IMG/VR virus record: IMGVR_UViG_3300018080_000009
Span: 1 to 64,000 of that record
DNA: 64,000 nt
Reading direction: 5' to 3' (one strand)
Source: a virus
Shown piece by piece: positions 1 through 64,000 of the stretch (position 1 is the first letter of the stretch; every line of letters starts with the position of its first letter). A program made the position numbers and the translations under genes. The notes under the pieces are model-generated. The model was not told the DNA's origin. It saw nothing but the letters and a program-made list of their open reading frames with translations, and did not search any database.

Positions 1-201
1 AGGAAAGAAATTGATGAAAATGGTGAATTCTGGGGGGTAGCAACTATTCCGATGAATTGGGGAAGCTGCGAAATTTGTAAGAAGCCAATTCCGAGAGAAG
101 AAGTCCAAGCATTTCAAGAAGAGTCCGGGACTAACGAATATCCTGCTACTTGTTTTGATTGTGCTGAGCAAGAAGCGTTGGAGTATAGGAGGACAAAATG
201 A
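1..201 (+). CDS. Zinc-ribbon-like protein, 5' truncated by window edge
   Basis: The frame is open from base 1 to a TGA at 199-201, so only the last 66 codons are in the window. The visible part has two CxxC pairs (CEIC and CFDC) about 30 residues apart, the spacing of a small zinc ribbon. The end is acidic and polar. Its stop overlaps the next start (ATGA), so the two are probably translationally coupled. Function unknown; it could be a small DNA- or protein-binding factor. No start can be assigned. Confidence 0.6.
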   Translation, partial: RKEIDENGEFWGVATIPMNWGSCEICKKPIPREEVQAFQEESGTNEYPATCFDCAEQEALEYRRTK

Positions 202-557
202 CACCGTGGTACAGAAGAGTACAGATGGATACGGTAATAGTTTCAGTAGATAAGGATGACATTGCAAGAGCTGGAGTATTATTCGAAGATGATGAAGAGC
301 TCGATTGGTTTATTCAGGATTACGTATTAGAGCGGCTACAGAAAGATTTTCCGGATTTTGATTTAGGCGGGAAGCTAGGAAAGAGCACATTCGCATACCT
401 AGAGTGGGATGGGTACGACTATAAATTGGATTTGCTATTTGAAGATCCTATTTATGATGCCATTGAGGATTCGGCTCAGGAATGGAATGACCTAACGCTT
501 CAAGACCTATTAGAAGACCCCGAGGGATTGAGGGATATGATAGAAAGGAACAGATAA
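198..557 (+). CDS. Hypothetical acidic protein
   Basis: 119 codons from an ATG preceded by AGGAGG at 187-192 with a 5-base spacer. The product is very acidic (runs such as FEDDEELDW and LLEDPEG) and has no membrane segment, cysteine pair or motif I recognise. An internal Met at 225 could give a 110-residue form, but the strong Shine-Dalgarno favours 198. It overlaps the gene before it by 4 bases and the gene after it by 1 base (TAATG). Function unknown. Confidence 0.7.
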   Translation: MTPWYRRVQMDTVIVSVDKDDIARAGVLFEDDEELDWFIQDYVLERLQKDFPDFDLGGKLGKSTFAYLEWDGYDYKLDLLFEDPIYDAIEDSAQEWNDLTLQDLLEDPEGLRDMIERNR

Positions 558-754
558 TGATGATGCTAACTCTTGAGTGTCGGGAATGTGGGAGGACTGC
601 CAATTTCTCTGGTAGAGAAGCAAGGGACATAATCGAACAGGTAGATGTTCTGGGATGGGATCTATTTCCAGTAGGAGATGGCCTAGGAGGATTGTGTCCA
701 GACTGTTACTCCAAAGTAGATGGGAGTGAAGAAGTCCCAGACTATCTGAGATAG
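557..754 (+). CDS. Small zinc-ribbon protein
   Basis: 65 codons starting at the first of three consecutive ATGs; the exact start among them cannot be decided. CREC near the N-terminus and CPDC near residue 48 form a CxxC-x35-CxxC pattern, so a zinc ribbon is likely. It sits in a run of small accessory genes upstream of the packaging genes. Function unknown. Confidence 0.7.
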   Translation: MMMLTLECRECGRTANFSGREARDIIEQVDVLGWDLFPVGDGLGGLCPDCYSKVDGSEEVPDYLR

Positions 755-764
755 GAGAATAATA

Positions 765-953
765 ATGTATCATTTAATCAAGGAAGTGCTCCTGTCTTTA
801 AATGAGATATATGGTCATTTAGGTGCGGCTGAGATTCAGTCAATACCTTCTGACGATCAGATAATTATGAATCATGTAAGGGATGCGAAGAGGATAACGG
901 AGACCACCATGATTTTAGTCAAAGCATTGAGAAAATTGGCAGAGGAGGAATAA
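765..953 (+). CDS. Hypothetical small helical protein
   Basis: 62 codons, ATG with AGGAGA upstream at 752-757. The sequence is mostly amphipathic helix with no cysteine, signal or membrane segment. The next gene starts 1 base after its stop, so both are likely on one transcript. I do not recognise the family. Confidence 0.6.
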   Translation: MYHLIKEVLLSLNEIYGHLGAAEIQSIPSDDQIIMNHVRDAKRITETTMILVKALRKLAEEE

Positions 954-954
954 A

Positions 955-1179
955 ATGCCTATACCCCGTAATGAATTGACCAAGAGGTTCGTAGAATTTT
1001 GCAAAACAAAGGAAACGCTTCAAGGTTGTGCTATGTTAATGGCTATAGTACGACTAGCAAACATCTCTCTAGACGTGGACCTGGAATATGGAACCAATAC
1101 CTATGCCCAGCTGAATGAATTGATGGACGTAGAAGGGGTTGCAGCTTCCTTGGAGGAAATTATAAAAGGAGGTGATTAG
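955..1179 (+). CDS. Hypothetical small protein
   Basis: 74 codons, ATG with GAGGAG (943-948) just upstream. It looks helical (LQGCAMLMAIVRLANISL is the most hydrophobic stretch, too polar for a membrane helix). Its last codons overlap the very strong Shine-Dalgarno at 1166-1176, which now leads to a three-codon reading frame only. Function unknown. Confidence 0.6.
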   Translation: MPIPRNELTKRFVEFCKTKETLQGCAMLMAIVRLANISLDVDLEYGTNTYAQLNELMDVEGVAASLEEIIKGGD

Positions 1180-1192
1180 AATGAGGCCCTAA
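1166..1192 (+). pseudogene. Perfect Shine-Dalgarno followed by a 3-codon ORF
   Basis: AAGGAGGTGAT (1166-1176) is an exact complement of the bacterial 16S rRNA 3' end and stands 8 bases before ATG AGG CCC TAA (1181-1192). Such a strong initiation site for three codons suggests either the stump of a gene whose body has been lost in the following 395 bases or a minimal leader peptide. The gene-loss reading is inference; no homologous remnant is recognisable on the + strand. Confidence 0.4.
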
Positions 1193-1574
1193 GTACTCAA
1201 TAAGTTCTGATGTCATAGAATAATCTCGCACAAAATATCCCCGAACAATAAGAAGACTCCCCGTAGATGTAAAATCTATCCATAGAAGTCCGTTATGCAT
1301 ACCAAAGGTATCAAGCTATCTATAGGTTTGATTCCATTCACAAATAGGTTGAGAATCTAACAAGTTTCGACCCTTAAAGTTTCAGATCTGCAGCAGGGGG
1401 CCAACTGACATTTTTACTGGGTAGAGCATAAAGGTGTACTGCATTTATTGTGTGTGGGGTAGTGGAGTAGTGGTTTATTGGTGTGCGTGTTGAGATTATG
1501 TATTGGTAGAATGGGGTGGGGTATGCGTAGGGGTGTGGGATGTGTTATTGTAATAGGAGACATAGGAGAGAGAC
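1193..1574 (+). other. Gene-poor stretch upstream of terL
   Basis: About 380 bases without a convincing gene. The first part has short inverted repeats (TAGAT/ATCTA near 1265, ATACC-AAA-GGTAT at 1298-1310). The minus strand has an open frame of 46 codons (1300 down to 1160) with no ribosome-binding site. From about 1440 to 1560 the + strand is G/T-rich and nearly free of C, with four G-runs at 1513-1539 that fit a G-quadruplex pattern (loops 1, 8 and 3). It could carry a packaging site or a terL leader; neither is shown by sequence alone. Confidence 0.4.
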
Positions 1575-4445
1575 ATGGAAGAGATGAACAGCAGGGTGGA
1601 CGAGATTGGGAGTGGTGTAGGGAGTGAGGTAGGGGATTTTTCCGGCGAATTGTCTAATGAGCAGTGTGCGAAGTTAGCGGACATGGTGATGATGTTTGCT
1701 GAGGAGATGATAGGGTTTGAGTTATACCCATATGAGAGGGAGTTTGGGTGGCGGATATGTTATTCAGTAATTATTGAGGATGCGGAGGAGATCACCGCGC
1801 TTTTTTCCAGGCAGAGTGGGAAGACGGAGACGGTAGCGACGGTAGTAGATGCGTTGATGGTATTACTTCCAGTATTTGCGAAGGTACTTAGCAGTGATAG
1901 CAGGTTATTGAAGTTCAGGAACGGGTTTTGGGTAGGGATTTACGCACCTGGGTATGAGCAATCTGAGATAATGTTTGATAGGATGAAGGCGCGGATGTAC
2001 AGCAAAGCCAGTATGAAGATCCTGCTTGATCCTGATATTGACATTGATTTATTGGATGCGCCGAAAAATATGGAGTTACCTAACGGTTCGTTTGCGCATT
2101 GTGGTACGGCGGCGCCACAAGCCAGTATCGAGGGCAAGACATTTCATTTAATCATTTTTGAAGAATGTGTAGGACCTGAATCGTTAGTTACGACTCCTGA
2201 TGGTGACTTTCCTATAGTTGATTTGGTTGAGAATTCATATAGCGGAAAAGTCCGTGCTTTTTCTCATGATAAAAACGAAATAGTGTGGGCAGATGTTCTG
2301 GGGGTATTAGAAATTGAACCCCGTCATCAGTGTTTCGAATTGACCTTCTCTGATAATACTGTCCACAGGTGTACTGGAGATCATCGTTGGTTTATTGAGG
2401 GCGTTGGTTATGTATCTACTTATCAGCTTTATACGTTGGCGTATTTTTCTTATAATAATAGTAAGTTAGGAGTTGATAGTGATACTAACCGATCAAATGC
2501 TATTAGGAACTCTATTAGGAGATGGCTCTCTGAATTACCCGGACAAGAAATACTCGAAAAGTCCGCGGTATGTGATGAATCATTCTACGAAACAGATCGA
2601 ATATGCGAAGGAGAAGCTCAAGAGACTGAAGAAATATGGTGCAGAAAAAATACAAATAGTAAAGAATCCAGGAAAAGGAAAGATGTGGGCTCGGATAGTG
2701 GGGAAATGTCGACCAGAACTGATTCCATATCACGAAGCGTTTTATCCAAAGGGGAAGAAAGGAGTATCTCAAAGAATTCTGAATTCCCTAGACAAAGAAG
2801 GTCTAGCTTGGTGGTGGATGGACGACGGCCATGTAAATACGAGACAGAATATGGGTCAGTTATCGACGAACGGTTTCACCAAAGAAGAGACAGAGATGAT
2901 TTCCAGTTGGTTTGTAACGAAATGGGGAGTAAATTCTGTAGTGCAATTAGAGAACAGATCGATGACGTATCAATTGAGATTCAGGGTAAGAGATTTGGAG
3001 ATGCTATCTACAGTAATCAGGGATTACGTATTCGATTCTATGATGCACAAAGTAATACCTACGAGAGAGGCGGTATGCGCCATCTGTCAAAAGACGTTTG
3101 CTCCAAAGAAGATAAGAGTACCGAACCCGTGTTGTTCATTAGAATGCAGGAAGATAAGAAAGAAGGAATACGACTTATTAAGATCCAAGGAATTGAAAGC
3201 CCTCCGAAAGTCTATGATCTAAAAACATCCGAAGGTAATTTCTTTGTGGGAAATGTTCTTACCCACAACTGCCAAGACATCAGTAGTGAGAAGATACGTG
3301 CGAGCATTCATCCCATGGCGAGTGCGACTGCGGGAACGCTAATAAAGATTGGAACCTGTAGTCCGAATAAGAGTGATTTTTACGAAGCGTGCAGGAGAAA
3401 TCAGAGAAATGATGTTAACAAAGGATTAGCACGCAGCAAGTATCGAGCTCACTTTCAATATGACTATACTGTTGCGCAAAGGTATAACCCTCGGTATCGG
3501 AAATACGTGGAGAAGGAGAAAGAGCGACTGGGCGAGGATTCCGATGAATTCAAGATGAAATACCGACTTATTTGGATGTTAGAACGAGGCATGTACGTCA
3601 GTCCCGATATGCTAGATGAGTGTGGGGTGAAGACCAGTAATGATAAAGTTACTGTTGAAAAGGGAAAAGGCCGGAGGAAGAAAGTATTTACATTCACACG
3701 TAGTTCCAACGTAACCACCTACGACCCGTTGAATTCTGATATTTGTGCGGCGATAGACGTAGGTAGGGAGAATTCGACTGTAGTTACCGTAGCGAAAGTA
3801 TTCTGGGAATGTCCTGTACTTTACGGTGACGAAGACAGGTATTTTTGTCATGTGTACAATTGGTTGGAATTAGTTGGTGATCAACACGAAGCCCAATGGC
3901 CACAGATACTTGAGTTCCTCGATAATTATCTAATTGGACAAGTAATCGTTGATGCAACTGGAAAGGGAGATCCCGTATATTCACGACTTGCGGCGGAATT
4001 AGATTCCAAAGGGATCACAGTCACGCCATTTTTATTCTCCAGCCAGAGCAAAGACGTTGGGTACAAAGTACTGTTACAAGAATTGACTGCGCGTAGAATG
4101 ACTTTTCCAGCTGGATCTAGAGTTACGAGGATGAAAAAATATCAGAGATTTTATCAACAAATGTGTGACCTCGAAAAAAGATGGCGTGGACAGACGATGG
4201 TAGTTGAGAAACCCCGTGATGTTCAAGACGCGCATGACGACTATCCTGACTCACTTATGATGTTGTGTTGGTTAGTAAACGTCAGGGGTAGTATGGAAGT
4301 AGAAACTGCTCCAAATATGTTATTAGGTAGAATGAGTGGAATGGCTTCTAATATGGCGACAAGTGCCAGAGAGTGGTATCGTAAAAGAGTAAGTACTCCA
4401 AGGAGAGTACCGCGACCTAGCCATAGAGGAAGGTGGGATAGTTAA
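1575..4445 (+). CDS. terL: Terminase large subunit precursor containing an intein
   Basis: 956-codon precursor; removal of the 368-residue intein leaves a 588-residue TerL, a normal size. TerL is the motor that cuts and pumps DNA into the prohead through the portal. Walker A is RQSGKT at residues 79-84 and Walker B is LIIFEE at 192-197. The C-terminal RNase H-like nuclease shows conserved acidic patches AAIDVGREN, VIVDATGKG and DAHDDYPDS. The intein starts at Cys198, immediately after the Walker B glutamates, and ends at Asn565 before Cys566, so an unspliced protein could not be an active ATPase. AGGAGAGAGAC precedes the start. The N-extein codons are G-richer than the rest of the gene. No clear small terminase gene lies just upstream. 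Confidence 0.95.
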   Translation: MEEMNSRVDEIGSGVGSEVGDFSGELSNEQCAKLADMVMMFAEEMIGFELYPYEREFGWRICYSVIIEDAEEITALFSRQSGKTETVATVVDALMVLLPVFAKVLSSDSRLLKFRNGFWVGIYAPGYEQSEIMFDRMKARMYSKASMKILLDPDIDIDLLDAPKNMELPNGSFAHCGTAAPQASIEGKTFHLIIFEECVGPESLVTTPDGDFPIVDLVENSYSGKVRAFSHDKNEIVWADVLGVLEIEPRHQCFELTFSDNTVHRCTGDHRWFIEGVGYVSTYQLYTLAYFSYNNSKLGVDSDTNRSNAIRNSIRRWLSELPGQEILEKSAVCDESFYETDRICEGEAQETEEIWCRKNTNSKESRKRKDVGSDSGEMSTRTDSISRSVLSKGEERSISKNSEFPRQRRSSLVVDGRRPCKYETEYGSVIDERFHQRRDRDDFQLVCNEMGSKFCSAIREQIDDVSIEIQGKRFGDAIYSNQGLRIRFYDAQSNTYERGGMRHLSKDVCSKEDKSTEPVLFIRMQEDKKEGIRLIKIQGIESPPKVYDLKTSEGNFFVGNVLTHNCQDISSEKIRASIHPMASATAGTLIKIGTCSPNKSDFYEACRRNQRNDVNKGLARSKYRAHFQYDYTVAQRYNPRYRKYVEKEKERLGEDSDEFKMKYRLIWMLERGMYVSPDMLDECGVKTSNDKVTVEKGKGRRKKVFTFTRSSNVTTYDPLNSDICAAIDVGRENSTVVTVAKVFWECPVLYGDEDRYFCHVYNWLELVGDQHEAQWPQILEFLDNYLIGQVIVDATGKGDPVYSRLAAELDSKGITVTPFLFSSQSKDVGYKVLLQELTARRMTFPAGSRVTRMKKYQRFYQQMCDLEKRWRGQTMVVEKPRDVQDAHDDYPDSLMMLCWLVNVRGSMEVETAPNMLLGRMSGMASNMATSAREWYRKRVSTPRRVPRPSHRGRWDS
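2166..3269 (+). mobile_element. TerL intein with an out-of-frame nested endonuclease gene
   Basis: In-frame insert of 368 residues (precursor 198-565). Block A starts CVGPESLVTTPDG; block B has the TxxH signature CTGDHRWF with Thr267 and His270; block F/G is VYDLKTSEGNFFVGN ending LTHN before Cys566. All residues needed for class 1 splicing (Cys1, block B His, penultimate His, terminal Asn, Cys+1) are present. Between about residue 302 and 550 the intein frame translates to a Ser/Arg/Glu/Lys-rich sequence unlike a folded domain, because that DNA carries a LAGLIDADG endonuclease in the +1 frame. Leaving out the overlap gives roughly 137 residues, the size of a mini-intein. Confidence 0.92.
2479..3222 (+). 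CDS. LAGLIDADG homing endonuclease nested in the intein, +1 frame
   Basis: 247 residues read in the +1 frame relative to terL, inside the intein. Motif 1 is LLGTLLGDGSL (about residues 8-18) and motif 2 is GLAWWWMDDGHV (about 108-119), giving a two-motif monomeric endonuclease. The C-terminus has CAIC and later PCCSLEC, a zinc-finger-like cluster. The frame opens with TTG at 2473, but AGGAG (2468-2472) touches that codon; GTG at 2479 has a 6-base spacer and is the better start. ATG at 2497 would cut into motif 1. It ends in its own TAA, inside intein block F coding. It would cut intein-less terL alleles and so spread the intein. Target and expression are inferred. Confidence 0.88.
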   Translation: MILTDQMLLGTLLGDGSLNYPDKKYSKSPRYVMNHSTKQIEYAKEKLKRLKKYGAEKIQIVKNPGKGKMWARIVGKCRPELIPYHEAFYPKGKKGVSQRILNSLDKEGLAWWWMDDGHVNTRQNMGQLSTNGFTKEETEMISSWFVTKWGVNSVVQLENRSMTYQLRFRVRDLEMLSTVIRDYVFDSMMHKVIPTREAVCAICQKTFAPKKIRVPNPCCSLECRKIRKKEYDLLRSKELKALRKSMI

Positions 4446-4458
4446 ATGGAGATGGTTC

Positions 4459-4821
4459 ATGACCAAACATAGTAATGAAACAAAGAGAAAAATAAGTCAT
4501 AGTGTTAGGAGAACGAATTCAGTCAAGAAATATGGTTTGTCCCCTACTCAAGCACGTATGGAAGCACTTGCCGAAGGATTCAAAGAGGGACACCCAGAAG
4601 GTTTAGAAGTGAATACTGTTCGTAATTATGGTGACTTGGGAAAAGATACAGTTTACATTGGGGATGAACCCATTGTAGAAATACAGAAAGATGAAAGAAT
4701 CCTGGCATATGAAGAACAAAAACGACTTGAAGCTGAAAAAGCAAAAGAGGGCCCTAAACCAGATATAGTTTTTCAGAAGTTAAGTGTAGAAAAGCCAGAG
4801 AAAAACGCAGAATTAAAGTAG
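4459..4821 (+). CDS. Hypothetical head-region protein
   Basis: 120 codons between terL and portal, ATG with GGAG about 7 bases upstream. The N-terminus is basic (residues 1-25 rich in Lys/Arg/Ser) and the C-terminal third is a charged helix (EEQKRLEAEKAKEGPKP). No cysteines, signal or known motif. The position suggests a packaging or portal-vertex accessory role, but nothing in the sequence shows it. Confidence 0.6.
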   Translation: MTKHSNETKRKISHSVRRTNSVKKYGLSPTQARMEALAEGFKEGHPEGLEVNTVRNYGDLGKDTVYIGDEPIVEIQKDERILAYEEQKRLEAEKAKEGPKPDIVFQKLSVEKPEKNAELK

Positions 4822-4830
4822 GAGGATCTA

Positions 4831-6408
4831 ATGGCCGATCTTGCATACCAAGCCAGTGCTCATGGCGGGATTCAGAATTTATTCGAAATGATGTTTGGCG
4901 ATGATCTGTACAGAGCACATTCGAGAAGGCTTTCGTTGTACAGACGATATTGGCAATTTTATTTGGGCAAGCATTGGTCATATGAAAGAGATCCGGGAGA
5001 GCCTACGACTACAGTCAACTATTCTAAGAGATGTTTGGATCTACATAATGATTTCACGTTCAAAAAAGGATTTTCAACAGTCATTCCAGATGACCCAGGG
5101 ACTCCAGAGGATGAAAAAAGTAATCGTGAATTCATTCGACTTATGTTGGAAGAGACTTGGAGGAGAAATAACAAGTTTCTTTGGGGGTTGGAAGCCGGCC
5201 AGATGGGTGGAGTCACTGGAGATTGTTTCGTTAGGATTTCTTGGGAGACTGAAGACCCCTTGGAAGACCCGTATGCCCGTGCTGATATTATCCCAAGCCA
5301 TTTGTGTTTCCCCGAATTTGGGGGACCGCACGGGGTCGACAGAAAAAAGCTAACCCGTATTGCGATTGTCACCCCTGTTTTCAAGTATCCTGAACAGTTA
5401 CCAGCAGCTCAGTATCGTAGCAGGTCAGTTGGAGTAGCTGCTCAAGTTACGATAAATGCCGAAGTATGGACGGCAGCTACATATAATAGGGATGGAACTA
5501 TCAAGACCCCATGTACTGTCCAGGAATATGTAGATGGTGAGCCTAGTGGAAATCCAGTTGTCAGTTCCTTGGGTGAAATTCCTGTAGTGCATATTCCGAA
5601 TTACCCTCTTGCTGGGGAATATTTTGGTCTGTCGGACATGATAGACAGTGTAGAAATCAATCGTGAGTTGAATGAGAAGATGACTGATATTTCAGACATC
5701 ATTAATTACCATGCTTCACCGCAGACAATTCTCTATGGAGTCAAGCTCAGGGATCTGGAAAAGGGTGCTAACAGGATGTGGGCTGTTCCAGCTGATGCTA
5801 GGGTAGAGAATTTGGAGTTGGATAGCAATCTCGAAGCTTCCAATAAGTACATTGAACTCCTGAGAAAGTCTTTATTCGAGTTGACAAGTACTCCTGAGAA
5901 CATTTTGGGTTCGACTACTCAAGCTATCAGCAATACGACTGGTGTTGCACTTCAGTTGCAGTTTCTTCCGATGATAGCGAAGAGAGATATTAAGGTTTTG
6001 ACCTATAGTCATGGTTTGAGACTTGTTAATAGGTTGATGATAAAGATTACGGAGCTTGCAGATCCTGATTTCAGAATGAAAATGAAAGGTCTGAAGGGAA
6101 ATAAGTATAGGAACAATGTAGTGTTCCCAGATCCATTGCCACATGACGAGTTGAAAGAGCTTGAGAAAGCAATAATGAAGATAGAAGCAGGATTGTCGGC
6201 CAGAAGATTAGAACTGGCTAATATGGGTAAGTCCCAGAAAGAGATTGAAGATATTCTGAAGATCATTGCTGATGAACAAGCTGAAGACAGAGAGAGTGAA
6301 TTCGATTGGGGTGTTTCGGGTTCGGGAAATAATCCTAGATCGACAGGGGGTCCAGATGGCACTCGTGGAGAGAAGATAACTAATACGACAATACAGAAGA
6401 ATGCATAG
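4831..6408 (+). CDS. Portal protein
   Basis: 525 codons, AGGAGG at 4821-4826 before ATG. Portal proteins form the dodecameric ring through which DNA enters and leaves the head. Length, position right after terL and before the minor head protein, and features such as LGEIPVVHIPNYPLAGEY, the long hinge helix region around residues 330-420 (STPENILGSTTQAISNTTG, then LQLQFLPMIAKRD) match the SPP1 gp6-like portal group. The C-terminal tail is polar and Gly/Asn-rich. It overlaps the next gene by one base. Confidence 0.9.
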   Translation: MADLAYQASAHGGIQNLFEMMFGDDLYRAHSRRLSLYRRYWQFYLGKHWSYERDPGEPTTTVNYSKRCLDLHNDFTFKKGFSTVIPDDPGTPEDEKSNREFIRLMLEETWRRNNKFLWGLEAGQMGGVTGDCFVRISWETEDPLEDPYARADIIPSHLCFPEFGGPHGVDRKKLTRIAIVTPVFKYPEQLPAAQYRSRSVGVAAQVTINAEVWTAATYNRDGTIKTPCTVQEYVDGEPSGNPVVSSLGEIPVVHIPNYPLAGEYFGLSDMIDSVEINRELNEKMTDISDIINYHASPQTILYGVKLRDLEKGANRMWAVPADARVENLELDSNLEASNKYIELLRKSLFELTSTPENILGSTTQAISNTTGVALQLQFLPMIAKRDIKVLTYSHGLRLVNRLMIKITELADPDFRMKMKGLKGNKYRNNVVFPDPLPHDELKELEKAIMKIEAGLSARRLELANMGKSQKEIEDILKIIADEQAEDRESEFDWGVSGSGNNPRSTGGPDGTRGEKITNTTIQKNA

Positions 6409-7289
6409 TGGCAGCATACGATAGACAATATTTGCAGAATCAGCGTGCGAAGCTCTTCAGTCGTATAACAAGGGAATATTCAGAGCTTAGAGAACCAGCT
6501 AGAAAACTTTATGATTTCACTTTAGAAGAATTGACGGTTGCATCCCTGATACTGAGTGGCACTCGGCTGACTCCTGCTGCGTCCGATACCATCCTGAAAA
6601 AATTAACCCCAAGAGTTAAAGATGTGTTGTTGGAATATGACCGAATTATTCGTGAAGGTGCGAGAAGTGCAGCATCTAGGGCTATTCAGACACAAGTTAA
6701 TTATCTCAATGCACATGGGATAAAGCCTTTGTCCGATGCTCAAAGAGCAGAAATCTTAGAAGAAGTCGTAGAGAATCTTGACAAGCCATTTCCCATAGGT
6801 TCTAGGATGAATATGACTGCAAGATTGGCTCGAATTGGGAGAAATCATGTCCAGCAAATAGGTAAACTTTTAAAAGAGTCTCATGAAGAAAAGCCGAAAG
6901 AAATAATTGCAAAGAAGTTGAGTTCTGCTATTAAGCATTCGGCTAAAGGAAGAGCAGGCGTAAAGGGTGGTAGTTTTGTTAAAGATGCTCAGAGATTGCT
7001 TACTGCGGAAGAAGCACGAATAGCAAGAGAAGCAGAAATAACATATGCGAAAAGAACGGGAGTTTTATACGGGTATTGGAGACTTTCTCCTAGGCATCCA
7101 GATTATGGTGGAAGGGAAGTCTGTGATCTTCTGTCATCAGAAACAGATTCAGATACTGTTATGTCCTTAAAAGACAGTGGGAATTTGAGCAGAGTTTCTG
7201 AGTTAGGTGGACTTTATAAACTTGACCAATGGCCAGAATACCCGCATCCTTTTTGTATATGCTATATGGAACCAAAAATAATTGGTTGA
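6408..7289 (+). CDS. Minor head protein, Mu F / SPP1 gp7-like
   Basis: 293 codons with a GTG start that overlaps the portal stop (TAGTG). The N-terminal two thirds are helical. The C-terminus carries the head-morphogenesis signature: HPDYGGREVCDLL, GGLYKLDQWPEYPHPF and CICYMEP, whose conserved Cys and His residues are typical of the Mu gpF-like domain. These proteins bind the portal and enter the head with it. A perfect palindrome and a promoter-like sequence follow its stop. Confidence 0.85.
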   Translation: MAAYDRQYLQNQRAKLFSRITREYSELREPARKLYDFTLEELTVASLILSGTRLTPAASDTILKKLTPRVKDVLLEYDRIIREGARSAASRAIQTQVNYLNAHGIKPLSDAQRAEILEEVVENLDKPFPIGSRMNMTARLARIGRNHVQQIGKLLKESHEEKPKEIIAKKLSSAIKHSAKGRAGVKGGSFVKDAQRLLTAEEARIAREAEITYAKRTGVLYGYWRLSPRHPDYGGREVCDLLSSETDSDTVMSLKDSGNLSRVSELGGLYKLDQWPEYPHPFCICYMEPKIIG

Positions 7290-7296
7290 AAAGTTC

Positions 7297-7328
7297 TTGA
7301 CGAAAGTACAGTATCACTGTGATACTGT
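7297..7328 (+). promoter_or_regulatory. Promoter-like sequence overlapped by a 21-bp palindrome
   Basis: TTGACG (7297-7302) is followed 18 bases later by GATACT with an upstream TG, fitting an extended -10 promoter. ACAGTATCAC (7308-7317) and GTGATACTGT (7319-7328) are perfect inverted repeats around one central T, covering the spacer and -10. That geometry suits a repressor or activator dimer site. There is no U-tract, so it is not an intrinsic terminator. It would drive the scaffold and capsid genes. Binding is inferred. Confidence 0.5.
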
Positions 7329-7352
7329 TACGTAAATGAAAGGAGGCCCAGG

Positions 7353-7550
7353 ATGGGTAATAACAGTGCAGGTCGAGTTTCTGGAGGAAACGAAGGTAAG
7401 ACCGATATGGACCGAGGTTCGGTAGACATCGGTACGTATTCCAAGACCAAGCGCCAGACAGGAACTGTTCCTGGTGGCATGGGCAAGAAACCGAATTCCA
7501 ATAAACCCGACGACAACAAGGGAACTGTGAACGATCCCCGGTTGACCTAA
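7353..7550 (+). CDS. Small Gly/Asn/Lys-rich protein
   Basis: 65 codons, AAAGGAGG at 7340-7347 before ATG. The product is low-complexity and hydrophilic (Gly, Asn, Lys, Thr), with no hydrophobic core, so probably disordered. It lies between the minor head protein and the scaffold. It may be a small head accessory protein; function unknown. Confidence 0.6.
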   Translation: MGNNSAGRVSGGNEGKTDMDRGSVDIGTYSKTKRQTGTVPGGMGKKPNSNKPDDNKGTVNDPRLT

Positions 7551-7611
7551 AGTCACGAAATAGTTTACCACATGGCAAAGATATAGGATTTGAGATAACG
7601 GAGGCAAGACA

Positions 7612-8397
7612 ATGGAAGGTACAGCAAAACCAAATACGAACGATCAAGACCCTAAACTACCAGTATCCCAGCAGGATGGTGGAGCAGGAGACGATCAGAC
7701 ACAGGAGCCGACACAGCAACCGACAAGGCAGCAAGAGCCACCTAAAACACTTTCAGAAGAAGAAATAAATGATCGCGTCTCGAAGGCAAGGGCTGAAGAG
7801 AAATCGAAAGTTCGAGGAAAAATGGATAAGTTGCAGGAAGAGAGAGAAGCTGCGGCTAAGAGAATCCAAGAACTTGAGGAAGAATTGAAGTCCAAGCAAA
7901 CGGATCTGGACAAAGTAAGAAAGGGCGAGAAGAAGGAAACGGAGTCGATTGTTGAGGAGCTTGCCAAACTGCGGGAAGAAAATGTCAAGCTTCATGAAGC
8001 AGTCAAAGTGGTTGCGGAAGATGCTGCTAGAAAGCTCACAGAGTCTGAACTCAAGATGTACCGTGCTGATAAGATACGGGAATCTGGGTTGAAACTCGTC
8101 GAGTTAGTTTCTGGTGAGACTCAGGAGGAGATCGATCAGTCGATTGAAGCTGCTAAGAAGCGTGAAGCTGAGCTCCTGAAAGAAGCTAGGGATGAAGCGC
8201 AGAAAAAAGCAGAAGAAGATCTGAAAAAGACCCTTCCGAAACCATTAGCTCCAGATGGATCTGCAGGTCGTGGGCATTTGGCTACAGGTAGTCAAGAACG
8301 AGAGCAGATCGCTTCCATCAAAGACAAGTCCGAGTATTCAAAACGTCGAGATCTCCTGCTGGCAGACGCATTAGAAAAAGTCGGCCTGGCGAAATAG
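7612..8397 (+). CDS. Scaffolding-like coiled-coil protein
   Basis: 261 codons. The N-terminal 50 residues are Gln/Pro/Thr-rich and disordered; residues 45-210 form a long charged coiled coil (Lys/Glu/Ala-rich heptads such as ERIQELEEELKSKQ-like segments). The C-terminus is short and basic. The place directly before the major capsid gene, length and composition match phage scaffolding proteins that guide prohead assembly and then leave. No protease motif is visible. The call rests on composition and position. Confidence 0.75.
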   Translation: MEGTAKPNTNDQDPKLPVSQQDGGAGDDQTQEPTQQPTRQQEPPKTLSEEEINDRVSKARAEEKSKVRGKMDKLQEEREAAAKRIQELEEELKSKQTDLDKVRKGEKKETESIVEELAKLREENVKLHEAVKVVAEDAARKLTESELKMYRADKIRESGLKLVELVSGETQEEIDQSIEAAKKREAELLKEARDEAQKKAEEDLKKTLPKPLAPDGSAGRGHLATGSQEREQIASIKDKSEYSKRRDLLLADALEKVGLAK

Positions 8398-8426
8398 GTC
8401 CCAGGCTCTAGTGCAGGAGGAAAAAG

Positions 8427-9392
8427 ATGACGGCTCTTTATTCCGGTGTATCGACAGCCGGTAGTTTTGTTGGCCTCCCGCAGGCTATTCTCGAAGTGTA
8501 TTCGATGGATATTCTGCACGAGGCGCTTGGGATCATGCGCTTCGAGGAGTTCGCTGTTAAGAAGACTGAATTGGGAAAGACCCCCGGACAGACCATCACA
8601 ATGACCAAGTACAATAACTTGGCACTCGGTGGCCAGCTAGCAGAAGAAGACGAGATGGAAGAGAAGGCTATGTCTGCTTCGCAGAAAGCCATCTCCGTAA
8701 CTGAGTGGGGTAATGCTGTAGGAGTTTCTGAGAAACTTTTGCAGATGTCTACTCTAGATGTTCTGGCCGAAGCCGCGGTGCTTTTGGGTAGGGACTATGC
8801 AACTGTCAACGACAAAATGTGTCAGGATGCATTGTCCGGAGCTGCCCAGGTCATCTATGCGGGTGACAAGTCTTCTCGTGCAGCTATGATTGGTGGAACA
8901 GATTTCTTCGACGTTGAAGTAATTCGTCAGTCGGTGGAGATCTTGCAGACTAAGAATGCGCCAAAGTTCAATGGCGATTTTTACATCTGCTTCCTGCATC
9001 CGCATCAATCGGCATATCTTAAGAGAGATCCCGATTGGGTATCGGCAAATAATTATGCCAACACCCGTGCACTGTTCAACGGTGAGTTAGGTCGATGGGA
9101 AGACGTGATCTTCATCAGTACGACTATGTGCCGTAATGGTGCTGCTGCAACGTCCGATCCTGGATATGATGCCACGATGGCTGGTGCGGCAACAGGTGGT
9201 GTTTCTGCAGCGAATGTGTATGGAGCATACATATTTGCAGACAGTGCATATGGCGTAGCCACAGGTTTGCCGGTCGAAATGCGTGACAGTGGAATCCGGG
9301 ATTATGGTCGTAAACATGGTTTGGCATGGTACGCGATCCGGGGTGCTGCGATTCTTGAGGACGATTTCATCGTCCGAGTGGAGTCCGTGTAG
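8427..9392 (+). CDS. Major capsid protein, N4-gp56 type
   Basis: 321 codons, GCAGGAGG before ATG. It has the pattern of the N4-gp56 major capsid family: an early segment LGKTPGQTITMTKYNNL, then LGGQLAEEDEMEEKA, and VTEWGNAVGVSEKLLQM, followed by the conserved core with FYICFLHPHQSAYLK and the later GVATGLPVEMRDSGI stretch. It builds the icosahedral shell with an HK97 fold. Its codon choice is more regular than in neighbouring genes, as expected for the most highly expressed protein. Confidence 0.88.
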   Translation: MTALYSGVSTAGSFVGLPQAILEVYSMDILHEALGIMRFEEFAVKKTELGKTPGQTITMTKYNNLALGGQLAEEDEMEEKAMSASQKAISVTEWGNAVGVSEKLLQMSTLDVLAEAAVLLGRDYATVNDKMCQDALSGAAQVIYAGDKSSRAAMIGGTDFFDVEVIRQSVEILQTKNAPKFNGDFYICFLHPHQSAYLKRDPDWVSANNYANTRALFNGELGRWEDVIFISTTMCRNGAAATSDPGYDATMAGAATGGVSAANVYGAYIFADSAYGVATGLPVEMRDSGIRDYGRKHGLAWYAIRGAAILEDDFIVRVESV

Positions 9393-9439
9393 TTCGCATT
9401 CGTCTGTGGTCATTGATTCGTTTGAAAGGAGGCTAGCCT

Positions 9440-9787
9440 ATGGCTAAGACCACGAAGAAGGCTGCTAAGAAGACTGCTGCAAAAAAACCAGCAGTGAATA
9501 AAAAAGCAGTTGAAAAACCAGAGGATAATGTAGTCGAAAAGCCGAAAGAGGAGATTAAGCCTCCGGTTAAGGTAGAGTCCAAGAAGGAAGTTCGAGAAGT
9601 TCCTGTTCCAGATCCTACATTGCAGACAGTTACGGCTGGTCAGGTAGTGAGGAAGATGGAAACCGCAGTAGCTTTGAAAACTACGAGAAAGTTTCTCGGA
9701 GCTTGGTACAATCTTAAAGCCGGAGAAGAGGTTACAGCTCCCAAGGAGGTTATCGATACGCTGAGACGTGGTGAATTCGTAAAATAG
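9440..9787 (+). CDS. Lys/Ala-rich head-region protein
   Basis: 115 codons, AAAGGAGG before ATG. Residues 1-55 are a Lys/Ala/Pro-rich tail like histone H1 tails (KKAAKKTAAKKPA), probably disordered and able to touch nucleic acid. Residues 75-115 look like a small folded domain (FLGAWYNLKAGEEVTAPKEV) of the kind seen in small phage head genes downstream of capsid. Its exact role is unknown; a capsid-associated or DNA-contacting accessory is possible. Confidence 0.6.
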   Translation: MAKTTKKAAKKTAAKKPAVNKKAVEKPEDNVVEKPKEEIKPPVKVESKKEVREVPVPDPTLQTVTAGQVVRKMETAVALKTTRKFLGAWYNLKAGEEVTAPKEVIDTLRRGEFVK

Positions 9788-9796
9788 GAGTAGTCG

Positions 9797-10570
9797 ATGG
9801 CAACTTTAGATGAGGTTAGGAATAAGGTCCGCAGAAAAGTCTTTGACTACGATGCGCCTCAAATCCTGATCGATGAGTACTACAACGATGCCATCGAATT
9901 TGCTCTGGGCAAGCTGAATAACGATTTCAATGAGACATATGCAGATGTTCCTTCCGTCTCTACGAATCATCTTTTTTTATTAGTTAAGCTAGCAGCCATT
10001 GAAGTATGTTTTCTTCGGGCTGCTAGGCTAGCTAATGCAGATGATGCGGGAGAAGGTACAGGAGACATTACCTCGATTTCAGTTCCTGACTTAACAGTTT
10101 CAGAAGATGGAGAAGGTGAAGCTGAATCCGGTGCAGCTTTCTGGATGGAGTATGCGAATACTTTACAGGAAGAATACGATGGAGAAGTGGCCAACAGTGG
10201 TCCGGGAGTCATGGGGGATATTGCTCAAGGGCATATCCACATTCAGTCTTTGACTAATGGAGGTATTGCACGGAGGAAGTTGGATCCAGGCCCAGATTCT
10301 ATAGCTGCGTCAGTTACTGTTATAGGCAGCGATGTCTTGGTTGAATGGCCTATTGCATATTACGATTACTTCCAGAGGTACGAAGTTACTCGTGGACAGC
10401 AATCTAATTTGTCTGATGGTGAAGTTGTTTATCAAGAAGGTGATAATCAAGTTCATGAGTGGACAGATGAAGATCGTCCGGCAGGTACTTGGTATTATGG
10501 TGTGAAAGTCGTTAATATGAACGATCTTGAGTCGGCTTTTGGAACTATTGCACCTGCGGTGGTGACATAA
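9797..10570 (+). CDS. Head-tail adaptor-like protein with Ig/FN3-like C-terminus
   Basis: 257 codons. The N-terminal half is helical (DEVRNKVRRKVFDYDAPQ and a hydrophobic helix around residues 55-75), as in head completion adaptors that dock on the portal. After an acidic linker (about 80-105) the C-terminal 90 residues read as a beta-sandwich of FN3 type (VLVEWPIAYYDYFQRYEV ... GTWYYGVKVVN). Extra Ig-like domains on neck proteins are known in phages and may be exposed. Role inferred from position. Confidence 0.6.
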   Translation: MATLDEVRNKVRRKVFDYDAPQILIDEYYNDAIEFALGKLNNDFNETYADVPSVSTNHLFLLVKLAAIEVCFLRAARLANADDAGEGTGDITSISVPDLTVSEDGEGEAESGAAFWMEYANTLQEEYDGEVANSGPGVMGDIAQGHIHIQSLTNGGIARRKLDPGPDSIAASVTVIGSDVLVEWPIAYYDYFQRYEVTRGQQSNLSDGEVVYQEGDNQVHEWTDEDRPAGTWYYGVKVVNMNDLESAFGTIAPAVVT

Positions 10571-10989
10571 TGCTGACTGAGACTACCGTCCAGAATAAAG
10601 TTGATTCTGTAATACGGCAGTATAAGACTACGCCTATCAAGTACTACCCGTATGCGTCTGGTGCAGTTGATGTTTTCAAGCAGAGAATAAAGACGTTTGG
10701 CACTCCTGTTACTTTGGTAGGACGTGCAATACATCGACCAACGCCTGAACAGATTACGGTTATTGGTGATGGCGAAGAGTACGATATTGCTTTTTTGTTC
10801 AGTAAAATTGAAATGGATTTAAAGTTTCCATCGGCTACAGATGGTGAGTGGATAGACACTTACGGTCAAATGGAATGGAGAGATCGACGATATAAGATTG
10901 AGAAGGTGGCCCCCACGGGTCAAGTTGGTACGACATTTTCGATGGTTGTTGCTTTAGCAAACACTATTCCGGGACAGAGAGATCCGTAA
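10570..10989 (+). CDS. Head closure / stopper-like protein
   Basis: 139 codons, overlapping the previous stop (TAATG). Compact beta-rich sequence (ITVIGDGEEYDIAFLFSK ... GEWIDTYGQMEWRDRRYKIEKV) with the order and size of head-closure proteins, between adaptor and gp10-like genes. No family motif strong enough to fix the call beyond position and fold-like pattern. Confidence 0.55.
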   Translation: MLTETTVQNKVDSVIRQYKTTPIKYYPYASGAVDVFKQRIKTFGTPVTLVGRAIHRPTPEQITVIGDGEEYDIAFLFSKIEMDLKFPSATDGEWIDTYGQMEWRDRRYKIEKVAPTGQVGTTFSMVVALANTIPGQRDP

Positions 10990-11459
10990 TGGGTGTTGAA
11001 CTATATGGTGATTGGGGAAAGTGGGATCGTTGGGCTAAAGACCGTATAAATGGAATTACGGATCAGAAGAAACTGAAGTCAGCTATGCTAAGTGTAGGAC
11101 AGAGGATACAGAACAAGATTCAGAACCATATTGACAAGCAAGACTTGGGTTGGGTTCCTTTGTCTCCGGCTACTGTACGTAAAAAGGGTTCGACTCAGAT
11201 TTACGTCGAGACTGGGGAGTATCGAAATAGCATAAAGACTGTAGTTGAAGAAAGTGGTCCAGATTCCTGGGAATTGATTGTTAAGCCCGAGGGTACACAT
11301 ATGTCTTCGGGATTAGACATGCAGGTTTTGGGAAGATTTCTCGAGTATGGTACTTCGAAGATGCCAGCAAGGCCATTATGGAGACCGGTTTCGGCTGAGG
11401 TAGAGAGAATGTCAATGAAACAGCTTATTAAGGCTATGGAAAAGGCGTACAGGTTCTAA
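10989..11459 (+). CDS. HK97 gp10 / Mu G-like neck or tail completion protein
   Basis: 156 codons, 1-base overlap with the gene before. The characteristic segment is GRFLEYGTSKMPARPLWRP near residues 115-135, matching the gp10-like family motif LEYGTSKMPARP. Residues 40-60 have the usual helix followed by WVPLSPATVRKKG. These proteins join head and tail during assembly. Confidence 0.8.
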   Translation: MGVELYGDWGKWDRWAKDRINGITDQKKLKSAMLSVGQRIQNKIQNHIDKQDLGWVPLSPATVRKKGSTQIYVETGEYRNSIKTVVEESGPDSWELIVKPEGTHMSSGLDMQVLGRFLEYGTSKMPARPLWRPVSAEVERMSMKQLIKAMEKAYRF

Positions 11460-12148
11460 TGACTTTTGCTGTGAACATACTCAAAGTTGATGAAGCTCTT
11501 GTAGCTAGATACTCGGGTATGACTATTGGTGGAACTGCAGTAGAAGTATTCATTGAAGATCCTGATCCAGAAGAATATCCTGAAAGAGTTTTTCCGTCGA
11601 TTTCTATTCAGCTGATAGGTATGCCTGCGGCACCAGAACAATTAGATACCGATGATGATGTTCCCGAAGAGGTAGCTTGGCATCCTAGTCCGACTACTCC
11701 GATACGTGACATGAAAGATCCTCCAAGACCGTATAGATTGCTTTATTCCATTGATACTTGGAACAGACAGCTTGTTTCCAGATCACGCGATTTCCTTATG
11801 GAAGCTATGGTGGCTCGTACTCCAATTAATGGCTATTTAACTGTGGAGAATGTAGATGGAGAGAATGTAGATCTCTGGTGTTTTGCTAGAGGTGATGTTC
11901 TTCCTGTAAAAGAGAAGTCGGCTGATGATATTGTTTATCATGGCTCAAGAACGATTGAAGTATGGGCGTATCTTGACTCCGGCCAGTCTATTGTGGAAGA
12001 AAAGGCCACAGTAGAAATGGAGTGGGGTTCGTATGTTCATACAATGATCCCAGATCCCGACAATCCTGGTCAGGTTATTCCGGAAGTTGGTGGAGATAAG
12101 CTGGACATTAGGTTTGTAATAACGGAAGATGGGGTAGTGGTAGTTTAA
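11459..12148 (+). CDS. Tail terminator-like protein
   Basis: 229 codons, 1-base overlap with the gp10-like gene. It lies just before the sheath, the usual place of the tail terminator that caps the tube. The middle has a pattern of strand-helix (PSISIQLIGMP ... RPYRLLYSIDTWNRQLVSR) like terminators, where a lateral helix follows the central strands. The C-terminal 45 residues are an additional beta segment. Moderate certainty. Confidence 0.55.
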   Translation: MTFAVNILKVDEALVARYSGMTIGGTAVEVFIEDPDPEEYPERVFPSISIQLIGMPAAPEQLDTDDDVPEEVAWHPSPTTPIRDMKDPPRPYRLLYSIDTWNRQLVSRSRDFLMEAMVARTPINGYLTVENVDGENVDLWCFARGDVLPVKEKSADDIVYHGSRTIEVWAYLDSGQSIVEEKATVEMEWGSYVHTMIPDPDNPGQVIPEVGGDKLDIRFVITEDGVVVV

Positions 12149-12229
12149 ACGATGTGGCACCTCGAAGACATGCATCGATTTTATGAGGGGAGGCCATAAG
12201 ATGCGCATGAGGCGCAGGAGGAAAGGAAG

Positions 12230-14686
12230 ATGACGATATACGCTCTCCCTGATGTATATGCGAATGAGGTTTCCACTACGGAAGGTCCTGTTCTCCCGGC
12301 CCAGCTAGGTATCGGTCTTTTGCAAGCAGTTACGCAGAAGGGACCGATTGGGGTTCCGGTTCGTACCAGGAACTTCTCGGCTTGGAAAAAGGTCTTCGGT
12401 GAGAGAGAAGCAGTAGCTCGTGGTGACGCAGCATATGAAGCCGAACAGTTCTTTGCTGAAGGTGGTTTCGAGCTGATCACTGTACGTCAGGCACATTTTG
12501 CAGATTTGACGGACAAGACTTCGTTTACTGGATTGCCTTCCAGTAGAACGATTCTAACAGATGGTGTTGCAGCAACAGCAGCTTCAAAGCAATTGGCTGT
12601 GGGCCCATACAATTTGGAACCTGGAGATAGTTTTGACATTCAGGTAGACAATGATGCTGGTGGAGCTACGACCCCGACATTCAATGCTGCTGCTGGATAT
12701 GTTGATGACACATCTACCTGGCCATTGGCTTCGAGTCAGGTAGGAAAAACTGTTATTATCAATGGTCAAACCGTGGAGTTTGTAGGAACGGCCCAGACTT
12801 TGACTGACGCTATGGACGAGATGAATACCCAGTTGACTGGGTTACAAGTCTTTGACAATGGTAGTGGTCAGATTCGAGTTCGTAATGATATTCGAGGGAC
12901 GTCTGGTACAGTCAGTGCTCCGAGTGGTACAAGTGACATTACTTGGGCTGCACCTACAGCACCGACAGGAAATGTTGCGAATATTGATTTGGTTACGACT
13001 GCTGAGGTTCAAACTATTGTTGAAGGAGCTACGACTCCGGCAGTGACAGTGACTCTCAATGGTGATGGGTCTTGTACAGTCACGTCACCAACAACTGGAA
13101 CCGCGTCAGAATTAGATTTCCAGAGTGCCTTAACACCCTTGGGTATCTCGGTGGAGGTCATCAATGGAACCGCGGCTGGAGCCACGTACAGTACATTGAA
13201 ATTCTGGGCAGGATACCTTGGGAACAAGTCTCCGGGTGAGTATGGGAATGTTCTAAAGACTTTGGTTACCCAGACTCCGAAGTATGAATCCCAAGGAGCT
13301 GGTAGTGACCTGAATTCAGATTACACTGCTGGAGAAATGACTATCGATGTCACGTCTCTGAATGGGATAGAATCGGGTTCCGTTCTGAAGATTTGGGATG
13401 GTACGAATACCGAATATCCAGTAGTGGATACGGTAGCGACGAGTGTTGTTGGAGGTTCAGTAACCTTTACGATTACTTTGGTTGCTGCGATGACCAATTC
13501 GTACACGGCTGCTGCAACACAGATGCAGACCCAAGAATTTAGTGTAGAAGTGTACAATGGGAATGTATCGGTAGAGACTCATGAAGATATGTCCCTGTTG
13601 GATACGGCTGATAACTATTATGTCACCCTGATGAATGATGAAGCCACGGGATCTGAATATCTGTTTGCAGAAGACCTGACTCCGGCAATCGATGTTGGTG
13701 CAAGGCTTCCGGCTGAAGATTCAGCAGCTACGTTGCTTTCCGGTGGTACGGATGAGACTGTAGGATTGGTTGATGCTGACTGGATAGGTGAGTCAACTGG
13801 TGGAACTGGTCTGTATGCTTGGGATAATATCCATGAATTTGCACCTCTAGCAACTCCAGGAAATAATGGGGCAGCTCTGGCACATGCTGCGGCAGAGTAT
13901 TGTCGTTCCAGGATTTTCTATGACTATGTGACCTACTGTGATGAAGGAATGACAAGCACAGAGTGCATTGCTTTCAGGAATACAGTGTTGGGACTCAATT
14001 CCAGCTATGTCTTCCTGTATGCTGGTGGAGAAAAGGTTTATGATCCGAATGGATCAGGATCGAATCCACAGAGGAGCATTTCTGGTGTTGGGGCCATCAT
14101 GGGTCTGATGGGTCGTGTAGATACTCTGCCTTCGCCAAATGGTGGGCCATGGAATGCTCCGGCAGGCGAAGGAGACTACGGTACTCTACGTAATGCACGA
14201 GATGTGGCAACTGAGTACACCGATACGGATCATGGAAACATGAATCTGGCTGGCATCAATGTTATACGTAAATTTGGTCCGACATCTCCAGTGTATGTTT
14301 GGGGCCAAAGGACTCAGTACACTGGTGCTGATAAGAAGTGGGTCGATATACCGGTACGAAGATTCTTCCAGTTTGTTGAGAAGAGCATAATTGATTCGAC
14401 TCGTTGGACAGTATTCAGAAACAATGATTTCCGTCTGTGGGACAAAATCAAAGACAGAGTAGAAGCGTTTTTGAGGGATCTAATGGATGATCGGGCATTC
14501 CCGACAACGGATGCGGCTGCTGCATTTAGTGTGTTGTGTGGTATCACTGATGGTACGATGACTCAGACTGATGTAGATAATCACAAGACAAAGGCCACAG
14601 TTGCATTAGCTCCTCAGAAGCCGAACGAGTTCACGATTTTCGAATTCTCTCAGAAGGAGGGTGTTGCAGAGGTCACCGAGCTTTAA
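12230..14686 (+). CDS. Contractile tail sheath protein
   Basis: 818 codons; GGAGGAAAGG upstream of ATG. The sheath polymer contracts and drives the tube into the cell. The N-terminus (YALPDVYANEVSTTEGPV ... VGVPVRTRNFSAWKKVFG-like region) and the C-terminal domain (GINVIRKFGPTSPVYVWGQ, VPVRRFFQFVEKSI, RDLMDDRAF) fit the tail sheath family. At 818 residues it is longer than most sheaths (about 450-700). The extra length lies between about residues 100 and 430 in Thr/Gly/Val-rich beta domains likely exposed on the tail surface. Confidence 0.92.
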   Translation: MTIYALPDVYANEVSTTEGPVLPAQLGIGLLQAVTQKGPIGVPVRTRNFSAWKKVFGEREAVARGDAAYEAEQFFAEGGFELITVRQAHFADLTDKTSFTGLPSSRTILTDGVAATAASKQLAVGPYNLEPGDSFDIQVDNDAGGATTPTFNAAAGYVDDTSTWPLASSQVGKTVIINGQTVEFVGTAQTLTDAMDEMNTQLTGLQVFDNGSGQIRVRNDIRGTSGTVSAPSGTSDITWAAPTAPTGNVANIDLVTTAEVQTIVEGATTPAVTVTLNGDGSCTVTSPTTGTASELDFQSALTPLGISVEVINGTAAGATYSTLKFWAGYLGNKSPGEYGNVLKTLVTQTPKYESQGAGSDLNSDYTAGEMTIDVTSLNGIESGSVLKIWDGTNTEYPVVDTVATSVVGGSVTFTITLVAAMTNSYTAAATQMQTQEFSVEVYNGNVSVETHEDMSLLDTADNYYVTLMNDEATGSEYLFAEDLTPAIDVGARLPAEDSAATLLSGGTDETVGLVDADWIGESTGGTGLYAWDNIHEFAPLATPGNNGAALAHAAAEYCRSRIFYDYVTYCDEGMTSTECIAFRNTVLGLNSSYVFLYAGGEKVYDPNGSGSNPQRSISGVGAIMGLMGRVDTLPSPNGGPWNAPAGEGDYGTLRNARDVATEYTDTDHGNMNLAGINVIRKFGPTSPVYVWGQRTQYTGADKKWVDIPVRRFFQFVEKSIIDSTRWTVFRNNDFRLWDKIKDRVEAFLRDLMDDRAFPTTDAAAAFSVLCGITDGTMTQTDVDNHKTKATVALAPQKPNEFTIFEFSQKEGVAEVTEL

Positions 14687-14706
14687 GCGCGGCCTAGGAG
14701 GAAGAC

Positions 14707-15165
14707 ATGTCTGATATTTATAGAAATTTCAAATACGAAGTCGAAATAAACGGCTTTGTAAGGGCTGGATTCTCCAAGGTCACTGGCCTGAATGAGACAA
14801 CTGAAGTAGTTGAGTATCGTGAAGGTGGTGAGAATGAGACTCCAAGGAAGCTTCCGGGGCAGACCACATATGACAACATTGTTCTAGAGAGAGGTATGTC
14901 CAATGATTCTGACTTCATTAATTGGCGTAAGCAGATTTTTGATGTCGATCAAGCTGAGGGTAATCAGGGAAATGATGAGTTCCGCAAAACGGTAACCATT
15001 TACCTGAAGAATAAAGCAGGAACACGTGTCAAAAAGTGGGTTGTTAAGAAGGCATGGCCGGCAGAGAAGGGAAATCCTGATCTAGATGCTATGGCCAACG
15101 ATCCAGCCATTGAGACACTGACTCTAGCTCATGAGGGAATCAAAGAGAGTACACTCGCAGGCTAG
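14707..15165 (+). CDS. Tail tube protein, T4 gp19-like
   Basis: 152 codons, TAGGAGG before ATG. The sequence begins YRNFKYEVEINGFVRAGFSK and continues VTGLNETTEVVEYREGG and KLPGQTTYDNIVLERGM, the usual pattern of the gp19/Hcp-type tube proteins of contractile phages and injection systems. It forms stacked hexameric rings inside the sheath. It sits between sheath and the frameshifted chaperone, the canonical order. Confidence 0.92.
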   Translation: MSDIYRNFKYEVEINGFVRAGFSKVTGLNETTEVVEYREGGENETPRKLPGQTTYDNIVLERGMSNDSDFINWRKQIFDVDQAEGNQGNDEFRKTVTIYLKNKAGTRVKKWVVKKAWPAEKGNPDLDAMANDPAIETLTLAHEGIKESTLAG

Positions 15166-15222
15166 TAGATTCAGTTATTGACACGTTTAGTCATTGTTGA
15201 AGACATAACAGGAGAAAAAGCA

Positions 15223-16095
15223 ATGAAAGAATCTGATCAAATTCCACAAATTGAGGAAGAAGTAGTTACGCCACCGCCTCCTTTAGAAGAGAAGGTGGAA
15301 GCAGAAGAGTACGAGCCTGATGAGAACGTACGTCTTCCGGTGGGAATTCCCGTAGACGGTCAAAGATACCGTAATGTCCTGATAGAGGAGATGTCAGGTA
15401 TTGATGATCATCTGGTTTCGAGCAAGAAATCTGGAAACAATGGGGCAAAGGCTATGACTCTGGTTCTGTCTCGATGTATGCAGGCAGTAGAAGGCTATTT
15501 AGAGCAGAAGAAAGATCCAGAAAAGATGTTTGATAGGAATATCCCCAGGATAATGACTCAACCGGATCGTGATTTCCTGATTACTCGTATCCACATGCTA
15601 GCAGAACGGGATGAGGGAATCATGGCCGGTGAGTGTCCTAGATGCCAACGTGTTTGGGAAGAACCTGTCAAGCTGTCTAAGCTTCCGGTCGTAGAATGGC
15701 CTGATGACAAGCCTTTGGAAATAGAATTCGAGCTGGAAAAGGGATCTTTAGAGATTGTAAAAGGCCAGAGGGTTTATCACAAAAAGGGAGTTTTGAGATT
15801 TCCTACGGGTAAAGAGCAGGAGCTTGTTGCCCAGCTATCCACTGTTGCTGAGGCTACTGATTCGATGTTGGCTGCTTGTATTACCAAGCTAGGAACATTG
15901 GAGAATGTAGATACGGAGGTAGTAAAGAGATTCAAGACAAGGGATCGAAAGAAGTTGATGACAATAATCCAGAGAGAGTTACCTGGCATACGTCAATGGA
16001 AGAGTGTAAAATGTCAGTGTGGACGTGAGTTTGACATAGTGTTGGATTTAGCAGCTTTTTTCGAAGGACGGCGGAGCAAAACGATAAAATACTAA
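15223..16095 (+). CDS. Tail assembly chaperone, 0-frame (short) product
   Basis: 290 codons from ATG at 15223, which has AGGAGA upstream; a TTG 45 bases earlier in frame has no good site. The N-terminus is acidic and Pro-rich. Residues near 140 carry CPRC and near 268 CQC, likely zinc ligands. This pattern and position resemble the T4-baseplate-protein (gp26-like) / chaperone group that sits between tube and tape measure in contractile phages. A -1 slippery site near the 3' end lets some ribosomes make a longer form. Confidence 0.75.
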   Translation: MKESDQIPQIEEEVVTPPPPLEEKVEAEEYEPDENVRLPVGIPVDGQRYRNVLIEEMSGIDDHLVSSKKSGNNGAKAMTLVLSRCMQAVEGYLEQKKDPEKMFDRNIPRIMTQPDRDFLITRIHMLAERDEGIMAGECPRCQRVWEEPVKLSKLPVVEWPDDKPLEIEFELEKGSLEIVKGQRVYHKKGVLRFPTGKEQELVAQLSTVAEATDSMLAACITKLGTLENVDTEVVKRFKTRDRKKLMTIIQRELPGIRQWKSVKCQCGREFDIVLDLAAFFEGRRSKTIKY

Positions 16096-16241
16096 GGAAC
16101 CTAGTCGAGCATTGTCATCATTTGGCTCTTTACTATGGTTGGACAGAATCTGAGACGCTTCGCCTTCCTACTAGACGGAGACTTGAATATGTGGAATTGG
16201 TTAATGAGCATGTTCGGGTGTTGAATAAGGGAGGGCAATAG
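15223..16241 (+). CDS. Tail assembly chaperone, -1 frameshift fusion product
   Basis: If ribosomes slip back one base at TTTTTTC (16056-16062), decoding continues at 16062 for 59 more codons to TAG at 16239-16241, giving a 339-residue fusion. The added tail, containing HHLALYYGWTESETLRLP followed by TRRRLEYVELVNEHV, looks like a real conserved small domain (the HxLAxxYxW ... LPxxRRxxY type). No independent start with a ribosome-binding site serves it. It ends 2 bases before the tape measure gene. This mirrors the G/GT arrangement of lambda-like and other tailed phages, where both forms bind the tape measure. Confidence 0.8.
16056..16062 (+). promoter_or_regulatory. Programmed -1 ribosomal frameshift site
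   Basis: The 0-frame reads GCT TTT TTC across these bases, so the heptamer is T TTT TTC, a canonical X XXY YYZ slippery sequence with both tRNAs able to re-pair after a -1 shift. The -1 frame is open for 59 codons past the site. The 0 frame ends 11 codons downstream. No firm stimulatory pseudoknot was identified. Confidence 0.8.
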
Positions 16242-16243
16242 TT

Positions 16244-18973
16244 ATGGCCAGTGCTGGATCTCAGATGCTCCTTGGAATCCGGTTAAAGATCGATGCAAAT
16301 GGAGTAGTTACTGGGGCTTCGTTGGCTGACGATGCCCTAGAAGGTGTGAAGAAAAGTGCTGAGGATACTGGAGATGCCGTAGACCAAGCTGCGAAGAAGA
16401 TGGAGCAGTCTTTTGGTGCAGGCGGTGTTCTAGCTACGATAGGTGCAACTGCAGTAGGGTTGGGAAAGACCATAGAGCAGAAGTTTTTGAATCCTGCCAT
16501 AGATCAGGCCAAGACATTCCAGACTGAGATGGCCCAGCTAGGCTTTGTTACCAAGGCTTCGACACAGGAATTGGATTCATTACGTGGAGTAGCGATTAAG
16601 ACAGGTCTTCAGACTCAATTTGCTCCACAGCAGGCCGCTTCAGCTATTCGTATGTTAAGAGCTGCTGGACTTGATACGAAGACAGCGTTAGAAAGTTTGA
16701 ATGCTACTTTAGATGTGGCCACCGGTTCAGCAGGTATGTTGGGATTAGATACAGCAGCAACGGCCACAGCAGCAGGGATATTGAAATTTAAGCGTACTGG
16801 TGAAGATGCTCGGAAAATAATGGATACGTTTGCCCAGGCTACTAGGGAGACGAATCTTCAGTTTCATGATCTTCCGATAGTTTTGAACTCGATGCGTGCT
16901 GCACCAGCACGATTGAAATTGACTTCGGCTGAAGCATGGGCTTTAGCAGGTGCTTTGAAAAACGCAGGAATGATGGCCGCACAGGCTGGTCAAGGAGTAT
17001 CTGGATTTGCAGCTAGATTGATAATTAATCAGAGATCTGTTGAGAGATACCTCCAAAGACACAAGATCACTGAGGAGCAATTGTTCCAGCTTCCAGATAC
17101 TGCGAAAATGGATAGAAGAACGAAAGCGTTTAAAGACTTGGGTGTACATATTTTTGATGCTCAAGGCAAAATGCGTCCGATGATGGATGTCCTGAATGAT
17201 ATTCTTAAGGCTTCTGAAAAATTGACTGGTGAGAGTGAGAGGAAGTTCTTGACAGTAGCTTCTCAATTCTTTGGTGAGCAAGCTGGAGCCATGATTGAGG
17301 CTCTGAAACTGATGGAGCGTAATGGCAAAAAGGGTGCAGAAGCGTTTGAAGATCTGGTTAAGTCCATTGATAAAGGAAAAGGTGCTTCCAGGGAAGCTGC
17401 AGAAGCATTTGAAAACACTGCTCAGGGACTTGAGACATTCATTCAAGGTACTAAAGAGACGATTGATATTTTGATGGGTGAGACAATTGTTCCTACGATG
17501 ATGTCCTTCCATAAGTTGTGGAGAGATATACTCAATGCAGTTTTAGGTTTTGTTGAGAAGAATCCTGTGTTGGCCAAAGCATTAGGTACTACTCTAGCAG
17601 TGCTTTCGAAGATTCTAATTGTTGTTGGAGGATTGGCATTGGCTCTTGGTGCAGCTACTTTGGCTTCGGTTTTACTAGGCAAGGGATTGGCAGCTGCTGG
17701 AGGATGGGCTGGAGTAGCTAAGATAGCTTTCAGTTCTCTGTCGATGGTTCTCAAGGGTCTTGGAGCTGCAATGGGGGGCATTCTCCTCACGATGGGTCTG
17801 ATGTACCTTGGTATGAAGCTCTGGGCAGCTATCTGGGATAAAGATGCGAAAGGTATATTCAAGTCCATTCAGAATGTCCTTACGGATATAAAGCTGGTTT
17901 GGAGGGGTTTTGTTGATTGGTCTGATGGAGCTTCAGATGATATTGCGTTATTTGATGCATTGAAGGAGAGAAATCTTGATGGAATAGTGATGACTCTGCT
18001 TCAGTGGAGGGATCGTTTAGTAGCTTTCTTCGGAGGTATGTGGGAGTCAGTTAAGGAAGCTTTTGTTCCGATAGCCGAGGTTTTTTCATGGCTTTCCGAT
18101 GCTCTTGGTTCGATCATAGATTATTTCCGAGGATTCACGAGGGTGATTAAGGTCACAGATATTTCAGATCAGATTCAAGGGTGGAGATCTTTTGGTAGGA
18201 TCGTGGGGCATTTGGCAAAAGTAATTTTTCCGTTATTGCTTCTCCGTATGGCAGTATTGTTGACAAAGACTTTGGTCCAGACAGCTGCGTATATGTCTCA
18301 GGGTGCAGTACTTCTTCTGTTGAATGCACGAATGATTCTGTTTGCGGCTCTGATTGCTATTGTAGTTGCTGCGTATGCAGGTCTTCTTGTTCTGGCTAAG
18401 AGGGGTGGTGAGAAGCTCGGACCTTGGTTATTTGAATCAGCAGAGAAGGCGGCAGCAAAATTAGCTCTGCTTATTGAAGGAGTGAAGAGATTTTTGGGTG
18501 CTGCTGCTGATTGGGCTTCTGCTGCCTGGGATAGAATATTTGGTGGTGGTGATGAAGCAAAAGCCAGGATGGATATGGCCAGTAGTATGATGAAGGGTGC
18601 TTTCACTGTCAAAAAGGGTGAAGAAGATCTCATGAGAAGTTTGGTAGCTGCACAGCAAGCAGGATTGTCTGATGTAGTAGCTAAGAGAACATATCAGCTG
18701 CAGGAATTGAGAGCAGGTAGAGATCCAGAAGTAGCTGGGAAGCAATGGCAGATGCTTCGAAGGGAACAGTTGCAGCGAGAAGGTGCAAAGGGACAAGCTC
18801 AGCGTGGAGAAGGGGCAGGGATGTCTCTAGCTGGAGGGGGAGTACAGGTAGGTAATGTCGTTTTTAATTCTAAGGAATTGAGTAGGGAAGATATGAAGAA
18901 GGCTGCTGATATTTTCTTTGAGGAAGTAGAAAAGAAGCAGGATGAGAAGAATGAAACGGAGTTTTATCTATGA
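16244..18973 (+). CDS. Tape measure protein, TP901 type
   Basis: 909 codons. Residues 85-260 match the TP901-type tape measure core (FQTEMAQLGFVTKASTQEL, GLQTQFAPQQAASAIRML, LNATLDVATGSAG). Several hydrophobic segments follow at about 460-540 and 660-720, as in tape measures that later form a channel in the cell envelope. Its length sets tail length; at about 0.15 nm per residue this gives roughly 135 nm, a family-based estimate. Its end overlaps the next gene by 4 bases. Confidence 0.93.
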   Translation: MASAGSQMLLGIRLKIDANGVVTGASLADDALEGVKKSAEDTGDAVDQAAKKMEQSFGAGGVLATIGATAVGLGKTIEQKFLNPAIDQAKTFQTEMAQLGFVTKASTQELDSLRGVAIKTGLQTQFAPQQAASAIRMLRAAGLDTKTALESLNATLDVATGSAGMLGLDTAATATAAGILKFKRTGEDARKIMDTFAQATRETNLQFHDLPIVLNSMRAAPARLKLTSAEAWALAGALKNAGMMAAQAGQGVSGFAARLIINQRSVERYLQRHKITEEQLFQLPDTAKMDRRTKAFKDLGVHIFDAQGKMRPMMDVLNDILKASEKLTGESERKFLTVASQFFGEQAGAMIEALKLMERNGKKGAEAFEDLVKSIDKGKGASREAAEAFENTAQGLETFIQGTKETIDILMGETIVPTMMSFHKLWRDILNAVLGFVEKNPVLAKALGTTLAVLSKILIVVGGLALALGAATLASVLLGKGLAAAGGWAGVAKIAFSSLSMVLKGLGAAMGGILLTMGLMYLGMKLWAAIWDKDAKGIFKSIQNVLTDIKLVWRGFVDWSDGASDDIALFDALKERNLDGIVMTLLQWRDRLVAFFGGMWESVKEAFVPIAEVFSWLSDALGSIIDYFRGFTRVIKVTDISDQIQGWRSFGRIVGHLAKVIFPLLLLRMAVLLTKTLVQTAAYMSQGAVLLLLNARMILFAALIAIVVAAYAGLLVLAKRGGEKLGPWLFESAEKAAAKLALLIEGVKRFLGAAADWASAAWDRIFGGGDEAKARMDMASSMMKGAFTVKKGEEDLMRSLVAAQQAGLSDVVAKRTYQLQELRAGRDPEVAGKQWQMLRREQLQREGAKGQAQRGEGAGMSLAGGGVQVGNVVFNSKELSREDMKKAADIFFEEVEKKQDEKNETEFYL

Positions 18974-19533
18974 GTGGTGTAACAGGTAGACCCGTTACTA
19001 AGGGATGGCTAGCCAGGGTTTCTGATGGAGAAATACAGGCCGTGTTTACGTTTCAATTCAATCCGTCAGAAAGAACTAGGTCTAGGGATATTGAATACAC
19101 GATAGTGTCTCCGGTAGGTTCGACAGAGCCTACAGCCGAATTTAGATCTGTTTCAGGTACGCGAATAGTTATGACTTTGCTTCTTGATGCTACAGAGAAT
19201 TACGATGAAGATAAGGAGGGTGTTGGGGCTCAATTGGCTTGGCTAGAAAGTTGTACAGAACCTGATATTGATAGATTCAATGATGATATTGGTCAATTCA
19301 TAGCTCCAAATGAATTAAGATACGGCATGGGTAAGGATTCATGGAATGTTGTGATGACTCGATTTAATCCTCGTGAAGTGAGATGGAATAAGTCAGGATT
19401 CACGACACGGGCATATGTTGACATTGAACTCCAGTCTACATACAGGGATATAGCTGCAATTAAGGCTCGATTGAACAGACTCAAGCTTCTTCGTTCTAAG
19501 GTTGAGACTGGTACTGTTATAGCAAATCAGTGA
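18970..19533 (+). CDS. CIS tube-like baseplate protein (tube initiator)
   Basis: 187 codons, ATGA overlap with the tape measure. Contains FTFQFNPSERTRSRDIEYT near residues 25-45; the F-FNP element is typical of contractile-injection-system tube-initiator proteins (T4 gp48/gp54 analogues) that bind LysM-like partners. Followed by the small LysM-like gene and the hub, the standard baseplate order. Confidence 0.75.
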   Translation: MSGVTGRPVTKGWLARVSDGEIQAVFTFQFNPSERTRSRDIEYTIVSPVGSTEPTAEFRSVSGTRIVMTLLLDATENYDEDKEGVGAQLAWLESCTEPDIDRFNDDIGQFIAPNELRYGMGKDSWNVVMTRFNPREVRWNKSGFTTRAYVDIELQSTYRDIAAIKARLNRLKLLRSKVETGTVIANQ

Positions 19534-19540
19534 GGGTGAC

Positions 19541-19840
19541 ATGACAGTTTTTGGTAACTCACGATATCGGTTCGGGAATACTCAGCAGATAATGGATAAA
19601 AATGGTGATGTGAATGCTGTTCACATGCTTAGGGATACTACGCAAGATCCAGTTCGAGGTTCAAAAGTATACCAGCTTGGTGCACCAGATACTCTGGAAT
19701 TTTTGGCCTTCAAGAGATATGGTGATGCGAATAAGTGGTACATTTTAGCGGATTCGAATCCACAGGTTTTCTTTCCATTGGATGCAGTTCCAGGTAATGA
19801 AATAGTTGTGCCTCCAAAGTCTGTAGCGGCAGTTAAATGA
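19541..19840 (+). CDS. LysM-like / gp53-like small baseplate protein
   Basis: 99 codons. The second half, FLAFKRYGDANKWYILADSN followed by a VPGNEIVVPP ending, is the short LysM-like fold found in T4 gp53 and in small tail proteins of Mu/P2 type (X family). It probably joins the tube initiator to the hub. Overlaps the hub gene by 4 bases. Confidence 0.75.
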   Translation: MTVFGNSRYRFGNTQQIMDKNGDVNAVHMLRDTTQDPVRGSKVYQLGAPDTLEFLAFKRYGDANKWYILADSNPQVFFPLDAVPGNEIVVPPKSVAAVK

Positions 19841-21333
19841 GTATACGTGAACCCATATGCATGATGTGGGTTGGGAAGAGACAGCTTCCGCAACAGCTTA
19901 TCCGTCGTTTGCGACGAGTTACGATCAATTTCCATGAGAAAAAAGCTACCGCTGGAGAAGCATTGTTTGATGATACCGATACGTTCATTATGGATTCGAA
20001 GATGTTCAGGAAAGGTACTCGCATAGCTCTCATAATGGGTTGGGTACATGAATTCATTCCAGTGGGTCCATTCATAGTCAAGAGCTACGGAATGCAGTTT
20101 CCGGATTCAGGCGATCCGAAATTTTCTTTAAAGTTTCAAGATCCGTCTCACAAGATGAATAAAAAGCAGAAGAAGAAACGACATCTTGGGACTCCTGAAA
20201 TGATCATCAAAAAATTAGCTCTGTCGCATGGATTGGGCTACGATATTGATACGATTACAGGATTGGAATTTACTGAAGACTTTCCTTTGATTCAGGCCAA
20301 TGTTTCTGATGCTGCTTTGATGCAGAGATTGGCTTTCAGGTATGGGTATGTCTGGGGAGTAGAAGGACAGAATCTGTACTTCAAGAAACCTGCGGATTTA
20401 GAGGAGGAAGGTGTTCAGGAACATGATGATGTTCCAGTTTTGTCTTACAGAATGAATGATTTTTCTCTTAAGAGTTTTATGCCTGACATTAAGTACTCGA
20501 AGGGGGGTAAGCGTAAAGCAAAGAACGAGCTTACGGAGAGTCTTGATGAATTGGGCAATGAGATTGAGGGATCTCTAGGTGAGTTTGGTAAATTCCTAGA
20601 GGGTAAAGCTGACGATATAAAAGAAATATCTCCTGAATTGGGAGATCTCATGTCTTCATTGAGTGGTCAGGAACCTGATGATGAGTTTGAAGAGTATGGT
20701 GAGTCCAATGATACGGTTCAAACGCAATCGGTAGTCATTGATTCAGCCAGTGGTTTTGTCGAAAAGATTACGAATTGGGTAAGTCAACAGGGTTCTGATG
20801 AACCGAATGAAGAATCAATTCCAGGGAGTAAGAGTGGTGCTGCTACTCCGTCAACTGAGGAAGAGGCTCAGAGGCAAGCTGCTGGGAAGATAATTGCTGC
20901 TTCTGAGATAATTACTGGTAAGGCTATACCTACGATAGCTTCGATGAGATGGCGTCCAAGAATGGGGGTAATACTGGCTGGAGTAGGCCAAAGATTAAGC
21001 GGTAAATATCGAATAAAGGGTGCCTTGCAGGAATATACCGAAGATGGCTTCAGAACTGAGTTGGATGTAGCCAAGCGCACATTCTATCCGGGTCCGAAAG
21101 ATAAAGATAAGATCTCGAAGGAGTCAGAATCCCAGAGTATGGGCCAAGATCCAGGAGCTTCGAAACCAGGCAAAGCAGATACTGCTACGGGACCTCCTCC
21201 AAAAGTAGAAGTGTGGATAGATTCTGCAGCAGGTACTGCCAAGAAACATGTTATTGATGGGCAACCAGATCCAGAACCTGGAATTCAGAGTATTTCAGGT
21301 GGTGGATATACAGATGAATGGACTCCCGAGTAA
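19837..21333 (+). CDS. Baseplate hub protein, gpD / gp27-like
   Basis: 498 codons. The first 200 residues fit the late-control gene D / Mu gp44 / T4 gp27 hub pattern: TINFHEKKATAGEALFDDTD, a beta-barrel region (GPFIVKSYGMQFPDSGDP), then the helical segment with GTPEMIIKKLALSHGLGYDI and LMQRLAFRYGYVWGVEGQNL. Residues about 225-345 are an acidic Ser/Glu-rich insert likely disordered. The C-terminus returns to a beta domain. Its product would hold the spike encoded next. Confidence 0.82.
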   Translation: MSIREPICMMWVGKRQLPQQLIRRLRRVTINFHEKKATAGEALFDDTDTFIMDSKMFRKGTRIALIMGWVHEFIPVGPFIVKSYGMQFPDSGDPKFSLKFQDPSHKMNKKQKKKRHLGTPEMIIKKLALSHGLGYDIDTITGLEFTEDFPLIQANVSDAALMQRLAFRYGYVWGVEGQNLYFKKPADLEEEGVQEHDDVPVLSYRMNDFSLKSFMPDIKYSKGGKRKAKNELTESLDELGNEIEGSLGEFGKFLEGKADDIKEISPELGDLMSSLSGQEPDDEFEEYGESNDTVQTQSVVIDSASGFVEKITNWVSQQGSDEPNEESIPGSKSGAATPSTEEEAQRQAAGKIIAASEIITGKAIPTIASMRWRPRMGVILAGVGQRLSGKYRIKGALQEYTEDGFRTELDVAKRTFYPGPKDKDKISKESESQSMGQDPGASKPGKADTATGPPPKVEVWIDSAAGTAKKHVIDGQPDPEPGIQSISGGGYTDEWTPE

Positions 21334-22670
21334 TGTATATGGATTCAGAATTTGAGGAACGATTTAGAGGTCGGTATTTCGGCAAGTATCGAGCTTGGGT
21401 AACGAATCGTTCAGACCCTAAAGAATTGTGCCGTATACTTCTCAAATGTCCAGCCGTTTTAGGTACTGAAGAAGAGTTGGGATGGGCTTTACCAAGCCCA
21501 GCTGCTGGAGGTGGAGTCAATACTGGTGATGTAAACATCCCTCAGATAAATGACATCGTTTGGGTAGAATTCGAGGAAGGGGATCCCTCTAGGCCATTAT
21601 GGGCTCCAGGCATGTGGACTATTCGTGATGGTGAGAATACTGTTCCAAAGCACGGTAGAGCCCAACCAGATACTACAGACTATGCTCGACGCGAATATGG
21701 CAATGTTCCCCCGTCTCAGTTTGAAGGAACTTATGGTAATAACCGTATAATTGGTGATGTTGCAGGAAATTTCTTAGAGCTAGATGCTACGTCTGGTGCA
21801 GAACGGGTTCAGCTCTCGCATCGAACAGGTACTCGTATCGAGATGCAGAGTGATGGTGGATTCCAAGAAGTAGTAGGTCAGTCTGCTGTACGACAAATTG
21901 GTGGTAAGCATAGTGTAGAAGTAATTGGTCAAGAAGAGTGGTATGTAGGTGGAGAGAGGACAGTCACAGTAGAAGGTTCTGTTACAGAAGAATACAAGGG
22001 CAAGGATTTTAATCAGAGTTTCAAGAATAGGTCTTCGTCAGGACGATCAGTAACGGAAACTCTTTCAGGTAGTTTCAGTCAGACCGTTGGAGGTACTTGG
22101 GATCTGAAGACAATTTCTCAGATGGGTATACAGGCTGGTGGACAGCTTAGTGTAAATGCTGCCCAGAACATGAGGTTGTATGCTTCAGAGAATATGGAGA
22201 TAATTGGTTCTAATGCCAATGGTCAGATTTCTTTGCCACCGGTACTCAATTCAGTATTGATTCATGGGTATAATGGTAAGACTGTAGTTCAAGCTTCAGA
22301 TATTACGGGTGAGATTTTTGTTCCTCGCATAGAGATGGATGGCATAACAGGATTTTTGGACTTGTTTGGTGGTGTTCTTGAGTCGGGTCAAATTGAACTC
22401 GGAGTGTCTCCAGGTGGATGGAATGTATTTCTAGGAGGTACTAGTCTAACGGCAGGTACAGAAGCTGTCATAAAAGGTACAACATTTTTGAGTTCTTTGT
22501 CTACGTTGACTATAGGTTTGCAGACGTTTCTGACAGCTATGGCTGGAGATGCTGGATTGGCTACGGTTGCTCCGACTACGGTTGCAGCAGCTACGGCTTT
22601 GAATATTATTGTCGGGACATTCATAGGTCAGTTGACTAATTTTCCGTCATTAAAGGTATTTACTGCGTAA
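21333..22670 (+). CDS. Baseplate spike, gp5 / VgrG-like
   Basis: 445 codons from ATG at 21333, which overlaps the hub stop (TAATG); an ATG at 21318 is an alternative 5 codons longer. The N-terminus holds an OB-fold of the gp5/VgrG type (YRAWVTNRSDPKELCRILLK ... DIVWVEFEEGDPSRPLWAPG). The middle (about 150-300) has short periodic strands (VEVIGQEEWYVGGERTVTVE) consistent with a triple-stranded beta-helix needle. No PAAR-like tip or lysozyme domain is evident within it. This would be the membrane-piercing tip. Confidence 0.82.
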   Translation: MYMDSEFEERFRGRYFGKYRAWVTNRSDPKELCRILLKCPAVLGTEEELGWALPSPAAGGGVNTGDVNIPQINDIVWVEFEEGDPSRPLWAPGMWTIRDGENTVPKHGRAQPDTTDYARREYGNVPPSQFEGTYGNNRIIGDVAGNFLELDATSGAERVQLSHRTGTRIEMQSDGGFQEVVGQSAVRQIGGKHSVEVIGQEEWYVGGERTVTVEGSVTEEYKGKDFNQSFKNRSSSGRSVTETLSGSFSQTVGGTWDLKTISQMGIQAGGQLSVNAAQNMRLYASENMEIIGSNANGQISLPPVLNSVLIHGYNGKTVVQASDITGEIFVPRIEMDGITGFLDLFGGVLESGQIELGVSPGGWNVFLGGTSLTAGTEAVIKGTTFLSSLSTLTIGLQTFLTAMAGDAGLATVAPTTVAAATALNIIVGTFIGQLTNFPSLKVFTA

Positions 22671-22936
22671 TGTTGAGTAGAATAAAAAATGTATTGCCTA
22701 AAGCTAATCTCCAGTATTCAGAAGATATTGTAGAAAGAAGAAAGGTTTTGATAGAGGCATACAAAAAGGAGAAAGAGAATCCGAATCTTAGAGTAAAATT
22801 GTTGTTGATATCTAAGACCTTGAGGTTGCTTCAGTCTCAAGTGGTGTTTGAGAATATCAATAAGGTTAAGGCTTTGGCAGTGTATGAGAAGGACCGGTTG
22901 AAAAGAGAAGGCAAGGTATTGACTGATGGCTGCTGA
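22670..22936 (+). CDS. Hypothetical basic helical protein
   Basis: 88 codons, 1-base overlap with the spike gene, ends overlapping the next gene by 11 bases. Lys-rich helices throughout, no cysteine except the last residue, no motif. Lies in the baseplate block and may be a small baseplate part or chaperone. Family not recognised. Confidence 0.6.
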   Translation: MLSRIKNVLPKANLQYSEDIVERRKVLIEAYKKEKENPNLRVKLLLISKTLRLLQSQVVFENINKVKALAVYEKDRLKREGKVLTDGC

Positions 22937-23888
22937 ATGGATTGAATTTGATCCGTCTGCAATTTTTCCAGATGAAATGGCAGCATTAGTAAGTGCTGTT
23001 GAAGATACAGTAGATGCATTGGTACCGGCCATTCAGTTACTTGCTGATGCGGTTCGTGTAGCAGCTTTGTTTGCCCAGGATCTGGTAGATGCTCAAGAAG
23101 CAGTCATATCGGCTATGCAAGATGCTATTTATCAAGCAGTTCAGCAACTTACTCAGACAGGAATATTTTGGACTTTTCATATGCCCGTGTCTTTGGCAGG
23201 TCCTATAGAGCCGTATACTTGGTTGAATGATTTGGCTTTGTCTTTTGATGACAGGATGGATCCAGAGAGACCAATTTTGGTTACACCTGCTTTTGTTGGA
23301 GCAGTTGCTGTTGCAGTGACTACGGTTGATTATGCTGATCTGTTCAAGCAGTTTCGTGCTCTATTTGATTTGTTCAATAAGCTCATAGCCAGTGCTGACC
23401 AGGTAGATCATTGGTATGATGATGACAATCCGTTTGAGGTAATTCCTGGTGTAGGTAAGGCTCCGAATTGGGGAAATATGACTTTAGTTGATGTGATACC
23501 TCCAATAGCAGACTTAGTTGATTTACTTCTTTCTTTTGCAGATTCTATTTCAGCAGCTAGGAGTGGATTATTAGATGATTTTGCTGATTTCTTGGATCAG
23601 AAGGCAGCTATTTTTCAGCAAATTGCTGACCAGATAGAAGAAATTCTTGATACATTGCTTTCGTTATTAGATGTGTCTGGAGCATGGCTGCTTCCGATAT
23701 ATGGAGAATTCGATACAGAGGACATAAAGACTTTGCTTAGAACTGCTGAAGGAGGACCGTTGGGAGTGTCTGGAGCTTCATACACTGCTGGTGTAATGTT
23801 CTTGGCTACAGGAGGTACGAGTTCGTCAGTAGCTGCTGATGCTTTGTTTGATTTATTTGGATTGGCAAAGGAGGTAACGGAAATATGA
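22926..23888 (+). CDS. Hypothetical baseplate-region protein
   Basis: 320 codons, overlapping neighbours at both ends. Acidic, Ala/Leu/Val/Asp-rich helices through most of the length (for example AIQLLADAVRVAALFAQDLV) broken by a Pro-rich stretch around residues 85-125. Hydrophobic but with regular acidic residues, so more likely helical bundles than membrane helices. It lies between spike and gp25-like genes. Structural role likely; family not recognised. Confidence 0.6.
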   Translation: MAAEWIEFDPSAIFPDEMAALVSAVEDTVDALVPAIQLLADAVRVAALFAQDLVDAQEAVISAMQDAIYQAVQQLTQTGIFWTFHMPVSLAGPIEPYTWLNDLALSFDDRMDPERPILVTPAFVGAVAVAVTTVDYADLFKQFRALFDLFNKLIASADQVDHWYDDDNPFEVIPGVGKAPNWGNMTLVDVIPPIADLVDLLLSFADSISAARSGLLDDFADFLDQKAAIFQQIADQIEEILDTLLSLLDVSGAWLLPIYGEFDTEDIKTLLRTAEGGPLGVSGASYTAGVMFLATGGTSSSVAADALFDLFGLAKEVTEI

Positions 23889-24265
23889 CAGATTATCCTA
23901 GTGGAATTGCCTTTCCGTTTAGGTTCATTGCTGCTGGTGGTGTTGGTAAGGCTTCTGGTGCAGAAAAGATTGTGTCGAATCTTAAGGCATTGGCTTTGTC
24001 TGCTCTTAGGGAACGTCTGATACGTAAAGGCGTAGGTACTATTGGATATGAACAGGTGATGCGTTCTGGTATAGCTGAAAGAGGGCCCATAATTGAGGGA
24101 ATAATACGAGAAGCGGCGGTAAGATATGAGCCCAGGGCTTTGAATTTAGAAGTAGACGTATATGAACGAGAAGATGCTCAAAAACAGAAAGCTACGATAG
24201 TGAAGATGTCCTTTATATTTAAGAACACAGGAGATCCTGTTACAATGAGTTTGGAGCTCACTTAG
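23885..24265 (+). CDS. Baseplate wedge protein, gp25 / gpW-like
   Basis: 126 codons, ATGA overlap. It starts with the family-like SGIAFPFRFIAAGGVGKASG, continues with a helix, and has YEPRALNLEVDVYERE where the gp25 family has the conserved EPR motif. These lysozyme-like-fold proteins (without lysozyme activity) link sheath and wedge. The following baseplate J gene supports the call. Confidence 0.85.
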   Translation: MTDYPSGIAFPFRFIAAGGVGKASGAEKIVSNLKALALSALRERLIRKGVGTIGYEQVMRSGIAERGPIIEGIIREAAVRYEPRALNLEVDVYEREDAQKQKATIVKMSFIFKNTGDPVTMSLELT

Positions 24266-24274
24266 GAGGAAGCC

Positions 24275-26044
24275 ATGCCGACTGTGGAAACGTTATCTGG
24301 GAGTGTAATTACAGTGGACATGGGTACCAGAGACTTCGAGGGGTACCGTAGTGATGTTCTAGATGAAGGTGGGCTGGCAGATACCTATGCTCCAGAATGG
24401 ACAGATCGATCTGAATTAGATTTGGGCGTGGCTATGGTTGAAGGTTTTGCCTACATGGCCGATATTAATTCGTATTATCAAGATCGTTGTGCAAATGAAG
24501 CACTGTGGCCGGCCATTACTCAACGTCGATCGATAATCAAGCAGTCAGAGCAAATCGATTATACTTTGAGATCAAATGTCAGTGCTAGTGTAGAAATGAC
24601 ATTTGTCTGTAATGCTGCTGGAACAGTTCCGGCTAAAACTTCGATAAATGTAGATACCAGTGATGGTTCAGATTCAGCGCCTTTTGAATTGGAGAGTGAT
24701 TTTGTTTCTCCGGGAGCTGGAACATATACTGGTGAGATTGCTCTTCATGGAGTAAGCACAACGGATTCTCCTTGGTCTAGTGATGGGTCACCGGACCAGC
24801 AATTCGTCCTTGCAAGCTCGCCACTAGCCATGAATCCCGATGGCACATCAAGCCTCGAAATATGGGTCACAGCAGGGCCTACGACTCTCTGGACTCAAGT
24901 CAATAACTTCCTGGAGTCTGGTCCAACAGATGAAGTTTACCGTATTGAGATTGATGAAGATGATGTTACTACGGTTATTTTTGGTGATGGTGTAAATGGC
25001 AAGAAGCCGCCAAGTGGAGTCAATAATATTTCGGCTACGTATCGAGTAGGTGGAGGTACAGCTGGAAATGAAGTAGGTATAGGTAAGCTCACCAAGTTAG
25101 GTGGAGTATTTGCTTTTGTTGATTCCATTACAAATCCGGCCAAGCCTTCTGGCGGAATGCCCAAGGAATCGATAGAGGAAGCCAAGGAAAATGCTCCGGC
25201 TAGTCTGAAGGCTTTAGATAGGGCTGTTACTCATGCTGATTATGTAGCTTTGGCCAAAAAAGTTCCTGGGGTTATGAATGCTTTTGCATACCGTGGTGAT
25301 GGAGCTTTTGATGAGTACATTATAGTCGCTGCAGGAGGTTCCAATCCAGTTCCAACAGGTAATTGGGATCCATATACTGAAACGGGTTCAGGACTTTTAG
25401 GTGCAGTTGGAGCATATATCACAGAGAGAATGACTACTCCGGTTATTCTTCATATTCGTGCTGTTGAGGTACCCCGTATTAATGTCAAGCTTACGGCATA
25501 CCTTTTCAATAAGGTTCGTAGGGTAGATGCAATCAGAACTGTCTCAGAAGCTGTTGAGGCAATGTTTAATCCAGCAACTCAGGATTTCGGAGGACAGATG
25601 CCGATGTCAAGGGTTTCTGACATAGTTGAAGACATATCTGGTGTTGATTATATGGATTTGCATAGGTTCCAGAGAGTACCATATGGCCGTCAATTGGTTA
25701 CTTCGACTCCGGTACCTTGTGATATTACGTTCACAGATCTCATAAGTGGACAAGCTGCAACGAGAGATCGTTGGACGGTGCAGTTTTACAGTACTACGAA
25801 CTTTCGTGTTTATGGTGAATCCGCTGGGGATCAGTCTAATGTAGGAACATTGGGAACAGTGTATTACGTTGATGATGAAAGCCTATCGTTTTTAGTAAAT
25901 GCTGGAACAGTAGATCCAACGGCTGTAGAAAGATGGGAGATAGTAACTGGCTCATATTTGGGAAACATAGATCCTGATTTTGATGAGCTTTGTTTACTCT
26001 TTAATGATGAGATACAGTTAACGGTAGTAGGAGGATTGGGGTAA
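24275..26044 (+). CDS. Baseplate wedge protein J / gp6-like
   Basis: 589 codons, TTAGGAGG before ATG. Motifs typical of baseplate J are seen: ATYRVGGGTAGNEVGIGKL about residues 250-270, then LKALDRAVTHADYVALAKKV and PGVMNAFAYRGDG. It forms the iris ring of the wedge that opens on contraction. The C-terminal 90 residues form an added beta domain. Confidence 0.88.
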   Translation: MPTVETLSGSVITVDMGTRDFEGYRSDVLDEGGLADTYAPEWTDRSELDLGVAMVEGFAYMADINSYYQDRCANEALWPAITQRRSIIKQSEQIDYTLRSNVSASVEMTFVCNAAGTVPAKTSINVDTSDGSDSAPFELESDFVSPGAGTYTGEIALHGVSTTDSPWSSDGSPDQQFVLASSPLAMNPDGTSSLEIWVTAGPTTLWTQVNNFLESGPTDEVYRIEIDEDDVTTVIFGDGVNGKKPPSGVNNISATYRVGGGTAGNEVGIGKLTKLGGVFAFVDSITNPAKPSGGMPKESIEEAKENAPASLKALDRAVTHADYVALAKKVPGVMNAFAYRGDGAFDEYIIVAAGGSNPVPTGNWDPYTETGSGLLGAVGAYITERMTTPVILHIRAVEVPRINVKLTAYLFNKVRRVDAIRTVSEAVEAMFNPATQDFGGQMPMSRVSDIVEDISGVDYMDLHRFQRVPYGRQLVTSTPVPCDITFTDLISGQAATRDRWTVQFYSTTNFRVYGESAGDQSNVGTLGTVYYVDDESLSFLVNAGTVDPTAVERWEIVTGSYLGNIDPDFDELCLLFNDEIQLTVVGGLG

Positions 26045-26050
26045 GCGTGA

Positions 26051-26416
26051 ATGGAATTAAGCAATCCATTATCGATATTTCAGCTAGACAAGCTAAGACC
26101 GCTTCCTCTAGTTGTAGATTTTACTCACGTAGACTTGCCTGGACCTCTTTTGATTGGAGAAGTTCCAGCGGGACATATTGTAAAGAATACAGTAGTATGG
26201 ATTAGGGAAGCATTTGATGGAGGGTTAGAAATTACCGTGGGAGATCTATTAGCACAGGCTAGATTACAGACTACAGCTGATAATCAGGCAGAGTATGTTG
26301 ATCATTTCAATGTAAATAACGTACATGAGTACGAAACCAATACCGACGTGTATGTGTTCTTTCCAACTGGAACACCTACGACAGGACGTGGTAGAGTAAT
26401 TGTGTTCCTCGACTAA
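26051..26416 (+). CDS. Small beta-rich tail protein
   Basis: 121 codons. Residues 38-121 are a beta-sandwich-like domain (VPAGHIVKNTVVWIREAFDG ... TGRGRVIVFLD) whose order of elements resembles the C-terminal 95 residues of the next gene's product (VPDGAIVTRVTNSVTTAF ... GAGQVIVHYV). They may be paralogous domains that assemble on the baseplate or fibre. Function unknown. Confidence 0.6.
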   Translation: MELSNPLSIFQLDKLRPLPLVVDFTHVDLPGPLLIGEVPAGHIVKNTVVWIREAFDGGLEITVGDLLAQARLQTTADNQAEYVDHFNVNNVHEYETNTDVYVFFPTGTPTTGRGRVIVFLD

Positions 26417-26445
26417 AGAATGTCGAGCACAGAAGGAGTGAAATC

Positions 26446-27276
26446 ATGGCATGGTACGAGAAGATTAGAGGAATCATTGGGAATTTGTTCCAGCTTGACG
26501 GGCAAGATGGACCACAGATTAAGAACAATAGTGGAGTTATCGAAGCAAGAAATAACGATGACTCTGCTATGGCGTTGCTCAGAGGTACGGGTATTCCGTC
26601 AACAGGGTCTACCCTAGACGATCTACCAGATTTGCTGGACATGAGAGGTCGGGTAGCTGACATTGAATATTCATTCGATGGAGCCTCGCCTCCGTCTCCA
26701 GGTACGAATACTGATAAGTTTGGATTCGTTCATACGTCCGGTGGATCCTATACGGCTGGGGATGTTGTATATGACAATGGAACTGCTCTGATCACAATGC
26801 CGTCGAATGTTGCAACGCATTTGACTTCCAGGTCAGCAGTAGCAGGTACGATTTCTCTCATTGCCAACGGTGTTTATGCACGCCAAGGTGCGTCATGGGT
26901 ACTGAAAGGGGATGGAACTCCGACACTTCAAGGTGTTGAATTGGCGATTGCCGTTGATTATGATTTCAACGACACTACGGTTAATTCGACCACAGTGGTT
27001 CCCGATGGAGCAATTGTTACGAGGGTGACTAACTCAGTTACTACTGCATTCAATGACGTTGCTGCAACGCTTCAAGTGGATATCGATGGTACGAGTGATG
27101 AGACTGTCATGGCAACTACCGATTCCAAGCTGAAGAATACAAACGAGTATAGTGTACCTCAGCATACAGTTATCACTTCAAGTACTACAGGTACTGTTAA
27201 ACTGACTGTAAGTCCTGGAACTTCTACTGCTGGTGCTGGACAGGTGATCGTACACTACGTGACGCCTTACGCATAG
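26446..27276 (+). CDS. Tail/baseplate periphery protein with two beta domains
   Basis: 276 codons, GGAGTG before ATG. The N-terminal 25 residues start WYEKIRGIIGNLFQLDG, similar in style to the next gene's start. Middle residues 95-165 form a beta segment (GSYTAGDVVYDNGTALITMP). The C-terminal domain resembles the product of the preceding gene. Likely a small fibre or decoration part. Confidence 0.55.
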   Translation: MAWYEKIRGIIGNLFQLDGQDGPQIKNNSGVIEARNNDDSAMALLRGTGIPSTGSTLDDLPDLLDMRGRVADIEYSFDGASPPSPGTNTDKFGFVHTSGGSYTAGDVVYDNGTALITMPSNVATHLTSRSAVAGTISLIANGVYARQGASWVLKGDGTPTLQGVELAIAVDYDFNDTTVNSTTVVPDGAIVTRVTNSVTTAFNDVAATLQVDIDGTSDETVMATTDSKLKNTNEYSVPQHTVITSSTTGTVKLTVSPGTSTAGAGQVIVHYVTPYA

Positions 27277-27284
27277 GTCAGTAA

Positions 27285-27533
27285 GTGGCACTTAGATGGG
27301 AGAAACTAGCCGGGACTCTTGCGTCGTGGTTTGGCCTAGGCGGGGAGGAAGAAGTTGGTATAGGCATAAACGAATCCGGGCACATGATTTTTAAAGATGA
27401 GCATGTGTTCGGTACTCCCACTTTGACTGAGGTTATGGAAGGCGGTACAGATCCAGGTAACTATTTAGTTAGTAGGAATACGGGTCAGCTTATGACTAGT
27501 CGTAATGATGGAGAGGTATTGGTTCACCGATGA
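27285..27533 (+). CDS. Hypothetical small tail protein
   Basis: 82 codons with a GTG start; only a weak AGG precedes it. The N-terminus (LRWEKLAGTLASWFGLGGEE) parallels the first 20 residues of the gene before (WYEKIRGIIGNLFQLDG), suggesting a shared attachment peptide. The rest is polar. ATGA overlap with the next gene. Confidence 0.55.
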   Translation: MALRWEKLAGTLASWFGLGGEEEVGIGINESGHMIFKDEHVFGTPTLTEVMEGGTDPGNYLVSRNTGQLMTSRNDGEVLVHR

Positions 27534-28765
27534 GCTATCATGATGTAGAGACAGTAGGTGGAATCCATATTCCGTATAATTGGGAGTATGCAGATCAGTC
27601 TGCTAGGGAAGGCGCTTCTGGGTTTGTTGCTGGAGATGTTGGTAAGTTTGCTCGGCAACTAGACAATAATTCGATTTGGATGTTGACTGAGGTTTCTCCT
27701 GCTTGGATTCAAGTTTCAGGCGGAACTAGTGTTCCTGCTCATGCTCCAACGCATAAGAGTGGTGGTTCTGACGCAATAAAGCTCGATGAACTTGCAGCCC
27801 CAACAGACAGTACGGATTTGAACGCCAGTACTTCAGCACATGGTTTGATGAAGAAGCTTGGTGGTGGTACGGATAATTTCTTTAGATCTGATGGTGCTTG
27901 GGAAAAGCCATTGCTTGCTGGTTTAGGTGATACCAATCTTTTGTCTCTAGCCGATTGGGATTACCTGAAATATGATTTGTCTTCTGGTAAGTGGATAAAT
28001 AAGCAAGGGAGAATACCTGAGCTTGCTTTTTCTCAGCAGTCGTCAAGCTACACTCCGAGCTATGCAGATCTTTTGACAGATGGTCCAGTTATTGTCATGG
28101 ATACGTCTGGGGGGAATCATACAGTTACGTTACCTGCTGCAGATACTTTGCCAGCGGATGGTAGAATCCATCGAGCTTGGATACACCATACGGGTACAGG
28201 CAATAATACGTTGACTGTTGTGTGTAGTGGAGAAAATTTCCAAGACGGTTTGGCATCCCTCAAAGTATTAAAAGGCAAGACCGTTCAGCTAGGTGGATTT
28301 AATGCCGGGTCTGGAAACCCTGGGTGGATGCGTATTAGTGACATGCTCACAACGCTTCAAGTACGAAGGGCAGCTACTTGGGCTGCGTTAAATTTTGCAT
28401 CGCCAAATCCAATACCCTGGGATTCGCAGGACAGAGAGGACAATACAGATGTTTCTGAGTGGACTTCAGGTTCTAGGATCTATGCCAGGTTTCCAACTAC
28501 ATTTGAAGTGAGCTATGCTTTTTCAATCGATAGTAGTGGTGGTTCACCTTGGATTATTGAAGCATGGATCAGGAAAAATGGTTCTGCTGATATTCTAGGG
28601 TCGTATCTAAGAACTGGCAACTATTGGGATGAAGATCAAAGTGCCAGTCTTCCCCCGTTGTCTATAGATTTGGAAGTAGACGACTATTTGGAAGTGTTTT
28701 TAGATCACTCAGGTTTATCAGGCAGTTTAGTTGAGGCCATGTTGATGATAAAGACTAAGGTGTAG
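27530..28765 (+). CDS. Tail fibre-like protein
   Basis: 411 codons. Residues 65-85 contain VPAHAPTHKSGGSDAIKLDE, a segment widely seen in phage tail fibres. N-terminal residues 10-60 likely attach to the baseplate, and residues 160-411 form Thr/Gly/Ser-rich strands (HTVTLPAADTLPADGRIHRA, LTVVCSGENF) like a trimeric distal domain. Receptor binding is probable but not shown. Confidence 0.7.
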   Translation: MSYHDVETVGGIHIPYNWEYADQSAREGASGFVAGDVGKFARQLDNNSIWMLTEVSPAWIQVSGGTSVPAHAPTHKSGGSDAIKLDELAAPTDSTDLNASTSAHGLMKKLGGGTDNFFRSDGAWEKPLLAGLGDTNLLSLADWDYLKYDLSSGKWINKQGRIPELAFSQQSSSYTPSYADLLTDGPVIVMDTSGGNHTVTLPAADTLPADGRIHRAWIHHTGTGNNTLTVVCSGENFQDGLASLKVLKGKTVQLGGFNAGSGNPGWMRISDMLTTLQVRRAATWAALNFASPNPIPWDSQDREDNTDVSEWTSGSRIYARFPTTFEVSYAFSIDSSGGSPWIIEAWIRKNGSADILGSYLRTGNYWDEDQSASLPPLSIDLEVDDYLEVFLDHSGLSGSLVEAMLMIKTKV

Positions 28766-28767
28766 CA

Positions 28768-29250
28768 ATGACTGAATATCAGTACGTGAGTGTAAGTCAG
28801 AAGCCAGCTCTTCAGTTGATATTAGATTCCGTATCGATGTCCGCTATGAGCAATAAGAATTTGACTGACATCTCGTACCATCCAAGAGAAGAATGGCTGA
28901 AGATCTGGTTCGATTCCGATTTGAGTGTAGGGGATAAAGCCATCCTAGATGATGTTGTGAGCAATGCGGTTTCAGTTGGTTCGAGCTGGCGTAAAGAAGT
29001 TGGTTCCGAGTACTTTGAGCTGTCTCCGTCGGAAAATCAAGGGTGGGTGGTTCACGGTGGGCGTATCAAGTTCAATAAGGTGTTTGGTAGTGTGCCAAAG
29101 GTTTCGATCTTGACCGCTACAGGCGATGGTACCTTTGATCTTACAGTATCGCAAGTAACCAAGAATTATTTTGACTTCAAAGTCAGGGCAAAAGTTCGTG
29201 GTAGGAGTTCTTTATCCAGTATCACGTTTGATTGGGAGGCAGCAATATGA
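28768..29250 (+). CDS. Hypothetical fibre-region protein
   Basis: 160 codons, ATG 2 bases after the preceding stop. Mixed helix at the N-terminus and beta strands in the second half (GWVVHGGRIKFNKVFGSVPK). It ends overlapping the next gene (ATGA). No known motif. Possibly a small fibre or connector. Confidence 0.55.
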   Translation: MTEYQYVSVSQKPALQLILDSVSMSAMSNKNLTDISYHPREEWLKIWFDSDLSVGDKAILDDVVSNAVSVGSSWRKEVGSEYFELSPSENQGWVVHGGRIKFNKVFGSVPKVSILTATGDGTFDLTVSQVTKNYFDFKVRAKVRGRSSLSSITFDWEAAI

Positions 29251-30029
29251 CTACAGGCATTTCTCCAGCCGCATTGTACTGTGATGCACTTAAGGTGCAT
29301 GATTTTAGAGATCCAGAAACTTGGCAGAGGAAACCAGCAGAGGGTTGGACAACGAAGGAGTCCACAGTTGTAGGTATTACGTTGTCAGGGAATGATCCGG
29401 TTTTGGTTCAAGTTAATGGTCATGGGATGTCTACGGGTCACAACGCCAAGTTTATGAATGTTGGAGGTACTGAGGAGTTAAATGGTAAAGCTTTCAAGGT
29501 TACGGTTGTGGACGCAGATAATTTTACCTTGGACGATACTGATAGTGCAGACTTCTCGGCTTGGACTAGTGGCGGTGATGTATTTTGTAATAACTATGAT
29601 AGTAGTTTTGTTATCGTGCCTTCGAATGGCCAAGCTATCACAATCCCCGAGGTAGAAGTAAAGATTTCCAGCGACACGAAGATGCACAGTCCGTTGTTGG
29701 CTACTCAACGGAAAAAGGATTTAACGATAGTCAAGCAGAGTGTGTACAGTAGTTTGGATGACTTCCTAGATAAGTTCACGTCGTTTAAGGAATTAAGTCT
29801 TACTCGGTACGAGCATCCAATTGAGTTTCATACTTACGAATTAGATCAGCCTGTAGTTTTGAGAAGTGCAGATACTCCGTCTGGAGCTTTGGTCCCGTAT
29901 CTGTATAGTATGGAGCTGAAGATACAGGATGATCAGCCATATAAGGCTAACGGTACCGGTATTGAGTATATGGCTGTTAGGTATCGAGGAGTAGGATTTT
30001 TTATTGACCAAGAATATGTTTCTGAGTAG
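29247..30029 (+). CDS. Hypothetical tail/fibre-region protein
   Basis: 260 codons from ATG at 29247 (GGGAGG 9 bases upstream, 4-base overlap with the gene before); a TTG at 29232 is less likely. Residues 40-110 form a beta domain (TLSGNDPVLVQVNGHGMSTG and NGKAFKVTVVDADNFTLDD) like phage repeats found in fibres and baseplates. The remainder is mixed. Function unknown. Confidence 0.55.
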   Translation: MTTGISPAALYCDALKVHDFRDPETWQRKPAEGWTTKESTVVGITLSGNDPVLVQVNGHGMSTGHNAKFMNVGGTEELNGKAFKVTVVDADNFTLDDTDSADFSAWTSGGDVFCNNYDSSFVIVPSNGQAITIPEVEVKISSDTKMHSPLLATQRKKDLTIVKQSVYSSLDDFLDKFTSFKELSLTRYEHPIEFHTYELDQPVVLRSADTPSGALVPYLYSMELKIQDDQPYKANGTGIEYMAVRYRGVGFFIDQEYVSE

Positions 30030-30036
30030 GTGAAGA

Positions 30037-30627
30037 GTGATTGGAGTAAGCCAAAATATTGTGATTTGTCTTGCTTCGAGTAATTCTTGGTATGGAAGAG
30101 CTATCCGTCGAATTACTCAGAGCAATGTGAACCATGCTTTTGTAGCGTACTACAGCCATGTGCATAAAGGCTGGCAAGCTCTTCAGACTGATGAACGTGG
30201 ATTGGTTGAAGTTCCAGTAAATTCTTTGAAGTATGAATACAAGGAGTGCTATGAATTTCCGGACTTAAATTTGTTGATTGCAATTCCCAAGTGCAGACAT
30301 CTCATAGGAGATGCATATGACTTCTTAGGCATTTTAGGATTTCTTTTGAAGATATTTGTTTGGAGATTAGTTGGACGGAGGATAGTAAATCCTTTGCACA
30401 AGAAGGGGGAATTGTTTTGTTCTGAGTTTGTAGTCCTTTATCTGCAACGGGTACAGGGCATGTTTGAATGGGTTATGAAGGTAAAGCCGTCTGGTGTAGC
30501 TCCTGGAGGAAATTCTAAAGATCTTGGAGTTCCGTCGCTTCGTGAGATGTTCATTGCTCATGATGGAGTCAAGCTAGTGACTTGTCCTTTTGGTGGGGAG
30601 GAAGGGAAGGATCATGCCTTCCAGTGA
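30037..30627 (+). CDS. Permuted NlpC/P60 (YiiX-like) cysteine hydrolase
   Basis: 196 codons with GTG start. The order His first, Cys later marks the permuted papain-like group: NHAFVAYY with His33 and LFCSEFVVLYLQ with Cys128. Residues between hold a polar strand and YDFLGILGF helix typical of YaeF/YiiX-like proteins. Such enzymes cut peptide or amide bonds, for example in peptidoglycan or lipoproteins. Sited among fibre genes, it may act in cell-wall entry. Activity is inferred from the His-Cys pair. Confidence 0.7.
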   Translation: MIGVSQNIVICLASSNSWYGRAIRRITQSNVNHAFVAYYSHVHKGWQALQTDERGLVEVPVNSLKYEYKECYEFPDLNLLIAIPKCRHLIGDAYDFLGILGFLLKIFVWRLVGRRIVNPLHKKGELFCSEFVVLYLQRVQGMFEWVMKVKPSGVAPGGNSKDLGVPSLREMFIAHDGVKLVTCPFGGEEGKDHAFQ

Positions 30628-31171
30628 TTCACGTGCACCAGAGAAACAGTCGAATAGCTCGACTCGTGTTGAAATAAAGAATCTCAAGGAACAGCTTGAG
30701 AAGAAGGCTGATGATACTCTGGTCAGGACAATCTTAGGGGCTCATAAAGAGGATATCAAAGAAATAAAGGAGATCGCTTTGATTGCAAAAAGAAGGGCTG
30801 GTAAGCATGTTTGTACCCAAGAAGACAGGCTCAAGGAAGTAAAGAGAACAGCTTCTAGTTGGAGTAAATATTTTCGGGCAATTTTGATTACAATTATAGG
30901 TGCAGGAATTGTTCTGGGAACATTTCTGGCTAGGTTGCATTTTACAAAAGCTGATGATGATGAGGTTCAAGCTGTTAAGAATACTGTCACTGGGATACAG
31001 AGTGATGTCATTGAGGTAAAGAAATCTCAGGTTAGGATAGAAAAACAGTTAGAGCCAGAGGCACAGCTTGAGCTTGAGAAAAAGAGACTGGAGATGATGC
31101 GTAATATGATGGACGAGTATTTCGTTGAAGCAGACATTCGTCCAGTAAGAAACAGGAGAAGAACTAATTGA
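30614..31171 (+). CDS. Coiled-coil protein with one membrane segment
   Basis: 185 codons from ATG 30614, preceded by GGAGGAAGGGAAGG; a GTG at 30590 is possible. Coiled coils at about 18-60 and 118-165 flank a transmembrane helix (YFRAILITIIGAGIVLGTF, residues 86-104). This build recalls XhlA-like haemolysin/holin partners, but those are shorter with the helix at the end. Location next to the cysteine hydrolase is suggestive of a lysis or entry role. Function uncertain. Confidence 0.55.
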   Translation: MPSSDSRAPEKQSNSSTRVEIKNLKEQLEKKADDTLVRTILGAHKEDIKEIKEIALIAKRRAGKHVCTQEDRLKEVKRTASSWSKYFRAILITIIGAGIVLGTFLARLHFTKADDDEVQAVKNTVTGIQSDVIEVKKSQVRIEKQLEPEAQLELEKKRLEMMRNMMDEYFVEADIRPVRNRRRTN

Positions 31172-31752
31172 GTATTGAGGGACAGGTAGGTATTGATATT
31201 ATCGATTTGTTTCCAGTATGGCAATTGGATGGCTATACTAAGAAGTCGGGTGAGACTTCTTTTGATGTCACGCTTTGGAAAGATGGAATAGTCAATTCGG
31301 CTACAGTTACGATTACTGAGACTATGAGTTCGGGCATGTACGAGGCCAGATTCATCCCAGATGAATTAGGTTTTTGGTATTTAGAAGTAAAGATCCCTTA
31401 TAACGGCCAGGTATGGAAAGGTGAGTACAATATTGGTTTAGACCATCCAGAAGCACAGATGAATGTTGCTTACGATGATGACACATCGATTCTGTACATG
31501 AGTGTCTGGATGGATAGAGAAGGGGAATCAGTTGAAGCAAGTGAATTGGTTTCATGTGAAGTGAAATTGTATGATGTAACTGGAGATTCGTTGTTGTTTA
31601 CGGCTACTAGTAGTACAGTTAAAACAGATGGAAGATTCCATCTGCAAGAGACTTTAGGATTGGTGTCGGATAGGACATACAGTGCTATAGTTGAGGTAAC
31701 AGATTCTAGGGGTACTGCAAGAACGTATCAGGAATTTACGACGATAGGGTAA
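31168..31752 (+). CDS. Ig-like beta-sandwich tail protein
   Basis: 194 codons with a TTG start overlapping the previous stop (TTGA); AGGAGA sits 10 bases upstream. Two beta-sandwich repeats are visible: residues 20-90 (GETSFDVTLWKDG ... YEARFIPDELGFWYLEVK) and 105-194 (SILYMSVWMDREGESVEAS ... YSAIVEVTDSRG). Such Ig-like domains decorate tails and may bind host surface sugars. No enzyme motif. Confidence 0.6.
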   Translation: MSIEGQVGIDIIDLFPVWQLDGYTKKSGETSFDVTLWKDGIVNSATVTITETMSSGMYEARFIPDELGFWYLEVKIPYNGQVWKGEYNIGLDHPEAQMNVAYDDDTSILYMSVWMDREGESVEASELVSCEVKLYDVTGDSLLFTATSSTVKTDGRFHLQETLGLVSDRTYSAIVEVTDSRGTARTYQEFTTIG

Positions 31753-31754
31753 TT

Positions 31755-31994
31755 ATGGCGGTTGCAGCAGTAATGAAGAACAAACGGTGTCAGGCTTTGT
31801 ATAGGGCTTCACCAGGACCCGTTCCCCCGCCAGTATATTTCAATGGAGAGATTGAGATTCCGGCTTCACCGACGATAATGGTAGAAGATGTTGAGACTTT
31901 GCTCATAGATGAAAGCCTCACAGTCGAGATACTTCCAGATCCAGAGGTAGATACTGAAACCTTGGTTGTGATAACACCATGTGAGGAGGACTAG
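31755..31994 (+). CDS. Hypothetical small acidic protein
   Basis: 79 codons, ATG 2 bases after a stop. N-terminus basic, C-terminus acidic with strands (LTVEILPDPEVDTETLVVI). No known motif. The next gene follows directly after its stop codon, so it is part of the fibre-region transcript. Confidence 0.5.
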   Translation: MAVAAVMKNKRCQALYRASPGPVPPPVYFNGEIEIPASPTIMVEDVETLLIDESLTVEILPDPEVDTETLVVITPCEED

Positions 31995-32348
31995 ATGTCG
32001 AGTCCAGTATCAGCAACATTCAAGATCAAAAGACATGCTCGTAGACCATATTTACGATTGTTGGTGAAGGACTCTGATGGAAATCCTTTTGACTTCACAG
32101 GGGCTTTGAGTGCAAAATTTCAGATGAAGAATTCAGATGGAACGATGGTGATCACTGATGGTGCTGGAGAGATAGAATCACCAGCTACTTCGGGAGTCCT
32201 GAGATATGAATGGGAGCCTGGTGACACCGATACTGCTGGTGACTATTATGCAGAATTTGATGTGTCATATGCTGCCAGTGATAATCTGACTTTACCGATT
32301 GATGGGGATTTGCTCGTTAAGATAAAAGAAGACGTGAACGATGCGTAA
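31995..32348 (+). CDS. BppU-N-like Ig-fold baseplate protein
   Basis: 117 codons. The order YLRLLVKDSDGNPFDFTGAL, AKFQMKNSDGTMVI, YEWEPGDTDTAGDYYAEF is the usual pattern of the BppU N-terminal Ig-like domain found in phage baseplates and fibres (the GDT..AGxYxxEF segment is distinctive). GAGGAG precedes ATG. Probably binds or stiffens fibre attachment. Confidence 0.7.
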   Translation: MSSPVSATFKIKRHARRPYLRLLVKDSDGNPFDFTGALSAKFQMKNSDGTMVITDGAGEIESPATSGVLRYEWEPGDTDTAGDYYAEFDVSYAASDNLTLPIDGDLLVKIKEDVNDA

Positions 32349-32360
32349 TTGGAGGGATAT

Positions 32361-33155
32361 ATGCCTAGTGTAAGTATTGTCATTGATGTAGCTGGGAAGC
32401 CTCCAGGAGTTCCAGGTGTAGGCAGGGAATTTCCCTTTTCGGATATAGAAAGCTCGCCTCCAGAAGTTACACTTTCGTTAGACGATAATACTGGGATCAC
32501 AGAGTATTATTGGGAGATTGTATATCAAGAGCCAGAGTGTTCTGCTGTTCTTGATGATCCGACTTCAGCTACTCCGAAATTTACTCCGACAGCAGGGTTT
32601 CCAAGCACATATTTAATCCGGTGTGAAGTGAATGGTGGACCAGTATTTGGTACCAATGCTATTGGGTTTTGTACACAGGATCTGGGTATACGGCTTCTTG
32701 CTGCTGGCGAGGGATTGGAGTTTGGTTCTGCAGGATGGGTAGCTGCGTACAATGCAGCCATGAAGGTTCTCGATGGATATGGTGGAGCATCCTATGACCA
32801 TACGTTTGAATCCGGTTCAGTTCCAGCTCTTGATGAGTGGGTTCAAGAAGTAGATATGGAGAATTCTGTTCTTTCGGGAATCTTTTTGTATATCGAAGTA
32901 GTTTTAGACTCAGGCTCGAGTACGAGCACTGATATTGAAGTATGGAATGGTGATCCTAGTGGTAGTGGAGAACTGATTTATCAGAAGTTAGCGAAGGATT
33001 TAGTGGCATCGGATCATGAAGATCCGAATATTTGGTGGAGTACTAAGGACTTTTTAGAAGCAGGAAAATTTTGGTTAAGGCTAGACAATCATGGAGCTGG
33101 AGCTTGTGAGTACAGTTTCAGAGTCAGGTTTAGAGGAGACGTTCCGTCTTCATAG
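32361..33155 (+). CDS. PKD/Ig-like baseplate-region protein
   Basis: 264 codons from ATG at 32361 with GGAGGG 6 bases upstream; a TTG 12 bases before is unlikely. Residues 28-100 read as a PKD-like domain (PEVTLSLDDNTGITEYYWEI ... STYLIRCEVNGG). The C-terminal half forms another beta sandwich (SGIFLYIEVVLDSGSSTS, FWLRLDNHG). Likely surface structure; carbohydrate binding possible. Confidence 0.55.
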   Translation: MPSVSIVIDVAGKPPGVPGVGREFPFSDIESSPPEVTLSLDDNTGITEYYWEIVYQEPECSAVLDDPTSATPKFTPTAGFPSTYLIRCEVNGGPVFGTNAIGFCTQDLGIRLLAAGEGLEFGSAGWVAAYNAAMKVLDGYGGASYDHTFESGSVPALDEWVQEVDMENSVLSGIFLYIEVVLDSGSSTSTDIEVWNGDPSGSGELIYQKLAKDLVASDHEDPNIWWSTKDFLEAGKFWLRLDNHGAGACEYSFRVRFRGDVPSS

Positions 33156-33164
33156 GAGGAAGTT

Positions 33165-33365
33165 ATGTCCTTTGGTTTCATAGTAGGTGATACGGTTGAG
33201 GTTGCCTTCACGAACAAAACGATTCAGGGCGAAGTAACACGTATTTCGTCTAAGACTGAAGACGAAGTAGAATGTGGTGTTGTTGAGATTAAGCGTCCTG
33301 GTGGAAGTCATATAGAGATACAGGCCATTGAGGGTAATTTCGATCATATAACAAAGGTGGTGTAA
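33165..33365 (+). CDS. Small beta-barrel-like protein
   Basis: 66 codons, TAGGAGG before ATG. Short strands throughout (GDTVEVAFTNKTIQGEVTRI ... DEVECGVVEIKRPGGSHIE), the look of a small SH3- or OB-like barrel. Function unknown; lies between two fibre-region genes. Confidence 0.55.
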   Translation: MSFGFIVGDTVEVAFTNKTIQGEVTRISSKTEDEVECGVVEIKRPGGSHIEIQAIEGNFDHITKVV

Positions 33366-33366
33366 G

Positions 33367-34386
33367 ATGCCTCTACCAACAAAGCTAAAGACCTATAATT
33401 ATCATGTCAATAATGTTTGCACAGAGGCTACGGCTGAGGAGACTGCTGAACATGCTGTGTGGCAGCTGAAAGAATCTTTAATTTCTTTTAGTCAGTGGTC
33501 TGGTGTAGCTTCATGTGATTCGACAGCAGTAAAGAACATAGGTGATGGTGGAGATCTAGATCTATGGGATGATTGGGCTAGTGATATTGTTCACGGTAGC
33601 GGTGCTCACTCATGGATCGTTCTTGAGAATAGTGTCACTGGCGAACAGCTTTGCATAGATTGTCTTGCTACTTGGCCTTACTTGGATGTTGTTTATTCTG
33701 CTACAGGTTCGTTTGCAGCAGATGGAACTACGTCTTCTCGTCCTACTGATACAGAATCTGTCTACATTATCGATGGTAAGCAGTATGTTCCAACGTCAGT
33801 TGATGGAGTAGTTGTTAATGCCATGTGTTCTACTGATGGCAAAATAACTAGAGCCTGGATGTACATGATTGACGGGTCCACAAAGGGTAGTTTTTTCTTT
33901 GGACTTGAAGAGCCAATAGGCGTACCTACTCAATGGAATGCATCAATTCCACGAGCCCTTTTATGCATAGATAGTGCTACTGGGCTTTCGGCTGTTCCAA
34001 CAGCACAGTCACCCAAGCTTTCAGATATAGATGGGACTTCAGAAAAGGTTCCGATGTATTTAACTGACAGCACGCCATATGAGGGTTGGAACTATGCCTA
34101 TTTGACTACGGAGTGTTATCATCAGTGGACTGGCGATCAAGGCAATGCGTGTTATGAACCGAATGTCAACATGGATTGGAATGAGGGCTTTCCGATGACA
34201 GCTTTGGGCATGTTTAGAACAACGTCACCCAGGCAAGGTGGGATGGGTGCGTTTCAAGATGTTTATGCAGGACCAGAACAGCATCAGTCGATAACGACAT
34301 ATCCAAATGACTCGACATATCTTTGGATAAAGATTGGCGGTTTGGTTCTGCCATGGAATGGTTCGGTACCAGTGGAGTCACCGTAA
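33367..34386 (+). CDS. Structural protein of the fibre region
   Basis: 339 codons, ATG one base after the previous stop. Tyr/Trp/Thr/Gly-rich beta pattern; several Trp near residues 32, 44, 68, 71 and 83 suggest sugar-like contacts. The segment VYSATGSFAADGTTSSRPTD occurs mid-protein. No enzyme motif recognised. Probably a virion surface protein. Confidence 0.55.
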   Translation: MPLPTKLKTYNYHVNNVCTEATAEETAEHAVWQLKESLISFSQWSGVASCDSTAVKNIGDGGDLDLWDDWASDIVHGSGAHSWIVLENSVTGEQLCIDCLATWPYLDVVYSATGSFAADGTTSSRPTDTESVYIIDGKQYVPTSVDGVVVNAMCSTDGKITRAWMYMIDGSTKGSFFFGLEEPIGVPTQWNASIPRALLCIDSATGLSAVPTAQSPKLSDIDGTSEKVPMYLTDSTPYEGWNYAYLTTECYHQWTGDQGNACYEPNVNMDWNEGFPMTALGMFRTTSPRQGGMGAFQDVYAGPEQHQSITTYPNDSTYLWIKIGGLVLPWNGSVPVESP

Positions 34387-34565
34387 TGGCACAGAGTGAA
34401 GCAGGAAAAGTAAGTAATATAACAATGGGGCAGCCCCTAGGTGGAACTAAAGATCTTGGTCCAGGCAAGGAGGCCGGTTTGAACCAAGGGATTACCGGTA
34501 TAGTTCCTCCAGCCACAGAGCCAATACGAGATCTTCCGTTGTTGACGAGAAACGAACCAGCGTAG
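34386..34565 (+). CDS. Hypothetical small Gly/Pro-rich protein
   Basis: 59 codons from ATG at 34386, overlapping the previous stop (TAATG). A longer frame from 34323 would overlap the previous gene by 64 bases and is less likely. The sequence is Gly/Pro/Lys-rich and probably disordered, like the small protein at 7353. Function unknown. Confidence 0.5.
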   Translation: MAQSEAGKVSNITMGQPLGGTKDLGPGKEAGLNQGITGIVPPATEPIRDLPLLTRNEPA

Positions 34566-34572
34566 GAGTAAG

Positions 34573-35814
34573 ATGCCAGGAGCAGGAATAGGAAGATGGG
34601 GTCCAGCAGGTGGTGTTAGTGGTCCGCCTACTGGATATTCATTGGCAGATTTTGACTTTCAGGTGAAAGCTTTAAGTATTGGTTCATCTATCAAGATTAC
34701 TTTCACTACTCCAGCTTTGTCTTATGCTCCTGAATGGGATAGACGACTTAGAATTCTGAGGAAGCAAGGTGAATGGCCAAGGTCTTGGGATGATGCAGAT
34801 GCAGTGGTATCGGTTGACGATGTTTTTCCAGGCCCGGCAGAAGCTGATCATGAATATACAGAGACTGATTTAGTTCCAGGTCAGATTTATTACTATGCTA
34901 TGTACGAGCTGAGAACAGATGGAGCTTGGATTTTAGATACTGTTGAGGGCAGGAGATCAGCATATCCCTATGATCGATGGGGTTTTGCTGAATATTTGTA
35001 CAATTCATTTCCCCGTGGTTGGAGAAGAGCAGATTCTCGTAACGACAATCATTTTCTGAAATTCATTAGTATTTTTGGAGCTCTATTAGACAATATGAAG
35101 ACAGATACTGAACATCTGCTATCTCTCTTCAGTATTGATGATATTCACATTGATTTGCTTCCGCTTTTGGACCAGAAGTTAGGTTGGCCTACGTGGTTTG
35201 CTGCACCAGGATTACAGCAGAGGCAAGATACATCCAGAGCAGTAGGTTTATACAAAATTTTGGGGCGTACTCTTGCTTATGAGAGAATTTTTGAATGGCC
35301 TACGTCTTGGGATTGTGAGGTAGTTCAAGGCTGGAAGTATGTTTTCTTTAGCAATGGCAAGTATGGGAGTACGACTCCTGATCTGTCTACAGTAGCGAAA
35401 CAAGATGAAATAAAGTCCAAGATGGGCCATATAGATGACTTGTTGAAATATACGAACCACAATACTTTTTGGCATTCTGTCAGTGGTTTAGGTTTTTTCT
35501 TGACCAAGATTCCTGGAGTCTCCGCTGAAATAACGATGGAAATGATTTATCGTTGTTGGGAACTTCTTAATTTTGGTATGGCCACGTATGTGAATCCTCA
35601 TTTGATGCTGGTCATGTATGATGAGGAGGTAATGGGACCTCCAGTTGATGATTGGGAGGGTTCAGTTTCCTATGCCGAAGGTCCGTTTGAGTTTACTGAA
35701 GAAGACTTGGGGTATACTACGGGAAGTGTTAGACTATTCCAGAGCAATGATGCTCTTAGTGTTTCGACAGATTTGGGTGATCGGACATTTCACAAAGATT
35801 TGGAGTATGTGTAA
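34573..35814 (+). CDS. Tail protein I-like baseplate protein with FN3-like N-terminus
   Basis: 413 codons, TAGGAGTAAG before ATG. Residues 35-125 form an FN3/Ig-like domain (IKITFTTPALSYAPEWDRRL ... PGQIYYYAMYELRTDG). Residues 150-250 carry the pattern of P2 gpI-type tail proteins (LLPLLDQKLGWPTWFAAPG, then RQDTSRAVGLYKILGRT), which link fibres to the wedge. This fits the position just before fibre genes. 1-base overlap with the next gene. Confidence 0.7.
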   Translation: MPGAGIGRWGPAGGVSGPPTGYSLADFDFQVKALSIGSSIKITFTTPALSYAPEWDRRLRILRKQGEWPRSWDDADAVVSVDDVFPGPAEADHEYTETDLVPGQIYYYAMYELRTDGAWILDTVEGRRSAYPYDRWGFAEYLYNSFPRGWRRADSRNDNHFLKFISIFGALLDNMKTDTEHLLSLFSIDDIHIDLLPLLDQKLGWPTWFAAPGLQQRQDTSRAVGLYKILGRTLAYERIFEWPTSWDCEVVQGWKYVFFSNGKYGSTTPDLSTVAKQDEIKSKMGHIDDLLKYTNHNTFWHSVSGLGFFLTKIPGVSAEITMEMIYRCWELLNFGMATYVNPHLMLVMYDEEVMGPPVDDWEGSVSYAEGPFEFTEEDLGYTTGSVRLFQSNDALSVSTDLGDRTFHKDLEYV

Positions 35815-36425
35815 TGGGAAAGATTTTGACAGAAAATGGTCCTCGAATCCTTGATTGCCATCAGGGCATAGTTCGTCAGGTATTCAATGAAAAATGCCTT
35901 CGTATAGTTGGGGAGTGGTTTGATAAAATTCGGTATCTAGATGGATCTGTGGAGTATGGAGAACATGGTGAGTTTGAGTGGGGAGACAATCAGATTCAGA
36001 ACACTTTTGCTACGTTGATAGCGTGTTGGGCTAGGGCAGAGTCCGGGTATGATCGTATTAATTATTTTGCAGTAGGTTCAGGTCTTGTATCTTGGGATAC
36101 GACCCCGCCTACTCAGCCATATACAGATACAACTTTGACTATGGAATATTTCCGTAAGGCTATAGCTCAGTCGAGCATCATTTTTATTGACCCGTCTACG
36201 AATATTCCAACTGGTGGAGTTCCAAGTTCTAAGATAGAGATCGATGTGACTTTGCTTACGACTGAAGCAAACGGTACGATGCGTGAGTTTGGGTTGTTTG
36301 GAGGAACAGCTACAGCAACTTTGGATTCGGGAGAAATGGTAGACTGGATTGTACATTCTAGAATTGATAAAGATTCTTCGATGGAAATCGACAGGAAAGT
36401 ACGAATCGAGTTTGAGACAAACTAG
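35814..36425 (+). CDS. Fibre-associated baseplate protein
   Basis: 203 codons, TAATG overlap. The region NTFATLIACWARAESGYDRI and NYFAVGSGLVSWDTTPPTQP, then a strand-rich part ending with RVRIEF-like KVRIEFETN, resembles phage tail proteins that follow gpI in complex myoviruses. Role in fibre attachment is inferred from order. Confidence 0.55.
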   Translation: MGKILTENGPRILDCHQGIVRQVFNEKCLRIVGEWFDKIRYLDGSVEYGEHGEFEWGDNQIQNTFATLIACWARAESGYDRINYFAVGSGLVSWDTTPPTQPYTDTTLTMEYFRKAIAQSSIIFIDPSTNIPTGGVPSSKIEIDVTLLTTEANGTMREFGLFGGTATATLDSGEMVDWIVHSRIDKDSSMEIDRKVRIEFETN

Positions 36426-36435
36426 GAGATAAACA

Positions 36436-38718
36436 ATGGCAGGCAATACACCGAACGTAAGTTACACCAGTTTTGATTGGTCAAAGCTGAATGATTTGGT
36501 TGTGCTCCAGCAGGGAGTTCCGATTCCAGATAATGATTGGAATGAGGCGGATGCGATAGCTTTAGCCAATATGACCATGTTGATTGCCGATGTATTTGGT
36601 GATCTCCGAATACAGCCTCATTCTGGAGGCAAGTCTACGGGTTTGCCATACGGAATAGCTGAAGCTACTTCACCGTCATTGAATTTTGAAATTCAAGCTG
36701 GATGGGCTTTAGTCAAGGGTGTTTTGGTCCCTACAGTTATGGGAGACCCACCTACAGCGCATGATTATGAAGACGATACCAATTATATCTGTAGTGGTAC
36801 GATTACGACAGTTTCGTCTCCAAATATTACGGATACAGATAAGAATTGGACTACAGATTATAGTCTAGCAAACTGTCGTATGAAGATGACTTCGGGAGCT
36901 GAAAGTGGGAATACATTTACGATTGTTTCCAGAGTATCGGCAACAGAATTGCAACTTTCGAGTGTAGGTTCAATAGCTCCTACGGATACGTACATCATAA
37001 AGCCACCTGTTCTGACCACAGCAGGTTTGTTGGGAAGAACTGATGAAGTCTATCTAGCCGTATGGTGGGAAGACATCAATGAGAATGAAGATTCGTCCAT
37101 AGTAAATCCAGGTCTTGGTGTAGAAACTACTCACAGATCTAGACGTCGATGGTGTGTACGTGTTGCTGAAGGTGGGAGTACTCCGACATCGAGTACCAGG
37201 CATGGATTTGGTTTCCGTTATATGACATTGGCTACTCTTGTTAGAACGGGTCTGAATATCACTGAGGCCATGATTACGAATGAAGATAACATCCTTGGCC
37301 GAATAGACATGATTGGTCCAGATATTAAGACGTGGCTGGATGAGTATTATGCTGAGCCAGTAGCAATAGACCAAGCTGCTTTGACCCCAGCAGAAACTGG
37401 TACTCATACAGGTTTTAGTAGTTCAGATAATCTAGTTGATAGTACTAAGTCATGGACTACAGATGAATGGGTTGGTCGTACGATTGTAAATGTTACTGAT
37501 GGATTCACTGCTAGAATTACAGCAAATACGGCTACTGGTGCTACGACTGAGAATAAGAAGGGTGGTTCTGAACGTGATTGGGATAATGGAGATAGCTATC
37601 AGATCTTCGAGAATGAATTTCAGCTCACAGGAACTTTTTATGTAGGAAAAGGCCCGTCAGGTACTGCGGGAAGATATTTCTCAGCCAGAGATGCGAATGA
37701 TCCTGGTGAAGGTTTCTACGAAGGAGTTGTTCGTGGCAAAGGTAGTGGAGTTTATTTCGATGTGTATGATAGCACTAATACGACTCTTTTGAATCCTGCT
37801 GTAGATGCAGATGATAATGGATTCTATACAGATCCGTATCTCAGGGCTTATCGTGATGATCGTCCAGCTTCAAATTATGAAGCAGTTATCAATACTGGTA
37901 CAAAGATAGTCTGTTATCAGAGGAAAGCTCGAAATTTACTGTCTAATGAGCCAGCATATGCTTTCCCTCTAGCTGGATTGACTCAAGAGTGGATGGTGTG
38001 TTCCGGCATGGCCATGCGTCAGTTAGATGGAGATCCAGATACGATTTCAACTGGTGTTTTAGCTACAGTTCTTGAAGATTTGCTTGCGGTTGCGAATGAT
38101 CGTGTTCGCAAAGATTTGGCAGATACAATAACAGCTTCTCATACGTTTGATAGTGTTTCAGATAGTAAAGGCCAGCTTTGGGTATCAAAATGGGTAGGTA
38201 TGGAGGCGAGTACTCCATATGATGGATTTGGTACAGAATACTATCCAGATGCGACATCAAAATATGACTATTCAAATAATAATTTTGGATTCTTGTTAGA
38301 TGAAGTTGGGGATTTCGTTTTCTTCAGTGAATTTTTGCCCTCGGAGTATGAGTCTGGAGAACGTTTAGTTATTCATTCGTATTTCAGGCTGAAAAATGCA
38401 GAGACTGCTTCTAATAAGATTTATGCTCGATTGCATGCTGATATTTTTTCAGACCATGACACAGCTGCTTCTGTAAGTGATACTCGTTCTGTACCTCATA
38501 ACATCGGTAGTAATAATGCTGCGAATACCGTTCATGAAGTAATTTTCGTAGTGAATAATTCAAATCTACGTCCACTAGATGTATGTAAATTCAGGGTAAT
38601 GCTTTACGATGTGATCTCTGGAGATGCAGTCACAGAAGCGATATATCTTGGTTCCAGGGTTAGATATAGGGCCAACAAAATTGCTCAAGCGTTCACTTCC
38701 TGGCCATCAGAGGGTTAG
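36436..38718 (+). CDS. Large tail fibre or baseplate adhesion protein
   Basis: 760 codons, AGGAGATAAAC before ATG. The N-terminus (SFDWSKLNDLVVLQQGVPIP ... NDWNEADAIALANMTMLIAD) looks like the large baseplate-attached proteins found after gpI in contractile systems. Mid-parts have repeated strand units (GTITTVSSPNITDTDKNWTT and HTGFSSSDNLVDSTKSWTTD), which look like two copies of a short beta unit. The C-terminus is a mixed beta domain. Likely receptor-contacting. Confidence 0.65.
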   Translation: MAGNTPNVSYTSFDWSKLNDLVVLQQGVPIPDNDWNEADAIALANMTMLIADVFGDLRIQPHSGGKSTGLPYGIAEATSPSLNFEIQAGWALVKGVLVPTVMGDPPTAHDYEDDTNYICSGTITTVSSPNITDTDKNWTTDYSLANCRMKMTSGAESGNTFTIVSRVSATELQLSSVGSIAPTDTYIIKPPVLTTAGLLGRTDEVYLAVWWEDINENEDSSIVNPGLGVETTHRSRRRWCVRVAEGGSTPTSSTRHGFGFRYMTLATLVRTGLNITEAMITNEDNILGRIDMIGPDIKTWLDEYYAEPVAIDQAALTPAETGTHTGFSSSDNLVDSTKSWTTDEWVGRTIVNVTDGFTARITANTATGATTENKKGGSERDWDNGDSYQIFENEFQLTGTFYVGKGPSGTAGRYFSARDANDPGEGFYEGVVRGKGSGVYFDVYDSTNTTLLNPAVDADDNGFYTDPYLRAYRDDRPASNYEAVINTGTKIVCYQRKARNLLSNEPAYAFPLAGLTQEWMVCSGMAMRQLDGDPDTISTGVLATVLEDLLAVANDRVRKDLADTITASHTFDSVSDSKGQLWVSKWVGMEASTPYDGFGTEYYPDATSKYDYSNNNFGFLLDEVGDFVFFSEFLPSEYESGERLVIHSYFRLKNAETASNKIYARLHADIFSDHDTAASVSDTRSVPHNIGSNNAANTVHEVIFVVNNSNLRPLDVCKFRVMLYDVISGDAVTEAIYLGSRVRYRANKIAQAFTSWPSEG

Positions 38719-38731
38719 TCAGTAGTTGTAC

Positions 38732-38795
38732 CCTTCCGATCTTTAGTGTAAGCTTTAGTTATTACGCCATTGTCTCAGGCTAATGGGACGGAAGG
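38732..38795 (+). promoter_or_regulatory. Leader fold that pairs with the Shine-Dalgarno of the next gene
   Basis: CCTTCCG (38732-38738) is an exact complement of CGGAAGG (38789-38795), the 5' side of the ribosome-binding site CGGAAGGAGG of the gene at 38808. Between them CCATT (38767-38771) and AATGG (38782-38786) form an inner hairpin. The fold would partly bury the site, so translation may be controlled. It could also be only a 5' stability element. Confidence 0.4.
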
Positions 38796-38807
38796 AGGTT
38801 AGAGCGG

Positions 38808-39335
38808 ATGGGCCAGATGCTACGAAAACTGGACATCATTGCACTGACTGCAAGTAAATCTGCAGCAGACAAGCTCGCAGAATTTTTGCAGAATGCAAAA
38901 GCAGACATAGTGTCTGCAATCGCAGGTGATACGATTTATCATCAAGGGACTTTAGATGGGGACACGACCACATTAGCGGATGCCACAGTTCTGGCCTCTG
39001 TTATAGCCTTAGCGAATGAGCTCAAGGGTCTTTTGAATACTCACTTGCCTTCGACAGGTAATGGGGGTGTTCATAGAGCTGCCAGTGCGGAGGAAATCAC
39101 GTCTCCAGATGCAGACGATCAAGCAAGTGCGAATCTGCTTCTTAACGAAATGAAGGCAGATTACAACACGCATTTGTCGGAGTCTGGGGTTCACGTTAAT
39201 GATGATACGACCAATACAGTTACAGCAGCAAATGCAACTGATTTGGGTACATCAGTAACGTTAGTGAATGACATCAAGGCAGTTTACAATGCTCATGTTA
39301 TCGTGAGTATATCAATGGGCTTTATTCAGTCCTAG
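38808..39335 (+). CDS. Hypothetical virion-region protein with repeated motif
   Basis: 175 codons, GGAAGGAGG before ATG. Helical, Ala/Leu/Asp-rich, with two related units: TLADATVLASVIALANELKG ... LLNTHLPSTGNGGVHRA and AANATDLGTSVTLVNDIKA ... YNAHV; a third partial unit holds LLNEMKADYNTHLSESGVH. Such LxNxxKxxYNxH repeats occur in phage fibre or decoration proteins. Function not known. Confidence 0.55.
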   Translation: MGQMLRKLDIIALTASKSAADKLAEFLQNAKADIVSAIAGDTIYHQGTLDGDTTTLADATVLASVIALANELKGLLNTHLPSTGNGGVHRAASAEEITSPDADDQASANLLLNEMKADYNTHLSESGVHVNDDTTNTVTAANATDLGTSVTLVNDIKAVYNAHVIVSISMGFIQS

Positions 39336-39357
39336 AAGGTAAGGAAGGAGAAATAAA

Positions 39358-39747
39358 ATGGCAACTTTGCAAGTTGGTTACAACATTTTCAAAGCCCCGA
39401 CTCAGGCCGGGACAGATGATGGCACTCCGGGTGTTCTGCAGGCAGAAACCGCAGTAACCGGAAAGCACAAAGTCAGAGTTCAGAGAACTTCAGACAGCAA
39501 TTATTGGAATAATTCGACTCCAGGTTGGCAAGCTGGTGCTCCTGCCGAAGCTGATGAGCTGGATTTTGTGGGTTCTTATTCTCCCAGTGGAAGAGGAATC
39601 GAGAATTCAGTCCGCAGGTTGGAGATGAGATTGCCCCAAGCAGTTCTGGACGGTATTACCAGTGATGCAGCAATTCTAACTGTGTACGGAACTGGTCTTA
39701 CGCCAGCTGGTGGTAAGGCTATTACAGTAGATTTCGCTTCTCTGTAG
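39358..39747 (+). CDS. Hypothetical beta-rich virion protein
   Basis: 129 codons, AAGGAGAAATAAA before ATG. Polar, beta-patterned (KHKVRVQRTSDSNYWNNSTP, GWQAGAPAEADELDFVGSYS) with a C-terminal helix and strand. Its stop codon TAG is the first part of the TAGACATT repeat array. Possibly a head or tail decoration protein; family unknown. Confidence 0.55.
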   Translation: MATLQVGYNIFKAPTQAGTDDGTPGVLQAETAVTGKHKVRVQRTSDSNYWNNSTPGWQAGAPAEADELDFVGSYSPSGRGIENSVRRLEMRLPQAVLDGITSDAAILTVYGTGLTPAGGKAITVDFASL

Positions 39748-39801
39748 ACATTCTGTAAGTTAGACATTCCTTAGACATTCTTTTAGACATTTCTAGACAT
39801 T
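39745..39801 (+). repeat. Five-copy TAGACATT direct-repeat array
   Basis: TAGACATT occurs at 39745, 39761, 39772, 39784 and 39794. The last four are spaced 11, 12 and 10 bases, close to one DNA turn, so all would face the same side of the helix. The first overlaps the stop codon of the preceding gene. No dyad or U-tract, so it is not a terminator. It may bind a regulator or act like short iterons; this is inference. Confidence 0.7.
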
Positions 39802-39843
39802 TGTCCGATAATAGGTGTGTAATTTCAGCAGGAAGGATGGGCT

Positions 39844-40119
39844 ATGGCTGAGAAGAAAAAGAAACAAGTCACAAGGGGTGGTAAGCTATCCCAAGCTACG
39901 AGGAAGCAAATTAGTAATAGGGAAGACATGCCTGCATCGGCTTTTTTGGTTCCGAGTGAAAAGAAATATCCGGTCAAGAAAAAGAATCCAAAGACAGGAA
40001 GATGGGAATTTGATCCGAATCTGTTATTAGCTGCAAAGAGGAGAGCAGTTACCCAGAGAGATCCTGCCATAGCTTCCAAAGCAGGAGCTTTATTGACCAG
40101 AGTTACAGGAAAGAAGTAA
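39844..40119 (+). CDS. Small very basic protein
   Basis: 91 codons, AGGAAGG before ATG. Lys/Arg-rich throughout (KKKKQVTRGGK, KKKNPKTGRW), so probable nucleic-acid contact or disordered head protein. A conserved-looking centre ENMPASAFLVP-like part (EDMPASAFLVPSEKKYPVKK) recalls small phage proteins whose family is uncharacterised. Located between the repeat array and the structured RNA leader. Confidence 0.55.
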   Translation: MAEKKKKQVTRGGKLSQATRKQISNREDMPASAFLVPSEKKYPVKKKNPKTGRWEFDPNLLLAAKRRAVTQRDPAIASKAGALLTRVTGKK

Positions 40120-40170
40120 TTTTTCGATAATTCTTGTGTTAGACTATCTTGTAGTGGATACTAGGTGTGT

Positions 40171-40272
40171 CCTGAAGATTTGAGTGGGCCAATGATTACC
40201 AGCCGATTTGGAATAATCTTGATGAGTCCTCATCGCCCCAAGAAGGATTGTTCTGTCACTTAAATCTTCGGG
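40171..40272 (+). ncRNA. Structured RNA leader closed by a 16-bp stem, before the holin
   Basis: Bases 40171-40186 pair along their whole length with 40257-40272: 14 Watson-Crick pairs and two G-U pairs, no bulge. Inside are at least two hairpins: GATTACCA with TGG..TAATC (40193-40220 region, two-base bulge) and GATGA/TCATC (40221-40234). The stem ends 12 bases before AAAGGAGG of the holin-like gene. No U-tract follows, so it is not a terminator. Riboswitch, regulator-protein site or RNA processing element are possible; class not recognised. Confidence 0.55.
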
Positions 40273-40291
40273 ATAGCTTTTAAAGGAGGAA

Positions 40292-40666
40292 ATGATGGAA
40301 GAGACATGGACGTTCGTACAAGAGAAGTTGTTGGTTCATTGGCCATTTTTGGCATTCGTCATTGTGAATTCAGTTCTTGCCCAGATTTTGAAGACACAAG
40401 TTCTGACTAAGGACCTCGCAGCCAAAAGCAAGACCGTCTTCTGGCTCCGTAGAGTCATGCCTTTACTTCTCATACTCCTGGGCCTAATAGTCGGGGTACT
40501 GTGGCCTGGAAGCCCGTCTCCAGGGGTTACAGAGCCCATGCACAAGGCTTGGTACTTCATGGGAGCTGCTTGTGTGTCGATAGCTGGGTACAATGCTTTC
40601 CGAAATTGGATAAAAAGGAAGTACGACATTGATCTTGGAAGTAATACTGAACCACCTAAGGGTTAG
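40292..40666 (+). CDS. Holin-like membrane protein
   Basis: 124 codons with AAAGGAGG before two adjacent ATGs (40292 and 40295), which could even give two products as in some holins. Three membrane segments: about 17-33, 50-70 and 84-103, with a charged C-terminus. This is the class I holin build. The endolysin is 4.3 kb downstream rather than adjacent, and the leader RNA upstream suggests timing control. Could also be another small inner-membrane protein. Confidence 0.65.
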   Translation: MMEETWTFVQEKLLVHWPFLAFVIVNSVLAQILKTQVLTKDLAAKSKTVFWLRRVMPLLLILLGLIVGVLWPGSPSPGVTEPMHKAWYFMGAACVSIAGYNAFRNWIKRKYDIDLGSNTEPPKG

Positions 40667-40673
40667 TCACTGC

Positions 40674-40702
40674 TTGACAAAACCTTAAGTATATATTAAT
40701 TT
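40674..40702 (+). promoter_or_regulatory. Sigma70-like promoter with shared TTGACAAAAC motif
   Basis: TTGACA (40674-40679) is a perfect -35 box. An A/T-rich block (TATATTAATTT, 40692-40702) provides the -10 region, the best spaced hexamer being TTAATT or TAATTT. The ten-base core TTGACAAAAC repeats upstream of 51393 and 60645. It would drive the Pol-beta-like, glycosylase and MazG genes. Confidence 0.6.
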
Positions 40703-40753
40703 CTCCTCATGCCTTATTTTCGGGGCAAATTTTCCATAGAAGTAGGTATGTAA

Positions 40754-41233
40754 ATGGTGACGAAAGCCCTAAGAGGTGCACCGGTACCACGTGACAAGGC
40801 TGAGAATATTGGCCAAGATTTCATGATCAATTGCCCAACGTCTTGGTCTTTTGCTGGTTCCATTCGAAGGAAGAAAGAAGAAGTAGGGAATATTGATATT
40901 GTGGCAATCCGTGGAGATTGGATACTTGAGTGGTTACTCATAAAGTTTGGCATGTCAGTAAAGGATACTCCAAAGACTTATGGAAAAGTAGAGGGTGTGT
41001 ACATAGATGTCTATTTGGCTGAAGATGAAGATTGGGGATCTCAGATCCTACGATGGACAGGACCAAGATCTTTCAATTCCAAATTACAGCTTAGAGCCAA
41101 GCATAGGGATCTTGTTTTAAATCAATATGGTCTGTTTAGCATCCGTGACAGGAAAATGATTGCCGGCCAGACTGAAGAAGGAATATTCCAAGCATTAGGG
41201 ATGTCTTGGATCCGACCAGAGGATAGGGAATAA
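40754..41233 (+). CDS. DNA polymerase beta / PolX-like nucleotidyltransferase
   Basis: 159 codons. AGSIRRKKEEVGNIDIVAI (residues 34-52) is the GS..RR...VGDIDI catalytic motif of the PolX family, and VYIDVYLAE holds the third acidic residue (Asp85). The end (LQLRAKHRDLVLNQYGLFSI ... TEEGIFQALGM) matches the thumb of PolX enzymes. In the catalytic GDID motif the first Asp is Asn46, so metal binding may be impaired. It lacks the 8-kDa and most finger regions. In family terms it would fill gaps in repair; adjacent to a glycosylase. Confidence 0.8.
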   Translation: MVTKALRGAPVPRDKAENIGQDFMINCPTSWSFAGSIRRKKEEVGNIDIVAIRGDWILEWLLIKFGMSVKDTPKTYGKVEGVYIDVYLAEDEDWGSQILRWTGPRSFNSKLQLRAKHRDLVLNQYGLFSIRDRKMIAGQTEEGIFQALGMSWIRPEDRE

Positions 41234-41667
41234 TGAGATTATGGCATCAGTCATTGATACCTTTTCTTCCTAGACAGCAGCTTTTAGGGCAGCATAGAGA
41301 ATGCTGTGCTCTTAGGGGAAATGGGTGGGACAAGAAACATTCGACTGTAGATTATGCTTTTAAGTATTCTCCGTTTCGGTTGTTTGAGTTTCATCTTGTT
41401 GTCATGTATGAGATGTTGAATCGTAATTATAATGTTGAAGCTGCTTGGTTCAGTCCATATTACCGCGGAAAGAATTGTTATCCGTGGTTACCCAGAGAAT
41501 GTTGGGCTGCTGATGGTGCTTGGATAGGGCCAGGTAAAACGGTTTATTTAGAACATGATGATGAGTACCTTAAAGAATGTTTAGAGAATCTTAAAGGTAA
41601 AGGGATAAATATTTGTGCTGCTGAATTAGAGGACAATAATGAGATCCAGATTCAGGATGTGGGATAA
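41233..41667 (+). CDS. Pyrimidine dimer DNA glycosylase, T4 endonuclease V-like
   Basis: 144 codons, TAATG overlap with the PolX-like gene. The N-terminus MRLWHQSLIPFLPRQQLLGQ then HRECCALRG is the pattern of the Pyr_excise family; Arg22 and Glu23 line up with the Arg22-Glu23 pair of T4 endonuclease V, Glu23 being catalytic there. Thr2 of T4 is Arg here. The enzyme would start base excision repair of UV dimers in phage DNA. The neighbour could fill the gap. C-terminal half is less conserved. Confidence 0.82.
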   Translation: MRLWHQSLIPFLPRQQLLGQHRECCALRGNGWDKKHSTVDYAFKYSPFRLFEFHLVVMYEMLNRNYNVEAAWFSPYYRGKNCYPWLPRECWAADGAWIGPGKTVYLEHDDEYLKECLENLKGKGINICAAELEDNNEIQIQDVG

Positions 41668-41941
41668 GACCTTTGGTATCAAAGCTGCTGATAAGACTCC
41701 TTTGCAGAAGGAGCATCGAGCACAGCTTAGAATTCCTTATTGGGATTGTGAAGAAAACTATGAATTCAATTTTTTACCGAAACCCAAGGAGAGGGAGAAG
41801 ATTCGGTGTGAAATAGAAGTTATTTATACCAGTAGAATTGAATATGTTTCAGAAACAAATTCCAGTACAGTACCAACATGTACAGAGGGATATCCGATTT
41901 ATAGGTATGCCCAAGATGTGACTATTGGAGCAACAGTGTAG
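41639..41941 (+). CDS. Hypothetical protein
   Basis: 100 codons, starting 29 bases inside the glycosylase gene; GAGG lies 9 bases upstream of its ATG. Sequence is mixed with basic N-terminus and beta-like second half (EREKIRCEIEVIYTSRIEYV). No motif found. The large overlap makes the start uncertain; no later in-frame ATG with a good site was seen. Confidence 0.5.
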   Translation: MRSRFRMWDKTFGIKAADKTPLQKEHRAQLRIPYWDCEENYEFNFLPKPKEREKIRCEIEVIYTSRIEYVSETNSSTVPTCTEGYPIYRYAQDVTIGATV

Positions 41942-41949
41942 GAGTAGAT

Positions 41950-42270
41950 ATGAATTTATTTGAGTTGCAGGTTCGTATTCATGATATTGCCAAAGCTCAT
42001 GGGTGGTGGGAAGAACCCTGTGAAGATGGTACGCTTATATCTCTAATGCATGCTGAACTTTCTGAAGCTCTTGAGTGGCTGAGGAAAGACCCAGAAGCTA
42101 AGTCAGATCACATCCCAGAATTTTTAGGTGTAGAGGAGGAATTAGCTGACTGTATTATTCGTATTTTAGACTTCGCTGGAGCCAAGAGGCTAAAGGTTAT
42201 TGGAGCTATGTTGGCTAAGATACAGTTCAATGATACACGTTCTTATAGGCATGGTGAGAAGAGATTTTAA
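41950..42270 (+). CDS. MazG-like nucleotide pyrophosphohydrolase
   Basis: 106 codons, TAGGAG before ATG. The core LMHAELSEALEWLRKDPEA (residues 32-50) and EEELADCIIRILDFA (about 63-77) hold the ExxE and ExxD metal motifs of the MazG/all-alpha NTP-PPase superfamily. It hydrolyses NTPs or dNTPs to monophosphates; in phages this can alter nucleotide pools or ppGpp signalling. Active residues are present. Confidence 0.85.
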   Translation: MNLFELQVRIHDIAKAHGWWEEPCEDGTLISLMHAELSEALEWLRKDPEAKSDHIPEFLGVEEELADCIIRILDFAGAKRLKVIGAMLAKIQFNDTRSYRHGEKRF

Positions 42271-42383
42271 CTGATTTCTTTACATCAAGGATTTAATACT
42301 CTATTATCACCGAATCATTTCATTCTAAGAGCAATAAGAATGATGTGGTTGCAAGGAAGAGGAAACATGTTATTATCTCCAGA

Positions 42384-42456
42384 CCCTATCGTATCTGTTA
42401 ATAGTTTATCCATTCCTTTTCCGCTATTAATAGATGATGCTCCGGTAGGGTTTTTT
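42384..42456 (+). terminator. Intrinsic terminator or attenuator with two stacked stems
   Basis: CCCTATCG (42384-42391) pairs with CGGTAGGG (42443-42450), with one U-G pair, and six T follow at 42451-42456. Inside, ATCTGTTAATAG (42393-42404) pairs with CTATTAATAGAT (42424-42435), also with one G-U pair. The long inner stem plus GC-rich base before a U-tract fits a rho-independent terminator. As it lies 24 bases before the next start with no promoter seen between, read-through control is likely. Confidence 0.65.
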
Positions 42457-42479
42457 ATTCTCAAAATTCGGAGGATATC

Positions 42480-43418
42480 GTGTCAGATCTAGAGATGATC
42501 TTGTCGAATCCACAGCTCAATGACCGAGAAGTCAGGATATTGATGATCATATATTTGAGGCAAGAAGATGGAGAGTTTGTCACCAGATCTCAGATTTCAG
42601 AGAAAACAGGGATCAGCATTTCAACTGTTCAGAGATGTATCAAGTCACTTCGTGAGAGAGATTTGATTCATGTAACTAGGTGTAGCTCACAGAATTGGTT
42701 CCACGATCTAGGCCCAGTACTGGAGAGAATACGTTCTGTGCCCATTCAACATGGTGACCGGGCAGAACCGATGGAAAAATCTTGTCTGACCATTCAACAT
42801 GGTGACCATTCACAGCCTATTAGAGATATATCTATTATTAAGAACATTGAGAGTGGAGAAATAAACTATAGAGATAACGTATGTTTCTCCGAAGGAGAAA
42901 CCCCCATGCGCGTGAAGAATAAGAATAAAAATCTAAGAAAAATCATTTCGGATGAAGAGACTTCTTTCCAGAAAAAGAAAGAAGAGAAGCAGAAAAAGAG
43001 GATTGTTGAAGGTGGGGGTAAAGAACGTACAGTAGCCAAGAGTAACCAGAAGATCAGCTTTGAATCCAAAGAACCTTCGGAATACAATGGCAACGATTTG
43101 TATTATCTTATCCAGAAATTATGGAGGAGAAACAGATGGAGGGGGAATCCTACGCCATTCACCAGGAAAGATAGAAAACAAGCCAAAGGATTAATAGAGG
43201 AGCAGAGCCCAGAAATAGTTGTGGAGTATTTTCAGTATGTGTTCAATAATTGGAATGACATCAGCCGGAGGTACAGATTTAAGGGCATGCCCAGTTTAGG
43301 ACTGCTATATGGATTCAGACGACAGCTTCTTCCAGAGGCTTTGAATCAAACTGAAGTAGCAGTAGGTTGGGGAGCAGAATACACAGGTTCCCAGGAAGAT
43401 CCTGACGCTTGGGAATAG
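42480..43418 (+). CDS. Replication initiator-like protein with winged helix
   Basis: 312 codons with GTG start (CGGAGGATATC upstream). Residues 15-70 form a winged helix (TRSQISEKTGISISTVQRCI). A linker around 88-115 has two copies of the pentapeptide IQHGD (18 residues apart). The C-terminal 120 residues (NDLYYLIQKLWRRNRWRGNP ... FQYVFNNWNDISRRYRFKGM) resemble phage replisome organisers. It would bind the origin and recruit the loader at 44322. The basic middle is probably disordered. Confidence 0.65.
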   Translation: MSDLEMILSNPQLNDREVRILMIIYLRQEDGEFVTRSQISEKTGISISTVQRCIKSLRERDLIHVTRCSSQNWFHDLGPVLERIRSVPIQHGDRAEPMEKSCLTIQHGDHSQPIRDISIIKNIESGEINYRDNVCFSEGETPMRVKNKNKNLRKIISDEETSFQKKKEEKQKKRIVEGGGKERTVAKSNQKISFESKEPSEYNGNDLYYLIQKLWRRNRWRGNPTPFTRKDRKQAKGLIEEQSPEIVVEYFQYVFNNWNDISRRYRFKGMPSLGLLYGFRRQLLPEALNQTEVAVGWGAEYTGSQEDPDAWE

Positions 43419-43431
43419 AAAGGCAAGAGAA

Positions 43432-43869
43432 ATGGGATTGAGTAAAGCTACGCTAGAAAGATGCAAGCATCTGACTATTGTTACAAACGAGGATGGAAGC
43501 TTTCAGATCACCGTTACAGATCCGAGATTTGATCACAGGGTTATGGATACTTATCGTGCACGTACACCGGTAGACTGTGAGAGAGTAAAACGTGCATGGA
43601 CAGTTAAGTTCAATATTCCGAAGGAACTTGTTTTTGACAAGACCAAGGAAGATCCCTCAGAATACGAGAACATGAAAGATACATCTCCAGGAATTAAGAG
43701 ACCAAGCCAAGTTCCAGATGAGAATTCAGATGATACATTGAATATTAAGTTACCGAAATCTGGTGAAGGGGGGATGTCAACGCCCACAAATGTTGATTAT
43801 GAGAAAGGTACGGTTGAAGAAGTAGTTGAGGTTGAAGATGAAGCCGATATTCGGAGTGAGACTGAATAA
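43432..43869 (+). CDS. Hypothetical acidic protein of the replication block
   Basis: 145 codons. Residues 8-60 may fold (beta and helix: NEDGSFQITVTDPRFDHRVM); the rest is acidic and Pro/Ser-rich, ending EVEDEADIRSETE, so disordered. Such acidic tails are often binding regions for replication proteins. Family not recognised. Confidence 0.55.
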   Translation: MGLSKATLERCKHLTIVTNEDGSFQITVTDPRFDHRVMDTYRARTPVDCERVKRAWTVKFNIPKELVFDKTKEDPSEYENMKDTSPGIKRPSQVPDENSDDTLNIKLPKSGEGGMSTPTNVDYEKGTVEEVVEVEDEADIRSETE

Positions 43870-43944
43870 GTTTGGTCTAAGTTGGAAGGAATATTTGGTT
43901 CTAGGTGGAGTAGTCATAATACTAGTCCTTTTATGGAGGAAAGA

Positions 43945-44319
43945 ATGGCAGAAGTCCATTGGTCAATCAAAGAATTAGATGATCAACTTTATACCTATAA
44001 GGCCAATGTTGTTCGTGTTGTAGATGGAGATACTTTAGTACTCGACATAGATTTAGGCCGACATATTTGGGACCATGGTGTGAGGTTGAGAGTATTGAAT
44101 ATCAATACTCCAGAACCTCGTGGTGATACTAAGGCTGAGGGTTTAGCTGCTAGTGAGCGTACAAGACAATTGGTGGAGTCTTCGAATAACAAGGTATATG
44201 TGAAGACTCGTAAGGACGACAGCTTTGGTAGAGGATTGGGAGAGGTCATTCTCAGCAATGGAATGAGTCTAGGTGAGGTTCTTTTAGAAGAGGGATTTGC
44301 AGTCCCGTATATGAAGTAA
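43945..44319 (+). CDS. Thermonuclease-like (SNase) nuclease
   Basis: 124 codons from ATG at 43945 with GGAGGAAAG directly upstream; a longer TTG-start frame from 43882 is less likely. ANVVRVVDGDTLVLDIDLG and LRVLNINTPEPRG are the first conserved SNase strands and catalytic region, and VKTRKDDSFGRGLGEVILSN holds the second conserved Arg. No signal peptide, so it acts in the cytoplasm on DNA or RNA, perhaps host DNA recycling. Confidence 0.82.
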   Translation: MAEVHWSIKELDDQLYTYKANVVRVVDGDTLVLDIDLGRHIWDHGVRLRVLNINTPEPRGDTKAEGLAASERTRQLVESSNNKVYVKTRKDDSFGRGLGEVILSNGMSLGEVLLEEGFAVPYMK

Positions 44320-44321
44320 AC

Positions 44322-44909
44322 ATGCCAATAGAACTAAGTAAGAAGCATCTTTTGTACATGAATATCGGAGAGAACTTCTGGGGAGCTTCTCTTGAGAAGT
44401 TTAATCATGCCCAGAATGATGCAGTAAAAGTTTATTTGTCTGATATTGAGCAGAATATTTCCAAAGGTAAGGGATTGTTTATCTGGGGGAATAATAGCGT
44501 TGGGAAGAGTTTTGTTTCTGCAGCAGTGTGCAAACATGTTTGGAAAGAGTTTCGAGTAGCTTCATATTGTGTTTTGTCCACAGAATTGGCGGAAGCATGG
44601 CTTCCGAATTCATTCTTTCCAGCACACGAAGATTCAGATGAGCTGATGGTTGATAGAATAGAAGACATTAGGTTTTTGGTTATTGATGACATTGGCAAGG
44701 AACACAGGGCAGGAACCGGATATTTTGAGACGAAGCTTGGAGCTTTGTTGAGATATAGAGCTCGGCATAAGAGGGTAACGTTTCTTACAGCCAATATGGG
44801 TCCAATAGATTTTGGCAAGATTTATGGAGCTTCAGCAGCGCAATTGGCAATGGAATGTATGAGGCCACGTGAATTAAAAGGACCTAACATGAGAAAAGGC
44901 AGAATCTAG
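44322..44909 (+). CDS. DnaC-like AAA+ helicase loader
   Basis: 195 codons, 2 bases after the nuclease. Walker A is GNNSVGKS (residues 56-63), Walker B is FLVIDDIGKE (about 117-126). Length and N-terminal region match DnaC/IstB-like loaders. It would place the DnaB helicase encoded at 47591 on the origin. The neighbouring initiator-like gene fits. Confidence 0.85.
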   Translation: MPIELSKKHLLYMNIGENFWGASLEKFNHAQNDAVKVYLSDIEQNISKGKGLFIWGNNSVGKSFVSAAVCKHVWKEFRVASYCVLSTELAEAWLPNSFFPAHEDSDELMVDRIEDIRFLVIDDIGKEHRAGTGYFETKLGALLRYRARHKRVTFLTANMGPIDFGKIYGASAAQLAMECMRPRELKGPNMRKGRI

Positions 44910-44920
44910 AAGGAGATGAC

Positions 44921-45796
44921 ATGGAAGAATTTGCTACATTGAAATTGACACGACCCTATATGCACGGATCAGCAGTAAAACGACTTCAAGAATTCGGGGA
45001 TCAACTTGGATTTGATTATGGAGATAATGACGGAATTTTCGGTTCAGATACCAAGGATTCTGTTGTTGCCATGCAGGAGAATTTTGGTCTAGAGGCAGAT
45101 GGGGTATGTGGACCGAAAACGTGGAAGGCAATACTGAATGCTTTAGACAGCAATTACACTGGTTTTGATGAGAATGATTCAAATGCTCTGATAGTAGATA
45201 TTCGTGGTATGCATCCGCATCCGAAGTTGTACAAGTGTTCCAGGGAATGGAGTGATATTGAGGGGGTTGTCATTCATCAGACTGGATGCAAAATGCCTCT
45301 GAACCCAGAGAAATGGGGCCGACTCAATGCTCATATAGGAGTAACCAGGGAAGGGCGTGTTGTTTTAGTAAATGATTTTAAGGATTGGATTTGGCATGCT
45401 CAAGGTTTAAGTAAGAGGAGTATTGGTATTGAGATAGCAGGAAATTTCCCAGGTATTGAGGGAAATATGAAAACACTGTGGAAGGGCGGTGGAGGTCCCC
45501 ATGCTTTGACAGCAGGTCAGATGGAAGGTCTTGAAACAGTCCTTCATTTGATTAAGGCTGAGTTCATGCTGGCAAGGGTTCCCTGGAAATATGTCAATGT
45601 TCATAGGCAGAGTGCACCGTCTAGGGTAGCTGATCCAGGCAGTGAGATTTACAAGAAGATTGTCATTCCTTGGATGGAATTTTTAGGTGCTACAGACGGA
45701 GGTCCTGATTTCTTTACAGGCAAAAAGAAGAAAGGAAATCCGGTTCCGAAGGAATGGAACCCTAATTACAAATATGGATACTTTCAGAGATTATAG
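44921..45796 (+). CDS. Endolysin: peptidoglycan-binding plus amidase_2
   Basis: 291 codons, AGAAGGAGATGAC before ATG. Residues 8-72 are a PG_binding_1 domain (SAVKRLQEFGDQL ... ADGVCGPKTWKAIL). Residues 112-270 form an N-acetylmuramoyl-L-alanine amidase (VVIHQTG with His119, WHAQG with His159, VNVHRQSAPSRVADPGSEIY with His228 and Asp238 as zinc ligand candidates). No signal peptide, so it needs a holin; the holin-like gene lies at 40292. Cuts host cell wall at lysis. Confidence 0.9.
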   Translation: MEEFATLKLTRPYMHGSAVKRLQEFGDQLGFDYGDNDGIFGSDTKDSVVAMQENFGLEADGVCGPKTWKAILNALDSNYTGFDENDSNALIVDIRGMHPHPKLYKCSREWSDIEGVVIHQTGCKMPLNPEKWGRLNAHIGVTREGRVVLVNDFKDWIWHAQGLSKRSIGIEIAGNFPGIEGNMKTLWKGGGGPHALTAGQMEGLETVLHLIKAEFMLARVPWKYVNVHRQSAPSRVADPGSEIYKKIVIPWMEFLGATDGGPDFFTGKKKKGNPVPKEWNPNYKYGYFQRL

Positions 45797-45803
45797 GTGA
45801 AAC

Positions 45804-46370
45804 ATGTCCAATTTATTACAGCTAAATAGTGAACATTTTGATAACGAGATTCAGATGGATCTTGTTGAGATAGGTTGTGCCCATAAGATTGGTGCATTTT
45901 CTATGGAGAGGATGAGGTATGAGAAGACCAAGTCTGCTATAGGAGATGAGATTATTTATCGATTAGTTACTCAGATGGTTGCAGAAGCTTTGACTCCTAA
46001 GACTGAGACAAATACCTTGGTTGAGTTTGATAAGACTGTAGAGGTAGACCTCCATATGGAAACTGTTGTACCCTTGTCTTGGTGGCAGCATTTTAAGAGG
46101 GATTGTTTTCCCCAATGGATGCTGAAAATTTGGCCAGTGAAATGGGAAGTGAAGAATTCTGTTGAAAGGAAGAAGTTCATATTCAAAGGCAGAAAGAAAG
46201 TAGATGTGAAAGTGTTAGCAACGTATCCCAAGTTCAATCAAGTAGTTCCGGATTTAGGTCATTCTGTAATAAAGGCACATGTTTTAGGCTGTAGTGATGT
46301 TCCGATGAATGGAACGTGTGATGTCGAGGTCACAGAAATAAAAGAAGGAGAGACAAATGGCAAAGAGTGA
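45804..46370 (+). CDS. Hypothetical protein
   Basis: 188 codons. The middle has a basic aromatic stretch (WWQHFKRDCFPQWMLKIWPV) that could be peripheral to a membrane but is too charged for a full membrane segment. Beta-like C-terminus (GTCDVEVTEIKEGE). Ends overlapping the next gene by 14 bases. Family not recognised. Confidence 0.55.
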   Translation: MSNLLQLNSEHFDNEIQMDLVEIGCAHKIGAFSMERMRYEKTKSAIGDEIIYRLVTQMVAEALTPKTETNTLVEFDKTVEVDLHMETVVPLSWWQHFKRDCFPQWMLKIWPVKWEVKNSVERKKFIFKGRKKVDVKVLATYPKFNQVVPDLGHSVIKAHVLGCSDVPMNGTCDVEVTEIKEGETNGKE

Positions 46371-46671
46371 GAAGAAAGCACCAGTAACGGTTAATAGAAA
46401 TGTATCCCTGACTTACGTCGAGGGTAAGGGATACGACATCGACATGGGGAGCATGAGTACTATGGACTTTATTAAGTTCATAGGTACCGCTTCTGCCTCG
46501 ATAGTTAAGATCAAGGATCTAGCCGAAGCCGAGAGAGAGTTAGTGCTTTCTTTCCAGAAGGCCAGGGCAAATGCTCTAGAGGAAAAAGAGAAGGATTCTG
46601 CTTCCCGCTCTGCAAAACCGAAGGCAAAGGTTACAGAGAATTCTGGCAAGGATACTCCGAAGAATGACTAG
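46357..46671 (+). CDS. Hypothetical helical protein
   Basis: 104 codons, AAGGAGAGACAA before ATG. Short helical core (MDFIKFIGTASASIVKIKDL) and a Lys/Glu/Ala-rich disordered tail. 8-base overlap with the next membrane protein gene. Function unknown. Confidence 0.55.
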   Translation: MAKSEKKAPVTVNRNVSLTYVEGKGYDIDMGSMSTMDFIKFIGTASASIVKIKDLAEAERELVLSFQKARANALEEKEKDSASRSAKPKAKVTENSGKDTPKND

Positions 46672-47245
46672 ACCTAAACGCTACCTATTGACCTACTTGT
46701 GGACGATTCCTTGTGATGTCATCGTGTGGCTTATGCTTCTGATCATGTGGGGTTTATGGGGAACGAGGTTGCACTGGCTTGAAGGTGTTTGGTTTGAATT
46801 TAAAAGCAATTCATGGCCTACCAGAACATGGTACAGAAAACGTGACAAGAATAGCCACTTTCAGACCAATCCGGTAGAGGATCAGCCCCTATTAGGTCGA
46901 TGGAAAACTTGGGGAGGTACGACACTAGGCCACGGAGGATTTTTAGGCCCTGGCAGAGCTGGAGGTGAAGGCATAGATACCAAGATAGAGGGTCATGAAC
47001 ATACTCATACAGAACAGTATGAGGTGGCTATGCTTGTGAACTTTCTTACCCAGCTCATATTGGTTTCTGCACTTCTGATTACAAAGCAAGATCCGGTTTG
47101 GATAGTACATCTTGTTTTGTGGATCTCTGGTGGGATATTTTCCTATGTGTGCAGCATGTTCCAAGCAGTGCTTCGTGGAGAGGATGCGTATCGGGGTAAT
47201 ATCAATGAGGAGTCGGCATATGCTCAATGGAGAGATAACCAATGA
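46664..47245 (+). CDS. Membrane protein with HExxH metallopeptidase-like motif
   Basis: 193 codons. Three hydrophobic segments at about 11-30, 122-140 and 146-165. Between the first and second, residues 111-115 are HEHTH in the context EGHEHTHTEQYE, a HExxH pattern like that of zinc gluzincins. Possible third ligand is Glu in RGEDAYRGNINEESAY near the end. It might be a membrane-bound protease or only a metal site. I know of no named family with certainty. Sits just before the replication genes. Confidence 0.55.
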   Translation: MTRPKRYLLTYLWTIPCDVIVWLMLLIMWGLWGTRLHWLEGVWFEFKSNSWPTRTWYRKRDKNSHFQTNPVEDQPLLGRWKTWGGTTLGHGGFLGPGRAGGEGIDTKIEGHEHTHTEQYEVAMLVNFLTQLILVSALLITKQDPVWIVHLVLWISGGIFSYVCSMFQAVLRGEDAYRGNINEESAYAQWRDNQ

Positions 47246-47591
47246 GCCAGCCCCGATATTCTTAGTTGATTACAGACTTCTGCTTGAGACGAAGACTCGG
47301 TTCTTTTTTTCGAGAAAGCTCACTTTGCATCCAGAAACTCCTGCTTGGAGCAGAAGAAATTGGGAACACAATATTGTAATTTTTTCTGTAGGGTCTAAGG
47401 ACAAAGATGTTGTCGAAAGATTATTGAGTCCATACTTCAGAGAATTCATGCATTTTAGGTCGAGCACAGAATTTTTTGTTTGGGTTCAGCTATCTAAGTA
47501 TATCCGTAGAGTCATCACTGATGATCCAGCTTTATTGGGCTTGGATAATGTTTACAAGAGTTTTGGTGGTTGGAGGGAGAGAATAATCTAA
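47220..47591 (+). CDS. Hypothetical protein
   Basis: 123 codons from ATG at 47220 with GAGGAG upstream at 47206-47211; a longer frame from 47112 would overlap the gene before by 134 bases. Basic and aromatic with a core LLETKTRFFFSRKLTLHPET and HNIVIFSVGSKDKDVVERLL. Family not recognised. TAATG overlap to DnaB. Confidence 0.55.
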   Translation: MLNGEITNEPAPIFLVDYRLLLETKTRFFFSRKLTLHPETPAWSRRNWEHNIVIFSVGSKDKDVVERLLSPYFREFMHFRSSTEFFVWVQLSKYIRRVITDDPALLGLDNVYKSFGGWRERII

Positions 47592-48838
47592 TGGACTTGG
47601 AACGAGCACTGATCTCTAAAGTTCTTTTTGATAAATGTTATTCAGATGCAGTTGACGAACATATTGTAGAGGAATTGTTCGTAGAACATAGGGAAGTATG
47701 GAAATGGGTAGTTGAAGAATACAAGAAACATGGAGATGAACCTCCGGTAGACTTCCTAGAAGAAAGATGGCCCCAATTTGAATTTGGTATGTCAGAAGGT
47801 TCAGTTCCTTTTCTAGTGGAGGAATTGAAGAAGAGACGTGTTAAAAGTCTTATTATTGACAGTATTCGTAAGCAAGGTGATTTGATAAAGGCTAAAGACC
47901 CGATGGCTGCCCTTGATGAAGTCAGGACTTTGCTTATCAAAGCCGATATGGAGACCAGACCATCGAGAGATGTAAATTTGACTGAGAATCCCCTTGATAG
48001 AAGGAAGAAGTATGATGAGATAGTCAATGCTGGTGGTGTTACGGGAATGCCTTCACCGTGGCCGCCTTTAGACGAAGAGACGCAAGGATTTCACCCGGAA
48101 GACTTGATTATGTTTGCTGGTAGAGCTGGAGTTGGTAAGACATTTACAGAAATGGTTCTTGCCAGGTATCATTGGTCTTTAGGATATGTACCTCTTGTGT
48201 TTTCTCGTGAGATGGCAGTTTGGCAAATTATTCGTAGAATTGATGCGATAAATGCAGAACTGCCTTACAAGAGATTTAGAGGAGGCCAGCTATCTTCAGA
48301 TGAGCTTGAGAGATGGATGCAGGCCCTGAAAGATATGGAAGGAGGTACTCCATTCTGGGTCAGTGGAGATGATGATGTTTTAGGGGTATCGGGAATTGAG
48401 GCCAAGATAAAGAAATACCGTCCACATGGTGTGTACATTGATGGAGCTTACTTAATTGGTGACGAACGAGGAGCCAAGGCGGTTTGGGAGAAGTTTCTAA
48501 ATGTCTGTTGGGATTTGAAGAAATTGGCCCGTCGAGTAAAGCTACCGATATTTGTTACTCATCAATTTAATTTATCGGGTTTAGGTGAGAAGGGAACGGC
48601 AGACACCATGAAATTTGGTGATGTCAAGATGTGGTTCGATTTAATGATAGGTCAGTACCAAGATGAGAGCATGAAATTGAATAAGGAAATGCTCTTCAAG
48701 ATTATAAAACAGAGAGAGGGTGACGAGGTTCAGTGGGTATCTGAATGGGACTTAGACAGGATGTGTTTTGGCCATAAGAAATCAGGGCATGATGACATCC
48801 CAGATGAAGCAGAAGAAGATCCGGCAGTAAGATATTAG
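47591..48838 (+). CDS. dnaB: Replicative DNA helicase, DnaB-like
   Basis: 415 codons from ATG at 47591 (TAATG with the gene before); a more upstream frame start at 47570 overlaps more. N-terminal helical domain, then RecA-like domain with Walker A GRAGVGKT (177-184), the H2-like part SLGYVPLVFSREM, Walker B-like PHGVYIDGAYL and the sensor THQFNLSG. It unwinds the fork ahead of the polymerase and binds the primase. The place near loader and primase supports it. Confidence 0.9.
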   Translation: MDLERALISKVLFDKCYSDAVDEHIVEELFVEHREVWKWVVEEYKKHGDEPPVDFLEERWPQFEFGMSEGSVPFLVEELKKRRVKSLIIDSIRKQGDLIKAKDPMAALDEVRTLLIKADMETRPSRDVNLTENPLDRRKKYDEIVNAGGVTGMPSPWPPLDEETQGFHPEDLIMFAGRAGVGKTFTEMVLARYHWSLGYVPLVFSREMAVWQIIRRIDAINAELPYKRFRGGQLSSDELERWMQALKDMEGGTPFWVSGDDDVLGVSGIEAKIKKYRPHGVYIDGAYLIGDERGAKAVWEKFLNVCWDLKKLARRVKLPIFVTHQFNLSGLGEKGTADTMKFGDVKMWFDLMIGQYQDESMKLNKEMLFKIIKQREGDEVQWVSEWDLDRMCFGHKKSGHDDIPDEAEEDPAVRY

Positions 48839-48846
48839 GAGGAGCT

Positions 48847-49116
48847 ATGGGACGTGTGATAGATAAACGGTTAGAGTATTTGTCGAGAATAGGTCCGGCC
48901 GAGGTAAAGAGATCTCAAATTCTAGAGATAGGCATGTATGATCCTGTTGTAGACGAGGCTTTAAGTGTGTGGAGAAGAGGAAGTGCAACATGGGATCAAG
49001 TCATGTCTTGGTTAGTTTTGGTGATTACTAGGGAAAATACTGTTTTGTCAGACAGGTTGTTGAGGGCATTGAAGATGGTTAATGAAGATCAGTATAAAGA
49101 AATCATGGGTGAGTGA
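48847..49116 (+). CDS. Hypothetical small protein of the replication block
   Basis: 89 codons, TAGGAGG before ATG. Helical, with WRRGSATWDQVMSWLVLVIT mid-protein. No known motif. 1-base overlap (TGATG) with the next gene. Could be a small replisome partner. Confidence 0.55.
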   Translation: MGRVIDKRLEYLSRIGPAEVKRSQILEIGMYDPVVDEALSVWRRGSATWDQVMSWLVLVITRENTVLSDRLLRALKMVNEDQYKEIMGE

Positions 49117-49355
49117 TGGCTAAGTATGTAGAAGTAGAAGAAAAAGATCTGCAGATTCTCATAGAGTGTATCGAGTATGTGATAACTCGATATGAAAATG
49201 ATGATCCAGAGATGTGTGAATATCTCAAGGAACAGTTAAGTGAAGTCTTGCGGCATGTCGATAATGAGACTCGTGGAGGTAAAGTTGCTTCAGAGATCGA
49301 TGTGGTTCTAGGTGTTATTGGAGGACATGTAGATGGAGAAGGAGAACGTGATTGA
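49116..49355 (+). CDS. Hypothetical acidic small protein
   Basis: 79 codons from ATG 49116; a GTG 3 bases earlier is also in frame. Acidic helical sequence (EEKDLQILIECIEYVITRYE). Ends inside the primase gene with a 23-base overlap. Function unknown. Confidence 0.55.
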   Translation: MAKYVEVEEKDLQILIECIEYVITRYENDDPEMCEYLKEQLSEVLRHVDNETRGGKVASEIDVVLGVIGGHVDGEGERD

Positions 49356-50304
49356 GGTTCTCAGACGTTTAGGCGTGTCTAATATCCAAGTTCATTCGAA
49401 AAATATTCAGTGTTCATGTTTCTTGGCTAGGTGGAAGGCCGGACACGATTCCAATGCTTCTGGGAATAAGTCTTCAATGGGTATATCTATATCGGAAGGT
49501 GATGTGTCAGTAGTACATTGTTTTAGTTGTGGCTTTAGTGGGACTTTGCTCCATGCAATTACTATGTATGGAGCTTATTCTGGTGAAGACATTAAGGAAT
49601 TGGCCAAGTATGTAGTCTCTTTGGAAAAGGGAGACATTGATGCAGTACTTGATAAGATAGATCGATTAGAGGAGGAGAAGAAAATTCAGATAGAGGTATT
49701 AGATGAGTCATTTTTAGATGATTGGCCTCCGATGGCTCATAAGTACTTAGTGAATAGGGGTATTTCAGTAGAAACCCAAAAAGCATGGGGTTCTAGATGG
49801 GATACTAATCAGAAGAGAGTAGTCATTCCAGTAAGGCTGTATGATGGTGCTCTTATTGGGGCCGTAGGACGACAAGTAGTGAAAAGAGGGCCGAAATATT
49901 GGAATTATGGGAACTTCAAAAAGGCTCAAGTATTGTTTGGAGAGCATTTGGCTAGGAAAGGGGATCCCTTAGTCATAGTAGAAGGGCCTCTGGATGCCGT
50001 TACAGTGTGGCAAAGCTTGAGAGGAACTGAGTATAGCGTTGTAGGTTTGATGGGGTCTGAGGCTTCACGAGTGCAGGTTCAGCGTATAATGGACCTGACT
50101 GATGAGGCTCTGCTGTTTTTTGATAATGATCCAGCAGGGATTACGGGTACGAGGAAGCTGTCTAAGGTCTTGGAGAAGAGAATAGATGTACGATATGTAA
50201 GATATGGTCGGGATGAATATTCAGCAGATCCGGCCTCGCTGATTTTGTCAGGATGTAGTATTATAGACCGATTAAAACAGGCTTCTGTTGTGGTATGGAG
50301 GTGA
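49333..50304 (+). CDS. DNA primase with zinc ribbon and TOPRIM
   Basis: 323 codons; GGAGG 8 bases before the ATG. N-terminal zinc site: Cys27, Cys29 and CFSC (63-66). The TOPRIM domain shows VIVEGPLDAVTVWQSL and LLFFDNDPAGITGT, the acidic residues that bind metals. It lays RNA primers for the polymerase. Similar to T7 gp4-type primases without the helicase half, which here is the separate DnaB gene. Confidence 0.88.
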   Translation: MEKENVIEVLRRLGVSNIQVHSKNIQCSCFLARWKAGHDSNASGNKSSMGISISEGDVSVVHCFSCGFSGTLLHAITMYGAYSGEDIKELAKYVVSLEKGDIDAVLDKIDRLEEEKKIQIEVLDESFLDDWPPMAHKYLVNRGISVETQKAWGSRWDTNQKRVVIPVRLYDGALIGAVGRQVVKRGPKYWNYGNFKKAQVLFGEHLARKGDPLVIVEGPLDAVTVWQSLRGTEYSVVGLMGSEASRVQVQRIMDLTDEALLFFDNDPAGITGTRKLSKVLEKRIDVRYVRYGRDEYSADPASLILSGCSIIDRLKQASVVVWR

Positions 50305-50308
50305 AATT

Positions 50309-51292
50309 ATGAAAGTACCAACTGTCTTGATGATCTTGACTGTGCTGTTGCTTTGTCTAGCAGCATATACAGCCTGGGGTGAAGGTAGGAGGAAGACTAT
50401 GATTGATCTGGTCTTCGATGGAGCTCAGATTGAGTCAAGGGAAAAAGCCAAAGAGGAGGTAAAAGACGTAGACATCAGATCTATAGTGGATCTCGAAAAT
50501 TTATGGTCAAAAGATGATGGGGATACAGATCTTTGGATACGATTTGTTAGAGGGATTTTGAGATCCCGTCAGAAGGAGAGGATAAACGGAACAAAGTACA
50601 TTGATTGGGAAGCGTGTGGAGAGGACATTCCAGATGAAGAGCTATACGATAGAGCTACCACATGGGCATTGTCCATAGTGACTTCTTTAAAGGAAGTTGA
50701 GGAGCAGTTTGGAGTAAAGATTAATCCTTGGGGAGCATTTGCAACTACGGCCAATGAAGGTGGATTTAATGAATGTAGTTTGAACTATGCAGCCAGAAAA
50801 TGGGCTTCTCAGCATGTAGGCCGAGAATTAATTGAGGAAACGTGGAAGGGAAAAACGGTAAAAAGAAAGGTCAATAAGAAAGTAGTAGAGAGATTTCGAT
50901 TGACCTATGACCGAGATACAGTCTGGAAGATTATCAATCATGAGGATTATGCGGATGCTTATGTTTGGATAACGACTAAAGGCAATATCAGAAAAAAGGT
51001 CTATCTGAAGAATAAGTTTGATGGTGGTCCGTATCAAATGAGGTTTTCAGTTAAGACAGTTTCGAGAGAGCAATTTGATTACCTGCTGTCGATACATCCT
51101 GGAGTATATTTGGGTTTGAAGGAGATGGCCCGTAGAGCAGCAGAAGCTCAGAGATGGCATAGATTAGATGATCCTCATGCAAGACCGTGGGCTATGTGGC
51201 CAGGATATAAGTCACCAGCAATAAGTCATAGGTATGACAGAAAAATCAGAAGTGTAGCAAGATGGCTTGGTGCCAGAAAAAATGAGATCTAG
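50309..51292 (+). CDS. Secreted lytic transglycosylase-like protein
   Basis: 327 codons from ATG 50309, with GGAGGTGAAATT upstream. Residues 1-24 form an N-terminal membrane anchor or signal (VPTVLMILTVLLLCLAAYTAW). Residues 147-170 (NPWGAFATTANEGGFNECSL) carry a Glu in the position of the SLT catalytic Glu, and later GGPYQMRFSV looks like the GxxQ part. So it may cut glycan strands from outside the inner membrane. Odd site among replication genes; the family fit is partial. Confidence 0.6.
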   Translation: MKVPTVLMILTVLLLCLAAYTAWGEGRRKTMIDLVFDGAQIESREKAKEEVKDVDIRSIVDLENLWSKDDGDTDLWIRFVRGILRSRQKERINGTKYIDWEACGEDIPDEELYDRATTWALSIVTSLKEVEEQFGVKINPWGAFATTANEGGFNECSLNYAARKWASQHVGRELIEETWKGKTVKRKVNKKVVERFRLTYDRDTVWKIINHEDYADAYVWITTKGNIRKKVYLKNKFDGGPYQMRFSVKTVSREQFDYLLSIHPGVYLGLKEMARRAAEAQRWHRLDDPHARPWAMWPGYKSPAISHRYDRKIRSVARWLGARKNEI

Positions 51293-51303
51293 AATAACCT
51301 TGC

Positions 51304-51352
51304 TTGACAAAACTCTTTAGATCTATTACCTTTGATGTATCCCTAGTATACT
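51304..51352 (+). promoter_or_regulatory. Promoter region with shared TTGACAAAAC motif
   Basis: TTGACA at 51304-51309 is a perfect -35 box in the ten-base motif TTGACAAAAC also found at 40674 and 60556. No good -10 box lies at the usual 16-18 bases; TATTAC is 14 bases away. A TATACT at 51347-51352 lies in an imperfect inverted repeat CCCTA...TAGGG. It serves the single-strand binding protein and polymerase. Confidence 0.5.
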
Positions 51353-51392
51353 ATTGTAGGGACAAGAAGCGGAATACCCGCAGGAGGAAACA

Positions 51393-52106
51393 ATGCCTGA
51401 TTGGTGTAACACAGGAAAAGATGGAGAAGCAGCTTTAGAAGAGGCACAGAAGAAGGCCGCAGCAGCTAGAGAAGGTCTCTTGAGGAGACTATATCTACCA
51501 GCAGATGCGTCATGCTACATAACCATGTTGGATGATCTAGTATCACCGTATGATTATGAAATGCCTTTTACATTTTGGGAGCATCAGCTTTACCGAAATG
51601 GTAGTTGGAAGAATTGGTATACTTGTATTCAGGGAATGAAACATCCTGATACAGGTAAGTCGATGTCATGCCCATTGTGTGAGAGTGGTGACAAGCCTGC
51701 TTTTATGGCAGCTTACACGGTGATTGATCATTCCAAGTGGTCGGATAAGCAGGGCAATGAACATGAGCATGAGGTGAAGTTGTTTGTTGCCAAGTCTGCT
51801 GTACAGAAAATACTCCTTCGTAGAAAAGAGAAGTTTGGGGCTTGGAAGGGTTGGTATGGGGAAGTTATGAGATTAAGTTCAGATTCTCCCAATACTGGAG
51901 ATCAATTTGAGTGGGAAAAGCAATTGAAACCTGCTGATCTCAAGAAATTGACCGGGGGTAAGTTCAAAGACTTTCCAGAACCTCCAAATTACATCGATGT
52001 TTTTGCTCCGAAGACTTTCGAAGAACTACAGAAGGTAGTCAGTGGTCAGCCAGAAGAAGATTTTGGTGATGGTGGAGAGGCTGACGACGATACGATTCGA
52101 TACTAA
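51393..52106 (+). CDS. Single-stranded DNA-binding protein, gp32-like
   Basis: 237 codons, CAGGAGGAAAC before ATG. Zinc ligands are Cys78, His84, Cys93 and Cys96, similar to the His-Cys zinc site of T4 gp32-type proteins. The middle is an OB-fold-like region rich in aromatic and basic residues. The C-terminus EEDFGDGGEADDD is the acidic tail through which such proteins contact replication partners. Just before the DNA polymerase. Confidence 0.8.
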   Translation: MPDWCNTGKDGEAALEEAQKKAAAAREGLLRRLYLPADASCYITMLDDLVSPYDYEMPFTFWEHQLYRNGSWKNWYTCIQGMKHPDTGKSMSCPLCESGDKPAFMAAYTVIDHSKWSDKQGNEHEHEVKLFVAKSAVQKILLRRKEKFGAWKGWYGEVMRLSSDSPNTGDQFEWEKQLKPADLKKLTGGKFKDFPEPPNYIDVFAPKTFEELQKVVSGQPEEDFGDGGEADDDTIRY

Positions 52107-52119
52107 GTAAGGAGAAATA

Positions 52120-53967
52120 GTGTCCGATTTTGTACTCAAGAAGGAAGAGTTGCGTCCTTTGATTGAGAGAGTAGTCAATTCACAAGAATTGGGACTTGAT
52201 TATGAAACGACTTCTGTTCATCCGAGTGAAGAAGCTCCGAAGCATCATGACAAATTGATGGCCACGGGGTTTGGTGTAGCTTTTTCTGATGGGTACAGAA
52301 AATATGTTCCGATGATGCATGTTGATAGTGAGTGTTTCACTAGGGAGGAAGTAGATTCACTGTTGAGAGCAATTCTGATGGATAAAGATAAGCAAGTTTG
52401 GGCACATAATGCCAAATTTGAGCAGATGGTATCGAGATCCCTTGGATATGATTCAGAAGCAGCGTGGAGATGTTCCATGCTTCTGCAATTTGGTGTTGGG
52501 TGGAAGCTTCCTGGCAATGATGGATTGAAATTGAAGTCTGCTGTAAAGCATTATCTGAATCATGACATGAAATTGTTGAAGGATGTGATTCCTCTAGGTC
52601 TCAGGGCTCATGATATTCCAGCTAGAAATATTGCTGACTATTGTAGCGATGATGCTTTTCAGTGTTTGAGATTAGGCCATAAGGCTATGGAACGTGCAGA
52701 AGAATTGAATGTAGTAAAGCCATTTATTGATCTAGAGTGTGCGTTTACTCCAGTTCTTGTTCATATGTTGGAAGTCGGAATAGGTTTGGATCAGTCTATG
52801 TTGGATGAGATGCATATTAGACTGAAGACTAGAGTAGATGAGATTTCAGAACTGTTTCTTCAGTTGACTGGTGCTGAAGTTGGTTCGAACAAACAGGTTT
52901 CTAAGAGATTGTATGAGGAGTTGAAATGGTGGCCGAGTCATGGGTTCAAAAAGGGTAAAGGTGGTTGTTACAGTGTAGATGTAGGTCATAGGGAGAAAGT
53001 TAGAAAATGGTTAAGGCCAGGAGATGGTCTAGCAGCTATGGATCTCAAGGATGAGCATGCAGAGCTTTCTAAATTGGTTTCGACTTTTACTGGCAAATTG
53101 AATGGACATGCTCTGAAATATGATGATGGAAGAATAAGAACAGATATTCGTCAAGTTGGTGGTGACACAGGAAGAATGTCATCATCGAATCCGAATCTTC
53201 AGCAGATACCCAGTCATGGTTTAGGATTTGAAGTTCGTAGAGCATTTGTTTCAGAAGAAGGGTGGACGATAATAGATGCTGATTATTCTCAGATGGAATT
53301 GGTGTTGATGGGGCATCTCTCTAGGGATGAGAATTTACTCAAGGCATATCGTGAAGGGTTAGATCTTCACCAGATGACAGCAGATGCTTGTGGAGTAGCC
53401 AGACCAGCAGGAAAAGTCATAAATCTTGGTTTGATTTATGAGATGGGTCCACGGACTTTAGCCCAGAATTTGAAAGTATCTTCTTTTGAGGGGAAGAGAA
53501 TATGGACTGCGTGGCATGCAAAATATCCAAGGGTAAGGCAGTACTGTAATAGGATGCACGCATATGCCAGGAAGCATGGCTTTGTTAGGACTATTACAGG
53601 AAGGATACGGATGATTCCGCAAATTGATTCTAATGTTCCAGCAATACGAGCATATGGTGAGAGACAAGCTAGCAATAGTCCAGACCAAGGTTCAGGAGTA
53701 GACATTTTGAAATTGGCTATGAGAAATCTATATCGTGAATGGAAAGAACGAGGAGTTCTATTCGATTATTGGACTGGTGAAGGTAAGGTGAAGATACCGT
53801 TGTCAGTACATGATGAGATTCTTCTAGAAGCAAGAGATGATTTCAAAGAAGAAGCCAAAGCAGATCTCAAACGTCATATGGAGAATGTTGTTGAGTTAAG
53901 GGCTCCTTTAACAGCTGAAGTAGGAGAGGGTCCGAATTGGGCATTTGCGAAGGAGATAGCAGCCTAG
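52120..53967 (+). CDS. polA: DNA polymerase, family A, with 3'-5' exonuclease
   Basis: 615 codons with GTG start, GGAGAAATA upstream. N-terminal 3'-5' exonuclease: GLDYETTSVHP (Exo I), VWAHNAKFEQ (Exo II) and ADYCSDDAF (Exo III). Polymerase motifs: A is IIDADYSQMEL, B is RPAGKVINLGLIYEMG (O helix, residues 428-443), C is VHDEILLEA. There is no 5'-3' nuclease domain. In the O helix Leu436 stands where E. coli Pol I has Phe762, a variant known in phage polymerases. Copies the phage genome. Confidence 0.95.
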   Translation: MSDFVLKKEELRPLIERVVNSQELGLDYETTSVHPSEEAPKHHDKLMATGFGVAFSDGYRKYVPMMHVDSECFTREEVDSLLRAILMDKDKQVWAHNAKFEQMVSRSLGYDSEAAWRCSMLLQFGVGWKLPGNDGLKLKSAVKHYLNHDMKLLKDVIPLGLRAHDIPARNIADYCSDDAFQCLRLGHKAMERAEELNVVKPFIDLECAFTPVLVHMLEVGIGLDQSMLDEMHIRLKTRVDEISELFLQLTGAEVGSNKQVSKRLYEELKWWPSHGFKKGKGGCYSVDVGHREKVRKWLRPGDGLAAMDLKDEHAELSKLVSTFTGKLNGHALKYDDGRIRTDIRQVGGDTGRMSSSNPNLQQIPSHGLGFEVRRAFVSEEGWTIIDADYSQMELVLMGHLSRDENLLKAYREGLDLHQMTADACGVARPAGKVINLGLIYEMGPRTLAQNLKVSSFEGKRIWTAWHAKYPRVRQYCNRMHAYARKHGFVRTITGRIRMIPQIDSNVPAIRAYGERQASNSPDQGSGVDILKLAMRNLYREWKERGVLFDYWTGEGKVKIPLSVHDEILLEARDDFKEEAKADLKRHMENVVELRAPLTAEVGEGPNWAFAKEIAA

Positions 53968-53976
53968 GAGGTTTTG

Positions 53977-54180
53977 ATGGCCAAATGTAAGACATGTAAA
54001 GCACCAATAATTTGGGCAGTAACTGATAAAGGTAAGTCTATTCCTTTGGATATGAAGGGTGAGAAGAGATATGTATTGGTTCCAGCACAAGGTGATAGAG
54101 ATCCAGTAGTTGAATTGAGAACTACGTATGCAAGCCATTTTGTTACGTGTCCTGATGCCAAAGAACACAGGAAGAAATAA
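53977..54180 (+). CDS. Small zinc-binding protein
   Basis: 67 codons from ATG 53977, preceded by AGGAGG. CKTCKAPIIWAVTDKGKSIP is a pattern common to small phage proteins with a C..C zinc site; later HFVTCPDAKEH may supply more ligands. Role unknown; TAATG overlap with the next small gene. Confidence 0.6.
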   Translation: MAKCKTCKAPIIWAVTDKGKSIPLDMKGEKRYVLVPAQGDRDPVVELRTTYASHFVTCPDAKEHRKK

Positions 54181-54359
54181 TGAAGACTTGGTACAAAACA
54201 GGTAAGGAAGCTGAGGAGGAGTTATGGTCTCTTATAGCCAAAAGATTGAAGCGACAGCAGGAGTATTGGAATATGCTGGAAGATTCTGCCTATAGTTGTC
54301 CACCGCAAGGCTACGATGATTTAGATATTGATGATGATTATTGGTATGGGAGTTTATAG
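54180..54359 (+). CDS. Hypothetical small acidic protein
   Basis: 59 codons, ATG overlapping the stop before (TAATG), stop directly before the ATG of the next gene. Helical N-terminal half (KEAEEELWSLIAKRLKRQQE), acidic Tyr/Asp-rich C-terminal part (DLDIDDDYWYG). It fills the space fully, which supports that it is real. Function unknown. Confidence 0.55.
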   Translation: MKTWYKTGKEAEEELWSLIAKRLKRQQEYWNMLEDSAYSCPPQGYDDLDIDDDYWYGSL

Positions 54360-55691
54360 ATGGTTTGGACTCTAGATAGTACGTTGAATGTACCAGAATC
54401 TTTTATGACTCCCGATCTGTTGGAGAAGTTTCAAATAGGTAGGGGAAAAGACAAGGTACTTTTGTACGATCACGATGAAGAAAGGGAAGAATATAGACTT
54501 GCAAGAGCAAGGGGACTGAGTGTTTTAGGGCATTTTGGATATGAAAATAGGAGTACTTTGGGAAGGGATATTCAGTCGAGCTCTAGCTTCAGTCCAAGAA
54601 CTGGCCAAGAAGATTCTGTTAATGGGATATTGAGGAGTGTCCATGAATATGGAGGAGGAATCTTAGTTGCTCCTTGTGGTCAGGGTAAGACAGTAATTCT
54701 TGCCGAGACGATACTTCGTATAGGCAAAGCAGCTTGTATCCTAGTCCATAAGAATTTCTTAGCACAGCAATGGGAAGAAGCTTTCAAGATGCTTGATTCA
54801 GGGGTGCGTGTAGGAAGATTACAAGGGGATAGATGTGATACTGGTGAGACGCATGATGTAGTAGTAGCTATGGTACAGAGTTTGACATCTTCCGCACGAG
54901 AATATCCTGACGAGCATTTCAAGTCATTTGGTGTACTGGGATTAGATGAGGTGCACAGATATGGAGCAGATGTATGGAAAACAGCTATAGTTAAGTATCC
55001 CTCTAAATTGAGAATAGGTCTGACAGCTACTCCACGTAGGTCAGATGGGATGTGGGATATGATGGAAGCCCATATTGGTCCAATACTTCACACGATGCAG
55101 GGGGAGAAGATGTCTCTCAAGATCTATATGGTGTCTACAGACGCTTGGGTAGATCCGAAGAAGTACAATCATAAATGGCTTGATGATCATGGTAAGAGAG
55201 CTAAGTTGATAACTGCTCTGTCTGAGTTACGTGGAAGGAATAAAGTTCTTATAAGAAATATTCGTAGAGCTTGGGATGCTGCTAGAAAGATCTTGGTGAT
55301 TTCTGAAAGAAGAAAACACTTAGATACTTTATGCAAAGGACTATTGGATACAGGAGTACCCGAATCAGATATAGGGTTTTATGTAGGTGGTATGAAACAA
55401 AAAGCTTTAGATGATGCTGCAATGAAAGATGTCATATTCAGTACTTACCAGATGGTGAAGGAAGGTCTTGACATTCCAGCTTTAGATACTCTGATGATGG
55501 CTACGCCTCAGTACTCGATACAGCAATCTATTGGAAGACTTCTTAGAAAATACGAAGGCAAGTCTGATCTAGTTGTTTTAGATTTAGTAGACAAAGAAAT
55601 TGGTATGTTTCTAGGCATGTCGAAGGGAAGAAGGAAACAATACAGAAGTTTGGGATATGATGTGGCCATAAATGACAACATAAAGAAATAG
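54360..55691 (+). CDS. SF2 DNA helicase, UvsW/XPB-like
   Basis: 443 codons. Walker A PCGQGKT (105-111), DEVH box (196-199), motif III LTATPRRSDG, and motifs V-VI STYQMVKEGLDIP and QSIGRLLRKYEG. This is the helicase build of the UvsW / RAD25-like group with a short N-terminal region. Such helicases resolve branched DNA and control origin and recombination intermediates. Located close to RecA and resolvase-like genes. Confidence 0.88.
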   Translation: MVWTLDSTLNVPESFMTPDLLEKFQIGRGKDKVLLYDHDEEREEYRLARARGLSVLGHFGYENRSTLGRDIQSSSSFSPRTGQEDSVNGILRSVHEYGGGILVAPCGQGKTVILAETILRIGKAACILVHKNFLAQQWEEAFKMLDSGVRVGRLQGDRCDTGETHDVVVAMVQSLTSSAREYPDEHFKSFGVLGLDEVHRYGADVWKTAIVKYPSKLRIGLTATPRRSDGMWDMMEAHIGPILHTMQGEKMSLKIYMVSTDAWVDPKKYNHKWLDDHGKRAKLITALSELRGRNKVLIRNIRRAWDAARKILVISERRKHLDTLCKGLLDTGVPESDIGFYVGGMKQKALDDAAMKDVIFSTYQMVKEGLDIPALDTLMMATPQYSIQQSIGRLLRKYEGKSDLVVLDLVDKEIGMFLGMSKGRRKQYRSLGYDVAINDNIKK

Positions 55692-55700
55692 GAGAAAGAC

Positions 55701-56330
55701 ATGTCAGAAAAATCAATGGTGTTGATGAGTGCCGAGAATCTAGTTGATTCGGATTTGATACTAAGGACTCCACCGGAAGAAATGTTGGAGTCTGATGTGA
55801 TTGCGGTATGGAGTTTTTTAGACCTGGTTGAGAAGGAGATGGTCAAGAAGAGGAAGGTAAAGCTTCGTGATCATCTGATGAAATTGGCAGAAGAGAAGGG
55901 TACTGTAAACAAGAATGGATCTTTTGTCTGGAAATCAAAGGATTCAGATGCCAAGGTTACGAAGCAGCGTAGAGAAGCCAAGCCTTCTTTAGATGCAGAC
56001 AAATTTGTAGAGAGATTCGAAGATATACCAGGGGTTTGTGGGAAGGCTTTGCGTCGCCAAGTATTCCTTACGGAGAGGGATTACCGCCTTTTGATAGATT
56101 TGTTTAATACTTTGATTTCTGAAGATCCCGAGGATGTCTTTGTTTCAAGTCTGTTGGAGAAAGTCAAAGATGCTTCGATTACTGTAGATGAAGATGTAGT
56201 CGAGGGAATGGTGAAACTCGGTATGATTGATCTAGAAGATCTTAGGGAGATAAGTACTCCAGGGAAAGTGTCATGGGCTTTGACTGTTAAGAAGCCTTCA
56301 GAAATCGAGGAATTAAAGAAGAGGATGTAG
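55701..56330 (+). CDS. Hypothetical protein of the recombination block
   Basis: 209 codons, AGGAGAAAGAC before ATG. Three parts: helical N-terminus (ESDVIAVWSFLDLVEKEMVK), basic middle with KSKDSDAKVTKQRREAKPSL, and helical C-terminus. No known motif. Next to helicase and MerR-like gene; a DNA-associated role is possible only. Confidence 0.55.
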   Translation: MSEKSMVLMSAENLVDSDLILRTPPEEMLESDVIAVWSFLDLVEKEMVKKRKVKLRDHLMKLAEEKGTVNKNGSFVWKSKDSDAKVTKQRREAKPSLDADKFVERFEDIPGVCGKALRRQVFLTERDYRLLIDLFNTLISEDPEDVFVSSLLEKVKDASITVDEDVVEGMVKLGMIDLEDLREISTPGKVSWALTVKKPSEIEELKKRM

Positions 56331-56918
56331 ATGGCAAGGCCAAAGTTACCAGAAGATGAGAAAGCCGTAAGAGATCCGATCAAGCAGTCAGAATATAATC
56401 GGCAATACTACGAGAGAAACAAAGAGAGGATCCAGGCTAGGAAGAAGAAGCGGTACCATAATGATGCTGGTGTTAAGGAAGCCTATATCACTCGTGCAGT
56501 CGAGAGAAAACGACGACTGTCTAAGGAAAAGGCTGCTCTAAAGAGAATGGGTAAGCTTCCTTTGAAACGGGAGTGGGCAGAATACAACGTCCAGCACAAT
56601 GGGAGATGGTTTGTAGTTGAGATGACTACGGCTGGAATACTTGCCAGAATGTTTAGTAGATCTATTCAGACTCTACGTATTTGGGAGAGTCGATGCATAC
56701 TTCCGAAATGCGTATGGAGGTCTCCAGCAAGTGATCGATTGTATACTCGTCTTCAGGTAGAAGGTTTGATGAAGATCTACAAGGATCAGATCAGGAAATA
56801 CGGCAAGCATATAGTAAATACCCGTATTGGAAGTACGGAATTCTCGTCCAGAGCCCATGAATTATGGGTCCAATATCCATTGGGGTTTGATCTATCGAAG
56901 GTCAGGAAAGAGGTTTAG
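56331..56918 (+). CDS. DNA-binding protein with MerR-like helix-turn-helix
   Basis: 195 codons. N-terminal 75 residues are very basic and helical (QYYERNKERIQARKKKR). Residues 100-150 fit a MerR/excisionase-like winged helix: MTTAGILARMFSRSIQTLRI, WESRCILPKC, then YTRLQVEGLMKIYK. It could be a transcription regulator of phage genes or an origin/recombination factor. The preceding gene stop touches its start. Confidence 0.65.
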   Translation: MARPKLPEDEKAVRDPIKQSEYNRQYYERNKERIQARKKKRYHNDAGVKEAYITRAVERKRRLSKEKAALKRMGKLPLKREWAEYNVQHNGRWFVVEMTTAGILARMFSRSIQTLRIWESRCILPKCVWRSPASDRLYTRLQVEGLMKIYKDQIRKYGKHIVNTRIGSTEFSSRAHELWVQYPLGFDLSKVRKEV

Positions 56919-56922
56919 GGAC

Positions 56923-57234
56923 ATGGTAGAGAAAAAGAAAAAGGCTAAGATTTCAGGTCAAGGCAAGCTTTGGGTATCGAGGAGGTATCCCGATAAGTCT
57001 GAGGATAGTGAAGAATACAAGCTTGGAGTTCGTGAGTTTGAAGTAGAGCCTGCTTATGTGAAAGCAGGATATGCTTTGACTTTGAATCTTGGGAACTACG
57101 AGAGTGCCAAATGTGAAGCTGGGGTTACGCTTCCCTGTTATGTTGAGGAGATCAAGGAAGCGTTTGATGAAGCATGGAGAATTGCTGAAGAGGAGATTCA
57201 GGAGCAAGTAGCCAAGGTACGTAAAGGAAAGTAG
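56923..57234 (+). CDS. Conserved-looking phage protein of unknown function
   Basis: 103 codons from ATG 56923 (4 bases after the previous stop); a longer frame from 56827 overlaps it by 92 bases and is rejected. The part YALTLNLGNYESAKCEAGVT and LPCYVEEIKEAFDEAWRIAE reads like a small conserved fold often near phage RecA genes. No function can be given. Confidence 0.6.
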   Translation: MVEKKKKAKISGQGKLWVSRRYPDKSEDSEEYKLGVREFEVEPAYVKAGYALTLNLGNYESAKCEAGVTLPCYVEEIKEAFDEAWRIAEEEIQEQVAKVRKGK

Positions 57235-57235
57235 T

Positions 57236-57427
57236 TTGCCAAAAAGAAGCAAGAGAAAGAAGGTTTGGTATCCAGAAAATCTGTTTCATGAGGTTATGGA
57301 ATATGATGAGCCTGAGTTCGAACGAGCTGTGTACAGGTACAATGAGAAATTTAATTCAAATTTTTTACCTGAAGAAGTAGCCAGGGCTCTTAAGAGATGG
57401 AAGAAAGTGCAGGGTAAGAATGAGTAA
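57236..57427 (+). CDS. Hypothetical small basic protein
   Basis: 63 codons with TTG start one base after the previous stop. Basic N-terminus, acidic middle, and a helix (LPEEVARALKRWKKVQG). 8-base overlap with recA. Function unknown. Confidence 0.5.
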   Translation: MPKRSKRKKVWYPENLFHEVMEYDEPEFERAVYRYNEKFNSNFLPEEVARALKRWKKVQGKNE

Positions 57428-58565
57428 AATCGACAAGATCCTTGCTGATGTTAATAAGATGTTTGGTAAGGGTACGATGCTCCGTGCAGCCGAGGCAGAT
57501 AGTTTAGTTGTAGACAGAATTCCTACGGGTATTTTTGATTTGGATATGAAGATTGGTGGTGGGATACCTCGTGGACGTATTACCATGTTTAAGGGTGAAT
57601 ACAGTACAGGTAAGTCTTCAGTAGCTCAGAAGGTAGTAGTCAATGCTCAGAATACATGCAGATTTTGTGGCGAAATGTTTGAATGGGTAGACTTGTTGGG
57701 TGAGGTACACGAGAAGAAATGTTCCTGTGGAAAGAGGGAGCCCATGAGGGTAGGTTGGTTTGATGTAGAGCATTGTTATGATCCAGTTTGGGCTTCCAAG
57801 TGGGGGGTTAGAGTAGAGGATCTGATTCTATCTCAGCCAGAATCTGCTGAGATGGCTGTTGATATATTTGAGAGGTGTTTAGATTCTCAGGAATTCGATT
57901 TGTTGGTTTTGGATTCAGTAGCAGCATTGACCCCGATTTTAGAAATTGAATCCTCCGCTATGGATGCGAATGTTGGAGTCATGGCTAGATTGATGAATAG
58001 AGCTTTACGTAGTTGGACTTCCCGCATGAATGCTCAAGGACTTTTGTCCAAAATTAAGACAACGATAATTCTTATCAATCAGATGCGTGTAGGTATTGGT
58101 CCGTATTCTGGAGTAACTTCACCAGGGGGAAAGGGTTTAGATTTTTTTGAGTCTTTAGAAATTCGGTTCAAGAAGAAAAAGGTGTTGCTGTCTAAAGATA
58201 AGCCCATAGGTAATTTGGTTGAGTTTACTATTAAGAAGAACAAGACAGCCCCGCCATCGTCTGGTGGAATGTTCAATATGTATCTTGTTCCGGTTCCAGG
58301 CAAATACAGTATTGGGGATACAGACTTAGATACTCAGGTTTTGAGAGCCGCCATTGCTTGGGGAGCAATCCGTAGGGGAGGAGCGTGGTATTATTTTCCA
58401 GATGATACGAAAGCACAGGGTGAAGAGAAGGCTTCAGAGATATTGAGGAATAATCCCAAGATGTTTGAAGAGCTAAAGAAGATGGTTATTGCTAGAGAGC
58501 TTGCTTGGCAAGATACAGGGGAGGGTCTAGATACAGAAGAATCTGATGAAGAGGAAAGTGAATAA
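57420..58565 (+). CDS. recA: RecA/UvsX-type recombinase with a Cys4 insertion
   Basis: 381 codons. Walker A GEYSTGKS (59-66), catalytic DVE (115-117), Walker B LLVLDSVAAL, then LINQMRV and TSPGGKGLDFF loops match RecA. Right after the Walker A helix it has an extra stretch with Cys80, Cys83, Cys101 and Cys103 (CRFC and CSC), probably a zinc site, not present in E. coli RecA. The C-terminus is acidic. Catalyses strand exchange in recombination-dependent replication and repair. Confidence 0.9.
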   Translation: MSKIDKILADVNKMFGKGTMLRAAEADSLVVDRIPTGIFDLDMKIGGGIPRGRITMFKGEYSTGKSSVAQKVVVNAQNTCRFCGEMFEWVDLLGEVHEKKCSCGKREPMRVGWFDVEHCYDPVWASKWGVRVEDLILSQPESAEMAVDIFERCLDSQEFDLLVLDSVAALTPILEIESSAMDANVGVMARLMNRALRSWTSRMNAQGLLSKIKTTIILINQMRVGIGPYSGVTSPGGKGLDFFESLEIRFKKKKVLLSKDKPIGNLVEFTIKKNKTAPPSSGGMFNMYLVPVPGKYSIGDTDLDTQVLRAAIAWGAIRRGGAWYYFPDDTKAQGEEKASEILRNNPKMFEELKKMVIARELAWQDTGEGLDTEESDEEESE

Positions 58566-58945
58566 TGTCTAACTGGAAGCCGAAGATGTGGGATAAGGAG
58601 GAAGATTCCGTATCGATGAAGTCCAGAAAGAACGAAAAGAGATTGTCTAAAGAGGTAGGATTTCAGCTTACCAAAGGGTCTGGAAATCAGCCCTGGGTGT
58701 CAGATAAGGGGGATGGTAAATCAGATGATTTTGTATTTGAACTTAAGGAAACGAAGCATAAGAAGATCTCAGTCAATTCGAGAGTGATTGAGAAAATTTG
58801 TAAAGAAGCTGCTGCAGTAGGCAAGTCTCCTGTTTTGATACTCTCAGCTTATGGGTTGCCCGAGTATTTACCCAATGAATGGGCAGTGATGCCTGTTGAA
58901 GTATTTACAGAATTGTTTGAAGTATGGAAGAAGTGTAGATCATGA
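58565..58945 (+). CDS. PD-(D/E)XK nuclease, resolvase-like
   Basis: 126 codons, TAATG overlap with recA. The core KSDDFVFELKETKHKKISVN contains Asp and ELK, i.e. a D...ExK active site, followed by a helix and strand (GKSPVLILSAYG). This and the place beside recA suggest a Holliday-junction or branch nuclease. Exact family uncertain. Confidence 0.65.
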   Translation: MSNWKPKMWDKEEDSVSMKSRKNEKRLSKEVGFQLTKGSGNQPWVSDKGDGKSDDFVFELKETKHKKISVNSRVIEKICKEAAAVGKSPVLILSAYGLPEYLPNEWAVMPVEVFTELFEVWKKCRS

Positions 58946-59118
58946 TAGTGGATTTCATTTTAGATCTTCCGTATTGGACAGCTAGACTATTCATCCCGGA
59001 GTGTATTTGGGAAGATTGGTTGTGCGACTGTGAATTGAAAAAGGCTTCTTGGATTGTGAGATATTTCATTAAGCATAGATGGCCGTTGAGTTGTAGATGG
59101 GATGAGTACGATGCATGA
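58942..59118 (+). CDS. Hypothetical small Trp/Cys-rich protein
   Basis: 58 codons, ATGA overlap with the nuclease gene. Rich in Trp (about 7) and Cys (4), with motifs such as CIWEDWLCDCELKKASW. It may bind metal or nucleic acid. Ends overlapping the next gene. Function unknown. Confidence 0.5.
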   Translation: MIVDFILDLPYWTARLFIPECIWEDWLCDCELKKASWIVRYFIKHRWPLSCRWDEYDA

Positions 59119-59482
59119 TTCTGAGACAGCTGTCCTGATGGAGTCTTTTGATAAGCATATAGCTGAAAAGAAATTAGGTATTAAGAAAAGTGTTGGTAAT
59201 GCCTTCATGAATATAGAAGCTTTGTGTTTTGATATAGTCAGTGAAATAAATGATCAGATTGAATCTGAATTGATTAAGAAATTTCCTACGGATTTAGAAC
59301 AGGCCGAGGCTAAGTTTGGTGGCATGTATATTGAAGTGCTCAGACCAGAATTTAAGGTAGAAGTTACAAAGATGATGGTATTTCAGGGTTTTAAGTATAG
59401 ATACCAGGATGAAGGCCATCCGAATATGTTTGTAGAAGACAACATTAGATTCAGGGAAGTCTATGGATACGAAAACTATTAG
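59102..59482 (+). CDS. Hypothetical protein
   Basis: 126 codons; ATG at 59102 or in frame at 59111, neither with a strong ribosome-binding site. Mixed alpha/beta (GNAFMNIEALCFDIVSEIND ... EVLRPEFKVEVTKMM). No motif recognised. 20-base overlap with the next gene. Confidence 0.55.
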   Translation: MSTMHDSETAVLMESFDKHIAEKKLGIKKSVGNAFMNIEALCFDIVSEINDQIESELIKKFPTDLEQAEAKFGGMYIEVLRPEFKVEVTKMMVFQGFKYRYQDEGHPNMFVEDNIRFREVYGYENY

Positions 59483-59801
59483 AAAATGGTCTACTGATAG
59501 GAAGTTGCTTCGTATAAAGGAGATCTCTGGAGCTTTTGATTCCTATGAAGAACGGAAGAAGAATGAAGTTCTTGATGAGCTTGTAATACTTCTGCTTGAG
59601 ATATTGGCTGCAGTAATAAAGGAGAAGAAGTGTAAATATACTCCTCTAGAATTATTTGAGGGAGTATTCAAGGATTTAGTTGGGGGTCCTATATATAAGA
59701 GGTTTTTGGAAACCAAGGAACTGGTAGGCAGATATAAGTCCAGTAATTCCTCAGATAGATCTCGTCTCCGGCCCAAGTTGGTAGCCAGAGGCATGATTTA
59801 G
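59463..59801 (+). CDS. Hypothetical helical protein
   Basis: 112 codons. Helical through most of its length with a Leu-rich core (EVLDELVILLLEILAAVIKE) and a basic C-terminus. The core has Glu residues that speak against a membrane helix. Function unknown; end of the replication run. Confidence 0.5.
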   Translation: MDTKTIRKWSTDRKLLRIKEISGAFDSYEERKKNEVLDELVILLLEILAAVIKEKKCKYTPLELFEGVFKDLVGGPIYKRFLETKELVGRYKSSNSSDRSRLRPKLVARGMI

Positions 59802-59831
59802 CTCTATTCTGAAATTATAAGGAGGTGTTCT

Positions 59832-60536
59832 ATGAAAACTTTAATGCATTTGTGTCTTTTGTTTCTTTTGGTTTTGTTTCAGTGTTCAGAAGGAGAAATA
59901 GATAGAGATTCCGATACTGATACGGACACAGATACCTATACAGGAGGTGATGTAGATGGAGACTCTGATACTGATACCGATAATGATACTGATAGCGATT
60001 CAGATATGGACACAGATACTGATACCGATTCCGACTCCGACACGGATACAGATACTGACGCAGATATTGATACTGATAGCGACAGTGACAGTGACACGGA
60101 TGTAGACGGAGATACTTGGGTAGATCCAGATACAGGTTTGATGTGGATAACAAGTCCTTGGAATGCTCTTCCGTCACTTTCTCAAGATGATGCCATCTTG
60201 TATTGTCAAAATTTGGATTATGCTGGAAATACAGATTGGAGACTTCCTGATATTGAAGAAATGAGGACGGTAGTAGTAGATTGTCCAGATATTGAGCCAG
60301 AAGGTGATTGTGGAGTGACTGAAGACTGTCTAGAATCTTATTGTGTAGAAGGATGCATTTTTTGTGACGACGGGAATTCTCATCAAGAAGAAGTTTTTGG
60401 AGGACCGTTTATGTACTTGTGGTCTTCGTCTCCAATTCCCGATTGGCCAGAATATGGTTGGACTATGAGCTATGCAAATGCTGGTATTGTTGCTGTAATT
60501 TCTGAGAACCCTTGGTACGTGAGATGTGTCCGTTAA
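59832..60536 (+). CDS. Secreted Asp/Thr-repeat protein with DUF1566-like domain
   Basis: 234 codons, ATAAGGAGGTG before ATG, the strongest site in the region. Residues 1-18 are a signal sequence ending LFQC, lipoprotein-like though Gln before Cys is unusual. Residues 23-95 repeat Asp-Thr/Asp-Ser dipeptides (a long acidic, possibly calcium-binding stalk). Residues 96-234 resemble a DUF1566 (Lcl-like) domain: TGLMWITSPWNALPSL, LDYAGNTDWRLPDIEEM and YLWSSSPIPDW, with about ten Cys that may form disulfides. Such proteins are frequent on Myxococcota surfaces. Probably displayed on the infected cell; possibly superinfection exclusion. Host-derived by inference. Confidence 0.75.
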   Translation: MKTLMHLCLLFLLVLFQCSEGEIDRDSDTDTDTDTYTGGDVDGDSDTDTDNDTDSDSDMDTDTDTDSDSDTDTDTDADIDTDSDSDSDTDVDGDTWVDPDTGLMWITSPWNALPSLSQDDAILYCQNLDYAGNTDWRLPDIEEMRTVVVDCPDIEPEGDCGVTEDCLESYCVEGCIFCDDGNSHQEEVFGGPFMYLWSSSPIPDWPEYGWTMSYANAGIVAVISENPWYVRCVR

Positions 60537-60555
60537 AAACAATTGGATAAAAAGT

Positions 60556-60583
60556 TTGACAAAACTCTAGTATATAATATACT
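60556..60583 (+). promoter_or_regulatory. Sigma70-like promoter, best of the TTGACAAAAC set
   Basis: TTGACA (60556-60561), 16-base spacer, TATACT (60578-60583). The ten-base core TTGACAAAAC is shared with 40674 and 51304. It lies 62 bases before the next gene and after the secreted protein gene, so it starts the last transcript in the window. Confidence 0.7.
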
Positions 60584-60644
60584 TGCCGTATGAACTGTAA
60601 CCGTAAAATTCTCAGTCCAAATGACGGAAGGAGATTCAGTAGAC

Positions 60645-61391
60645 ATGCCAAAGACACAGCAGTCAGACAAAGAAAAATTTGGGGTTACGAAGGAGATGAG
60701 AGAAACATATGAACGCATAATGCGTCGAAGACTCTCTAGTCCTACATTCCATTACAGAGTTGATGAAAACGGTGAAGAGGTGAAAGTCTATCATCGAGAC
60801 AGATCAACGAATTGGAATGATTCCAATGAAGGCACTGTCCGAAGAAAACAGCCGTATATGATGGGAGAGGGATTAGGTAACAATCTAGGGATTGATAAGC
60901 CTAAGTATACGTATTCTGAACGAGTCGAGGAGGTAGATGAAGAAGAAAGAGATTTCCAGAGGAAGGTACGTAGACTCAAGACTCAGTTGACTCGTAGGAA
61001 AAATAAGGTAAGAGTTGAATCCCAGAAGAAGGCTGAAGAGGACGGAAGGTGGATGACAGGACAACGTATTTTTGCTCTCAAGCGTACGTATGATCAGAAT
61101 TTGAATCATGGTCGTGATTTTGAGACTCGTTCAAAACGCTTGAAGATACAGATTCCCGATGGAGTAGATGTTGCCCAGACAGAATTTGGTATGCTCCTCA
61201 TTATTCCAGTAATAGAAGCAGAAGAGGGTTGGAGCAAAGGTTTAGGCAATCCGAAGAAAGATCCATATGGCAGGAATTTTTGGGTCAGTACCGAAGTCAA
61301 AGAGGCAGTCCAGAATTTATTTGGATATGTTAATTGGGAACGACCCCTAACTATTCCAGAAGCAGAGCAGTTTGGAGTAAAGGTGTTGTAA
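60645..61391 (+). CDS. Hypothetical charged protein
   Basis: 248 codons from ATG 60645 with AGGAGA 10 bases upstream; an ATG at 60621 is also in frame but lacks a site. Highly charged and helical in the first 150 residues (RDFQRKVRRLKTQLTRRKNK), then a compact part (GVDVAQTEFGMLLIIPVIEA, WERPLTIPEAEQFGVKVL). No motif recognised. TAATG overlap with the QueC-like gene. Confidence 0.55.
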   Translation: MPKTQQSDKEKFGVTKEMRETYERIMRRRLSSPTFHYRVDENGEEVKVYHRDRSTNWNDSNEGTVRRKQPYMMGEGLGNNLGIDKPKYTYSERVEEVDEEERDFQRKVRRLKTQLTRRKNKVRVESQKKAEEDGRWMTGQRIFALKRTYDQNLNHGRDFETRSKRLKIQIPDGVDVAQTEFGMLLIIPVIEAEEGWSKGLGNPKKDPYGRNFWVSTEVKEAVQNLFGYVNWERPLTIPEAEQFGVKVL

Positions 61392-62104
61392 TGATAAGGC
61401 ATGTAGTTTTGATGTCTGGCGGACCAGATTCTTTGATTACGCTTCAGTTTGTGAAGAATAATTATTTGCCTGGGTTAGTGATTCCGATACATGTGAGCAT
61501 GAATCATCTGTATGATACTGCTGAGAAGAAAGCTCTAGGCAAGATAGAAGCCTTGATGCAGATTGAGATTCAAGAATTCAAGGGTAGATTTGATTTCTCC
61601 AGGATAGAAGAGTCAGATGCCAATATCTATGGCAGGAATGCGTACTTATGTATCGCAGCAGCTTCAGTAGTACCAAAAGGTGACGATGCCTATATTTGGT
61701 TGTCGGTTCAAAAAGACGAGAGATCTATTCCAGATAGAAGTGATGCGTTTTTTGATAAGATGAGTAGGGTTTTGGCAGTTTTGAATAAGCCAAATGAGTT
61801 GGTAGTGAGTACTCCGTGGACGAATAAAGACAAAACAGATATGGTGAGGTATTTCCTGAATGAAGGAGGGAGTACAGGAGTACTTAGGTCTAGTTGGTCT
61901 TGTTACAAGGATACGTCAGTACAGTGTGGAAATTGTCCAGCTTGTATTCGAAGATACATAGCATTCAGTTTGAATGGGATTGAAGAAGAGTATTTAGAAA
62001 ATCCGAAGAATTCAGCTACTGCACTGGATTACATTAATAGAGCTAGAGTTGGTGAGTATTATTCAGAAGAACGTAACCAAAGGATTTTGGCTGCGTTGAC
62101 ATAG
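61391..62104 (+). CDS. QueC-like PP-loop enzyme (7-cyano-7-deazaguanine synthase-like)
   Basis: 237 codons from ATG 61391. PP-loop SGGPDS (9-14) and zinc cluster SCYKDTSVQCGNCPAC with Cys171, Cys179, Cys182 and Cys185 match QueC. QueC converts carboxy-deazaguanine to preQ0 with ATP and ammonia. In phages it usually serves 7-deazaguanine DNA modification that defeats restriction enzymes; the partner genes (folE, queD, queE, dpdA) are not in this window. A QatC-like role is an alternative. Confidence 0.75.
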   Translation: MIRHVVLMSGGPDSLITLQFVKNNYLPGLVIPIHVSMNHLYDTAEKKALGKIEALMQIEIQEFKGRFDFSRIEESDANIYGRNAYLCIAAASVVPKGDDAYIWLSVQKDERSIPDRSDAFFDKMSRVLAVLNKPNELVVSTPWTNKDKTDMVRYFLNEGGSTGVLRSSWSCYKDTSVQCGNCPACIRRYIAFSLNGIEEEYLENPKNSATALDYINRARVGEYYSEERNQRILAALT

Positions 62105-62172
62105 GTCAATAAACAAGGGCAGTATGCCCACGATGTGTGAAGCTAAAATGGCTGAGGACACAGGAGGAAGAT

Positions 62173-63258
62173 ATGTCAATAAAAGTCGAAGAAGTGAGTA
62201 TTGATAACTGTCGAGTAGATCCGGAGTTCAATACTCGTACACATGGTTTGGGAGATCTCACAGGATTGATTGAGAGCATCAAGTCCGGTGGTATTGAGCA
62301 GCCGTTGTCAGGCAAAGTCAGTGACTCAGGTATGGTTGATATTTTTGTCGGATTCAGACGATTTGCTGCTGCACAAGAAGCCGGTCTGTCCAAGATTCCG
62401 ATAAAGCTGTATCCCCGAAGGAAAGTGACGTTGAAGCAGATGCTCTTGAAGAATGTCATTGAGAACGTTCATAGGGAGAATTTGAACCCAGTTGATGAAG
62501 CGCTTGCTTTCCAGAGGATGCAGACAGATCATAAGATGTCCACGGACGAAATATGTGGGGAATTAGGTCTAAAGAAGTCTTATATCCAGAATAGATTTAG
62601 GCTTTTAAAGCTTGAGGAGATAGTACGGGATGCAGTGCATCGAGGACGTATTTCAATTACTTCGGCTTTGGATATAGATCGTCTTCCAAAAGATAAGCAG
62701 AAGAGATTCGTGGACATTGCTGAAGACATGGGGGGCCAGAAATTAACCGATTTGATAGACAAGGAATTGAACAAGATTCAGAAGAAGATTGATACGAAAG
62801 ATGGCCCTGAAGATACATCGCCAGAGAGTCCAGTAGACCCGAATGATGTTGCAGAATGTGTCAGAAGCTCTAAGAGGTATGTCTCCCATTTGACTGATGC
62901 ATTGAAATATTCTTCAGAGGAAAGTGAAGGCATCAAGGGAGTGAACCTTCGGGTTTTAGAACTAGATGATCTCAAAGCAGTGACCAAGTTCTACGGAGAT
63001 CTCTGTGACATTGTTGAGCCAGAGATTGAATTCAATGAAAAGGCTCAGAAGGAGATCATTTCCACAGTCGAAGGTCAGTTGAATGTAGAGTTGGATCTTG
63101 AGGCTCCGGTAGTAAGGCAGTCTTTGATTCGTTCAGTAAGTGAACGAGCTCAAGAGATAGCCAGGGTTCAAGCTGGAGAGGGAAAGCGTCCTAGAGTTAC
63201 GTATCAAATTGCCAAAGAAGCAATTGATGAGTTCTACGATCCAATAGAGTCCGAATAA
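62173..63258 (+). CDS. ParB-like protein
   Basis: 361 codons from ATG 62173 with CAGGAGGAAGAT upstream. N-terminal ParB/Spo0J domain: GFRRFAAAQEAG (60-71) for the GERR-type box and IENVHRENLNPVDEA (96-110). Helix-turn-helix around 118-145 (MSTDEICGELGLKKSYIQ). C-terminal 170 residues are acidic and specific. No parA lies in the window, so it may act as a DNA-binding or CTP-dependent regulator rather than in partition. Confidence 0.8.
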   Translation: MSIKVEEVSIDNCRVDPEFNTRTHGLGDLTGLIESIKSGGIEQPLSGKVSDSGMVDIFVGFRRFAAAQEAGLSKIPIKLYPRRKVTLKQMLLKNVIENVHRENLNPVDEALAFQRMQTDHKMSTDEICGELGLKKSYIQNRFRLLKLEEIVRDAVHRGRISITSALDIDRLPKDKQKRFVDIAEDMGGQKLTDLIDKELNKIQKKIDTKDGPEDTSPESPVDPNDVAECVRSSKRYVSHLTDALKYSSEESEGIKGVNLRVLELDDLKAVTKFYGDLCDIVEPEIEFNEKAQKEIISTVEGQLNVELDLEAPVVRQSLIRSVSERAQEIARVQAGEGKRPRVTYQIAKEAIDEFYDPIESE

Positions 63259-63331
63259 TACACTCATACAGGGAAGATTGGCGCTGTCCAGATAAGATGT
63301 CTGGTAGTAGTCGATAGAAATAGGAGGAGAT

Positions 63332-63805
63332 ATGGATAAGACAGACAAAGAGATAGTTTGGCTTCCTATTGATTTAGCTAAGAAAGTTAAAGATGCTGAA
63401 TCAACGAAGGAATTAGATGCTTTGATTATCGGCTATCTTGATGAGTCCAGAGGAGAAGTTAAAGCAAATCTTGAGAGTTTGGATGCGGATTTGTTGCAGT
63501 ATCGTGCAATGATGACCAAGGCTAAAGTTGCTTTTAGAGAAGCCAAGGATGAGCAATGTACTGCATCCTATGAGCTTTGGGAGAATTTCGATAAGGAATT
63601 GCCTAAAGTAAAGGAGAAGATTATGAGGATTGTTCGTATCTTGAATCCTTTGTCCAAGCAACTTAAGGAAATTGACGATCTCATGAGGAAGATAAACACA
63701 TATCAGTTAGAGAAAGTAGCTGAATTGCTTTCCAGGATTGAGAATGCGAGTCCAGCTCTTTTGAAGGCCATAGGTCTTTTTGTCAGTGAAGAAAGGGGAG
63801 AGTAG
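63332..63805 (+). CDS. Hypothetical coiled-coil protein
   Basis: 157 codons, TAGGAGGAGAT before ATG. Long helices with coiled-coil pattern (SLDADLLQYRAMMTKAKVAF ... KEIDDLMRKINTYQLEKVAE). No motif. It follows parB-like and may be co-transcribed. Function unknown. Confidence 0.55.
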   Translation: MDKTDKEIVWLPIDLAKKVKDAESTKELDALIIGYLDESRGEVKANLESLDADLLQYRAMMTKAKVAFREAKDEQCTASYELWENFDKELPKVKEKIMRIVRILNPLSKQLKEIDDLMRKINTYQLEKVAELLSRIENASPALLKAIGLFVSEERGE

Positions 63806-63806
63806 T

Positions 63807-64000
63807 ATGGAGTTCAAGGAATTTAATGCTTTATTGAAAAGACATTTTCATGAAATGTCGAGTGGAGAGCAGTATCTGTTTGTAACGGATGTGACTCCAG
63901 ACGATATGTGGGATGTTTATATGGAGAGCTTTCCCCCAGGAACGAATGAAGTTTTCAGGGAGAGGAGAGAATTTGATTGTGCCTGTTGCAAGCAATTCAT
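63807..64000 (+). CDS. Hypothetical protein, cut by window end
   Basis: ATG 63807, 1 base after the previous stop, GGGGAG upstream at 63795-63800; open to base 64000 (64 full codons). Aromatic, acidic N-terminal part and then CACC near the cut, a possible first half of a zinc site. Function unknown. Confidence 0.55.
   Translation, partial: MEFKEFNALLKRHFHEMSSGEQYLFVTDVTPDDMWDVYMESFPPGTNEVFRERREFDCACCKQF

Follow-up and report, generated by a model that had tools for sequence, protein, structure and literature searches.

Introduction

In textbook inteins, the nuclease is a fused, in-frame domain located between splicing blocks B and F. A different layout was reportedly described by Dassa et al. 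in 2009, in which the host gene is fractured, its intein is split and a free-standing nuclease separates the two halves. Splicing in E. coli has been demonstrated for engineered mini-inteins based on the Ssp DnaX intein, in constructs from which the putative endonuclease region was deleted (PMC3620165, PMC3443213); the accessible portions of these studies contain no mention of a hidden, out-of-frame nuclease. Such a gene has been reported for the ShiLan domain (Pacc40 hidden HNH endonuclease), where an HNH nuclease lies out of frame in an insert of a phage methylase and, in ShiLan, starts with GTG (Arsenault, Gosselin and Gogarten 2025, PMC11855218). No Shine–Dalgarno sequence was detected in that case, and the insert is explicitly described as lacking splicing domains and is thought to be retained.

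Here, we describe a terL gene in a 64,000-nucleotide stretch (the window) of a 104-kb virus record. The locus is attributed, with high though not full confidence, to a mobile, protein-splicing mini-intein in the large terminase subunit (TerL), whose homing endonuclease is encoded separately, by a +1-frame gene nested in the stretch from block B to block F. In this assignment, the anatomy, the openness of both frames, the recurrence, the pattern of selection and the presence/absence polymorphism are observed, whereas splicing, independent translation, cutting and homing are inferred.

Results and discussion

Anatomy of the interrupted terL gene

The window TerL shares 28–36% identity with annotated Streptomyces phage terminases and those of other phages (tblastn), and the C-extein is 60–68% identical to closer IMG/VR homologues; Pfam matches to Terminase_6N/6C are weak and sub-threshold. 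An earlier note on this DNA had placed splicing blocks A, B, F and G in the terL frame, and both this placement and the intein boundaries were reproduced (Table 1). All residues expected for splicing are present, i.e. C1, T70/H73 of a TxxH block B, and H367-N368 followed by the +1 Cys. Across the intein alignments C1, T70 and H73 are conserved, as are the block F Asp and the terminal HN with the subsequent Cys. A record-wide scan identified one intein in the 104 kb. No group I intron was matched in Rfam at the gathering threshold, nor at E ≤ 1 in the region 1200–4600, and an intron reading was rejected on this basis.

Table 1 Features of the terL locus (positions in the window)
Feature	Position	Strand	Details
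terL (terminase large subunit) ORF	1575..4445	+	956 aa with intein, 588 aa once spliced (inferred)
Intein	2166–3269	+	368 aa, C1...H367-N368, then C+1; directly after Walker-B residues LIIFEE
Intein N-terminal splicing part	2166..2478	+	Cys1, block A; block B CTGDH (T70, H73); adjoins Walker-B EE
Shine–Dalgarno-like AGGAG	2468..2472	+	6 nt upstream of nuclease GTG
LAGLIDADG homing endonuclease gene	2479..3222	+	+1 frame, GTG start, TAA stop, 247 aa; wholly within intein
Nuclease DNA in terL frame	2481..3125	+	open low-complexity loop, predicted disordered, about intein residues 100–320
Intein C-terminal splicing part	3126..3269	+	block F VYDLKT, block G NVLTHN; from alignments and AlphaFold2
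C-extein +1 Cys (CQDI)	3270..3272	+	intein-less homologues have EE followed by T/S/A/C-QDI here

The locus fails the canonical definition of a full intein, with the endonuclease in frame between blocks B and F, as the nuclease occupies the +1 frame. Both LAGLIDADG motifs (LLGTLLGDGS and LAWWWMDDG) are found there, as claimed earlier, and the protein matches Pfam LAGLIDADG_2 (PF03161) with E = 3e-29 and 102.5 bits at a cut-off of 25. No other match to this family exists in the 104-kb record. Profile searches against the PDB retrieved 6x1j (1e-31) and 1r7m (7e-25), and residues D15, D115 and D116 are invariant in 22 sequences. The C-terminus carries a CxxC...C...C pattern, a putative zinc finger. 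The protein is unmistakably a LAGLIDADG_2 member of I-SceI/I-WcaI type, while DNA cleavage and homing are inferred.

The overlap is open in both frames. None of the 247 terL-frame codons that lie within the nuclease ORF is a stop, as opposed to 35 stops in the third frame. In 1000 synonymous shuffles, in which nuclease protein and codon usage were kept and host-frame stops counted, the mean was 11.5 and the minimum 4. Moreover, alternative frames were open in 0 of 113 unique non-nested nuclease relatives (in-frame inteins and free-standing genes); the sole apparent exception, L125, is really a nested DnaX copy ending at a contig end. Chance was rejected as the origin of the open frame on the basis of shuffles and relatives alike. 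The complete absence of host-frame stops relative to the shuffles requires selection in both frames. The overlapped host frame is rich in Ser, Arg and Glu (34% versus about 22% in the exteins), in line with the composition first noticed.

Start signals of the nuclease gene

In the window, a stop closes the nuclease frame 3 codons upstream of GTG 2479, and in most nested loci identified below such a stop precedes the start by 1–8 codons; the frame is closed at this point in most loci with a +1 nuclease (class A). Shine–Dalgarno-like AGGAG, GGAGGT or GGAGG precedes the start in several nested loci; in several others the sequence is weak or absent. The sole promoter-like match ahead of the start is at chance level, and RNA folding around the start revealed nothing remarkable.

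These signals bear on the possibility that the nuclease is mainly made as a fusion with the N-terminal TerL/intein part, via programmed ribosomal frameshifting at the border between block B and the nuclease. A single transcript with overlapping frames of the same orientation would allow for this, and frameshifting is used by phages. However, the upstream stops leave almost no window for a shift, and the start codon is found at the same place, with Shine–Dalgarno-like sequences in several loci. A frameshift fusion is considered unlikely, and internal initiation at a separate start is inferred for the nuclease gene.

Predicted folds of the two products

AlphaFold2 predicted the nuclease with a pLDDT of 95.3 and a pTM of 0.85. 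Foldseek matched the model to 6x1j (1.6e-13) and I-SceI (1.5e-11), with I-WcaI and I-SceI as the nearest solved relatives. For the intein, a Hint fold was predicted from residues 1–99 and 321–368 (pLDDT mostly above 90), with residues 100–320 disordered (pLDDT below 50). Foldseek matches of the intein model include NrdJ-1, NpuDnaB and RecA inteins (E from 8e-6 to 1e-4); the window intein alone matched NrdJ-1 with E = 6e-5, and an intein-class profile matched the Spirulina DnaX mini-intein (7cfv) with E = 3.5e-48. The earlier description of a long low-complexity loop holds in so far as residues 100–320 are predicted to be disordered. The overlap exceeds this loop, as about 32 codons at the end of the nuclease gene are shared with the folded C-terminal Hint part, and the TAA stop falls within the block F codons.

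By analogy to the ShiLan domain, for which an unspliced insert with an out-of-frame nuclease has been published (PMC11855218), it is conceivable that the open insert in TerL is never spliced out. The window intein is indeed below curated intein cut-offs, with 22.7 versus 35.8 bits for PF14890 and 22.1 versus 24.5 bits for TIGR01445. Such a score reflects a sensitivity threshold and is not a defining feature of the splicing reaction; related inteins of Xanthomonas phage FoX3 and of DnaX clear TIGR01445 and TIGR01443. Against a retained insert, the catalytic C1, TxxH, block F Asp and terminal HN plus Cys are conserved, the confidently predicted Hint fold matches solved inteins, and members of the class retrieve the structure entry of the Spl DnaX mini-intein. 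Furthermore, an unspliced stretch of 368 aa at the ATPase Walker-B motif of an essential enzyme would be disabling. Permanent retention is very unlikely on these grounds, and the insert is assigned to a mini-intein for which splicing is inferred.

Recurrence in phage and cyanobacterial genomes

IMG/VR and GTDB genomes were scanned with a three-sequence nuclease alignment, followed by frame classification. Single-protein scans gave few relatives, and a nine-sequence alignment was too divergent as a query. This resulted in 47 distinct nested loci with an open host frame, 12 of them viral (window included) and 35 cyanobacterial; in plasmids, no DNA match was found. Both the expectation that the open intein frame is conserved in relatives and the search for the same frame arrangement elsewhere were thus borne out, the latter in TerL and helicases of other phages and in cyanobacterial DnaX. 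Unless a record was annotated, host-gene names are our reading of the translations.

Two frame offsets were found. Class A, with the nuclease in the +1 frame, comprises TerL in the window, L017 and L018, a second TerL site in L020 and L026, GpA-like terminases (L031, L033) and Ski2-like helicases (L023, L029, L038). Class B, with the nuclease in the −1 frame, is represented by one helicase each in the isolated Xanthomonas phage FoX3 (L008) and in L062, and by cyanobacterial DnaX, e.g. of Nostoc, Planktothrix, Microcystis and Microcoleus. The FoX3 record annotates the helicase alone. In all end-mapped inteins except L020 and L026, the insertion point lies directly after the Walker-B DE/EE, and in the intact cases inspected the nuclease occupies the space between blocks B and F. 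In the cyanobacterial nested genes, the nuclease ATG is embedded in Gly-Trp codons near block B. The nested intein is a recurrent class with two frame offsets, to which the cyanobacterial DnaX inteins belong; neither point had been recognised in the earlier note.

As the window is a single metagenomic contig, an assembly or sequencing artefact with compensating indels had to be considered. The indels that could have placed the LAGLIDADG motifs in the intein frame are not needed, and two of them would not yield an open second frame. The same architecture recurs in isolate genomes (FoX3, Microcoleus vaginatus HSN003 and Nostoc strains) and in independent contigs, which refutes an artefact for practical purposes.

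Selection on the two frames

Among the window, L017 and L018, the nucleases are 51–53% identical, with 52–53% for the window versus L017 or L018, and four-fold silent sites are near random (0.17–0.31). Host-frame identity equals the null imposed by the nuclease for window–L018 and L017–L018, and is slightly above it for window–L017 (z = 2.3). Several other pairs show a moderate host-frame excess over the null, in part due to unsaturated silent sites. VVDGR and similar patches in the loop mirror the WWMDDG motif that the nuclease frame encodes. With window–L018 exactly at the null, functional conservation of the loop sequence is weak at most.

Substitution classes were compared to their neutral share in eight close cyanobacterial pairs. 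Changes that are synonymous in the nuclease and nonsynonymous in the host occur at 2.28 times the neutral share, changes nonsynonymous in both frames at 0.51 times, changes affecting the nuclease only at 0.86 times, and changes scored as host stops at 0.15 times. Since no host-frame stop exists, the three cases scored as such stem from codons with more than one change. The pattern therefore indicates purifying selection on the nuclease and a host frame that is kept open while the loop sequence is nearly free. The comparison of synonymous and nonsynonymous rates in both frames, proposed earlier as a check, accordingly gave a constrained nuclease and an open host frame with drifting amino acids. 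In combination with the 47 open nested loci, the structure predictions and the start signals, nuclease-frame selection supports the initial proposal that one DNA segment encodes a mini-intein and a separate nuclease.

In L108, L110, L111 and L116, the nuclease carries nonsense codons and the host frame is still open. Hence, death of the nuclease need not destroy the host gene. These dead copies, together with a remnant in L214, would suit a decaying relic, i.e. the notion that the nuclease is the dead, frame-shifted domain of a former in-frame intein. Conversely, the window nuclease is intact, with both catalytic motifs, a pLDDT of 95 and amino acids conserved at saturated silent sites, and the stop-free host frame calls for selection in both frames. 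We give little credence to a relic in the window, where the nuclease is regarded as a gene under selection.

Empty sites and presence/absence of the insert

Most TerL homologues with about 46–68% identity to the window have an empty site, with EE directly followed by T/S/A/C-QDI. The TerL of L214 contains a shrunken intein with the nuclease remnant in the +1 frame, and other TerL homologues carry ordinary in-frame inteins at different TerL sites. In cyanobacteria, nuclease-less mini-inteins exist; in Microcystis, a full nested intein of 430 aa occurs alongside a mini-intein of 148 aa, and the Hint parts of the two are nearly identical.

The FoX phages differ by the insert itself. A 942-bp insert in FoX3 is absent from FoX1, FoX2, FoX5, Murka and M29, with flanks of 97–99.5% identity. 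Comparison of FoX3 with FoX5 and Murka revealed an exact 942-bp insertion at a clean empty site. Between FoX3 and Murka, the left flank has a single difference, located at the base that adjoins the insert. Synonymous differences are present in both junction codons, with GAG and TGT at the empty site versus GAA and TGC in FoX3; this would be in line with co-conversion or site protection. Homing is inferred from the distribution of the insert and the near-identical flanks in the FoX phages.

Origins of the nested forms

In the nuclease tree, the −1 class forms one clade (100/94). The +1 class needs five changes, three of which are forced by well-supported branches, and the in-frame inteins L042 and L069 group with nested L020/L026 (96/88). 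A single clade of all nested loci, and with it a single origin, is disfavoured (AU test, p = 0.019); for the +1 loci alone, one clade is a borderline case (p = 0.057). L037 and L085 have a broken terL, in which the stop of the N-terminal half overlaps the start of the next ORF. This second ORF encodes, in order, nuclease, zinc fingers, C-intein and C-terminal TerL.

We tentatively consider a scenario, possible but not favoured, in which nested-frame inteins capture stages in the entry of nuclease genes into splicing elements. Mini-inteins would have been invaded many times by independent nuclease genes, each with its own start and in one or the other shifted frame, and only a subset would subsequently have become in-frame fusions or disrupted the host gene. 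The mix observed around one nuclease family, i.e. nested +1 and −1 forms, in-frame sisters of nested loci, a split host gene with the nuclease joined to its C-half, and decayed and nuclease-less forms, is what this scenario would lead one to expect, and the AU test disfavours a single nested clade.

Proposed mechanism

In the preferred mini-intein assignment, terL would be translated straight through the intein, so that the Hint parts fold and the long loop stays mostly disordered. Self-excision, inferred from the conserved catalytic residues and the fold, would provide the 588-aa TerL. Ribosomes initiating at the internal Shine–Dalgarno/GTG would provide the nuclease as a free LAGLIDADG protein of I-SceI type that ends in a putative zinc finger; this step is inferred. 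The nuclease would then cleave terL copies without an intein at the Walker-B codons, and the intein would be introduced during repair, again by inference. Selection keeps the host frame free of stops, with constraint at the protein level carried by the nuclease frame. That nuclease supply is uncoupled from terminase expression and splicing, as proposed earlier, remains an inference; some cyanobacterial copies combine a stop-riddled nuclease with an open host frame.

Comparison with known systems

The two functions of an intein need not be fused in one protein, as they can share DNA in different frames. The design is shared by a phage gene with an essential function and the dnaX genes of many cyanobacteria, and represents long, natural dual-coded DNA with a folded enzyme in one frame and a mostly tolerated loop in the other. 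If true, intein surveys restricted to the host frame miss the nuclease and call a mini-intein or an intein with an odd spacer. Isolates that differ by the insert would make the union of nuclease and splicing domain testable.

Canonical bifunctional LAGLIDADG inteins (PI-PfuI type; here the KLEP7 RNA ligase intein L010, L012 and L069) likewise have a Hint fold, a nuclease between blocks B and F and a conserved host site. In these, however, the nuclease is a domain of the same frame, whereas the window nuclease occupies an ORF of its own, with a distinct start codon and reading frame. Fractured split-intein genes also have the nuclease as a gene of its own in the endonuclease position, but the host gene is in two and relies on trans-splicing, while the window host gene is unbroken and dual-coded; L037/L085 represent an intermediate-looking form. 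I-SceI and I-WcaI (PDB 1r7m, 6x1j) share the fold and the paired LAGLIDADG motifs with conserved Asp residues, yet they are intron-borne, in contrast to the intein-borne window nuclease with its putative C-terminal zinc finger.

The cyanobacterial DnaX inteins (Ssp/Spl DnaX; PDB 7cfv) belong to the same class, with 430 aa, insertion at the DnaX Walker-B motif and a nested, out-of-frame I-SceI-like nuclease in the genomes examined; the Ssp and Spl copies themselves were not checked for it. Their nuclease is shifted by −1 and begins with an additional N-terminal part, as opposed to the +1 nuclease of the window. Our coverage of the literature on DnaX and actinophage inteins is incomplete, and part of the nested design may be described already. 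Within the literature covered, the nearest published case is the ShiLan domain, where a homing-type nuclease is likewise out of frame in an insertion that leaves the host gene open. There, the nuclease is of HNH type and a splicing domain is lacking, whereas the window combines a LAGLIDADG nuclease with splicing blocks and a Hint fold.

Flanking DNA of terL and of the nuclease start

The segment immediately 5' of terL in the window holds no obvious gene and is G/T-rich over part of its length; neither an Rfam search nor a tRNA search of the segment returned a match. A sigma-70-like match lies just upstream of the start of the nested nuclease, the shifted-frame LAGLIDADG endonuclease ORF within the intein, and the count of such matches in the region is at chance level.

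Features discussed, with their positions
Feature	Locus	Positions	Detail
Segment 5' of terL	window	1180-1574	~395 bp
G/T-rich stretch	window	~1430-1560	upstream of terL
Sigma-70-like match	window	2428-2456	TTTATA-17-TATAAT, 10/12 positions
Longest nested nuclease	L031	3435-4973	ORF ~510 aa
Interrupted TerL	L037 (and L085)	about 2700-5360	Walker-B site

Nested nucleases in relative loci

The longest case, in the GpA-like terminase locus L031, carries a long, charged and repetitive tail and lies entirely within the terminase intein frame, which is open over 637 aa. In four cyanobacterial DnaX inteins (L108, L110, L111, L116) the nested nuclease contains nonsense codons and the host frame is intact. 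The nested nuclease of the Xanthomonas phage FoX3 helicase gene (L008/L236) is annotated in neither record (MT161383 / NC_055837), and RefSeq labels the helicase 'head morphogenesis'.

Intein positions in TerL and a split arrangement

Close TerL homologues (L210, L211, L212, L217) bear ordinary in-frame or mini inteins at different TerL positions. One position is in the Walker-A GK|T region and the other lies shortly before TAG(S/T)LVKIGT; some genes hold two inteins. In L037 and L085, TerL is interrupted at the same Walker-B site as in the window. The first ORF comprises N-TerL and N-intein, and its terminal TGA overlaps the ATG of the next, which encodes, in order, nuclease, zinc fingers, C-intein and C-TerL. 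Translational coupling of the two ORFs is likely. The intein is thereby naturally split, and its C-half carries the nuclease as a fusion.
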